Shown here one piece after another: positions 1-37,859 of a stretch of DNA of 37,859 nt. The position numbers were made by a program, and so were the translations under genes. Each line of letters begins with the position of its first letter. Position 1 is the first letter of the stretch. The DNA lies in assembly GCA_019894875.1 (NCBI GenBank), contig JAGXNR010000022.1, forward strand, positions 1 to 37,859. The letters run 5' to 3'. This DNA is from Promethearchaeota archaeon (GTDB taxonomy: Archaea > Asgardarchaeota > Lokiarchaeia > Sigynarchaeales > SOKP01). The notes beneath the pieces were generated by a model that was not told the DNA's origin, ran no database searches, and saw only the letters and a list, made by a program, of their open reading frames with translations.

Positions 1-91
1 ATCTTCTGAGGGCTATTGTCTTGATGCTGAGGTCTGATTTCATGTTTAAGGTTAGATCTCACTCTTTTCAACACCATAGATCGATATAGTA

Positions 92-127
92 ATTTGTTCA
101 TTCTTTATTGTGATTCTATGAACAAAT
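92..127. repeat. Inverted repeat ATTTGTTCA / TGAACAAAT
   Basis: ATTTGTTCA (92-100) and its exact reverse complement TGAACAAAT (119-127) are separated by 18 bases. A ten-base relative, TGAACAAATT at 698-707, is the exact complement of 91-100 and lies between the TATA box and the start of the glutamate dehydrogenase gene, opposite a TGTTCA at 675-680 with a similar 17-base gap. The arrangement looks like binding sites for a dimeric regulator. That role is inference. Confidence 0.45.
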
Positions 128-613
128 AATTAATCTTATTAATGCTATAGATAAAATAAAGCAATTTCCCTATTTAAGCTTTTCCCCTATGATTCCCACT
201 TTTCTTAACAATACTAAATTGGTTTCTGATAAGTTTAATATAAGACTAATAATGAACGAACTTAATTGAAACACAAATCTAAATGAACAATAATAGAATC
301 TAATCTATAACAGTATTAAGTTTTCTGTTTTATTTTAAACAATTTTCAGAAAATATAACGAGATTTAGAAAAAGATGTGAATAACCTGAAAATAAATTAA
401 AAAATTTTATTAATTTATATTATAAACTTTAACAATATCACCTCCTACATTTCTAAATATTGTTCAAAAAAAAACCGAATATTTAAAAATGACCTAAATT
501 GAATTCTATTTTTGTTCATTTATATTTCAATTAAATAAAGTCCGTTCATTTTTTATCTAATTTTAAATCTGTCGGAAACCAATTACGTACCATTAAGGTA
601 AGTGGGAAAAGTA

Positions 614-631
614 AGGGAAAAGGTTTAAATA
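614..631 (+). promoter_or_regulatory. Probable BRE/TATA box of the first glutamate dehydrogenase gene
   Basis: A purine-rich BRE-like stretch runs straight into TTTAAATA at 624-631, the archaeal TATA pattern. Transcription would begin near 650-656 and give a leader of about 80 bases. That leader contains the TGTTCA/TGAACA pair at 675-703 and the Shine-Dalgarno AGGTGAT at 721-727. Confidence 0.45.
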
Positions 632-733
632 GGTAAAAAACCTTACATTATCTATAATAATAAAACCAATTAAATGTTCAAAGAATTTGATTAAAAATGA
701 ACAAATTAAAATTCGATCTCAGGTGATAAAAAA

Positions 734-2044
734 ATGCAATATAAACAAGATTTAAGCATTGATCAAGAAATCAAACCCCAAGACAAAAGTATTATAAGCG
801 AGAATTTAGATCCATTTCAAATTGCTCAAAAACAACTTTATGACGCTTGTAAACTTAATGGTTATGATAATGAGATCTATAACACATTGAGTATACCTGA
901 AAGATTTGTTGAAATAAAGATTACCATGAAAATGGATGATGGTATGCTTAAGACATTTAAAGGATTTAGAAGTCAATACAATTCTGCCAGAGGGCCAATG
1001 AAAGGAGGCATTAGATGGCATCCTGAAGAAAGTGCTTCTCTTGTAAAGGCATTGTCAGCATGGATGACTTGGAAATGCGCATGTGTGGACATTCCATTAG
1101 GAGGTGCAAAAGGAGGAATTATTTGTAACCCAAAGGAAATGAGTAGTAGAGAACTTGAAACACTTGCAAGAAATTATATTCGAGAAATTGCCGATATTAT
1201 AGGGCCTAATATTGATGTTCCTGCCCCAGATGTTTACACAAATCCTCAAGTTATGGCTTGGATGATGGATGAATATGAAAAGATCGTACGGAAGCATGCA
1301 CCCTCTGTGATCACAGGCAAACCAATCCCAATAGGGGGTAGTGCTGGTCGAACAATTGCTACTGCCCAAGGCGGTATGTATTGTATCAGAGAAGCAGCGA
1401 AAGATTTAGGATTGAATTTAAATAATGCCACAGTAGCAATACAAGGTTATGGTAATGCGGGCTCGTGGGCTGCGAAAGTTCTAGAAGATAATTATAACTG
1501 TAAGATAATTGCAGTATCTGATTCGCAGGGAGGAATTTATAATGAAAATGGAATAAATTCTCATGAAACTACTCTCCATAAAGAAAAAACAGGAACAGTT
1601 GTTGGGTTAAAAGATACAGAAAAGATTTCGAATGCAGAACTATTGGAATTGGATTGTGATATTTTAATCCCTGCTGCTCTTGAAAATGTTATTACAGACA
1701 AAAACGTTAGAAAAATCAATTGTAAAATACTAGCTGAACTTGCTAATGGTCCGACTACGCCAGAGGCTGATGAAAAGCTTTTTAAAAACGGAATTCTCGT
1801 TATTCCAGACTTCTTATGTAATGCAGGAGGAGTTACAGTTTCATATTTTGAAATGACACAAGGTTTTTATCTGCATGCTTGGACTGAAGAGGAAGTTCTT
1901 GGAGCGTTGGATAGATTTATGACAAAAGCGTATCGTTCTACTATTGAACAAGCTCAAAAATTCGATACACATAATAGGATGGGGGCATATACTATAGCTA
2001 TTGAACGTGTTGTAACTGCGATGCGGCTGAGAGGGTGGATATAA
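734..2044 (+). CDS. gdhA: Glutamate dehydrogenase (Glu/Leu/Phe/Val dehydrogenase family), copy 1
   Basis: This cytosolic enzyme interconverts glutamate with 2-oxoglutarate and ammonia using NAD(P). At 436 residues it has the usual family length. Residues K90, K114, K126 and D166 occupy the places of the substrate-binding and catalytic lysines and aspartate (clostridial K89, K113, K125, D165), in the motifs [15 protein letters not shown] and PAPD. The nucleotide-binding Rossmann domain has GYGNAG at 238-243. The start is the ATG preceded at good spacing by AGGTGAT, one of the clearest ribosome-binding sites in the window. A second, diverged copy follows 268 bases downstream on the same strand. 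The repeated TGTTCA motifs upstream suggest regulated expression. Coenzyme preference and direction cannot be read from the sequence with confidence. Confidence 0.93.
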
Positions 2045-2312
2045 TTTTTAATTTATAAGAGAATAAGAAATGAAATATAATTTTACATGAAAAAGTAATT
2101 TTTAAAGATTTTTAATTTTTCTTTTTACTTTCAAATTTATATAGTTTTTGTATAATAATTGAATAATATTCATAAATATAAGCTTCTATTAAACAAATAA
2201 CTATTATTTTCTTCATATAACCTAATTTTATTAAAAATAGTTCAATTTTAAATACTTATCTAAATTTAAGATATTTGCAAATCAAAAAGAATGTATTAGT
2301 ACCGTAAAAATT

Positions 2313-3566
2313 ATGCTTGATATAAATCCATTTGAAAGTGTTAAAAAAAAACTTGATATTGTTGCAGATTTAATAAATTTAAGCCCAAATACTTTAAAAT
2401 ATCTGAAAAAGATCGAACGAGCATTAATAGTTTCCATTCCTATCCTTATGGATGACGACTCTCTTAAAATATTCGAGGGATTCAGGGTTCATCATTCAAC
2501 TTTAAGAGGTCCAGCAAAAGGAGGTATAAGATATTCACCTGATGTCACACTTGATGAAATAAAGGCTTTAGCGTTTTTAATGACATTTAAGACAAGTCTT
2601 CTAAACTTACCTTTGGGAGGATCTAAGGGAGGAGTAACTGTGGATACTAAAGAATTGTCAAAGAAAGAATTAGAAAGATTAACTAGGAGATACACAGCTG
2701 AAATTATAAATATGATTGGACCCGATATAGATATTCCCGCACCAGATATGTATACAGATTCGACGACAATGGCTTGGATCATGGACACATATAGTATGCA
2801 GAAAGGTCGAACTATTCCTGGTGTAGTAACTGGTAAACCAATTGAAATAGGGGGTTCTGTAGGGAGACTTGAAGCTACTGGGACGGGAATGGCTTATCAA
2901 CTTGAACATCTTTGCCAGAAATTAAATTATGATTTAAATAAAATGGATCTTGTAATTCAAGGATTTGGAAAAGTGGGATCAGTTGTTGCCAAGCAATTAT
3001 GTAACATTTCTTGTAACCTTATTGCAGTTTCTGAAAAAGAAGGAGGATTATATTCACCAGACGGTTTAGATATTAATGAAATATTAAAATGGAGGCAACA
3101 AGGGAATTTATTAAAAGATTACGAAGGAAAAAATATTACTACAATAACTAACGATGAATTACTTAGTACAAAATGCGATATTTTGATACCCGCTGCTATA
3201 GAGAATCAGATATATAGTAAGAATGCAGATCGAATAGATTGCAGTATTATATTAGAAGGTGCAAACGGTCCTACAACTTCTCAGGCTGATGCTATCTTAG
3301 ATGAGAAAGGAATAATTGTTGTCCCAGATATTCTTGCAAATAGTGGTGGGGTATGTGTTTCATATTTTGAATATATTCAAGATATTCAAAGCTATTTCTG
3401 GGGAATAGATCGTGTTAATCGAGAAATGAAAAATATTCTTATTAAAACTTTTGAAGATGTCTATAAATTTTCAAAGGAAAGGGATGTATCACTTAGAGCT
3501 GCCGCATTTGCTATTAGTGGAAGGAGATTAGCGAAAGCTCACGAATTAAGAGGTTTATTTCCATAA
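2313..3566 (+). CDS. Glutamate dehydrogenase family protein, copy 2 (diverged paralogue)
   Basis: This is a second Glu/Leu/Phe/Val dehydrogenase, 417 residues. It keeps the catalytic set (K69, K93, K105, D145) and a Rossmann motif GFGKVG at 217-222. It lacks the roughly 20-residue N-terminal extension of copy 1, and the sequence around the pocket has changed: GGSKGG replaces GGAKGG, and GGSVGRLEATG replaces [13 protein letters not shown]. The ATG has no Shine-Dalgarno sequence, unlike copy 1, so the two genes are probably expressed differently. The gap of 268 AT-rich bases argues against tight co-translation. Different coenzyme use, a different amino-acid substrate, or a hetero-oligomer with copy 1 are all possible. 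Confidence 0.9.
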   Translation: MLDINPFESVKKKLDIVADLINLSPNTLKYLKKIERALIVSIPILMDDDSLKIFEGFRVHHSTLRGPAKGGIRYSPDVTLDEIKALAFLMTFKTSLLNLPLGGSKGGVTVDTKELSKKELERLTRRYTAEIINMIGPDIDIPAPDMYTDSTTMAWIMDTYSMQKGRTIPGVVTGKPIEIGGSVGRLEATGTGMAYQLEHLCQKLNYDLNKMDLVIQGFGKVGSVVAKQLCNISCNLIAVSEKEGGLYSPDGLDINEILKWRQQGNLLKDYEGKNITTITNDELLSTKCDILIPAAIENQIYSKNADRIDCSIILEGANGPTTSQADAILDEKGIIVVPDILANSGGVCVSYFEYIQDIQSYFWGIDRVNREMKNILIKTFEDVYKFSKERDVSLRAAAFAISGRRLAKAHELRGLFP

Positions 3567-3590
3567 TCTGACATTTTTCCATATTTTCAT

Positions 3591-4907
3591 TTATCCAAAA
3601 ATTGGAACTAAGAACAATAAATACAATATTGCTATTCCTATGTGAAGAAAAGCAAATATAGCACCCATCTTAAGCAAACGTTTGTAACTGAAATTTTCTA
3701 CTCCTGAATCTCGTGCAATTTTTAGAGTCATCATATCACAAGCAGCTCCTGAAGGTAAAAAGTTTCCACCAAGATTGATACCAATCACAAGTGAAAAAAG
3801 CAAGGGAATTGATGAGAAACCAAAACCCCCATTGGATATCGGTTCTATTAATAGTCCAATTATTGGGATAAAAATTAACGCTGTTGGAGTATTTGCAACA
3901 ACACCAGAGATAAAACTAATTATTATTAATATAAGAAAAGCCAAAACAAATGGGTTTAAAGCCTCAAATGGGATCATTTCAAAAAGCTCACCAAATCCCG
4001 CTTCTATAAGACATCCAACGACGACGTACAATGATATGAAGAAAAATAAGATTTCCCATTCAATATCTTTTAACAGTTCACTCATGGGTTTTTTTGTATA
4101 ACTTGCATTAGCGAGAACTAAAATTAACGCAGAAACTACTGCGGTTAAATATAATAATGGGAGGATACCAAACAAAATAATCGTAATTATTATAGCAATT
4201 CCATTAAAATAAAACATCCTTTTATTCTTTACCATAATATCAGTATCTATTAAATCTATGACAAATTTTTTTTGGATCTCTTCTATTTTTGGCTCTTTAC
4301 TTAGTACAAATTTATCTAATAGAAAAATTGTAACAAACAACAATACAAATGAAATTAACCAATAAAACTGGATAAAATAGAGGGTATCGAGTGCGGTAAA
4401 TGCTGTAGAAATAATAATATTCTCCCCACTTGAAAAAGGAGTTAATATTGAACCAATATTAATACAAATCGTCATTCCTAATAGATAGGTTCCCGCTCTT
4501 ATTTTAAGAAAGTGACAAAGTCGAATTACTATTGGTGCTAATATTAAAACCACAATTACATCGCTTATAATTGCCGCTAGAAGAGTAGTAATTATGCAAA
4601 GAAGCCAAAAGAATACTCTTTGGTTTCCTCTTGACAGTTTAAAAAGCTTTACAGCTACAAATTCTAAAATATTCGAATCCTGAGCTATCTTTGTTATAAT
4701 ACTCATGCTTAATATTATAATGATTGCTTCCCATTCAATAAATCCTATAAAGGTATCAAATCCTTTCCCTGTGGCTAATCCTGTAGTTGTAGCTGCAATA
4801 AAACAGCATAAAAGAGAAATAGCTACAAAGTCTAGATTAGATTTCGAATAACTCAGAATTATTAATACAAACAATATAAAAATGATGATGAGAAGAATAA
4901 GATTCAT
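3591..4907 (-). CDS. ArsB/NhaD-type ion transporter (IT superfamily permease)
   Basis: This is a 438-residue integral membrane protein with about 11-12 hydrophobic segments spread over its whole length. Two conserved re-entrant-loop motifs of the ArsB/NhaD and citrate/sulfate permease group are visible: a GVVANTPTA motif in the C-terminal half and GGNFLPSGAACD close to the end. An equivalent loop with SDVIVVLILAP lies in the N-terminal half. Family members export arsenite or exchange Na+ for H+. The substrate cannot be fixed from the sequence, and no ArsR, ArsA or ArsC gene is next to it, so a Na+/H+ or anion role is at least as likely as arsenite efflux. It converges on the second glutamate dehydrogenase with 24 bases between the stops. 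Confidence 0.85.
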   Translation of the reverse strand: MNLILLIIIFILFVLIILSYSKSNLDFVAISLLCCFIAATTTGLATGKGFDTFIGFIEWEAIIIILSMSIITKIAQDSNILEFVAVKLFKLSRGNQRVFFWLLCIITTLLAAIISDVIVVLILAPIVIRLCHFLKIRAGTYLLGMTICINIGSILTPFSSGENIIISTAFTALDTLYFIQFYWLISFVLLFVTIFLLDKFVLSKEPKIEEIQKKFVIDLIDTDIMVKNKRMFYFNGIAIIITIILFGILPLLYLTAVVSALILVLANASYTKKPMSELLKDIEWEILFFFISLYVVVGCLIEAGFGELFEMIPFEALNPFVLAFLILIIISFISGVVANTPTALIFIPIIGLLIEPISNGGFGFSSIPLLFSLVIGINLGGNFLPSGAACDMMTLKIARDSGVENFSYKRLLKMGAIFAFLHIGIAILYLLFLVPIFG

Positions 4908-5088
4908 AATTGTTTAAGATTGTATTCATTAAATTAGATAATAACTTTAATAAATATATTTTAATAAATCTATTTAATATAACTGTATAAATTAATAGCA
5001 GTAGATCGTTAAATTACGATATGCATTAATAGAGTTCTTCTTTAAATTTATTGATAGAAAGAGTTGAAGTGAGTAATTTGATATTAAA

Positions 5089-5943
5089 TTATTTAATAAG
5101 AAATAGTTGAATCATAAATATAAACAAATTTAAATCGGTGAGGAGGGAAAAGTTAGACAGAAGATAATCAAAAATGTTCTCTTCAATGAAAAGTTTTAAA
5201 CTTGGGAAATATCCTTCTTCAGTTTTGAGAATCTCAACCATACGCTTGATTAAATTAATTATTACCCTTTCTATTATAAGCATGTCACAATTCATAGGGT
5301 TTATGTTTATAATATTGATACCTGTCTTTCTTTGAAATGTTATTTGACTCAATTCTGGATTTTTTTTCACAATATCTAACTTTGAATAAGAGTCGAACAT
5401 TTCTTCAATAAGTTTATAGATCTTGTTTTTCTTCTTTACAGAAAAATGTCCTTCAATTACATTAATAATTAAATTTAGTATTTGTTGAAATATTCCTAAA
5501 ATATCAAAAAATTCAGCAACAGTTGTGACTCGTTCAGCTTGTTTCCATTGAGTATAAAATTCGTCAATAACCTTCTCAAATGGTCTATAGACTTCAACGT
5601 TTCCCGTCCACTTACCTTGCCAACGGGTCTTATCCCCGGCATATTGTTGAATGAATGTGTGTCGAATAACATCAAGTCTCGCTCTTAAAATTTCTCCTCT
5701 AACTTCTCTCGAATCTGCTCCTATGAATAAGAGATTAGTATCTTTATCTGCTATGTAAACCCAACGTAGCCCCCCCATTTCAATTGAGTCAATCCCTTGC
5801 TTAAATTCTACGATAGTGAATTGGTTTAGTGCTGTTAATAGTCCAGAGACAAGATCTTCATTAACTGGAAAGTTCATATATGGCTTATACACAAGTGTAA
5901 TTCCTGAATCTGATTCCAATACCCATATATTAATTTTTAACAC
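5089..5943 (-). CDS. Longin-like domain protein with C-terminal helical domain
   Basis: The protein has 284 residues. Residues 1 to about 120 follow the longin/roadblock-like pattern common in Asgard archaea: a first strand NIWVLESDSG, a short hydrophobic hairpin, a helix around LVSGLLTALNQF, then the strands RWVYIADKDTN and LLFIGAD followed by a long helix. In eukaryotes such domains act in vesicle traffic and small-GTPase complexes. The remaining roughly 150 residues are mainly helical and end in a very hydrophobic segment that could associate with membrane. The GTG at 5943 is in frame and lies inside TAGGTGTTAA, so the same bases could instead act as Shine-Dalgarno for an ATT two codons in. 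The domain assignment rests on pattern recognition and is not certain; the cellular role is unknown. Confidence 0.65.
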   Translation of the reverse strand: MLKINIWVLESDSGITLVYKPYMNFPVNEDLVSGLLTALNQFTIVEFKQGIDSIEMGGLRWVYIADKDTNLLFIGADSREVRGEILRARLDVIRHTFIQQYAGDKTRWQGKWTGNVEVYRPFEKVIDEFYTQWKQAERVTTVAEFFDILGIFQQILNLIINVIEGHFSVKKKNKIYKLIEEMFDSYSKLDIVKKNPELSQITFQRKTGINIININPMNCDMLIIERVIINLIKRMVEILKTEEGYFPSLKLFIEENIFDYLLSNFSLLTDLNLFIFMIQLFLIK

Positions 5944-5986
5944 CTATCTGATAATATTATCTCATGTACTATATATCATAGACTAA

Positions 5987-6478
5987 TTAAAATAGTTCGT
6001 TTAAAGAATGATTTTTAACCCAACGCTCTAAATTTCTTACCATGTCTGTTATTTTACTTCTTAAAGTAAGTTCTGATACGTTTTTTCCAATTAGATTCAA
6101 AAAATCGCTACTTAATTTAAAATCACTGATAAAAATTCCAAATTTTGATTTATTGGTTGATATCTCTTTTATTCTCAATCTCCCCTCTAATTCTTTTACA
6201 TCTTTATTATTCCGAACGTTGATCTCAATCAATCGCCCTTTATTTTCTTCTGGTTCACCTTTGTCTTGTAAAACTAGCTCTCCCTCCATCTCGATGGGGA
6301 TTTTCACAATCTCATCTGTTATTTTAGTATATAAAATATTAGGAGAGACAAATGTTGCTTCCATCTTTTTTGCGGGATTCACAATTTCCCAAAATTTTGC
6401 GGTGTAGAGCGCCTTTATCAGTAAATCTTTATTACAATTATCTAATTCCACAACTTTTGAAATTATGCTTGTAGTCAA
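5987..6478 (-). CDS. SRPBCC/START-like fold protein (putative)
   Basis: The protein has 163 residues and no membrane segment. The order of elements suggests the SRPBCC (Bet v1/START-like) fold: an initial alpha segment (LLIKALYTAKFWEIVNP), a run of amphipathic beta strands through the middle, and a long C-terminal helix with many charged residues (about 135-160). SRPBCC proteins bind hydrophobic ligands in a cavity beneath that helix. No catalytic residues can be named. The start appears to be TTG at 6478; no in-frame ATG or ribosome-binding site offers a better choice. It lies 43 bases downstream of nothing obvious on its own strand and 43 bases upstream of the longin-like gene, so the two may share a transcript. 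Confidence 0.6.
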   Translation of the reverse strand: MTTSIISKVVELDNCNKDLLIKALYTAKFWEIVNPAKKMEATFVSPNILYTKITDEIVKIPIEMEGELVLQDKGEPEENKGRLIEINVRNNKDVKELEGRLRIKEISTNKSKFGIFISDFKLSSDFLNLIGKNVSELTLRSKITDMVRNLERWVKNHSLNELF

Positions 6479-6667
6479 AAGAATCTAATAATAAAATTAT
6501 TTTCTTATATATTAAAATATAGAAGGCTTATAACAGTTTATATCTTTACTATTTTGAATTTTTAACATTTGTTATTGATAATCGCCTCTCTCAGACTTCC
6601 TCAATTTCATCATTTTAGATCATAAATAATTTATTTTCATCATTGGCGATTATTTAAGAACAGAATT

Positions 6668-6871
6668 TTACACAGATCTAAATAACTTACTTTTCTCAAG
6701 ATTATTTTCTTCTTTACAATGAGGACAAACCCAAGTTGTATTATTCTTCTTAACAGAATTGATGCAATCACTACATACTGCGATATCACAAATACAATAA
6801 TAAGTATCTTCCATTGAACTCTCACAGTTTTTACTACACATATAACAAATTGGGGGTGGACGTTCAGACAT
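6668..6871 (-). CDS. Small RING-like/treble-clef zinc protein (C4C4 pattern)
   Basis: This 67-residue protein is dominated by four cysteine pairs: C9/C12, C26/C28, C33/C36 and C49/C52, with an extra C16. The order C-x2-C, x13, C-x1-C, x4, C-x2-C, x12, C-x2-C resembles a RING finger in which cysteine replaces the usual histidine, as in the C4C4 type, although the x4 spacing is one longer than the common RING consensus. An alternative is two stacked zinc ribbons. Cys-rich proteins of this size bind zinc and mediate protein or nucleic-acid contacts. Small RING-like E3 components occur beside ubiquitin-like systems in some Asgard archaea, but no such partner gene is seen in this window. Confidence 0.7.
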   Translation of the reverse strand: MSERPPPICYMCSKNCESSMEDTYYCICDIAVCSDCINSVKKNNTTWVCPHCKEENNLEKSKLFRSV

Positions 6872-6963
6872 TTTTCAAACCTACTTTATTTAAGTGTATA
6901 TTATACTTTTAATTCTAAGTAATATATTACTTTAATTATTAGATCGTAATTTTAACTAGCATT

Positions 6964-7149
6964 ATGGACAGAATAAGATCAGGAATTCGGTTATTGGCTT
7001 TATTTAGTGTTTTCTTTGTATATAAAGCGATAACGGGAGCAACTTTTAATGAAGTTGTAATATGGTCATTAATTACACTTGTCTATATTATATCATTAGT
7101 TATCATGTATTTCATTTCAACTCGATGGAAGAAGGAACAGAAAATTTGA
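6964..7149 (+). CDS. Small membrane protein, two TM segments
   Basis: This 61-residue reading frame has two hydrophobic segments (about 7-24 and 31-52) joined by a short loop and ends with the basic tail RWKKEQKI. The composition and the positive-inside tail are typical of a real small membrane protein. I do not recognise a family. It converges on the coiled-coil gene at 7153 with only three bases between stop codons. There is no clear Shine-Dalgarno sequence, and AT-rich promoter-like DNA precedes the ATG. Confidence 0.5.
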   Translation: MDRIRSGIRLLALFSVFFVYKAITGATFNEVVIWSLITLVYIISLVIMYFISTRWKKEQKI

Positions 7150-7152
7150 TAT

Positions 7153-7419
7153 TTACTTCTTTTTCTTAAAAAAATCTGGAATAATCCCATCAAGCCCAAG
7201 ACTTTTTAAGACAGTTTCTCGTATATTCATCTGAATCGTTAAATCTGACATCGTTCTCATGGTTGCATCCAATGATTTACTCATTCCTTTTATAGTTTCA
7301 GAAGTCTGGGTTAAAGAATCACGAATTGTGATATTAATCTCATGCAATTCTTTTGTTAATCTATCCATACTAGTTCTCAGTTCAGAAAGTTCCTTTTTAA
7401 ATTCTTTGAGGCCCGCCAT
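7153..7419 (-). CDS. Small coiled-coil protein
   Basis: The protein has 88 residues, almost all predicted helical. Heptad-like spacing of leucine, isoleucine and methionine runs through residues 5-70, and the tail is basic (FFKKKK). No transmembrane segment or enzyme motif is present. It is the last gene of a minus-strand group that begins with the two small membrane proteins at 8212 and 7957, so it may partner with them as a cytoplasmic or membrane-peripheral component. Start is the ATG at 7419; function unknown. Confidence 0.7.
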   Translation of the reverse strand: MAGLKEFKKELSELRTSMDRLTKELHEINITIRDSLTQTSETIKGMSKSLDATMRTMSDLTIQMNIRETVLKSLGLDGIIPDFFKKKK

Positions 7420-7528
7420 GTTGCTTAATTGGTTAATTGTTACTTTAATTATAAATTTAAAACTTATTAAAATTGTTAGAAAATCAAATTATTTAGCTAG
7501 TTTTATATAAAAGAAAAAAAAAATATGT

Positions 7529-7957
7529 TTATAAGAGATTAAGACCAAAAATACTTACACCAAAAATCCATAAAGCAAATCCTTGAACTAAGCAAAAGAT
7601 TACAATTATTAGCGCAATTGGTGGCCAAGATAAAAATTTTGATATTTTCTGAAGACTTCCAATGTAAAACTTAGCTGTGAGAGCGACTATTACAGTGACG
7701 ATAATAAATATTATCACTAATATCCATTTTGGGTTGATGACACCAGCAATTAAAGTAACAGCCCAATCTGGGACAAGTAAAGCAATTACAATAGCTGTCG
7801 CGGTACCTGCTATTAATCCTAGAATGCTTGATATGGGTAAGTCTGATATAGGTTTAAAGAACATTGCAATTCCAATAACAATTAAAAATATACTTGTAAA
7901 ATGATTCGAACCATCCTCAGTAATTTCTCGATATTGAAAACTTGGAGGGATATCCAT
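7529..7957 (-). CDS. Membrane protein of unknown function (start uncertain)
   Basis: From the ATG at 7957 the protein has 142 residues and four hydrophobic segments. The frame stays open for 30 more codons upstream, to the stop of the preceding gene at 8048, and that stretch encodes a convincing membrane segment (GLILGIFVVWSG) preceded by basic residues, yet it contains no ATG, GTG or TTG. An ATT at 8011 lies nine bases after AGAGGT (8026-8021 on this strand), a good ribosome-binding site, so translation may start there and add 18 residues. The family is not recognised. The gene forms a group with the 54-residue protein upstream and the coiled-coil protein downstream. Confidence 0.7.
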   Translation of the reverse strand: MDIPPSFQYREITEDGSNHFTSIFLIVIGIAMFFKPISDLPISSILGLIAGTATAIVIALLVPDWAVTLIAGVINPKWILVIIFIIVTVIVALTAKFYIGSLQKISKFLSWPPIALIIVIFCLVQGFALWIFGVSIFGLNLL

Positions 7958-8047
7958 AATAAGCGACGTAATACCTGACCAAACAACGAAAATTCCAAGA
8001 ATTAACCCAATGTAAGATAAACCTCTAAGAAACTTGGTTGTATCAAA

Positions 8048-8212
8048 TTATTCCTCTGTTTTTCTTTTAGTTATAGAACCTCTACGCTTTTTTTCATAGC
8101 CAAACCAAGTAATAGCCATAAATCCCGATAGAACCATCATTATTGCACCAGATTCAGCAACCCAATTAAAAAAACCGCTGATAATACCCCAAAAATCAAA
8201 TTGTAAAATCAT
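8048..8212 (-). CDS. Small membrane protein, 54 residues
   Basis: This short gene begins with ATG at 8212 and ends at TAA 8048. The N-terminal half is amphipathic and aromatic (FDFWGIISGFFNW). One clear membrane segment follows (about 22-38, GAIMMVLSGFMAITWFG), and the last 15 residues are strongly basic then acidic (EKKRRG ... KRKTEE), as expected for a cytoplasmic tail. It precedes the four-segment membrane protein in the same frame. The Shine-Dalgarno-like GAGG for the next gene lies within its last codons, which suggests co-translation. Function unknown. Confidence 0.65.
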   Translation of the reverse strand: MILQFDFWGIISGFFNWVAESGAIMMVLSGFMAITWFGYEKKRRGSITKRKTEE

Positions 8213-8360
8213 ATTATTTCAACCAATTTTTTTAAATTTTAAATAAAAGTAGGATTATGGTTATAAAAATTTATTTAAATCAAGATATCACATGAATTTA
8301 GTTTACGCTGAAATTTCTTTATTTTTATTATCATAAATGTAATATATTAGTTCTTATATC

Positions 8361-8370
8361 TATTATATAA
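8361..8370 (+). promoter_or_regulatory. TATA box before the first TGA-containing small ORF
   Basis: TATTATATAA lies 20-29 bases before the ATG at 8390. An archaeal transcript would therefore start at or very near that ATG, which fits the lack of a Shine-Dalgarno sequence and suggests a leaderless message. Confidence 0.45.
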
Positions 8371-8389
8371 TTAAAAACCATTATCAAAT

Positions 8390-8566
8390 ATGATTCAAAT
8401 GTCTGAATGGAAATATAGAATTAATAGCTTTTCGATAAATAACGACTGTTATCAATCTGGATGAAGAACGGTAGATGACCTCATAAATAGTATTAAAAAA
8501 ATGAAATTAAAACGACAACAAAAACAATTAAAAAAAAAATTAAAACAGAAAAATCTCAAAGATTAG
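8390..8566 (+). CDS. Candidate micro-selenoprotein A (in-frame TGA at codon 25)
   Basis: Reading from ATG 8390 to TAG 8564-8566 gives 58 codons if the TGA at 8462-8464 is decoded. An in-frame ATG at 8399 is an alternative start. The region before the TGA ends in DCYQSG, placing a cysteine (codon 20) five positions before it: C-x4-TGA. After it comes TVDDLINSIKKMKLKR and a lysine/glutamine-rich helical tail. The second small ORF 214 bases downstream has the same architecture: CY-x3-TGA, then an aspartate four positions after the TGA and a basic helix. Both are followed by similar structured sequences. The most economical reading is selenocysteine at the TGA, forming a Cys/Sec redox or metal site. 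That is inference. If TGA is a true stop, the product would be a 24-residue peptide. Confidence 0.5.
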
Positions 8567-8632
8567 ATCGAAAAATGATAGGGTCTAACCTTAAGAATTC
8601 CGCAAAGAATTCGAGAAATAATACATAATCTT
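8559..8632 (+). ncRNA. SECIS-like structured 3' element A
   Basis: This element overlaps the end of small ORF A and is closed by AAGATTA (8559-8565) with TAATCTT (8626-8632). Its core hairpin is GAATTC (8595-8600), loop CGCAAA, GAATTC (8607-8612), flanked by AA on the 5' side and GAGA on the 3' side. The 30 bases leading into the hairpin (8566-8595) match 21 of 30 positions in the element after ORF B (8930-8959). The stem sequences differ between the two elements while pairing is kept, which suggests a conserved RNA fold. Archaeal and lokiarchaeal SECIS elements lie in the 3' UTR and depend on such stems with A/G-rich internal loops. Identity as SECIS is inferred. Confidence 0.5.
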
Positions 8633-8779
8633 AATCCACTTTTAATTAAAAAACTATATATTACTTCTTCTTTATAAAAAATTAACCCCTTGACTTACTT
8701 TTTTATCTTTTATAATCCTCATTCTTTTTACCCCTAATTACTTCTGTTAAATAAAGAATTAAGCAGGTGAATCAAAATA

Positions 8780-8911
8780 ATGGAAGAAGAAGATTTTCTA
8801 GATATCGATTTTGATGATGGTTGTTATTCTACAACTTGATCTTTGATTGATATGTGGTATACTAGAGCAAAAAAATTACGAAAATTACATGAAACTCATA
8901 AAAAAGAATAA
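8780..8911 (+). CDS. Candidate micro-selenoprotein B (in-frame TGA at codon 20)
   Basis: The ATG at 8780 has a strong Shine-Dalgarno AGGTGA at 8765-8770, nine bases upstream, so translation here is well supported. The frame reads to TAA 8909-8911 and gives 43 codons if TGA 8837-8839 is decoded. The N-terminus is acidic (MEEEDFLDIDFDDG), then CYSTT, the TGA, and a basic helix (SLIDMWYTRAKKLRKLHE). The cysteine at codon 15 and the TGA at codon 20 form the same C-x4-TGA spacing as in ORF A, and both have aspartate four codons after the TGA. I know of no described family with this layout. Without recoding the product would be 19 residues. Confidence 0.55.
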
Positions 8912-8914
8912 ATA

Positions 8915-8996
8915 AATCTCAAGAATTTAAATCGAAAAAAACGAGGATTTAACTTCAAGTTCCGCAAGAACGAGAGATTAGAAGTCTAAATTTTTT
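8915..8996 (+). ncRNA. SECIS-like structured 3' element B
   Basis: This element starts three bases after the TAA of ORF B. It can fold as nested stems: AATTTA (8924-8929) with TAAATT (8987-8992), ACTTC (8952-8956) with GAAGT (8981-8985), and a core hairpin GTTC (8959-8962), loop CGCAA, GAAC (8968-8971). AA precedes the core and GAGA follows it, exactly as in element A. An alternative pairing is AATCTC (8915-8920) with GAGATT (8974-8979). A run of six T at 8991-8996 could end the transcript. The shared loop, flanks and compensated stem with element A support a functional RNA. Its role in selenocysteine insertion is inferred from position. Confidence 0.5.
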
Positions 8997-9004
8997 CCTA
9001 TACC

Positions 9005-10363
9005 TTAATTTTGATGATTTGAACCTTCTCCTATCTTTCTATAGATAAATCCTTTACCCTCTACAACTTTTTTATCAAAAATATTCCGACCATCGATTAT
9101 TATTGGCTGATCTTTCATATTCTCCTTTAATTCGCCAAGATCAATTGAATAGTATTGTTTATGGTTTGTAGCAAATATCAGAACATCAGCATCCTTTGCT
9201 GCTTTTTTAAAATCAGAAGTTAATTCTGTTTCTTTATAATCCCTTTCTTTGACATATGGATCATGAGCAATATATTCCAAATTATGAGAGTGATACCGGC
9301 GTTTTAAAAAGAGAACAATTCTCTCTGTAGGAGTATTTCGAGTATCATCACAATCCGCTTTATATGCAACCCCCATTAAAGCTATCTTTAAATTATCATA
9401 TTTTTCAGCAACTTTAAGAGCTTCTTCCAACAATTCAACCAAATGCTCGGGCATGAAGTCGTTAAGTTGCCTTGATTTTAATAAGATTTCCGAATCGTAT
9501 TTATTTTTAGTATAAGTACGATGCCCATATACAAGGAGATGTGGATCCTTTGTTAAACAGTGCCCACCAACACCAGAACCCGGAGAATGCATCATTCTAT
9601 CATGTCTGTGATTTATTAATTCAACTATTTCAAAAATATTCCTATTGAAATCCTCCACAACCAACGCCATCTCATTGGCAAATGCGATATTCACATCTCG
9701 ATATGTATTTTCTATACACTTGGTTAATTCTGCTGTTAAAGTGTCTGTTACTTGGAGTTCCTTTTTAACTACTTTACTATACAAAAACTTAGTGTTTTCA
9801 TTAGCCCTATCACATCCTCCTCCAATAACTCTAGGAAAGTCTGTGATATATTCAATTAATTTTCCAGGCATCACTCGTTCAAATGAAAATACTAAGTAAA
9901 AATCTTCACCTCTTTTCATCTTACTATGTTTTTCTAAGATTGGCGAAACTATGTTATCTGTTGTCCCAGGGGCTACTGTCGATTCTATAATAACTGTGGA
10001 TCCTTTTTTCAAATGTGGGGCTAATCTTTTTGATACTTCCTTTAATGATTCATAACGTGGAATTCTTTTTTCATCAACAGGAGTCTGAACATCCACTAAA
10101 ATATAATCTGCGTCATCAATCACGTTATACTTATCTGTAACTTTAAATTTTCCGTTCTCCACAACACGAGCAATCAAATCATCTAAACCAGGTTCAACTC
10201 CCTCAAACGGATTCTTTCCATTATTTAACCAATCTATTTTCCATTCTGAGCGTTTCGATCGTCTCTGAATACCAGTGACATAAAAATCATCTACATCAGC
10301 AAGTAATACAGCCATTGGAATCCCAACATAGCCCATTCCAATTACAACTATTTTAACCGTCAT
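9005..10363 (-). CDS. UDP-glucose/UDP-ManNAc-type nucleotide-sugar dehydrogenase
   Basis: The enzyme oxidises a UDP-hexose at C6 to the uronic acid with two NAD+ per turn, supplying acidic sugars for surface glycans. It has 452 residues, as usual for the family. The N-terminal NAD-binding motif is VVIGMGYVG (residues 6-14). The catalytic cysteine is C269 within SGVGGHCL, with the conserved lysine K215 in the helix before it. The C-terminal UDP-binding domain has GVAYKADCDDTRNTP. The details fit the WecC/UDP-N-acetylmannosaminuronate branch at least as well as UDP-glucose dehydrogenase, and the substrate cannot be settled here. No glycosyltransferase or epimerase lies next to it, so it is not inside a polysaccharide cluster in this window. 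Confidence 0.9.
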   Translation of the reverse strand: MTVKIVVIGMGYVGIPMAVLLADVDDFYVTGIQRRSKRSEWKIDWLNNGKNPFEGVEPGLDDLIARVVENGKFKVTDKYNVIDDADYILVDVQTPVDEKRIPRYESLKEVSKRLAPHLKKGSTVIIESTVAPGTTDNIVSPILEKHSKMKRGEDFYLVFSFERVMPGKLIEYITDFPRVIGGGCDRANENTKFLYSKVVKKELQVTDTLTAELTKCIENTYRDVNIAFANEMALVVEDFNRNIFEIVELINHRHDRMMHSPGSGVGGHCLTKDPHLLVYGHRTYTKNKYDSEILLKSRQLNDFMPEHLVELLEEALKVAEKYDNLKIALMGVAYKADCDDTRNTPTERIVLFLKRRYHSHNLEYIAHDPYVKERDYKETELTSDFKKAAKDADVLIFATNHKQYYSIDLGELKENMKDQPIIIDGRNIFDKKVVEGKGFIYRKIGEGSNHQN

Positions 10364-10491
10364 CTTTTTTTTTATAACCTTTAATGAAATATATTTAATG
10401 ATGAATCTTATCTATTTAAATAAAGCATTATAGAAAAAATTTTAGAATAACAATAGACTAAAAGATAAAAAAAAAATACAGAGATATTTTT

Positions 10492-11172
10492 TTATTTCTT
10501 TTTTGTTTTGTATGAATCCCCCTTAACTCCTTTAAAGATTCCCGCTATGATCGCTCCGGCTATAAAACCACCGATATGTGCAAAATGAGCGGTCTGGCCG
10601 ATACTAAATGGATCTACTAATGATACAATAGCATAAGTTAATTCAGCTATAAAATACGTTATGATAAAATAACCTGCACTTACTTTTCTCATAGAAGTAC
10701 CTGTTACAGATGGGGAATAAAATTTATTTTTTGGATAAAGAATTAAATAGACACCCATTAGCCCAAAGATGGCTCCAGATGCACCTAAAGAGGGGATAGC
10801 GTCAAATCCGAGTATTGGGATTAGTAATGTACTTATTGCATGAAGTAAACTCCCAAAAAGTCCCGCGATTATGTAAGTTATAAGGTACAATACATGACCC
10901 ATAGCATGTTCACAGTTATCAGTTATTATAATGAAGAACCACATATTCATTATAATATGAACGATATCTCCATGCATGAACATTGATGATATCAACGTCC
11001 AAAGATTTGTACCCGCAAAAAAGTCTGCTGGTACAAAAGCCGCCTCAATATGCATTTGTTGTGCAGGATCCAATAGTTGCCATATGAATACGAGTACATT
11101 TGCGGCTAATATAATTACAGAGAGGTATTGTTTAAAGAATGGGATCTTATCACTTTCAGCTTCAAGAACCAA
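10492..11172 (-). CDS. Rhomboid family intramembrane serine protease
   Basis: This 226-residue protein has about six membrane segments and the rhomboid catalytic set: N76 with H72 in HIIMNMWFF (segment 2), S132 in LGASGAIFG (segment 4) and H199 in AHIGGFIAG (last segment). It should therefore cleave membrane proteins within or near the bilayer. The start is TTG at 11172, eight bases after AGGAG, which is a clear ribosome-binding site; no nearby ATG fits the conserved beginning. Rhomboids of archaea have few known substrates and none can be named from the neighbours. Confidence 0.93.
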   Translation of the reverse strand: MVLEAESDKIPFFKQYLSVIILAANVLVFIWQLLDPAQQMHIEAAFVPADFFAGTNLWTLISSMFMHGDIVHIIMNMWFFIIITDNCEHAMGHVLYLITYIIAGLFGSLLHAISTLLIPILGFDAIPSLGASGAIFGLMGVYLILYPKNKFYSPSVTGTSMRKVSAGYFIITYFIAELTYAIVSLVDPFSIGQTAHFAHIGGFIAGAIIAGIFKGVKGDSYKTKKK

Positions 11173-11369
11173 TTTAATAACTCCTTTTATTTGATTTTAA
11201 TTAAAAATTCTCAGTTAAAGTTATTTTTCTCAAATTGTATAAAAAGTTTTCTACAATATTCAAAAAGCCTTTCAAGTCTATTACTCTAAACTGTTCTAAA
11301 AAACAAGATTAATTGTTAATTATAACAAGCAAAACCTTAATAAGAAATTTAAAGAAAATTATAATATTT

Positions 11370-11759
11370 TTAGATTTTTTTTTCTAAAATATCTTTAATT
11401 CTTTTTAATAAATCTTTGCCAGAAAAAGGTTTAGTGATATAGGCATCAGCGCCTAATTTTTTTCCTTTTTGAACATCCTCATTAAAACTTTTAACAGTAA
11501 ATAATACTACAAGAATATCCTTGTATCTATCGCTATTTTTAATCTCCTCCAAAACGGAATAACCGCTACGGCCGGGCATCATGATGTCTAAGAGGATTAG
11601 GGCTATTCTATTATAATTTTCCTCTACCATCTTCATGGCTTCTTTCGCGTTATTGCTTGTTATTGTATCAAAATCACCCAATTTCAAAAACTTCTCAGTG
11701 AGATTAACAATATCTGGCTCATCATCTACTATTAGAATTGTATTTCGCGCTGCTGACAT
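11370..11759 (-). CDS. Stand-alone response regulator receiver (CheY-like)
   Basis: This is a single receiver domain of 129 residues with the complete phosphorylation site: acidic pair D12-D13, phospho-acceptor D58 in LLDIMMPG, T88 and K110 in YITKPF. There is no output domain, so it must act by binding another protein, as CheY or Spo0F do. No histidine kinase is encoded beside it. It is transcribed divergently from the Bud23-like gene across a 116-base gap. Confidence 0.92.
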   Translation of the reverse strand: MSAARNTILIVDDEPDIVNLTEKFLKLGDFDTITSNNAKEAMKMVEENYNRIALILLDIMMPGRSGYSVLEEIKNSDRYKDILVVLFTVKSFNEDVQKGKKLGADAYITKPFSGKDLLKRIKDILEKKI

Positions 11760-11831
11760 AATATTTCTAAATACAAAAATTTGTCTTGATTGAGTATAAA
11801 TTAAATTACTATATTATAATGATTTTAGTCA

Positions 11832-11850
11832 TTTATAAATATATAAATAA
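11832..11850 (+). promoter_or_regulatory. TATA box of the methyltransferase/radical SAM operon
   Basis: TTTATAAATATATAAATAA lies 26-44 bases before the ATG at 11876. The distal part is at the expected distance for a short leader containing GTGATC just before the ATG. Confidence 0.4.
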
Positions 11851-11875
11851 CCCTTTTTTAGAATTGTGATCGCAA

Positions 11876-12535
11876 ATGGTAAGAAAAAACGTTTTACCTA
11901 GATTTCCATTTGATTATATTAATAACAAGGCCGAAGAATATAATAATTCAAGATGGATGGAGCGTAATCAAAAGAGAGCCACCGTGTTAAGTATCCAATA
12001 TCTTTTTGATGAAAAATTAAATGATAAGGTAGCTAGTGGGATTGAAGTGGGAGATCCACTATTAATCCTAGATTTGGGATGCGGTACGGGATTTTCTTCC
12101 GAACCATTAATTGAAAATGGATTTAAAGTAATAGGCGTAGATATTTTACCTGATATGCTGTTAAAAGCAAGAGAAAAGAAGAGAAATTCCAAATACAAGA
12201 GATTTTTGATGTTAATCTTAGCTGATATTAATTATCTACCAATTAGATCAAATGTTATTGATCATATCATTTCTATTTCAGCCTACAACTTTATTATCTA
12301 TCGAAAACAGAACTATGGTGAAAAGGTTAAGCTTCTCAATGACACAGCAAAATTTTTGAGGGAAATTTTGAAGAATGAGGGAAAAATAATTATTGAATTT
12401 TATCCAAGAGATGATCAAGAATTAACTATTTTTAATAATTCATTTACTAAAAATGGGTTTGAAGGATTTATGGTAAAAAACAATCCAAAACAAAAATCCG
12501 GTCAAACTTTTTTATTACTGAAGAAAAGAATCTAA
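11876..12535 (+). CDS. Bud23-like SAM-dependent methyltransferase (rRNA)
   Basis: This 219-residue class I methyltransferase has the SAM motif LDLGCGTGFSSEPL and the acidic end of strand 2 at VIGVDILPDML. Beyond the generic fold, three stretches match Bud23/WBSCR22, the enzyme that makes m7G in eukaryotic 18S rRNA: ISISAYNFI after motif IV, IIEFYPRDDQELTIF in the place of the Bud23 QFYP...QLE segment, and GFEGFMVKNNPKQKSGQTF near the end. The N-terminal segment (FDYINNKAEEYNNSRW) also resembles the Bud23 start. Bud23 needs the Trm112 zinc protein as partner, and none is adjacent. It heads a two-gene operon with the radical SAM gene two bases after its stop. Confidence 0.8.
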   Translation: MVRKNVLPRFPFDYINNKAEEYNNSRWMERNQKRATVLSIQYLFDEKLNDKVASGIEVGDPLLILDLGCGTGFSSEPLIENGFKVIGVDILPDMLLKAREKKRNSKYKRFLMLILADINYLPIRSNVIDHIISISAYNFIIYRKQNYGEKVKLLNDTAKFLREILKNEGKIIIEFYPRDDQELTIFNNSFTKNGFEGFMVKNNPKQKSGQTFLLLKKRI

Positions 12536-12537
12536 CA

Positions 12538-13680
12538 ATGGGAACTTGTAGATTTTGTGGAAAAATAGACGGGACAATATCTGAAATTCTTCAAGTATGC
12601 AGAAAATGTATTCTGGAAGGAGATTGGAGCAAGGTTAAACCCCATATTTTTTCCGTTCATGAACAAGTGAGAACAATTGTAAATCTACCGAAGGAACCCC
12701 CAAAAGCAGAAAAACCTAACATTAAATTGAAATGTAACTATTGCATAAACGAGTGTTCTCTCTCTGACCATGATGTTAGTTATTGTGGATTAAGAAATAT
12801 CCAAAGAGAAAGAACGGGTGATTTACCTTTACCATCAAAATCTAAGGGATATATCCATGGTTATATAGATCCAAATCCTACGAACTGTTGTAATGCATGG
12901 TTTTGCCCCGCGGGAACTTCTGCAGGTTTTCCACAGTATTCGGATTATGAAGGTTCTGAATTTGGAACATATAGTTACGCTGCATTTTTGTACGGGTGCA
13001 CCTTTGACTGCTTATTCTGCCAAAATTCCTCACATAAACAATTTTCAAAAAGAAATCTATTTAGTGCTGAAGCACTCGCAAATCAGATTGTGAGTAATAA
13101 GGACATTACATGTATCTGCTACTTTGGTGGCACCCCAGAAGCTCAATTGCCTTTTTCAATTAATTTATCTAACAAAATTTTGGAAAAAATTAAAAAAGAG
13201 AATAAAGAACGGAAGTTTAGAGTTTGTTGGGAATGGAATGGAAGCGGAAATAAAAAATTAATTGAGAAATGTATGCAAATTGCGCTTACTACAGGAGGAA
13301 ATATCAAATTTGATTTAAAAAGCTTTAATGAGAAATTAAATTTGGCTCTATGTGGGGTTAATAATGAGAGAACTCTTGAAAATTTTAAATTCTTGGCTGA
13401 GAACTATTTTGGTAGGAGAAGTTCTGATATGCCAGAATTGAGTGCTTGTACTTTATTAGTCCCAGGATATACTAATTCTGAAGAAGTTGAATTAATTGCG
13501 AAATTCATCAGTTCTATTAATAAAAATATCCCGTATAGTTTATTAATATTTCACGGAGATTATCAAATGAGGGATTTAAGAATAACACCACGAAATCAGG
13601 TATTAGAATGTTTGAAAGTTGCAAGGAAATATTTAAAGAGAGTAAATTTAGGAAATAAATTCCTACTTGGTTTAACTTGA
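12538..13680 (+). CDS. Radical SAM protein with N-terminal zinc-type cysteines
   Basis: The protein has 380 residues. The radical SAM cluster motif is C154-x3-C158-x2-C161 in YGCTFDCLFCQN, followed by the GGTPEAQ glycine motif. Before it are two cysteine sets that probably bind metal: C4/C7/C21/C24 and C66/C69/C73/C83. It resembles the pyruvate-formate-lyase-activase-like/AmmeMemoRadiSam group (COG1180-like). The target is not known. It begins two bases after the methyltransferase stop codon, so the two are very probably co-translated. A joint role in RNA or translation-factor modification is a reasonable guess but only that. Confidence 0.82.
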   Translation: MGTCRFCGKIDGTISEILQVCRKCILEGDWSKVKPHIFSVHEQVRTIVNLPKEPPKAEKPNIKLKCNYCINECSLSDHDVSYCGLRNIQRERTGDLPLPSKSKGYIHGYIDPNPTNCCNAWFCPAGTSAGFPQYSDYEGSEFGTYSYAAFLYGCTFDCLFCQNSSHKQFSKRNLFSAEALANQIVSNKDITCICYFGGTPEAQLPFSINLSNKILEKIKKENKERKFRVCWEWNGSGNKKLIEKCMQIALTTGGNIKFDLKSFNEKLNLALCGVNNERTLENFKFLAENYFGRRSSDMPELSACTLLVPGYTNSEEVELIAKFISSINKNIPYSLLIFHGDYQMRDLRITPRNQVLECLKVARKYLKRVNLGNKFLLGLT

Positions 13681-13885
13681 TATCACTTATTATAATCTAT
13701 AAGAAAAAGAATAAAATTTTTAAAGTTATATTATAGATTTAATGCTTCCCCAATCATATTCACAAACCTTTTTGATAATTAGATAAAAAAATTTATTTAA
13801 CAGCAATAATTATCAGTATTACACAATTGAATAGAAAAATAGATTAGTCTGTAAATTTTAAAGAAAATTACTTGGTGAATTAAAA

Positions 13886-14191
13886 ATACAAAAAGCACGC
13901 ATACGGTTATCATCCACTCAATTAGACGCACTAAAATCAGTATGCGGGCAAATCGAATCTGTTTGTAAGAGTCAAGGTATTCGAAAGAACGGACCAATCC
14001 CTCTTCCTACTAAGAGATTACGTGTTCCGGTATTAAAAGCGCCTTCTGGTCAGGGAACTGCTACTTGGGCAAAATTCGAGATGCGTATTCACAAACGTCT
14101 TTTTGAAATAATTGCTAATGAAAGAAGTATGCATCTCATTATGAAAATTCAGATCCCCGAATCAGTATTAGTGGAAATTGAATTATTGTAA
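13886..14191 (+). CDS. rps10: Small ribosomal subunit protein uS10 (AUA start)
   Basis: The 101 residues match archaeal uS10 from end to end: the QKARIRLSS beginning, GQIESVCKSQGIRKNGPIPLP, the PTKRLRVPV loop, WAKFEMRIHKRLFEI, and the final MKIQIPESVLVEIEL. No ATG, GTG or TTG occurs in frame between the upstream stop at 13859 and the conserved fifth residue. The conserved first codon falls on ATA 13886, with GGTGA (13874-13878) seven bases before it, so AUA is the apparent start. uS10 sits in the 30S head and usually follows the EF-1A gene. Here it stands alone, downstream of a radical SAM gene with a 205-base gap. A TATA-like ATTTATTTAA lies near 13791. Confidence 0.93.
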   Translation: MQKARIRLSSTQLDALKSVCGQIESVCKSQGIRKNGPIPLPTKRLRVPVLKAPSGQGTATWAKFEMRIHKRLFEIIANERSMHLIMKIQIPESVLVEIELL

Positions 14192-14205
14192 TTGATTACC
14201 AATAC

Positions 14206-14964
14206 TTATAGATCTTCAACTTTAATCTGAGTAGGTTCGTTATGTAATTTTGCTTTTTTATGAATTTCGATACTATCAACGTAATAAACAGTACCCAGCA
14301 CTTCCATACCTCTTCCTATAGTTACATCTCTCCCTTTTACATCGCCTTCAACATGCCCTCTTCCTATATGTGCAATATTTTTGGCAAGAATGCTCCCGTG
14401 GATTCGATAATGTTGCCTTTTTTTTATGCCCTCTGAAGCTCCAATTAGAATATCTTCAGCAACAACATTTCCTTCTATGTGTGTTGTCCCTTCTATTGTA
14501 ATTTTTTTCTCAGAAGACAGATTTCCATTTATATTTGAAGAACCCGAAAACGTAACTCCCTGTTCTCCTCTCACAAAATGTCCGGCTTTGAAAGATCCTG
14601 AAGCAATTAAAGAACCTTGAATATTAACAAGATTACCGATTTCTGTTGAACCAGAAAAATCACCGCTTTCATCTCCATAAAGAAATCCTGCAATATTAAA
14701 TGAACCTGCACTACTCACATCTCCATGAACATTTAAATTACCTGAGGCACTTAAAGCACCTGAGGCGGTAAGTCCATTACATTCTAAATCTCCATTGATT
14801 TTACCAGAACCAGAAACTCGTATGGATTTATTTAGCTTTCCACCTGAGATTTTTGCTGATCCGGAAATACTGACATGTTCTTCGAACTCTATTAAATCTC
14901 CCGTACTACTTATTATCGCTCTTTTCTCATCTTTCTTAATAGAATCAACATTTTTTTTTTCCAT
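14206..14964 (-). CDS. Bactofilin/polymer-forming cytoskeletal-like beta-helix protein
   Basis: The 252 residues consist almost wholly of short repeats with glycine, serine and a hydrophobic residue every six or so positions (SGSAKISGG, SGSGKINGD, SASGNLNVHGD, SGSSNINGN, IEGTTHIEGN). This is the signature of a right-handed beta-helix such as bactofilin. Bactofilins polymerise without nucleotide and form membrane-linked filaments. The N-terminal 25 residues are charged and non-repetitive, and the C-terminus ends with an acidic tail. There is no signal peptide, so it should be cytoplasmic. It converges on uS10 with 14 bases between the stops. Confidence 0.78.
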   Translation of the reverse strand: MEKKNVDSIKKDEKRAIISSTGDLIEFEEHVSISGSAKISGGKLNKSIRVSGSGKINGDLECNGLTASGALSASGNLNVHGDVSSAGSFNIAGFLYGDESGDFSGSTEIGNLVNIQGSLIASGSFKAGHFVRGEQGVTFSGSSNINGNLSSEKKITIEGTTHIEGNVVAEDILIGASEGIKKRQHYRIHGSILAKNIAHIGRGHVEGDVKGRDVTIGRGMEVLGTVYYVDSIEIHKKAKLHNEPTQIKVEDL

Positions 14965-15151
14965 TGTAAGTCACAACCAAAAGATTTGATACACAGTAAT
15001 ATAAAATCAAATTTAATAAAATCTTTACCTATTTAAAATATTTGGACGAAAGACTTGGGTTTAATTAATCAGATTTAAATCAATATATAGATATAATTCT
15101 ATTAGATGATTAGAAGATTGAGTAAAGAAAATATTATAAGAGTGTATCGTG

Positions 15152-15877
15152 ATGGCAGACTTTCATACTAAAACCTTTTATGGGCAAAAAACAAGCTTAT
15201 TGATTTCAAGTCCCGCAAAAATAGTTCCCTACATTTTTCTTAGTTGTATTAATAGGAAAGATGATGGAACTTGGGAGAAGACAGCTAAGGGTGAAGGAAA
15301 AACAGTAAAATTATCTATTGAAGAAATTATATGTATTTTAGAAGTCCTGTATAGAAGAAGTGCAAATTGGAGAGGTTATCATGTATTTAAAGAACGTAAA
15401 ACAGAGATTTATGCGGGATGGGAAGATGAAAAACGCCTTGTATTACTTATAAAGATCGGAGAGTATATGAAAAAGCTCAGGTTCCCTAATTTAAACTTTT
15501 TTACTTTACTGCTCGAACATCTGTTATCTGAGAAAATTGAATTTGCTACAAGTGGGACCTTCGAATCAAAAACAAAAGGAAAACAAGAAGTTGATGATGA
15601 AGAAGAATACGGAGTTTTTGCAGAGCATATTACTGCTAGAGATGGCTTACATATTGTAGAAACTACTGAATACAATACTTCCATTGATACTATCGAGATA
15701 AAAGCTAAGATAAAAGTGGAAAGCCCTAAGGCTTTAATGATTATATTGAATTCTGGTGAGGAGTTTTGGATACCTAAATCTACCATACATTCTAGTTATG
15801 ATATTAACAATAAAGAAGAGCAGCAAAAACTTGTTGTAGATAATTGGATTATTGAAAAAAATAAAGCCATGAAATGA
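15152..15877 (+). CDS. Uncharacterised protein with two domains
   Basis: The 241 residues start at ATG 15152 (a GTG directly before it is also in frame). Residues about 5-125 alternate beta strands and helices, with WRGYHVF, a strand-rich core and LLLEHLLSEKIEFAT at the end. The layout is reminiscent of PC4/Whirly-type single-strand-binding folds, but I cannot assign it. An acidic linker (EVDDEEEYG, about 147-155) joins it to a C-terminal domain with KALMIILNSGEEFWIPKSTI, a pattern seen in small beta-barrel domains of DNA-metabolism proteins. The protein has no membrane segment and stands alone between divergent or separate neighbours. Confidence 0.7.
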   Translation: MADFHTKTFYGQKTSLLISSPAKIVPYIFLSCINRKDDGTWEKTAKGEGKTVKLSIEEIICILEVLYRRSANWRGYHVFKERKTEIYAGWEDEKRLVLLIKIGEYMKKLRFPNLNFFTLLLEHLLSEKIEFATSGTFESKTKGKQEVDDEEEYGVFAEHITARDGLHIVETTEYNTSIDTIEIKAKIKVESPKALMIILNSGEEFWIPKSTIHSSYDINNKEEQQKLVVDNWIIEKNKAMK

Positions 15878-15967
15878 GTTTTGAAATATAAATCTAATAT
15901 TCAAGAAAGGATAAAAAATAATAACTAAATCCTACTTCTTTATCTAACTACATCCAATTTGGTTTTT

Positions 15968-16804
15968 ATGGGACTCACAATTGATTTTTTGAAACAGATA
16001 GCTATAAATGTTTATGATGTTGTCTCTCCCCTTTTAGGTACCGAAGAAGCAAAAAAAGGGGATAATAAAGGAGCAGGGGGAGATATATCTATGAATATCG
16101 ATATTGTGGCTGAAAATGCTATAATTGAAACATTAGATAATGCAAATGTTGATTTGCTATTAATCAGTGAAGAAATAGGAGAAAAATTTATAGGTGATAA
16201 AGAAAAGGCAAAGCAAAATCAATCTATTTTAATCGTCGATCCTTTAGATGGCTCGAATAATGCCGCAAGAGGAGTACCCTATTGTTCTGTCTCGATAGCA
16301 TATGCGAATGGTTCGAACATGAATAACATTATTAAAGCGGTTGTTCTTAATTTAAACACTAGAGATTTATTTTGGGCAGAGAAAGGAGAGGGTGCTTTTC
16401 TTAATGATATAAAGATTCATGTCTCTGAATTAGATATATCCAAAAAGTGTTTTTTCGAGTTGAATCTTCCTAAGAAGGATATAATGAAATCACTACAAGA
16501 TTTGAACTCAATCATAAAAAATTTTTATCGTATTAGAATATTAGGAAGCAGTGCTTTAACTTTATGTCAAATAGCACGTGGTAGCATGGAAGCATTCATT
16601 AACTTGAGGAAAAGTAACAGATTAGTCGATGTAGCGGCAGGAATATTGATTTTAAGAGAAGCAGGAGGAAAATTTTTTGCCCTAGATGGAACTGAAATCA
16701 ATGAACCAATGTCAATAGAAATAAGATTTCCCTTCATAGCATGTAATGCCAAATTAGATACTTTTCTTAAAGAAGAACTAACTAAATACCTCCTCAAAAT
16801 ATAG
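15968..16804 (+). CDS. Inositol monophosphatase / archaeal fructose-1,6-bisphosphatase family
   Basis: This Mg2+-dependent sugar phosphatase has 278 residues from ATG 15968 (a TTG three codons earlier is less likely). The metal sites are visible: E68-E69 in ISEEIG, D91 and D94 in VDPLDGSNN, and D221 in RLVDVAAG. The family in archaea includes dual inositol-1-phosphatase/fructose-1,6-bisphosphatase enzymes used in gluconeogenesis and in lipid or solute inositol synthesis. Which of these applies cannot be decided from the sequence. It converges on the UroD-like gene with 44 bases between the stops. Confidence 0.88.
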   Translation: MGLTIDFLKQIAINVYDVVSPLLGTEEAKKGDNKGAGGDISMNIDIVAENAIIETLDNANVDLLLISEEIGEKFIGDKEKAKQNQSILIVDPLDGSNNAARGVPYCSVSIAYANGSNMNNIIKAVVLNLNTRDLFWAEKGEGAFLNDIKIHVSELDISKKCFFELNLPKKDIMKSLQDLNSIIKNFYRIRILGSSALTLCQIARGSMEAFINLRKSNRLVDVAAGILILREAGGKFFALDGTEINEPMSIEIRFPFIACNAKLDTFLKEELTKYLLKI

Positions 16805-16848
16805 TAGTTAGGTTTGATGCTGCTTATGAATTTAGAAGTTATTAATTG

Positions 16849-18033
16849 TTAAGCTGGTACATTAATCGGATAATTACCATATTTCCTGCGAATATTTTGC
16901 ATTGATTCAAACCGATCTACAGTTACTGCAGGATTAATACTATGCCCCGAACTAAAAATATAACCCCCATTGGGACCTAACTCACGAATAAGTTTTTTTG
17001 CATAAGCTTCTATATCAGAGATCTTTCCCATTGCCAACATTACTGGGCTTAAATTACCTATAAAAGTAATTTTATCCCCATATTTCTCATTTAACTTAAA
17101 AATATCATATTCGGGATTGGCAGTAGTAGACTCAATTGGATTTAAAGCATCAACACCACAATTTATAATATCTTCAAAAATTTCTAATAAATCACCATCT
17201 GAATGGAGAATGATTTTACAATTCTGCTTATGAGCCGCATTACAAATGCGTTTTATCCAAGGGAAGACATAAGTTCGGTAATTTTTAGGGCTCATAAATA
17301 AACCGTTCTTAAATCCATAATCATCCCATAATAGCACGAGTTCAGCATCATTCTCAGCTAGAAGTTTTACCAATTCAAGTGTAAATTTACCCCGATCATC
17401 AAATATTTTTCTAGTTTGTTTTGGTTTTGCTAAAATTCTTGAAAAATTCTCTAAACCAAAACCTTCCCAAGAACACTCCATTAGAGCACCTAAAGAAGGG
17501 ATAGAGATAATCTCATTGTTCATTTCTTCTTGAATTTCCTTTCCCGCCTTGAAGTTAATTAACCTTGCTTCCCAATAGGGATCTGGCTGCTCCCATGATT
17601 CATAATCATCAAAGTCTTTAAAATATCCTCCAAAGTATTCGTTAACAACTGTCTCGGTGCCATCTTTTGCGGTATATACTTGTTGTTTCATTATTCGACC
17701 ATATTCATCAACAATACCATCTCCCTCTTTTAATATTTTTCTAGGATAGAGAGATGCTAACGTAAGAGCAATTTCAATCTCAGCACGTCGACTAAATTCA
17801 TGTGATTTTTCTAACGTATTCTTTACAAATTCATAATTTGAATATCCTTTTACAATTAACTCATTACCCTTTTCACCCAATTTACTAAGTTGCCGTAAGC
17901 CGTCTCTATATCCTTTCCCTATAGGTATATTATAATGTTTCAATATTGAATTATTAGTCACAATTTCAAATGCAGGCACTTTATCTGGTTCTTCATGATT
18001 TAAAGCTTTCAATATTCTTTCTGGTGCTTTCAT
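16849..18033 (-). CDS. Uroporphyrinogen decarboxylase/cobalamin methyltransferase (MtaA/CmuA-like) family protein
   Basis: This 394-residue TIM-barrel protein belongs to the UroD superfamily. The visible family marks are the N-terminal RILKALNHEEPDKVP, a metal-site region around the C-terminal half with IILHSDGDLLEIFEDIINCGVDALNPIE, and the ending GGYIFSSGHSINP, which carries the conserved C-terminal histidine. In UroD-type methyltransferases histidine and cysteine residues bind zinc for thiol or corrinoid chemistry. True UroD would sit with haem genes, which are absent, so a methyltransferase role is more likely. The ATG follows TTAGGGGAAA, a strong ribosome-binding site. A TATA box lies at 18063-18073. 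Confidence 0.85.
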   Translation of the reverse strand: MKAPERILKALNHEEPDKVPAFEIVTNNSILKHYNIPIGKGYRDGLRQLSKLGEKGNELIVKGYSNYEFVKNTLEKSHEFSRRAEIEIALTLASLYPRKILKEGDGIVDEYGRIMKQQVYTAKDGTETVVNEYFGGYFKDFDDYESWEQPDPYWEARLINFKAGKEIQEEMNNEIISIPSLGALMECSWEGFGLENFSRILAKPKQTRKIFDDRGKFTLELVKLLAENDAELVLLWDDYGFKNGLFMSPKNYRTYVFPWIKRICNAAHKQNCKIILHSDGDLLEIFEDIINCGVDALNPIESTTANPEYDIFKLNEKYGDKITFIGNLSPVMLAMGKISDIEAYAKKLIRELGPNGGYIFSSGHSINPAVTVDRFESMQNIRRKYGNYPINVPA

Positions 18034-18062
18034 TTTCCCCTAATTCTTAAGAAGTAATTTGA

Positions 18063-18073
18063 CTTTATATAAG
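18063..18073 (-). promoter_or_regulatory. TATA box of the UroD-like gene
   Basis: On the minus strand this reads CTTATATAAAG, 30-40 bases before the ATG at 18033, the distance expected for a short leader that contains the AGGGG ribosome-binding site. Confidence 0.5.
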
Positions 18074-18340
18074 TATTAACATTATTCTTGTTAAATAAAT
18101 AATTCTTTCAAAATAGTAAAAGCTTCCCTCGTATCTACCAATTAAATTAGCCACTCATACAATTCTAGAACAAAGAAAGAAAAAAATTAATTTATAATAA
18201 GCTGGGTATTCTCAATATATACATATTTTATGGGATGTACTTCTAACTTAACATAATTACTGAATCTGAATTAATTACTTAAAGGGATAGTACTGAATAG
18301 TAATTAACGAACATAAAGTGTTAAATACTTTAAAACCGAG

Positions 18341-18350
18341 ATATAAATAA
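18341..18350 (+). promoter_or_regulatory. TATA box of the four-cysteine protein gene
   Basis: ATATAAATAA preceded by ACCGAG (BRE-like) lies 23-32 bases before the ATG at 18373, so the message is probably leaderless. The lack of any Shine-Dalgarno sequence agrees with that. Confidence 0.55.
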
Positions 18351-18372
18351 TTTTTTTTATTACTTACAAAAG

Positions 18373-18828
18373 ATGAAGAGTTTTATGGCAAAAAATAAAG
18401 ATGCTTTGAAGTTTTTTCAATCATATATTAACGAAATGATAGATGTAGGAGGACCTAATCTTCCAAAATCAATATCTGTAAGCTTAGGTGCGAAATTAGG
18501 CAAATTTTTAAGAGAACGCGGAGATGAAAGCATAGAAGATAATTTAAGGACAATATATAATGTATTAAAAGCAAAAGTTAGAATTGTAACTGATGATAGT
18601 AATACTTTAGATATATTTTTGAAATATTCGAGAAATTTTTGTCCTATTGGTGGCAAACTCAATCCAGAACGAGCTAAGATAATCCAAGATACAATATGTG
18701 CTCCATATACCTCGTCTATTTTGCATTCCCTACGCCCAGATTTAAAATTTCAGGTTGAAATTATAGATTGTATTCTTCATTCTAATGAAAAAACTTGTCA
18801 TCTTAATTTGAAAATTGAGGAGAAATAG
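18373..18828 (+). CDS. Uncharacterised small protein with conserved-looking cysteines
   Basis: The 151-residue soluble protein has two halves: a helical N-terminal part (1-85) and a C-terminal alpha/beta part with cysteines C90, C109, C133 and C142 in NFCPIGG, TICAPY, IIDCILH and TCHL. The C-terminal pattern is reminiscent of V4R-like and other small ligand-binding domains that end with a Cys-containing beta hairpin, but I cannot assign a family. The four cysteines could bind a metal or cluster. An in-frame ATG at codon 5 is an alternative start. It converges on the SRP RNA. Confidence 0.68.
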   Translation: MKSFMAKNKDALKFFQSYINEMIDVGGPNLPKSISVSLGAKLGKFLRERGDESIEDNLRTIYNVLKAKVRIVTDDSNTLDIFLKYSRNFCPIGGKLNPERAKIIQDTICAPYTSSILHSLRPDLKFQVEIIDCILHSNEKTCHLNLKIEEK

Positions 18829-18844
18829 TAAGAATAAAGTTTTT

Positions 18845-19152
18845 AAAAAACCCAAGCCTCGAATCCTCAATTCTGTTGCTATGACCAATGGTCATGCCTC
18901 TCCACACCCTTACTATAAAGCGTAAACACCTATAGTTACGACTGCTCCATCCCTGGCCTGGTCGATTTTCTAATTACGAGCTTATATCTTTCCTTCAAAA
19001 GACACTACTCTGATACCTACCATTATAGGGAGTGCTTCGTCGAGAACATAACGCTGGATAACAACACTCATGAAGCCTTGACCTGGGCAATTTCCGCTCT
19101 GAGGATTTTACGGTCCGTCCAGCAATGGGACTTCAGACCACCCCAAAAGGTC
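18845..19152 (-). ncRNA. ffs: Signal recognition particle RNA (7S/SRP RNA)
   Basis: On the minus strand the helix 8 core reads CGACCAGGCCAGGGATGGAG followed by CAGTCG, the SRP54-binding element with AGG/AGCA asymmetric loop and a GGGA (GNRA) tetraloop. The 5' Alu-like domain reads GTCTGAAGTCCCATTGCTGG then ACGGACC, matching helices 3 and 4 with their loop-loop contact. The length of about 308 bases is normal for archaea. The 3' end runs into a T-rich stretch (18843-18850 in complement) that can act as terminator. The exact ends are estimated. This RNA scaffolds SRP19 and SRP54 for co-translational targeting to the membrane. Confidence 0.88.
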
Positions 19153-19250
19153 CATATTATTAAAATGCACCTAACATTAAAAATTTATTGTCCTAAGAAA
19201 CATCCATTGATTATTGATCGAATCACAGCGAAATTTAATCCCAATATTCT

Positions 19251-19409
19251 TTATTTTGATACAAATTCTCTATTTAATTTTCGTTTTAGAATTGAAATAA
19301 ATTCTTTTGTATCAGGAAAAATGTAAACTAGTTCCTCTCCGTCATCTTCTATAATAATTTCTCTTGAAAAAGTTCCGTTAACTTTAGCTTTTAAATCATT
19401 CAAAATCAT
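19251..19409 (-). CDS. Small uncharacterised protein, 52 residues
   Basis: This short reading frame runs from ATG 19409 to TAA 19251. The composition is protein-like: MILNDLKAKVNG, a beta strand pair around EIIIEDDGEELVYIF, then a basic amphipathic helix (TKEFISILKRKLNREF). It lies about 100 bases upstream of the SRP RNA on the same strand and could share its region of transcription. There is no Shine-Dalgarno sequence. I do not recognise it; it might be a truncated or real small regulator. Confidence 0.45.
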   Translation of the reverse strand: MILNDLKAKVNGTFSREIIIEDDGEELVYIFPDTKEFISILKRKLNREFVSK

Positions 19410-19523
19410 AAATGAAAGATATGATGTTTAAACTCAAAAGTTCATATAGCATGGAGATAATATCATTGGTGACAATCAGACATAAAAGATAAGTTAAATA
19501 AAAGAATAAGTTTACAATTATAT

Positions 19524-20381
19524 TTAGTTTAGTAAAAGCTGATCTAGATACGTTTTTATATGGGTTTCTGTGGAGCTTCCATTTTTAATTATATTATTAA
19601 AATATCCATTTAAATATATTTTAAGTTCCATATTAAGATCTCGAATGTCAAGATAGTTATATTTACTTTTTATTTTTTTACTATTGATTAATGGTTTTAT
19701 GTGTTTTTCTACTAAATTTAAGATAAAACCAACGATTGCTTTATTTACTTTACTTTTATCATCCTCAGATAATTCGTAATCACTATGAATTGCCTTATCT
19801 CGAATTTCATTCAATTCTAAAAGAATTTCTTCCATCTCTACAGATAGTTCAAGAGATTTTATTTTATTTGCCAGATCCTTATCGATTTCCGACGAAAATT
19901 GAGAGTTGCAATAATTCTCTAAATTTGCATAAAACCGTACTAGGAGTTTAAACGCATCTTTTATTTCATATATATTTTCAAAAGCAGCCAAATTTAAATC
20001 TTTCAAGGAGTTCTCGATATCATTCTTAACATTTTCTACAACCATTGCTAAATATTGCGAATAATCTTCAAATGGAAATCCAAAATAATAATTATTATAC
20101 TTCTCTGTTATATCCTTAACCTCTTGCCTTTGAGCTTGGATTTTTTCCTTCTTTACAATTTCCTTAACAAACTTTAATACATAATTACAACTTGGACAAT
20201 ATGTAATCCAAGAGCTTAAAATTACTTCTGTTGGTTTAACTCCTCTTGAACTAATATATCCATTAAATCCTGATAATTTTTTACCCTCAGAAGTCGAAAA
20301 TATAGCCTCTTCGGGATAAAAAGTTCTAGGAATGAATTTAGTATTACAAACGGGACATTTTAGTTTTTCTTTTTGCTTCAT
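19524..20381 (-). CDS. DUF2225-like zinc-ribbon protein
   Basis: The protein has 285 residues. The N-terminal part carries a zinc ribbon from C9-x2-C12 (KCPVCNTKF) and C62-x2-C65 (YCPSCNYVL), the arrangement found in DUF2225 proteins. After residue 80 the protein is nearly all helical and rich in glutamate and lysine, with likely helical repeats up to the end. No enzyme motif is visible. Function is unknown; the zinc ribbon suggests protein or nucleic-acid binding. Start ATG 20381. Confidence 0.68.
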   Translation of the reverse strand: MKQKEKLKCPVCNTKFIPRTFYPEEAIFSTSEGKKLSGFNGYISSRGVKPTEVILSSWITYCPSCNYVLKFVKEIVKKEKIQAQRQEVKDITEKYNNYYFGFPFEDYSQYLAMVVENVKNDIENSLKDLNLAAFENIYEIKDAFKLLVRFYANLENYCNSQFSSEIDKDLANKIKSLELSVEMEEILLELNEIRDKAIHSDYELSEDDKSKVNKAIVGFILNLVEKHIKPLINSKKIKSKYNYLDIRDLNMELKIYLNGYFNNIIKNGSSTETHIKTYLDQLLLN

Positions 20382-20524
20382 GACTTAATTATCAACGTTT
20401 TTTGATTATTATTAATTTGACTTAAAAGACTCAATTATATCATATTTGCAAGTATAATTCGTAATATATATACAGAAATAATATGTGGAACATACTACTT
20501 TTTAAGATAGGTGTGTTATCGGTC

Positions 20525-20545
20525 TATCAGATTATTTATCTGATA
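20525..20545. repeat. Hairpin TATCAGAT-TATTT-ATCTGATA before the Ldh2-type gene
   Basis: An 8-base perfect stem with a 5-base loop lies about 95 bases before the ATG at 20641. A competing outer pairing, GTTATC (20515-20520) with GATAAC (20542-20547), overlaps it. It could be an operator for the dehydrogenase gene or a structured leader. It lacks the T-run of a terminator. Confidence 0.4.
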
Positions 20546-20640
20546 ACAGCAATTATAATTTAATCTAAAAATTATAATATTAGTGTAATTTAAAAGTCAA
20601 ATCATTACAATTTCTTAATTATAGATTTATAAGATTTATT

Positions 20641-21744
20641 ATGCCAGAAAAAATTGTCTATGTTGATGCAAAAACTCTTGAGAATTTTATGAGGGATATC
20701 TTCATTGGACTTGGTGTGCCAAAAGAAGATGCAAATATTATTGCTGAGGTTCTAATTACATCTGATTTACGAGGGATTGAATCCCATGGTATTCAACGCT
20801 GTAAAATGTACTATGATCGGATTAGGGCTGGTATTTATGAAGTGCATACGAAGATTGATACCATTAAAGAAACACCAACTACAGCATTATTGGATGGTAA
20901 CTGTGGAATGGGGCATGTTATTGCATATAAAGCAATGAAATTAGCCATTGAAAAAGCAAAAGAGTATGGTTTAGGTGCAGTCGCTGTAAGAAACTCCACG
21001 CATTTTGGAATCGCAGGGTATTATAGCTTAATGGCAATTAAAGAAGGAATGATTGGTTTAGCAGTAACAAATGCTAGACCTTCTATCCCTCCCACTTTCG
21101 GAGTTGAACCCATGTTAGGCACTAACCCATTAACAATAGGAGCACCTACGAATGAGGCATTTCCTTTCCTCCTAGATGCTGCCACCTCAATTATTCAGAG
21201 GGGTAAAGTAGAGGTATATGAGAGGATTGATAAAAAACTTCCGGAAAATACTGTTATTAACGATAAAGGTGAATTTCTTACTGATGCGGGAGAGGTGTTA
21301 CAAAAAATGGGTGAAAAAAAGGCAGCTTTACTCCCTTTAGGGGGCAAGGGCGAGGAAACTGCCGGTTATAAAGGATATGGATATGCTACTGTGGTTGAAT
21401 TATTATCCTCAGCTTTACAAGAAGGAATCTATTTAAGAGATACTATTGGTATTGAAGAGGATGGACAGAAGAGATTAAAAGTCGGGCATTTCTTTTTAGC
21501 AATTAATACTGAAAGTTTCATAGGTATTGATAGCTTTAAAAGAACAGCAGGAGATATTATGAAAGATCTTAGAAATTCACCAAAAGAACCAGGAGCAAAA
21601 AGAATTTATACTGCTGGAGAAAAAGAGCATTTGGCATATTTAGAAAGAATAAAAATAGGTATCCCCCTTAACAAAAGTTTACAAGATGATATTAAGGAGA
21701 TGCAAAGAGCTCTGAATTTGAACGGTTATAATTTTCAATTTTAA
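20641..21744 (+). CDS. Malate/L-lactate dehydrogenase family oxidoreductase (Ldh2 type), copy 1
   Basis: This 367-residue member of the Ldh2/MDH2 family uses NAD(P) to reduce 2-oxoacids such as malate, lactate, sulfolactate or ureidoglycolate, with a fold unrelated to classical lactate dehydrogenase. Family marks include SDLRGIESHGIQR near residue 40, VRNSTHFGIAGYY (catalytic histidine), GVEPMLGTNPL, DAATSIIQRGKVE and GYKGYGYATVVELL. The second copy 0.8 kb downstream is closely similar at both protein and DNA level. Between them lies a broken flavodoxin gene. The substrate cannot be assigned. Confidence 0.9.
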   Translation: MPEKIVYVDAKTLENFMRDIFIGLGVPKEDANIIAEVLITSDLRGIESHGIQRCKMYYDRIRAGIYEVHTKIDTIKETPTTALLDGNCGMGHVIAYKAMKLAIEKAKEYGLGAVAVRNSTHFGIAGYYSLMAIKEGMIGLAVTNARPSIPPTFGVEPMLGTNPLTIGAPTNEAFPFLLDAATSIIQRGKVEVYERIDKKLPENTVINDKGEFLTDAGEVLQKMGEKKAALLPLGGKGEETAGYKGYGYATVVELLSSALQEGIYLRDTIGIEEDGQKRLKVGHFFLAINTESFIGIDSFKRTAGDIMKDLRNSPKEPGAKRIYTAGEKEHLAYLERIKIGIPLNKSLQDDIKEMQRALNLNGYNFQF

Positions 21745-21838
21745 AATTCATAAATATAGCCTAATACTTATTGACTTTAAAACATACTTTATATAGAAAC
21801 AAATATAATACTATTCGTCAATTTGGTTAAAGGTATTA

Positions 21839-22390
21839 ATGATGAAAATTTTAGTAGCTTATTTCAGCCAAACAGGTAAAACTGAGGCAATAGCACGAGC
21901 TATCCATGAAGAGGTTTCCTAAAATCATGAATCTGATATATTGACGATGAAGCAGACTAAAAAAATAGACTTTAATGAGTTTGATTTAATTTTTCTAGGA
22001 GCACCATGTCACGATACAGATTTAGCAAAACCACTTATTAGAATTTTAAGAAAATTGCCAGAGTCTCCTAAATTTAAGATCGCTGGATTCTTTACTCACT
22101 CAACTACTCCGCCAGAAGGAAATACTAAAAATAAAAGCCTTTATGATGATTGGGCGGGAAATTGTAGTAAATCCTTTGAAAAGATGAAGCAGGAGAAAAA
22201 TGCGGAATTTCTTGGTTTCTTTCGTTGTCAAAGAGCACCTTCTCCCGGAATTGAAACATTTATTCATCAAACGATAATAAAATATGAGGATGAGTGGCAA
22301 GATTATATTAAAGGAACCAAAAATCACCCTGATCAAAATGACTTAGAAAATGCAAAGAAATTTGCTGCAGAAATTCTTCAGCAATGTTAA
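21839..22390 (+). pseudogene. Flavodoxin-like protein gene interrupted by an in-frame TAA
   Basis: Translation from ATG 21839 (preceded by AAAGGT) gives an excellent flavodoxin beginning, MMKILVAYFSQTGKTEAIAR, whose SQTGKT is the FMN phosphate-binding loop. Codon 28 is TAA (21920-21922). The same frame then continues without another stop to 22390, with LIFLGAPCHDTDLAKPL and a conserved-looking C-terminal half. One changed base would restore about 183 residues. It may be a recent pseudogene, a sequencing error or a strain-specific nonsense mutation. TAA is not known to be recoded in archaea, so it is not comparable with the TGA-containing ORFs. An ATG at 21941 could give only a fragment lacking the FMN loop. 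Confidence 0.8.
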
Positions 22391-22568
22391 TTGATTTTTA
22401 ATAGAATTTGAGAGATAAATTTTTATTGCTCTGTATTAAAAAAACCGTGAAAGCTTAATAAAAAACAAGCTATATCCCTAACAATCAACGTATATTAAAT
22501 AGGATTTTAATTAAATAGAAAGCTATATAACTAATTTCTATCACATTTTTTATTATCCCTTTAATAAA

Positions 22569-23708
22569 ATGGTAGAAAACACACTTGAAGAAACAATAAA
22601 TTCTTCTTCAGACGATATTGTCTATATAGAATTCGAAATTCTTAAGCAATTTATGAAAGATGTATTTATTGGTCTTGAAGTTCCGGAAGATCATGCTGAA
22701 CTTATAGCAGACGTTCTTATTATTTCTGATCTCAGAGGAATAGATTCTCATGGTATTCAACGCTGTAAAATGTACTATGATCGGATTAAAGAAGGAATCT
22801 ATAACCCACAAACCGAAATAGATATAATAAACGACAATAATGCTACTGCTGTGATTGATGGACACTGTGGTATGGGACACGTAATTGCCTATAAAGCAAT
22901 GGAGTTAGCAATTAAAAAGGCTAAAATTTATGGTATTGGCGCTGTGGCAGTACGAAATAGTTCCCACTTTGGAATCGCAGGTTACTACAGTCTTATGGCA
23001 ATTAAAGAAGGGATGATAGGTTTTGTTACTACAAATACACGACCTTCTGTCCCTCCTACATTTGGGGTAGAACCAATGTTAGGAACTAATCCATTAACAT
23101 ATGGTGCTCCTACCGATGAGGAATTTCCATTCCTTATGGATGCGGCAACTTCGATCATACAGAGAGGCAAAGTTGAGGTCTACAACCGAATTCATAAGCC
23201 ATTACCTGATGGATTAATTATTTCTAATAATGGTAATTCAAAAACTGATCCCGAAGTGGTCTTAAATAAATTACTCAATCGCTCTGCGGCATTATTACCC
23301 TTAGGTGGTGAAGGTGAAGCTACTTCAGGACATAAAGGATATGGTTATGCAACTTTCGCAGAGATTTTATCGGCAGCACTGCAAGATGGAATTTTTCTAA
23401 AGGATACTGCAGGTGTTATTGAAAATGGGCAGAAAAGATTAAAGGTCGGACACTTCTTTTTAGCCATTAATATAAGTAATTTTCTACCTTTAGCTCGATT
23501 TCAAGAAACTACAGGCAATATAATGAGGGAATTAAGAAGCTCTAAAACTGCCCCAGGTAAGGACAGGATCTATACCGCAGGAGAGAAGGAATACGATGCT
23601 GAAATCGAGAGAAAACAGACAGGAATTCCTATTAATAAGAGTTTACAAAAAGATATTAAAATTATGAAAGAAGAACTTGGATTAAATAAGTATAATTTTT
23701 CTTTCTAG
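22569..23708 (+). CDS. Malate/L-lactate dehydrogenase family oxidoreductase (Ldh2 type), copy 2
   Basis: This is the second Ldh2-type enzyme, 379 residues, 12 longer at its N-terminus (an acidic, serine-rich start MVENTLEETINSSSDD). All family motifs of copy 1 recur (SDLRGIDSHGIQR, VRNSSHFGIAGYY, GVEPMLGTNPL, GHKGYGYATFAEIL). A 40-base stretch (22749-22788) is identical in DNA to copy 1 (20785-20824), which points to recent duplication or gene conversion. Differences cluster near residues 215-240 and in the last third, which may change specificity or oligomer contacts. It converges closely on the CDF transporter gene. Confidence 0.9.
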   Translation: MVENTLEETINSSSDDIVYIEFEILKQFMKDVFIGLEVPEDHAELIADVLIISDLRGIDSHGIQRCKMYYDRIKEGIYNPQTEIDIINDNNATAVIDGHCGMGHVIAYKAMELAIKKAKIYGIGAVAVRNSSHFGIAGYYSLMAIKEGMIGFVTTNTRPSVPPTFGVEPMLGTNPLTYGAPTDEEFPFLMDAATSIIQRGKVEVYNRIHKPLPDGLIISNNGNSKTDPEVVLNKLLNRSAALLPLGGEGEATSGHKGYGYATFAEILSAALQDGIFLKDTAGVIENGQKRLKVGHFFLAINISNFLPLARFQETTGNIMRELRSSKTAPGKDRIYTAGEKEYDAEIERKQTGIPINKSLQKDIKIMKEELGLNKYNFSF

Positions 23709-23713
23709 GCATT

Positions 23714-25153
23714 TTAAAATAGTATTCCATCCGTCCTATTTTCCATTGGCTCAGAATGGAGAAAAACTGAATCTAAATTATCAATACCTAATTCATCTCG
23801 TATACTTTTCTCTAATTCTGAAATATAGGTATGGGTTTGTGATATATTTAAAGATCCATCGAAAAAAATGTGTAATTCTAAAATACAATAATCTAAAGTT
23901 GCCCAAAATTCCAATCCATGATATCCTTTTACATCAGAATGTTGCCTTAGAACACCCTCAACTACGTTCTTAATTTGTTCTAACATTTCAGGACCCACAT
24001 CCGCGCATTTAATTTGATTTGCTGAAAGTGACTTACTGTACAATTGGCCTTCAATATGAGTAATTATGCGAGATATGTATGGAGCTTGTTTTTTTATTTC
24101 AAGTTCAAATTCAGTGCATACTTTATGTGCTTTTGTCAAAGAAAGAGATTCATCCACAACAACAATTAAAGAAACAAAATATTCTTCTTCAAGTCTAAAA
24201 ATATTTAGATCTTTAAAATTGATTATATTTGGATATTCTGATTTCATAGAATATATTAAATTAATTAATCCTTCTCCTATAGATTTCTCGCTAGCTAAAG
24301 GATTCATCTCTACTATACATTCAACTTGATAGAGCGGGAAGACTTTACTACTCAACTTCCTAATAGATTTTATTATTTCATTTGCATGCACAACAGAGAT
24401 ATGATCTTCTACAGAAAGATGAACTTCTAAGAATAAAGTTTTCCCACTTGCTCGTACTTTCAAATCATGAACACCAACCACATGTTCAAGAGCAAATATT
24501 TCTGTTCTTAATTCTTCAATTATTATTGAACTTACTGGATTAGTATCTGTCAGTTCTTTTATACCTGCTTTGGCTAATTTAATAGCTCCAAAGATAATCC
24601 AAACAGAAAGAACGATACTGAAAATAGGATCTAGGAAAATTATATCAAAATATGCGAAGATGAAACTTAGGAAAACTAGAATAGCTCGCATAGAATCTTG
24701 GAATAAATTAAGTCCTTGTATTTCCATTGTAAGGCTTTTTTGTTGCCTTCCTTTTGAAATAAGTACTCTTGAGAAAAATAAATTGACTAAAAATGATAGA
24801 ATTAACAAAACAAGGCCAATTTCAGGATTTGCCACATCAAACCTACTTGAGATTAATGTCTGTATCGCATTATAGATTAAAAAAAGATAAACATTCATTA
24901 AAATAATTCCTTGTATCAACCCTGAAATAGAGTCAATTTTACTATGCCCATACATATGTTCATAATCTGCCGGTTTCTGACTCTGGTAAAGAGAATACAA
25001 AGTAATTGAAACAAATAAGATGTCAATGAAGGTATCCACAGTTTCAGAGAGAAAACTTAAACTTCCAGTCATTATAACTCCAATTAATTTTAATGAAGAT
25101 TGAAATAAAATGACTAGGAGTGTTAAAACTGCAAATTTTAATTTAATATCCAT
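23714..25153 (-). CDS. Cation diffusion facilitator with three tandem C-terminal domains
   Basis: The 479-residue protein is about 180 longer than a standard CDF. Residues 1-200 hold six membrane segments. The transport-site aspartates are D40 and D44 (VDTFID, segment 2) and D153 in segment 5, but the usual histidine partner is asparagine (N149 in LNLFQD). After residue 200, three consecutive alpha/beta units resemble the CDF cytoplasmic dimerisation domain: about 208-290 (HVVGVHDLKVRASG), about 310-370 (FKDLNIFRLEEEYF) and about 405-470 (VKGYHGLEFWATLD). CDF proteins export Zn2+, Mn2+ or Fe2+ in exchange for protons. The altered site suggests a metal other than zinc, which is inference. Confidence 0.88.
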   Translation of the reverse strand: MDIKLKFAVLTLLVILFQSSLKLIGVIMTGSLSFLSETVDTFIDILFVSITLYSLYQSQKPADYEHMYGHSKIDSISGLIQGIILMNVYLFLIYNAIQTLISSRFDVANPEIGLVLLILSFLVNLFFSRVLISKGRQQKSLTMEIQGLNLFQDSMRAILVFLSFIFAYFDIIFLDPIFSIVLSVWIIFGAIKLAKAGIKELTDTNPVSSIIIEELRTEIFALEHVVGVHDLKVRASGKTLFLEVHLSVEDHISVVHANEIIKSIRKLSSKVFPLYQVECIVEMNPLASEKSIGEGLINLIYSMKSEYPNIINFKDLNIFRLEEEYFVSLIVVVDESLSLTKAHKVCTEFELEIKKQAPYISRIITHIEGQLYSKSLSANQIKCADVGPEMLEQIKNVVEGVLRQHSDVKGYHGLEFWATLDYCILELHIFFDGSLNISQTHTYISELEKSIRDELGIDNLDSVFLHSEPMENRTDGILF

Positions 25154-25173
25154 ATCTAGATTATTTATTTTTA

Positions 25174-25677
25174 TTATTGTTTATATTTTTTTAATTTTGG
25201 AAAGAAGGCATTTACATCTTTTTTGTAGACGAAATAACTATTGCCAAATTTACTCAACAGAAATTTCTCTTCTTTAACAATATAAATTCTAACTATTAAA
25301 TAATATATAGGAAGGATTAGAAAAAGTAACCAGCTGTTAATTAAGCAAAATATGCCCGGAAGTGTACCTAAACCCCATGACGCATACATTGGGTGCCTTA
25401 CATGTCCATAGATTTTTGTTGTTATGACTTCAGATGCATCATATGCGGTTTTTATTATTCTTTCAGAATATATGAAGATAATAGTACCAGATATTATGAG
25501 AATAGATCCAATAATAACCATCCAATAATAATTTATAGGAATTTGAAAGAATTGATGATAAATCGAATTCAAAATCCCAAATAGAACGAGGAATGGACAT
25601 AAAGAGATTAAAATCTTAGGACCAACCCCTAATAATGGAAAATTCTCATTACCCTCTTGTTTACTTTGATTATTCAT
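25174..25677 (-). CDS. Isoprenylcysteine carboxyl methyltransferase-like (ICMT/PEMT) membrane protein
   Basis: This 167-residue membrane protein has four or five hydrophobic segments. The C-terminal half has the family signature: GHVRHPMYASWG (92-103), then a hydrophobic hairpin, EE at 136-137 and FGNSYFVYKKDVNAFFP (144-160). The RHP...EE pattern forms the SAM-binding site in ICMT and phospholipid methyltransferases. Bacterial and archaeal members methylate isoprenoid, lipid or small-molecule substrates, and the actual substrate is unknown. It lies 20 bases upstream of the CDF gene and is probably co-transcribed with it. Confidence 0.85.
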   Translation of the reverse strand: MNNQSKQEGNENFPLLGVGPKILISLCPFLVLFGILNSIYHQFFQIPINYYWMVIIGSILIISGTIIFIYSERIIKTAYDASEVITTKIYGHVRHPMYASWGLGTLPGIFCLINSWLLFLILPIYYLIVRIYIVKEEKFLLSKFGNSYFVYKKDVNAFFPKLKKYKQ

Positions 25678-25853
25678 TTTTTTATTAATTTCGAATATGT
25701 TTTCACATTGTTAAACTTAATCTGTGATAGATTTTAATATTAATTTTGCACTTTGAAAAGTTTCTACATCGATGTCATCTTCTATATTCCTATTTTTATT
25801 TAAGGATGTATTAATCTAATGAATATAAACAGATTTTTACTTTTTGATTAAAA

Positions 25854-27404
25854 TTGGTAAAAACATCTTTAAGAGTAAAAGGATATCACTCTCTTGAAAC
25901 AGAGAACGTAGAGTTTCCAAAAAGGCTTTTGGATACTAAAGCTCAGGTCAAATCTATTAAATTCGACTTGTTAATATGGAATTTAATCAATAAATTTAAT
26001 TTCACCAAGTTTTTTCATCTTTTTAAAAAAAATTGTCCTTCTTGTGGGCGTAAATTTTCTGAAATTTTCATAGATTATTATATTACCAGAGAAATTACCT
26101 GTAAAAAGTGTAAGTACAAAACTATTTTTTCTACCTTTCTCATATCATTTGTTTTAAATGCTGTAAGTCGAAGTTTGAACATTCCAAAAAAGAGATTTCC
26201 AGAAATCTTGAGAGAAAATGAGCCTTTAAAGAGATTGGCGTTATCATATATAGAGGGTATTGGGATGTTTGGAATGAAAACACCAACCATTCCTATAGGA
26301 CCTCCGGTCGTTTTTTGGTCTGTTACCCATCGCTGTAATTTAAACTGTACTCATTGCTATGTTGACCAAGATGCTAAGGAAATGTCTTATAGTGATGCAT
26401 GTAAAATTATAGACCAGTTATCGGAAGCAAAAAATTTCATCCTAATCTTTTTTGGTGGAGAAGCTCTACTTCGAGATGATATATTTGATCTGATGAGATA
26501 TGCGACTGATAAAAAAATTAATGTTGCTCTTGCATCTAATGGAACATTAATCAACAAGGATATAGCAAAAAACCTTAAAGAGATTGGTGTTGGATATGTT
26601 CAAGTAAGTATAGATGGTTTAAAAGACGTCCATGAGCAAATTCGGGGTGAAGGTACATTTGAAAAAGCAATTTCTGCGATTAAACTTTGTTTAAACGAAG
26701 GATTGTATACGTGTATTGGAACAACAATTACAAAATTGAATGTTCATCAAATATATGAGCTTGTTGATTTAGCAAAATCGCTGAAAGTTCAAAAATTTGA
26801 AATTGTCGATTTTGTACCTTCCGGGAAAGCATCTCTTCAAGCTCATATAACTTTAACCCCTCTCCAAATAGAAAAGTTTAGTGTTATTGTATGTGATATC
26901 TGGCAAAAACTTATTGAGGAAGGATATCCAATGACTCTTTCTTATAAAAACCCAATTTTCGGGAGAATTCTGTCTCAACGGTTTCCAAAAGTTATAATCG
27001 CACCCTTTTTTAAGAGCATATTTTCAAAAGAAGCATTATCATATTTTAATTTCTCCGAAAGACTTCAAAGTGGTGTGTTTAGTAAACAAAGTCCTTTTTC
27101 CCCTTTCATTACTGGCTGTGAATGCGGTGTTTTTACTATGCATATTAAATCAAACGGGGAAGTCACTCCCTGTCCGCTAAATCCTGCATCTCTTGGTAAT
27201 GTTAATAAACATCATATTCAAAAAATATGGATAGGATCTCCTATTCTGAATCAATACCGTAATTTAAAATATGAAGGTCAATGCGGTAAATGTAATTATA
27301 AAAGCATATGTGGGGGATGTAGAGCAAAAGCATTCATCTCAACTGGCAGTTCGATAACCTCCGATCCAACTTGTATGCTTGAAATAAGAAATATAAAAAT
27401 CTAG
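25854..27404 (+). CDS. Radical SAM/SPASM domain protein with N-terminal zinc ribbon
   Basis: The protein has 516 residues. The N-terminal zinc-type ribbon is C61-x2-C64 and C83-x2-C86. The radical SAM motif is C161-x3-C165-x2-C168 in HRCNLNCTHCYV, followed by FFGGEALL and VQVSIDGLKDVHEQIRG. The C-terminal SPASM region has TGCECGVF, NGEVTPCPLNPASLGNV and CGKCNYKSICGGCRAKAF, enough cysteines for auxiliary Fe-S clusters. The layout resembles the NirJ/AhbC-type haem-modifying enzymes and peptide-modifying SPASM enzymes. No haem gene or precursor peptide is adjacent. TTG 25854 is the annotated start; no good ribosome-binding site was found. Confidence 0.85.
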   Translation: MVKTSLRVKGYHSLETENVEFPKRLLDTKAQVKSIKFDLLIWNLINKFNFTKFFHLFKKNCPSCGRKFSEIFIDYYITREITCKKCKYKTIFSTFLISFVLNAVSRSLNIPKKRFPEILRENEPLKRLALSYIEGIGMFGMKTPTIPIGPPVVFWSVTHRCNLNCTHCYVDQDAKEMSYSDACKIIDQLSEAKNFILIFFGGEALLRDDIFDLMRYATDKKINVALASNGTLINKDIAKNLKEIGVGYVQVSIDGLKDVHEQIRGEGTFEKAISAIKLCLNEGLYTCIGTTITKLNVHQIYELVDLAKSLKVQKFEIVDFVPSGKASLQAHITLTPLQIEKFSVIVCDIWQKLIEEGYPMTLSYKNPIFGRILSQRFPKVIIAPFFKSIFSKEALSYFNFSERLQSGVFSKQSPFSPFITGCECGVFTMHIKSNGEVTPCPLNPASLGNVNKHHIQKIWIGSPILNQYRNLKYEGQCGKCNYKSICGGCRAKAFISTGSSITSDPTCMLEIRNIKI

Positions 27405-27493
27405 AACGCTAATTTAACATTCGGATTTATTTTATCTACTATCAAAAATTATTCCTAAGTATATCATTAAAAATATATGTGAGGATCTCTAAA

Positions 27494-29455
27494 ATGGAGA
27501 ATTTCGAGGAAAAAACTACTAATGCATTGACACAACTGAAGAGTGCTATCTATAAGACATTAGAGACATATTCAAATGTACATAGAGGAACAGGTCACAA
27601 TTCAATAATAACTACTGCATTATTTGATCAAGCACGAGAGATTGTTCTTGAACATCTACAATTAAATAAGAAGAAATTTGTTGTTGTTTTTTGTAGTCCC
27701 CGAAGAATGAAAATGTTTAAAACTCAATTAAAACCATTAGATTATCATGTTATTTCAAGCTTAGATTATGGATTCCCAATAGGAATAAGAGTATTAGTAG
27801 TTAAAAAAAAGAGTTTACGTAAATGTTCTGTAATCTACACCGGAGGAGGAACGATTAAACATGTTACTTTTAAAACTGTTGTTTGGGCAGATATTCCAGA
27901 AAGGTTTGAAGCGGGGACACCCAGTACTGTTAACATAATAGCTCTCGCTAAAGCTATTCAATTAACTGAAAAATACGGGAAAGTCATCAAAAAACCCGAT
28001 AAAGCTCAAGACCTCACTCCGAATGAAATATTATATCAAGACAAGGTCCTAGAATATTCTGGAAAAGAGTTACTCATTAGGCTCAAAAAAATGCTGATTG
28101 GATATAATGCTATCGTTCCAACTATGGAAGGGTATCAATCCTTTATAAATTTAGATAATGCTGCTAGCACTCCCACATTTTTACCTATTTGGGATACATA
28201 TTGTAAAACTTTAGAACAATCAGGAGAAAGCTCTCAAGAAATTATACATGAAGTTAAAAAAATTTGTTCATATTTCTTAGATGCCCCGTTAGAGAAATAT
28301 GACGTAATATTTACCTCAAATACTACTGAGGCGATAAATATTGTTGCCCAAAGTTTGAGTCGAACATTAAATGAAAAAACTGAACCTGTTATAATCAACA
28401 CCGTATTAGAACATCACTCTAACGAACTTCCTTTTCGTTATCTTCCAGATGCATCATTAATCAGAATCGCAATTGATGATAATGGTTTTGTTGATTTGAA
28501 CGAATTAGAAACAATTCTAATTGAGTATAATAGAGATTATAAACATGGAAATAAACGGGTCCAAATCGTATCACTGAGTGGTGTATCTAACGTTCTTGGA
28601 ACTTATAATGATCTTCAATCAGTTAGCCAAATCACGCATAAGTATAGCGCTAACTTGCTTGTTGATGGAGCACAAATAGTTGCCCACCACAAAATCGAAA
28701 TAAATAAACTTAATATTGACTATTTTGCATTTTCAGGTCATAAAAATTATGCTCCGTTTGGATCTGGGGCACTTATTGTGAAAAAGGGGCACCTAAAATT
28801 CAGCGTTGACGAATTAGATGAAATTCGATCATCTGGTGAAGAAAATATTCTTGGTATTGCAACCTTGGGAAAAGCGTTATTACTTCTGGAAAAAATCGGT
28901 ATCGATATTGTGGAAGATTTTGAAAAAGAATTAACCCAACTTACTTTAAACGGGTTAAATAAAATGAAAGATGTGGAAATATTTGGAGTCAGAGAAACAA
29001 ATTCAAGCAAATTCAATAAGCGGGGTAGTATTATCTCTTTTAGCTTGAAAACAGTTCCACATAATCTAGCAGCTAAAGAACTTGCTGAATATGGAGGGAT
29101 AGGCATTCGCAGTGGTTGTTTTTGTGCTCATATATTAGTTCAGCAAATACTTCATGTTCAACAAATAAGAATTCTCGGAGCAGAGATGACTTCTATTATA
29201 ATACCTGAAAAAACGAGAATGTGTACCCCTGGATTATTAAGAGTAAGCTTTGGGATTGAAAATGATGAAAATGATGTGAATATTTTATTGAAGACAATTG
29301 GAACCATAATGAAAAAACCACGATCACAGATAAATAAACTTCTTAGCTACACCTATAATGGAACGCTTTTCGTTCCTAAAACTAAAACTGAAGAAAGAAT
29401 AAAAGGATTTGTTAAGCTTATTGCTAAAAAAGTTTATTCAAACAAAAGGATTTAA
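27494..29455 (+). CDS. Class V aminotransferase (cysteine desulfurase-like) with rearranged N-terminal segment
   Basis: The protein has 653 residues from ATG 27494, chosen because GAGG precedes it at good spacing. The C-terminal 435 residues are a SufS/CsdA-like PLP enzyme: INLDNAAST, TSNTTEAINIVA, the PLP aspartate in LLVDGAQIVAHH and the Schiff-base lysine K417 in FSGHKNYAPFGSG, and GIRSGCFCAH near the end. The first 200 residues also carry pieces of the same family: YSNVHRGTGHNS (about 26-37), then GGGTIKHVTF and ERFEAGTPSTVNIIALAKAI (about 117-155), but no PLP lysine. The C-terminal copy lacks its own YxNVHRG segment, which the N-terminal part supplies. The enzyme probably handles cysteine sulfur or a related substrate. 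Confidence 0.85.
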   Translation: MENFEEKTTNALTQLKSAIYKTLETYSNVHRGTGHNSIITTALFDQAREIVLEHLQLNKKKFVVVFCSPRRMKMFKTQLKPLDYHVISSLDYGFPIGIRVLVVKKKSLRKCSVIYTGGGTIKHVTFKTVVWADIPERFEAGTPSTVNIIALAKAIQLTEKYGKVIKKPDKAQDLTPNEILYQDKVLEYSGKELLIRLKKMLIGYNAIVPTMEGYQSFINLDNAASTPTFLPIWDTYCKTLEQSGESSQEIIHEVKKICSYFLDAPLEKYDVIFTSNTTEAINIVAQSLSRTLNEKTEPVIINTVLEHHSNELPFRYLPDASLIRIAIDDNGFVDLNELETILIEYNRDYKHGNKRVQIVSLSGVSNVLGTYNDLQSVSQITHKYSANLLVDGAQIVAHHKIEINKLNIDYFAFSGHKNYAPFGSGALIVKKGHLKFSVDELDEIRSSGEENILGIATLGKALLLLEKIGIDIVEDFEKELTQLTLNGLNKMKDVEIFGVRETNSSKFNKRGSIISFSLKTVPHNLAAKELAEYGGIGIRSGCFCAHILVQQILHVQQIRILGAEMTSIIIPEKTRMCTPGLLRVSFGIENDENDVNILLKTIGTIMKKPRSQINKLLSYTYNGTLFVPKTKTEERIKGFVKLIAKKVYSNKRI

Positions 29456-29471
29456 TAGGTTAAGCCTGATT

Positions 29472-30344
29472 TTAGGTAAACTCCCCACTTGCAATAATAA
29501 ACGCTTTTCCTCCAACCGAAACATTAATCTTTCCTTCAATCTCCTCAGCTTTCAATAGTAATAGACTAGGTCGACCAACTTCATAACCCTGTTCAACTCT
29601 AATATCAACACTATTTTTACCAAAATATTGGTGATTTGCTAAATATGCAGCTAAACATCCATTACCCGAACCTGTTGCAGGATCCTCAAATCCGGGAACT
29701 TCAGTAAAAACACGAACACTTAGATGGTTTCCTTTATGACGGGTTTCAGGACAAAATACTAATATTGATTTAGCGCTTGTATTTTCAACAAAATCAAAAA
29801 ACTTCTCTCTTTCGACTCGAGCTCTTTTTAAAGCATCCAAGTTCTTTAAGGGAACGATAATAAAAGGAAGTCCTGTTGATACTTCTTGAATCGGGAACCT
29901 AATATCAATATCTTCTTCATTTAAAAATAGGGTATTTGTGATTAATTCTGGGTCAAAAAATTTCCCAAATGCAGGAATGTTCTGTTCCATCCAAATTTCT
30001 TCGACTTCACCAGATTTATATTTAAAAAGAACAGGAATTTGACCAATTTTGAGATTTAATAGTAGAGTTTTAATATTTGATTTTATAATTTCTTTTTGAA
30101 TTACTAGTGATGTCCCTAGAGTTGGGTGACCAGCGAACGGTAATTCTACGTCAGGAGTAAAGATCCGGACATTAAAATCTTTAATTGATGTAATAAATGT
30201 TGTTTCAGAAAAGTTCATTTCTTTTGCGATTTTCTGCATTTCATTATCGGAAAAAGTATCTTCCGCCAAAAAAACAGCAAGTTGATTCCCCTCATATTTC
30301 CTTTCAGCAAAAACATCAACGATATAAAATTTACATTTAGACAA
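29472..30344 (-). CDS. PhzF family isomerase-like protein
   Basis: The roughly 290-residue protein has the PhzF double-barrel pattern: KFYIVDVFAERKYEGNQLAV at the start, MNFSETTFIT with the conserved glutamate, FTPDVELPFAGHPTLGTS, and GFEDPATGSGNGCLAAYL in the second half. PhzF catalyses isomerisation in phenazine synthesis, but most homologues act on unknown small molecules, and no phenazine genes are here. No in-frame ATG is available. The TTG at 30344 lies six bases after AGAGGGA and is the best start; upstream TTGs at 30350 and 30368 are possible. Confidence 0.88.
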   Translation of the reverse strand: MSKCKFYIVDVFAERKYEGNQLAVFLAEDTFSDNEMQKIAKEMNFSETTFITSIKDFNVRIFTPDVELPFAGHPTLGTSLVIQKEIIKSNIKTLLLNLKIGQIPVLFKYKSGEVEEIWMEQNIPAFGKFFDPELITNTLFLNEEDIDIRFPIQEVSTGLPFIIVPLKNLDALKRARVEREKFFDFVENTSAKSILVFCPETRHKGNHLSVRVFTEVPGFEDPATGSGNGCLAAYLANHQYFGKNSVDIRVEQGYEVGRPSLLLLKAEEIEGKINVSVGGKAFIIASGEFT

Positions 30345-30442
30345 ATTCAATCCCTCTTTCTTTATCAAAGATTAAAGTATAAAATAAATAGTGGTAATAA
30401 AAAGATAAATCTTTTTTTATTTCTACAAGGAATTTTCATTTT

Positions 30443-31309
30443 CTACCGCTTAGCTGGAGAGGCATAACAATAATCACAATTATTTCTACAGCGAAAGATC
30501 CCTGTATACCCCCCTATATCTTTAGATTTGAAGCATCCACAATCTTTCCTCTGACCTGTATCCTTTTGTTTTGGAATCTTCTCATTTATTAATTTTTCTA
30601 TTTTATATGCATCAATACAGTGAGCTTGCTCTATACCTTCAATCTGTAATAGATCTGGCTGACAACAAGCTTTCATTTGAATATTAAAATCGAAACATAT
30701 TTTCATTAGTCTTTCTAGTATCTGACTTTTCTTTTTGACTGTAAGGTTAATTGGGATGTATCCTCTCGCATTCATCCTACTATTCACTTTGGAATAGAAA
30801 GTCGCGAAAGAGAAAATGACTTTATTTATTCCTTTTTCAGCTACTCTCTCAATAATACTTCTAAACTTACCTAAATTGTTTCTGATTTCATTTGAACCTT
30901 TTTTCTTGTAGAAAATTATAGGGTCATATCTATAATTAACAGCTGTTAAACTAAATTCTTTGATCAGCCATTCCAATTGTTCAAATCGCTCGTTTAATGG
31001 GATATTAATGTTTTTTTCTAATTCTGATGGTGTATTGATTGTGAATTGAAAAGAGTGCCCTTTATAAGAATTAAAGAGATCCCTGTTATTTTTATAAGTT
31101 TTTATCCATTCTCCGAAATTTTTGCTCCACCACACAAAACACTTTACATCGCTTGGGCTTAATGAAACACGACTTACTTGCTTACGATTGAAAGGATTAA
31201 CTACATCAACATATTCATCTTTAATCCTTTCAAGAACCCAATCCATTAAAAAAGTGGGAATATCTGTTCTTCTTGAACAAGAAATTATCGGAGATTTTAT
31301 TAAACTCAT
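30443..31309 (-). CDS. DUF1848 family protein (radical-SAM-like cysteine cluster)
   Basis: The 288 residues match DUF1848: the beginning IISCSRRTDIPTF, VNPFNRKQVSRVSLSP, CFVWWSKNF, a middle NYRYDPIIFY, and a C-terminal cysteine-rich end (CGCFKSKDIGGYTGIFRCRN then NCDYCYASP). The last CxxxCxxC-like group suggests an iron-sulfur cluster as in radical SAM proteins, placed at the C-terminus rather than near the N-terminus. No biochemical role is established for the family as far as I know. It is not obviously in an operon; it lies 98 bases upstream of the PhzF-like gene on the same strand. Confidence 0.87.
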   Translation of the reverse strand: MSLIKSPIISCSRRTDIPTFLMDWVLERIKDEYVDVVNPFNRKQVSRVSLSPSDVKCFVWWSKNFGEWIKTYKNNRDLFNSYKGHSFQFTINTPSELEKNINIPLNERFEQLEWLIKEFSLTAVNYRYDPIIFYKKKGSNEIRNNLGKFRSIIERVAEKGINKVIFSFATFYSKVNSRMNARGYIPINLTVKKKSQILERLMKICFDFNIQMKACCQPDLLQIEGIEQAHCIDAYKIEKLINEKIPKQKDTGQRKDCGCFKSKDIGGYTGIFRCRNNCDYCYASPAKR

Positions 31310-31423
31310 CAGGAGTTTGGAGAATATTAATAATTACATCAATGTTTCTTAAAATAAATAGATTCAATGATGCCCAAGCAAAAATTAAAATTATTTTTAA
31401 AAATCGAAAATAAAAAAATAAAC

Positions 31424-33829
31424 TTACCTTATATTTTTCATAAAACCCTTTTCTAAATCATCCTTCTTAAAATTCCCAACTGATTCCTTATTGAATATCA
31501 GCTCTATCAAATCAAAAGGAACATCTCGTGCTTTTACTATTAAGGTTTCTTTTTTATTTATTAAATCAAATTCAATGAGAACTTGCCTATCATTAAAATC
31601 AAATCGTTTCATTAGTATTCCATCAATTCCAAAAACAAACCGGTTTTTAAAATCAATAAATAAATCCCCAAAGTGCTTTTTTGCATATGCCGATGCAGTA
31701 GCTGCAGTCCCAATGCCCCAATCTAGCATTATATAATTAGAAATTCTTTTATCGTATCCTGCATGACCATAATTTTCACGTATTAATCCTCTATCTATGG
31801 TATCTATTGTTTCTGTTTCTGTTAGATTTCCTGGACATATTTCTTCATATTCTCTTAATATTTGGAGTGCCCAACTTGCTCTTAACGCAGCTATCCCTCT
31901 TTCCATATATTCTTCTTTACCCGTTTCTAAATAATATTCCATATATGTTTTTACGAATAATCCTTGTCGAGCATCACCTAATTCAGCATCAGTATTTTGA
32001 CAGCCAAAACCTCCAAATGTATGATAATTAATGTAAGGCATGTCCCATACCTGCTGAAACAACGACATTATTGCCAAAATCCTTTCACCGAATTCAATGT
32101 ACCGCTCTTTACCAGTTGCCCGGTATAAATCTTTAAATCCTTCAGCACACCAATAAATACATAAATTATTCATTACATAGCTTCTTGTAAAAGTATCATA
32201 TTCTGTATATAGTGGGTGTGTACAAGAATAAAATGCCTCAAAGTCAAGCCACTTATCTTCTGGAATTATTTTAGCTATTATGAATTCCGCAATTCTTTCA
32301 CATATGAGAAGAATGTTGTTATCATTGGTTAATTTGTAGTACTCCAACAAAAACATTAGTGATGCTCCAGAGCTAGCTGAACCAGATAAATCGTCGTTAA
32401 TAATAATTTCATTATTATCATCAAAAGTTATAAAGGTTGGAATTTCTCCATTCTCTAACTGTAAATCTTTGATAAGAGTAACCAAATCTTTACAAACTTC
32501 TTTAACCGATTCTTTTAAGTAGTTAAAATCATTTGAATATTTAATAGCCCAATACATAGTTAATGAGGCATCAACAAGATTGTACTCCTCCTCCAATATC
32601 TGCCATGCCTTAACTCCCTTTACAGTTGAGAATTCAATACTATCACTTGAGGAGGGGAGCACTAAACTAGGAAAAATTCCTTTATTTCTCGGTAGTTGTA
32701 ATATTAGATTCAACATTTTCTTCCCTTTCATCAGTAAATCTTCTCTTTTCCATAATTCACCAAAATATCTTAAACCATATGCTGATCTTATGTTCAAAAA
32801 CCAAGCAGTGTTGAATATCACTGCGATTCTATGTCTTTTAGAATAATTTTGAGTATAATCTCGAATATTATTTTTTTTTATAAAGTTTAGAGGTAACTTT
32901 TCCTTCCCAACCCATGTTGAAACCCAAAAACCTCCACATTCAACATTATTCATTTTTAGATCGCCCCAATAATTCTGTCGTTCAAATAGAGCTTCAAATC
33001 CTTCTTTTACGTTAATATCATATGGTACTATTTGGGGATTAAGGTTTTGATATAGATTTCTTCTACCATATTTTTCCCATAAAAAATTATTAATAAAGAA
33101 CAAAATCTCTGAAACGGACTGTCCTCTAAATGAAATAATATAATACCTAAACATCAAATCAGTTCCGGCATCAATCTTCCATTTTGCTGCTGTATTGTGT
33201 TTGAAGTAAACATGTCTATGAGGTTTATAATTACCAAATCCATAAGCTATATATTGAGATTTGCTAAAATTATCAGAGGATAGATTTAGATCCATAAATG
33301 TTTGAAAAGGTCTGTTTTGCCCAAGAGTTTTCAAATCTGGTATCATCGCAAACGCGACATTTCCTTTTTTGTAAATTATAACCGGTGACCGAAAAACATG
33401 ATCTCCTATAACTAAATTTTTCCTCGGTCGAATATGTGGAACCCATGTGAAATCTGGAGCGTTTCCTAATAAAATTTTATAGAACACTGCAATTTTCGAT
33501 AATTCTAAATCCTTATTAGTCGAAAACTTATACCTAATATGAAGAATATTGTTCTCTTCAAGACAATAATCTAAATTTAATGTTATATCCTCATCTTGTA
33601 AATTATAATATAGTTTTTTTTTCTTTCTTCTCTCAAAAATAACTCTCTTTGAAGATTTTTCTTTATTAGCCCAAAAAGTAAGAGTACTCAAGCCGTCTAA
33701 ATTTTCAAGAATGGGAATCCATCTATCACCATCTTTGATTTCAATAGATTCCCCAGAAAAAAATTTATTGTCTTTAATAATAACTCTAAACTCAGCTCTT
33801 TCTAATGCAATTTCAGAAACTATTAACAC
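31424..33829 (-). CDS. Large (alpha/alpha) six-hairpin glycosidase-like protein
   Basis: The protein has 801 residues and no signal peptide. Residues 1 to about 265 are beta-rich, like the N-terminal sandwich domain of many glycoside hydrolases and epimerases. From about 290 to 700 helices with repeated aromatic and acidic residues alternate (YNLVDASLTMYWAIKYS, YVMNNLCIYWCAEGFKDLYR, GKERYIEFGERILAIMSLFQ, ELGDARQGLFVKTYMEYY), the pattern of an (alpha/alpha)6 toroid. A short beta domain ends the protein. I cannot name the substrate or a catalytic pair. The start codon is GTG in TATAGGTGTTAA, a context shared with the longin-like gene. It is divergent from mtnA across 74 bases. Confidence 0.68.
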   Translation of the reverse strand: MLIVSEIALERAEFRVIIKDNKFFSGESIEIKDGDRWIPILENLDGLSTLTFWANKEKSSKRVIFERRKKKKLYYNLQDEDITLNLDYCLEENNILHIRYKFSTNKDLELSKIAVFYKILLGNAPDFTWVPHIRPRKNLVIGDHVFRSPVIIYKKGNVAFAMIPDLKTLGQNRPFQTFMDLNLSSDNFSKSQYIAYGFGNYKPHRHVYFKHNTAAKWKIDAGTDLMFRYYIISFRGQSVSEILFFINNFLWEKYGRRNLYQNLNPQIVPYDINVKEGFEALFERQNYWGDLKMNNVECGGFWVSTWVGKEKLPLNFIKKNNIRDYTQNYSKRHRIAVIFNTAWFLNIRSAYGLRYFGELWKREDLLMKGKKMLNLILQLPRNKGIFPSLVLPSSSDSIEFSTVKGVKAWQILEEEYNLVDASLTMYWAIKYSNDFNYLKESVKEVCKDLVTLIKDLQLENGEIPTFITFDDNNEIIINDDLSGSASSGASLMFLLEYYKLTNDNNILLICERIAEFIIAKIIPEDKWLDFEAFYSCTHPLYTEYDTFTRSYVMNNLCIYWCAEGFKDLYRATGKERYIEFGERILAIMSLFQQVWDMPYINYHTFGGFGCQNTDAELGDARQGLFVKTYMEYYLETGKEEYMERGIAALRASWALQILREYEEICPGNLTETETIDTIDRGLIRENYGHAGYDKRISNYIMLDWGIGTAATASAYAKKHFGDLFIDFKNRFVFGIDGILMKRFDFNDRQVLIEFDLINKKETLIVKARDVPFDLIELIFNKESVGNFKKDDLEKGFMKNIR

Positions 33830-33903
33830 CTATAAAAATAAGAAATCTTTATTATTGCTTTATCTGATTTAATTTTTTAAAGCTTGCAATATTTTAAATA
33901 ATT

Positions 33904-34926
33904 ATGATTCCTTCAATAGAATGGACTTCTGATGATAAGGTTAAGATGATTGATCAGACTCTTCTACCTCATAAATTAGAATTTTTGGAGTTTGATGATT
34001 ATAGAGATGTTGCTACATCAATTAAAGTGATGAATATTAGAGGAGCTCCTGCAATAGGCGTTGCGGCAGCAATGGGGGTAGCTTTAGCTACTATTGAATA
34101 TAAAGAATTATCAAAAGACCGGTTTCTCGAAAAAATGGGGGAAGCCGCGGAATTAACCAGGAATACAAGACCTACAGCTTCTAATTTATTTTGGGCAGTA
34201 GATCGAATTTGGAAAATAATAAGCGAATATCCAGACAATCCAAGTGGGATATCCGAACTTGTAATTGAAGAAGCCAAGCTTATGGCTCAAGAGGATATAA
34301 TTGTTAATAAGAGCATTGGAAAAAATGGGGCAGAACTATTGGATGATGGAGATGTTGTCTTAACTCATTGTAATGCAGGATCTCTTGCTACCGTTCAATA
34401 TGGGACTGCTTTAGCTCCTGTTAGAACCGCAATAGAACAAAATAAGAAAATCAGCGTAATTGCCGATGAAACACGACCGAGATTACAAGGAGCAAGGTTA
34501 ACTGCTTATGAGCTGCAATACGATAAAATACCTGTTAAAGTTATTTCAGATACTTCATCAGGATTGCTTATGAGATTGGGAAAAATAAATAAAGTTATCG
34601 TGGGAACTGACCGCGTAACTTCAGATGCTGTATTCAATAAAATAGGAACTTACTTAGTGGCATTAGCAGCGAAAGATAATGATATTCCATTTTATGTGGC
34701 TGCCCCAACTTCTACATTGTCGCTTAATGAAACTGTAGAAGATGTTACCATTGAACAAAGAGATAGTAGTGAAGTAAGTAATATTTTAGGTAAAGTTCAA
34801 ATTGTCCCTGATGGTGTGGAATGTTTAAACTATGCTTTTGATATTACACCATTTAGATTGGTCACTGGAATTATCACTGAGGATGGTGTTTATACACATG
34901 AAGAACTATTAAAGAAATACAAATAA
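33904..34926 (+). CDS. mtnA: S-methyl-5-thioribose-1-phosphate isomerase (MtnA)
   Basis: This enzyme converts methylthioribose-1-phosphate to methylthioribulose-1-phosphate in methionine salvage. It has 340 residues, as usual. The catalytic cysteine is C156 in THCNAGSLAT and the aspartate D236 in VGTDRVTSD, equivalent to C160 and D240 of the bacterial enzyme; IRGAPAIG (45-52) and DETRPRLQGARLT are also present. The relatives eIF2B and ribose-1,5-bisphosphate isomerase share the fold, but the RGAPAIG and CNAGSLAT motifs favour MtnA. No other salvage gene is adjacent. A TATA-like ATTTTTTAAA lies near 33872. Confidence 0.93.
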   Translation: MIPSIEWTSDDKVKMIDQTLLPHKLEFLEFDDYRDVATSIKVMNIRGAPAIGVAAAMGVALATIEYKELSKDRFLEKMGEAAELTRNTRPTASNLFWAVDRIWKIISEYPDNPSGISELVIEEAKLMAQEDIIVNKSIGKNGAELLDDGDVVLTHCNAGSLATVQYGTALAPVRTAIEQNKKISVIADETRPRLQGARLTAYELQYDKIPVKVISDTSSGLLMRLGKINKVIVGTDRVTSDAVFNKIGTYLVALAAKDNDIPFYVAAPTSTLSLNETVEDVTIEQRDSSEVSNILGKVQIVPDGVECLNYAFDITPFRLVTGIITEDGVYTHEELLKKYK

Positions 34927-34957
34927 AAAATTACTTTCCATTTTCAATTTCTAATTT

Positions 34958-35944
34958 CTAATTTTCTACCTCTTTTAAAATCATTTTTAACTGCGTAATA
35001 TTTTTTGCTCTACTTAATCGAGTTCTAATTGATGTAGATTTTTCAATACCTTTTGTTAACCAAATTGCGTTTTTCTTTAACTCATTAAATTTGAATTTTT
35101 CATTTCCATAAGGATAAACAATTCCTTCAAGATAACTATCGATGATTTCTTCATAAAGAGCAAAATTCTTTTGTAATATAACTCTATTATTCTTGAAGGG
35201 AACTTCCTTGTCTTTTGTAAAATACTGATGAATTTGTTGAAATATCAAAGGATTTCCCATTGATTCTCGACCTATCATTAAAGCATCAACCTTAGTATAG
35301 TCAATAAAGTGTTTCGCAGTTTTTGGATTAGAGATGTCACCATTACCAATCAAAGGAATTTTAAGTATTTTTTTCAAATCTCTAACTGTATCCAGATCGA
35401 TCTTCTCTTTAATAAAATTGCTTTTAACGGTTCTTGCATGGATTATTAAAATGTCTATTCCAGAATTGTTAATGATTTTTGAAAATTCCTTTATATTCAT
35501 TGGTTGGGCATAACCCGTTCTTACTTTGAGAGAAATTGGTTTAGAAGATTTTTTAACCGCAACATCAAGTAATTCTTTTAGTCTTTCGAAATCCTTCATA
35601 AGATATCCTCCCTCACAAGAGTTAATTGCTCTACGTGAAGGACACCCTGCATTGATATCTAAAATATCATATTTATAACTTTCAAGAGAATCAATAGATA
35701 ATTTAAGAGCATCTAAATCAGACCCGATAAGTTGTATGCTTATCGGTCTTTCTTCCTCTATTTTATATAATTCTTGTTCAAATGAGTTTGAGTTACTAGC
35801 GATATGCTTGGTATATATCATTGGAACACTTACTAATCCAATTTCCTGAAATTTTCTACAAAATCTTCTATATGGTGCGGTGGTAACCCTTTGCATAGGC
35901 GCCAAAACATATCTATTTCCAAGGTTAAGTCTTCCTAATTTCAT
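34958..35944 (-). CDS. dus: tRNA-dihydrouridine synthase family protein
   Basis: This FMN-dependent enzyme reduces uridine to dihydrouridine in the tRNA D-loop. At 328 residues it has a normal length. The FMN/TIM-barrel marks are RYVLAPMQRVTTAPYRRF, the catalytic cysteine C101 in DINAGCPSRRA, KVRTGYAQPMN, IIHARTV, LIGNGDISNP and MIGRESMGNP. The usual Dus family glycine-rich phosphate-binding loop is intact. The C-terminal helical domain contacts tRNA. It converges on mtnA with 31 bases between the stops. Which D-loop position it modifies cannot be told. Confidence 0.92.
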   Translation of the reverse strand: MKLGRLNLGNRYVLAPMQRVTTAPYRRFCRKFQEIGLVSVPMIYTKHIASNSNSFEQELYKIEEERPISIQLIGSDLDALKLSIDSLESYKYDILDINAGCPSRRAINSCEGGYLMKDFERLKELLDVAVKKSSKPISLKVRTGYAQPMNIKEFSKIINNSGIDILIIHARTVKSNFIKEKIDLDTVRDLKKILKIPLIGNGDISNPKTAKHFIDYTKVDALMIGRESMGNPLIFQQIHQYFTKDKEVPFKNNRVILQKNFALYEEIIDSYLEGIVYPYGNEKFKFNELKKNAIWLTKGIEKSTSIRTRLSRAKNITQLKMILKEVEN

Positions 35945-36006
35945 TAGTTAAATCCGATTCTTCAACATTATTTAGAAATTAAACTCATAAAGTCTTTAAT
36001 ATTAAA

Positions 36007-37341
36007 TCAAAATTTATGAATAAGAGTAGCAATTGTTTTCATTCCTTCAATCCAATCATTAATATATATGTTTTCATTAGGTGCATGAGCATTAGATTGA
36101 GAATGACTTGTACCTATGGAAATACAAGGAACTCCCGGAAATAGGCACATGGGTCCACTTCCTCCTGCTAATGGCCAAACTACGGGATCATGACCAGAAA
36201 CTTCTGATACGGCTTGAATTACAGCTTGAGCAACAGGATTAGCTGGTGAAGTTTTTACTGCGTCATATCCATCCCCTTCTATTATTTCGATGTGAGAAAA
36301 ACCATTGTCATCCCAGAATTTACGGATTTTTTCAACTAAATCTTTAGAATTTTGACCAGGGACTAGTCGACAATCAACTTTAGCAAAAGCTTCATGCGGA
36401 GCTATCGTTTTACTACCAGGTCCTTGATATCCACTCCAGAACCCACAGATATTTATAGTGGGTTCTAGGAAAAATTTCCTTTTTAATTCTACACCGCTTA
36501 AGCCTAAACGGATTTTATCAATCCCATAAGTTTTCTTCAGTTCTTCTTCTTTGAGGTTAAAATTATCTATATTTTTAAGTTCTTCTTCAGTTGGTTTAGG
36601 GATATTATCATAAAATCCTGGTACAAGTATCTTATCATTTCGGTCTTTTAAAGCAGCAAGAGCCCATGCAAGTTCATAAGCTGCATTATCTACAAATTGT
36701 GTTCTACCAGAATGAACATCCATTCCAATTGTATCCGTTTTCAGTTCTAAGTAAAGGCAGCCCTTTACACCCAAATAGATATTATGTATGCCTTCAGTAT
36801 CTTTATCACCGAATTCCCAGATGCACAAGTCGGTTCCAAGCGCAAATTCTTTATTGTTCTCTACAAAATAACCAAGATTTAAGCTTCCTATTTCTTCTTC
36901 ACCTTCCAAAATGAATTTAATATTAACAGGAATTTTACCAAATACTTCTATATAGGCTTTTATTGCTTGTAATCTACAGATAATCTCTCCCTTATTATCT
37001 GCAACCCCTCTAGCAAATATTTTTCCATTCCTTATAGTAGGTTCAAAAGGCGGCGATTCCCACAGGTCAATATTTACTGGTTGAACATCGTAGTGGTCGT
37101 AGAATGTTATAGTTTTATCTGAACCAGTATTTAACTCTGCGGTGAATACTGCAAAACCATTAGTTTCAAAAGTTGAACAATTAAATCTCGTTTCTCCAAA
37201 GATACGTTCAAGAAAATTTATTGAAGCCTCTTCTCCAATATTTTGAGCAGCTATACTTGGAATTTTAAGAAATTCAAACAATAGATCTATTGATTCTTTT
37301 TTGTTTTTTAGCAGAACAGAATAAACTTCATCCAATGACAT
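36007..37341 (-). CDS. M20 family metallopeptidase (dipeptidase-like)
   Basis: The protein has 444 residues. The metal ligands are visible: H83 with D85 in YDHYDVQP, D115 in RGVADNKGE, and E148-E150 in LEGEEEIGS, the catalytic and zinc-bridging glutamates. The central dimerisation insert lies at about 190-310, with H in DVHSGRTQF, and the C-terminal histidine is in NAHAPNENI. The family hydrolyses dipeptides, carnosine-type peptides or acylated amino acids. It lacks a signal peptide and so acts in the cytosol, consistent with a peptide-consuming metabolism together with the glutamate dehydrogenases. Confidence 0.92.
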   Translation of the reverse strand: MSLDEVYSVLLKNKKESIDLLFEFLKIPSIAAQNIGEEASINFLERIFGETRFNCSTFETNGFAVFTAELNTGSDKTITFYDHYDVQPVNIDLWESPPFEPTIRNGKIFARGVADNKGEIICRLQAIKAYIEVFGKIPVNIKFILEGEEEIGSLNLGYFVENNKEFALGTDLCIWEFGDKDTEGIHNIYLGVKGCLYLELKTDTIGMDVHSGRTQFVDNAAYELAWALAALKDRNDKILVPGFYDNIPKPTEEELKNIDNFNLKEEELKKTYGIDKIRLGLSGVELKRKFFLEPTINICGFWSGYQGPGSKTIAPHEAFAKVDCRLVPGQNSKDLVEKIRKFWDDNGFSHIEIIEGDGYDAVKTSPANPVAQAVIQAVSEVSGHDPVVWPLAGGSGPMCLFPGVPCISIGTSHSQSNAHAPNENIYINDWIEGMKTIATLIHKF

Positions 37342-37441
37342 GATTATTACCTATAATATTATTCAAATATTCATTTCATGAAATTTTTTTATTGATTAAA
37401 GACTATTTTACTTAAAAAATTATATTAGATTAAATTGTAAA

Positions 37442-37859
37442 ATGACAGATTATATTAAAAAATTTGAATTCAAAGAATCCCCAAAAGAAATTACATATTT
37501 AGAAGGAGTACCGTTGGAACTAAATGAAGATTTTGTGTTTTTTCATAATAAAACCAAAGTACGAAAGGATTTAACCTCACTTCAATATTTATTTAAATCT
37601 TACACTCAAAATCCACTTTTAGCACTTGGAATTCGGGATTCTTATTTGGAGGAAGAACTCACTGATAAATACTTAATGGTAATATTTACTACTTCTGAAA
37701 TTATCAAAGATACTAACAAAATTATATCTGGATATACTGATATTGAAATTAATAAGGGGTGTTTTTATCTTGAAACAAATTCAGATTATATGCTACTTTT
37801 AGCCAAGGATCTGGAGGGTTTGCATTCTGGTACGTCTATTATGGAAGAGATCTTAACTC
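37442..37859 (+). CDS. 5' part of a gene with GH20-type N-terminal domain (partial)
   Basis: The reading frame opens at ATG 37442 and runs off the window end with 139 codons and no stop. The pattern fits the small alpha/beta domain found at the N-terminus of family 20 hexosaminidases and related glycosidases: strands, then a tail reading GYTDIEINKGCFYLETNSDY and LLAKDLEGLHSGTSIMEEIL, matching the usual 'Y.L.I....I.I.A....GL..G..TL.QIL' ending of that domain. The catalytic barrel would lie beyond the window. There is no signal peptide in the visible part. Confidence 0.6.
   Translation, partial: MTDYIKKFEFKESPKEITYLEGVPLELNEDFVFFHNKTKVRKDLTSLQYLFKSYTQNPLLALGIRDSYLEEELTDKYLMVIFTTSEIIKDTNKIISGYTDIEINKGCFYLETNSDYMLLLAKDLEGLHSGTSIMEEILT

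Follow-up and report, generated by a model that had tools for sequence, protein, structure and literature searches.

Eleven archaeal selenoprotein families have been counted (PMC13188914), and Prx-like is among the accepted selenoproteins of Asgard archaea (PMC11227280). Two kinds of element described downstream of such genes are the eSECIS-like element of Asgard FrhD and SelD genes, with an AUGA_GA quartet, and the euryarchaeal eaSECIS, with a GAA_A bulge between two stems. Among the proteins themselves, FrhD/MvhD and HdrA carry a CxxU motif (Table 1 of PMC13188914), and the available text of the same paper describes UxxC and CxxU motifs as redox-related. The main Asgard survey, according to its accessible text, searched by homology to known families (PMC11227280). 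Surveys of this kind cannot find tiny Sec proteins of an unfamiliar kind.

The window, i.e. the whole stretch of 37,859 nucleotides that was analysed (contig JAGXNR010000022.1, a Promethearchaeota archaeon of the Lokiarchaeia), contains two small ORFs, A and B, each with one in-frame TGA, which an earlier note on this DNA had proposed as a candidate new selenoprotein family. Comparison of sequences makes it very probable, in our judgement, that A and B represent two small selenoprotein families of the Lokiarchaeia, whose UGA would be read as Sec and whose SECIS would be a three-way-junction RNA. The strongest feature of the locus, on which the earlier note is silent, is the presence of the same folded RNA element behind each ORF. 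The features are as follows.

8399..8566, + strand: ORF A, 55 residues with UGA taken as Sec (MSEWK...CYQSGU...), TAG stop at 8564-8566.
8462..8464, + strand: in-frame UGA of A, the proposed Sec codon; all 31 non-redundant A genes have TGA here, as do all 45 genomes with a genuine A match.
8552..8618, + strand: three-way-junction RNA of A, the proposed SECIS, from fold and covariation; it reaches back into the end of ORF A, and model R1 scores it at 66.3 bits (a training sequence).
8765..8770, + strand: AGGTGA, a Shine-Dalgarno-like sequence ahead of B, read from the sequence.
8780..8911, + strand: ORF B, 43 residues with UGA taken as Sec (MEEEDFLDIDFDDGCYSTTUSLIDMWY...), TAA stop.
8837..8839, + strand: in-frame UGA of B, the proposed Sec codon; 28 of the 29 non-redundant B genes have TGA here and the other has TGT (Cys).
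8915..8979, + strand: three-way-junction RNA of B, the proposed SECIS, from fold and covariation; 63.1 bits with model R1 (a training sequence).
9005..10363, - strand: nucleotide-sugar dehydrogenase, a frequent convergent neighbour of B (TIGR03026, 358.8 bits).
7153..7419, - strand: 88-aa coiled-coil-like protein, a frequent neighbour on the other side; its family matches are all below cut-off.

Both ORFs and both TGAs (8462-8464 and 8837-8839) were found in the sequence as the earlier note had described them, together with the Cys five positions ahead of the TGA and the Asp four codons past it in each ORF, and AGGTGA at 8765-8770 ahead of the ATG at 8780. The start of ORF A had been placed at 8390, but the second ATG at 8399 is the more likely one, since the aligned A relatives begin with MS[EG]WK or MS[DE]WK.

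Relatives of B were found through the neighbouring gene. The dehydrogenase of the window matched 12 Lokiarchaeal loci at 72-80% identity, and near it in seven of the 12 there was a B-like ORF whose TGA is identically placed and followed by shared sequence. A profile built from eight B proteins and the A of the window (A2) was then searched in 227 Asgard genomes. As a result, 34 matches in 27 genomes were obtained, of which 29 were B genes (28 with one TGA and one, coding Cys, with none) and five were A genes, as the profile had included the A of the window. With a profile of 15 A proteins, matches were obtained in 46 of the 227 genomes. Forty-five are true and all of these have the TGA; three are weak (E 6e-5 to 5e-4), and CTGU and the element are present there on inspection. 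The 46th, in a 575-aa frame of G190 (E 6e-4), was rejected as spurious. One more A gene (G105) was found through the RNA element search. Homologues with sequence conserved past the TGA, which the earlier note had called for, do exist: among the 227 genomes, 27 have B (29 genes) and 45 have A. Relatives of both ORFs occur in Lokiarchaeia, and the pattern of TGA across them is, as read from the alignments, far beyond chance. Gene counts given as non-redundant refer to rows de-duplicated on the 120 nt past the TGA.

The typical A protein is 45-58 residues long and reads MSEWKNKL...CTGU-GIIDGII.CI..IKK.R.KK. Cys is found at position -3 in 24 of the 31 non-redundant A genes; some others have this Cys together with an insertion, and it is missing at this position in the subgroup of the window. 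The typical B protein reads ..DDDCYxTSU-x[ML][LI]xMWYxRAxKLRK; in all 28 Sec-coding genes, positions +6 and +7 are W and Y. The C-x4-TGA motif proposed as common to the pair does occur in both ORFs of the window and is typical of B, but most A proteins have CTGU (C-x2-U). Judged from sequence, the A of the window is a divergent member of its family, and A and B are two families, so that the selenoprotein reading of the earlier note stands while its single family does not. The two may be distant paralogues. An hhalign comparison gave 91.1%, a value inflated by W or C at the UGA column; with X at that column it gave 77.8% (E 1.9e-5) with the UGA columns in register, which for paralogy is only suggestive. 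In G130, a single-contig genome, three B genes and two A elements are present (L057, L068 and L157), and the pair has therefore been duplicated.

We found no match of A or B to a described family in the sources covered. Pfam gave matches below cut-off for A and none for B, and NCBIfam gave none for either. There is no family like them among the seven Asgard selenoprotein families in the accessible text of PMC11227280 or in the passages covered of Table 1 of PMC13188914. Neither such a family nor a SECIS lacking the quartet appears in the passages covered of PMC11227280, PMC13188914 and PMC9723677. FrhD/MvhD and HdrA resemble A in the CxxU motif, which most A proteins have as CTGU, but they share no family with A or B, A has 45-58 residues and B has C-x4-U.

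Conservation of the codon and of the sequence around it was examined. TGA stands at the site in all 31 non-redundant A genes and in 28 of 29 B genes, the 29th having TGT for Cys. Over the 14 codons past the UGA, among codon pairs with a single difference, the synonymous fraction was 0.546 in frame against 0.21 and 0.09 in the other frames for B (28 genes), and 0.545 against 0.17 and 0.09 for A (31 genes); the genes are related, and these pairs are not independent. Median Ka/Ks values were 0.20 ahead of the UGA and 0.43 past it for B, and 0.36 and 0.49 for A, with synonymous sites nearly saturated. A conserved in-frame UGA with coding conservation on both sides is thus found in both families. 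This bears on the proposal that the UGA is an ordinary stop ending leader or regulatory peptides of 21 to 24 codons, which a structured regulatory RNA would follow. Both ORFs are short and could serve as leaders, and the element might have a part in regulation or processing. However, conservation at the protein level continues in frame past the UGA, one genome has a Cys codon in its place, and A and B are convergent to the dehydrogenase rather than upstream of it. We regard an ordinary stop as extremely improbable and rejected it together with the leader-peptide reading, as the homologues keep both the TGA and the coding conservation beyond it.

Taking the selenoprotein reading further, we looked at forms of A and B with another residue at the site. 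The B gene of L054 (genome G125) has TGT for TGA and reads CYYTSC-SLINMWH, and one of the 24 B-type database proteins, P0046, which represents 24 sequences, is a Cys form like it. Cys forms are confined to B; none occurred among the 45 genome matches or the 29 database proteins of A. In the residue table the L054 B row is misaligned, its real UGA stop being taken as the Sec site, and this gene was left out of the pair counts, the codon statistics and the quartet scan.

A further alternative is that the UGA is read as another amino acid such as Trp, or is passed by programmed read-through stimulated by the RNA, with no part for selenium. Trp occupies the site in all 29 A-type database proteins and in all but one of the 24 B-type ones, and tRNA-Sec scores over cut-off in few genomes. 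The codon in the DNA, on the other hand, is TGA or, once, TGT, with no TGG among 31 A and 29 B genes; the Sec machinery, represented by SepSecS, is present in 46 of 47 carriers; and the Sec-containing Prx-like gene is followed by a related element. We consider this alternative very unlikely. The Trp in the databases probably stems from gene calls reading TGA as Trp (code 4), judged from the protein sequences. Metagenome protein databases carry these genes with Trp at the UGA in P0003-P0055 except P0046, and short Trp-bearing gene calls of this kind may reveal other small selenoproteins.

The earlier note had also asked for the Sec machinery, and three of its components do occur in the genomes of the relatives. 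SepSecS scored over cut-off in 130 of the 227 genomes, comprising 46 of 47 with A and/or B and 84 of 180 others, an association weaker than it looks owing to shared ancestry. In the remaining carrier, G008, a SepSecS fragment lies where a contig ends. SelD with TGA (SPS) was over cut-off in 10 of 12 genomes, and tRNA-Sec in two of 12 (G002 and G010) and in three of six (G129, G135 and G010), counting matches over cut-off alone, as weak ones also occur in control genomes. In G129, assembled as one 2.27-Mb contig, tRNA-Sec lies about 80 nt ahead of SepSecS. In G105 the SepSecS gene itself has a single in-frame TGA within the frame that was matched.

Behind both ORFs of the window the RNA can adopt the same fold, consisting of a closing stem P1 (UCUC/GAGA), a helix P2 with a 12-nt loop and a hairpin P3. 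Compared with shuffled sequences, the 81-nt stretches gave z scores of -2.76 (A) and -2.04 (B), and a 101-nt stretch of B gave an unremarkable -0.27. As this stability is modest, it is the comparison among relatives that carries the weight. A script that insisted on P1 plus two hairpins and gave preference to the loop motif placed the element behind 72 of 73 Sec-coding genes, with one of the 45 A genes and none of the 28 B genes going without. In the exception, the A gene of L064 has no element of its own and runs straight into B, which has one; its genome, G119, gave a single strong match to R1. The Cys-coding B gene of L054 has no element, whereas the A gene of the same locus keeps both UGA and element. 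P1 starts 80-93 nt after the UGA in 30 A genes and 77-89 nt after it in 28 B genes, the 14 A genes of L141-L154 being left out of this measurement. An NLKD/E-like protein tail in 15 of 31 A genes fits the overlap of element and ORF.

In a MAFFT alignment of the 72 elements (A4, with the end of L146 set by hand), 93.5% of the cells were paired. Changes on both sides of a pair were found in 145 cells, as against 39.5±7.4 in shuffled alignments (none of 500 reached this value), and in 12 of 18 pairs, a number reached by 8 of 500 shuffles. Slid versions of the pairing scored far lower. Such changes occurred in 10 of 10 pairs of P2, two of four of P3 and none of four of P1, which is nearly invariant. 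One P3 pair is broken in 26 of the 72 elements, at a place where one group is aligned out of register. No conserved bulge interrupts P2, which forms a continuous helix with 95.1% of its cells paired and canonical pairs at its three basal positions in 62, 69 and 67 of the 72 elements. With 10 counted pairs and 12 loop columns including an invariant AAA, it lies within the ranges that define an Asgard eSECIS-like element, namely 7-15 bp for the upper stem and 8-20 nt for an A-containing apical loop.

Model R1, derived from these elements, was searched in the 227 genomes at E 0.01 or better. The 84 matches consist of 75 above 51 bits and nine at 27.9-37.3 bits; the A and B elements themselves score about 51-81 bits. 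Seventy-three of the 75 strong matches lie behind readable A or B genes, and the other two are in G134, where the contig stops at the expected position of A, and in G130, behind a partly readable A gene. Although 70 of the 75 are training sequences, the five that are not also lie at A or B sites (A of G004, G105 and G134, the second A of G130, and B of G146). Among the nine weaker matches, the highest-scoring one falls in the 3' UTR of a G127 Prx-like gene; the remaining eight seemed chance-like on inspection. When eight genomes were searched more laxly, the sole match under E 0.01 outside A and B started just behind the stop of a Sec-containing Prx-like gene in G010 (INUPFCRWH). Rfam gave no match in the window at gathering score; at a low threshold, four weak matches appeared in 8300-9010, and neither element was hit on the + strand.

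The Prx-like genes were examined further. Relatives with TGA were present in nine of 26 genomes searched, and R1 matched the 3' UTR in four of the nine loci at 28.5-37.3 bits. Like that of A and B, the Prx-like element is a three-way junction with a P2 of about 11 bp and an A-rich loop, and it lacked the quartet in a scan of eight of the nine loci (0/8; L189-L196, L197 being left out as its motif was unmatched). Unlike it, the Prx-like element has GAUUUGG/CCAAAUC as P1 and a different P3, and scores 28.5-37.3 bits as against 51-81. In L189-L196, Prx-like genes thus appear to use a three-way-junction element without the quartet as well. Huang et al. (2024, PMC11227280, accessible text) classed prxL elements mainly as type I under the loose rule GA_[G/A]A, and may have accepted elements that are here called quartet-less.

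The FrhD and SelD elements resemble those of A and B in their position 3' of the gene, in stem length and in an A-rich apical loop. In these genomes too, FrhD genes that contain two TGAs are followed, as seen by eye, by P1, AUGA, P2, an A-rich loop (many ending in UAG), GA, a P3 hairpin and P1'; the loop reads AAAU..UAG, and the P3 hairpin and closing P1 are arranged as in A and B. SelD 3' regions look like those of FrhD, plus a ministem. A P3 hairpin ahead of the closing stem was seen by eye in the SECIS of both SelD (L022-L037) and FrhD (L121-L140), and the words hairpin and three-way are absent from the accessible text of PMC11227280. The quartet [AG]UGA_GA is present at the base of P2 in 16 of 20 FrhD loci, with doubtful register in L125 and L138. 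In contrast, the A and B elements lack it at the base of the upper stem; the scan, which used the unmended end of L146, found it in five of 72, each time out of register, the AUGA being part of the apical loop. R1 gave scores at chance level on 15 SelD and 20 FrhD loci. The euryarchaeal eaSECIS is likewise an archaeal 3' element, but P2 of A and B has no counterpart of its bulge. The element thus has the defining features of neither the AUGA_GA eSECIS nor the eaSECIS. It is best read as a variant SECIS with the topology and apical loop of FrhD but lacking the AUGA_GA quartet, a candidate that probably works like the Asgard SECIS and is related to it.

These comparisons also bear on the possibility that A and B are selenoproteins but the RNA is some other conserved 3' element, Sec being inserted by unrecognised means. 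The P2 base without the quartet, a P1 of invariant sequence unlike those of FrhD and SelD, and the failure of R1 to match the elements of either gene would be in keeping with this. Against it stand the fixed spacing of 77-93 nt from the UGA in 58 genes, the Cys form of B without an element, the related and equally quartet-less element (0/8) behind Prx-like Sec genes, and the apical loop and three-way topology shared, by eye, with FrhD. We consider it unlikely that the RNA is anything other than a SECIS.

If the RNA acts as SECIS, a ribosome translating A or B would meet the in-frame UGA, and the element, 77-93 nt downstream, would act through the Sec elongation factor to bring Sec-tRNA-Sec made by the PSTK-SepSecS route. 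The UGA would be read as Sec and translation would run on to the TAA or TAG. Support for this comes by computation from the conserved UGA, the coding conservation, the covarying element, the link to the Prx-like gene, the Cys form of B without an element and SepSecS in the carriers; Sec incorporation, factor binding and the function of A and B are inferred. Weighing against it are the lack of a Cys form of A, the W in databases, the few tRNA-Sec, the failure of R1 to match SelD and FrhD elements, the absence of both-side changes in P1, the unremarkable 101-nt fold of B and the large share of training sequences among the strong matches. Overall, with coding past the UGA, a Cys form of B, a covarying 3' element and SepSecS in 46 of 47 carriers, the selenoprotein reading of the earlier note is supported, and the computational checks that it had proposed gave no result of the kind it named as refuting. 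Gene and element fit in about 200 nt, which makes the proposal directly testable.

A broader proposal, to which we give slightly less than an even chance, is that Lokiarchaeia have two kinds of SECIS, one with the quartet (FrhD and SelD) and one three-way junction without it (Prx-like and two families of Sec peptides of ~43-58 residues). If so, the Asgard/eukaryote SECIS lineage would not have the quartet as its universal core, and there should be a factor that reads the invariant UCUC/GAGA stem together with the AAAUGNUAG loop. The peptides would then be minimal Sec redox units, with Sec on a lone basic helix and no thioredoxin fold. Two such families, whose SECIS would lack this supposed core, would add to the count of 11 for archaea (PMC13188914), and a quartet-less SECIS would bear on the origin of the eukaryotic one.

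AlphaFold2 modelled B as one helix (residues 13-42, mean pLDDT 85.8) and A as two (3-17 and 22-56, mean pLDDT 74.2), with CTGU at the start of the second. Because of the Cys/Sec motif, these helix models and the redox character described for UxxC and CxxU (available text of PMC13188914), we propose, at roughly even odds, that A and B are very small redox peptides of the Cys/Sec type, whose reactive Sec sits on a basic helix and which may work as a pair.

The dehydrogenase is present in 40 of the 51 stretches examined, 10 of these (the window and nine loci fetched via the dehydrogenase) by construction, and in two of the 40 it is a 28%-identical paralogue. It is not beside A or B in G129, nor beside the most distant A genes (L151-L154). 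We claim no functional link between it and A or B; the association is one of neighbourhood. Elsewhere in the window, the adjacent ORFs at 734-2044 and 2313-3566 resemble, from their translations, what we take to be paralogous glutamate-dehydrogenase-type enzymes, and two similar ORFs at 20641-21744 and 22569-23708, presumably malate/lactate-type dehydrogenases, stand on either side of a small ORF at 21941-22390.
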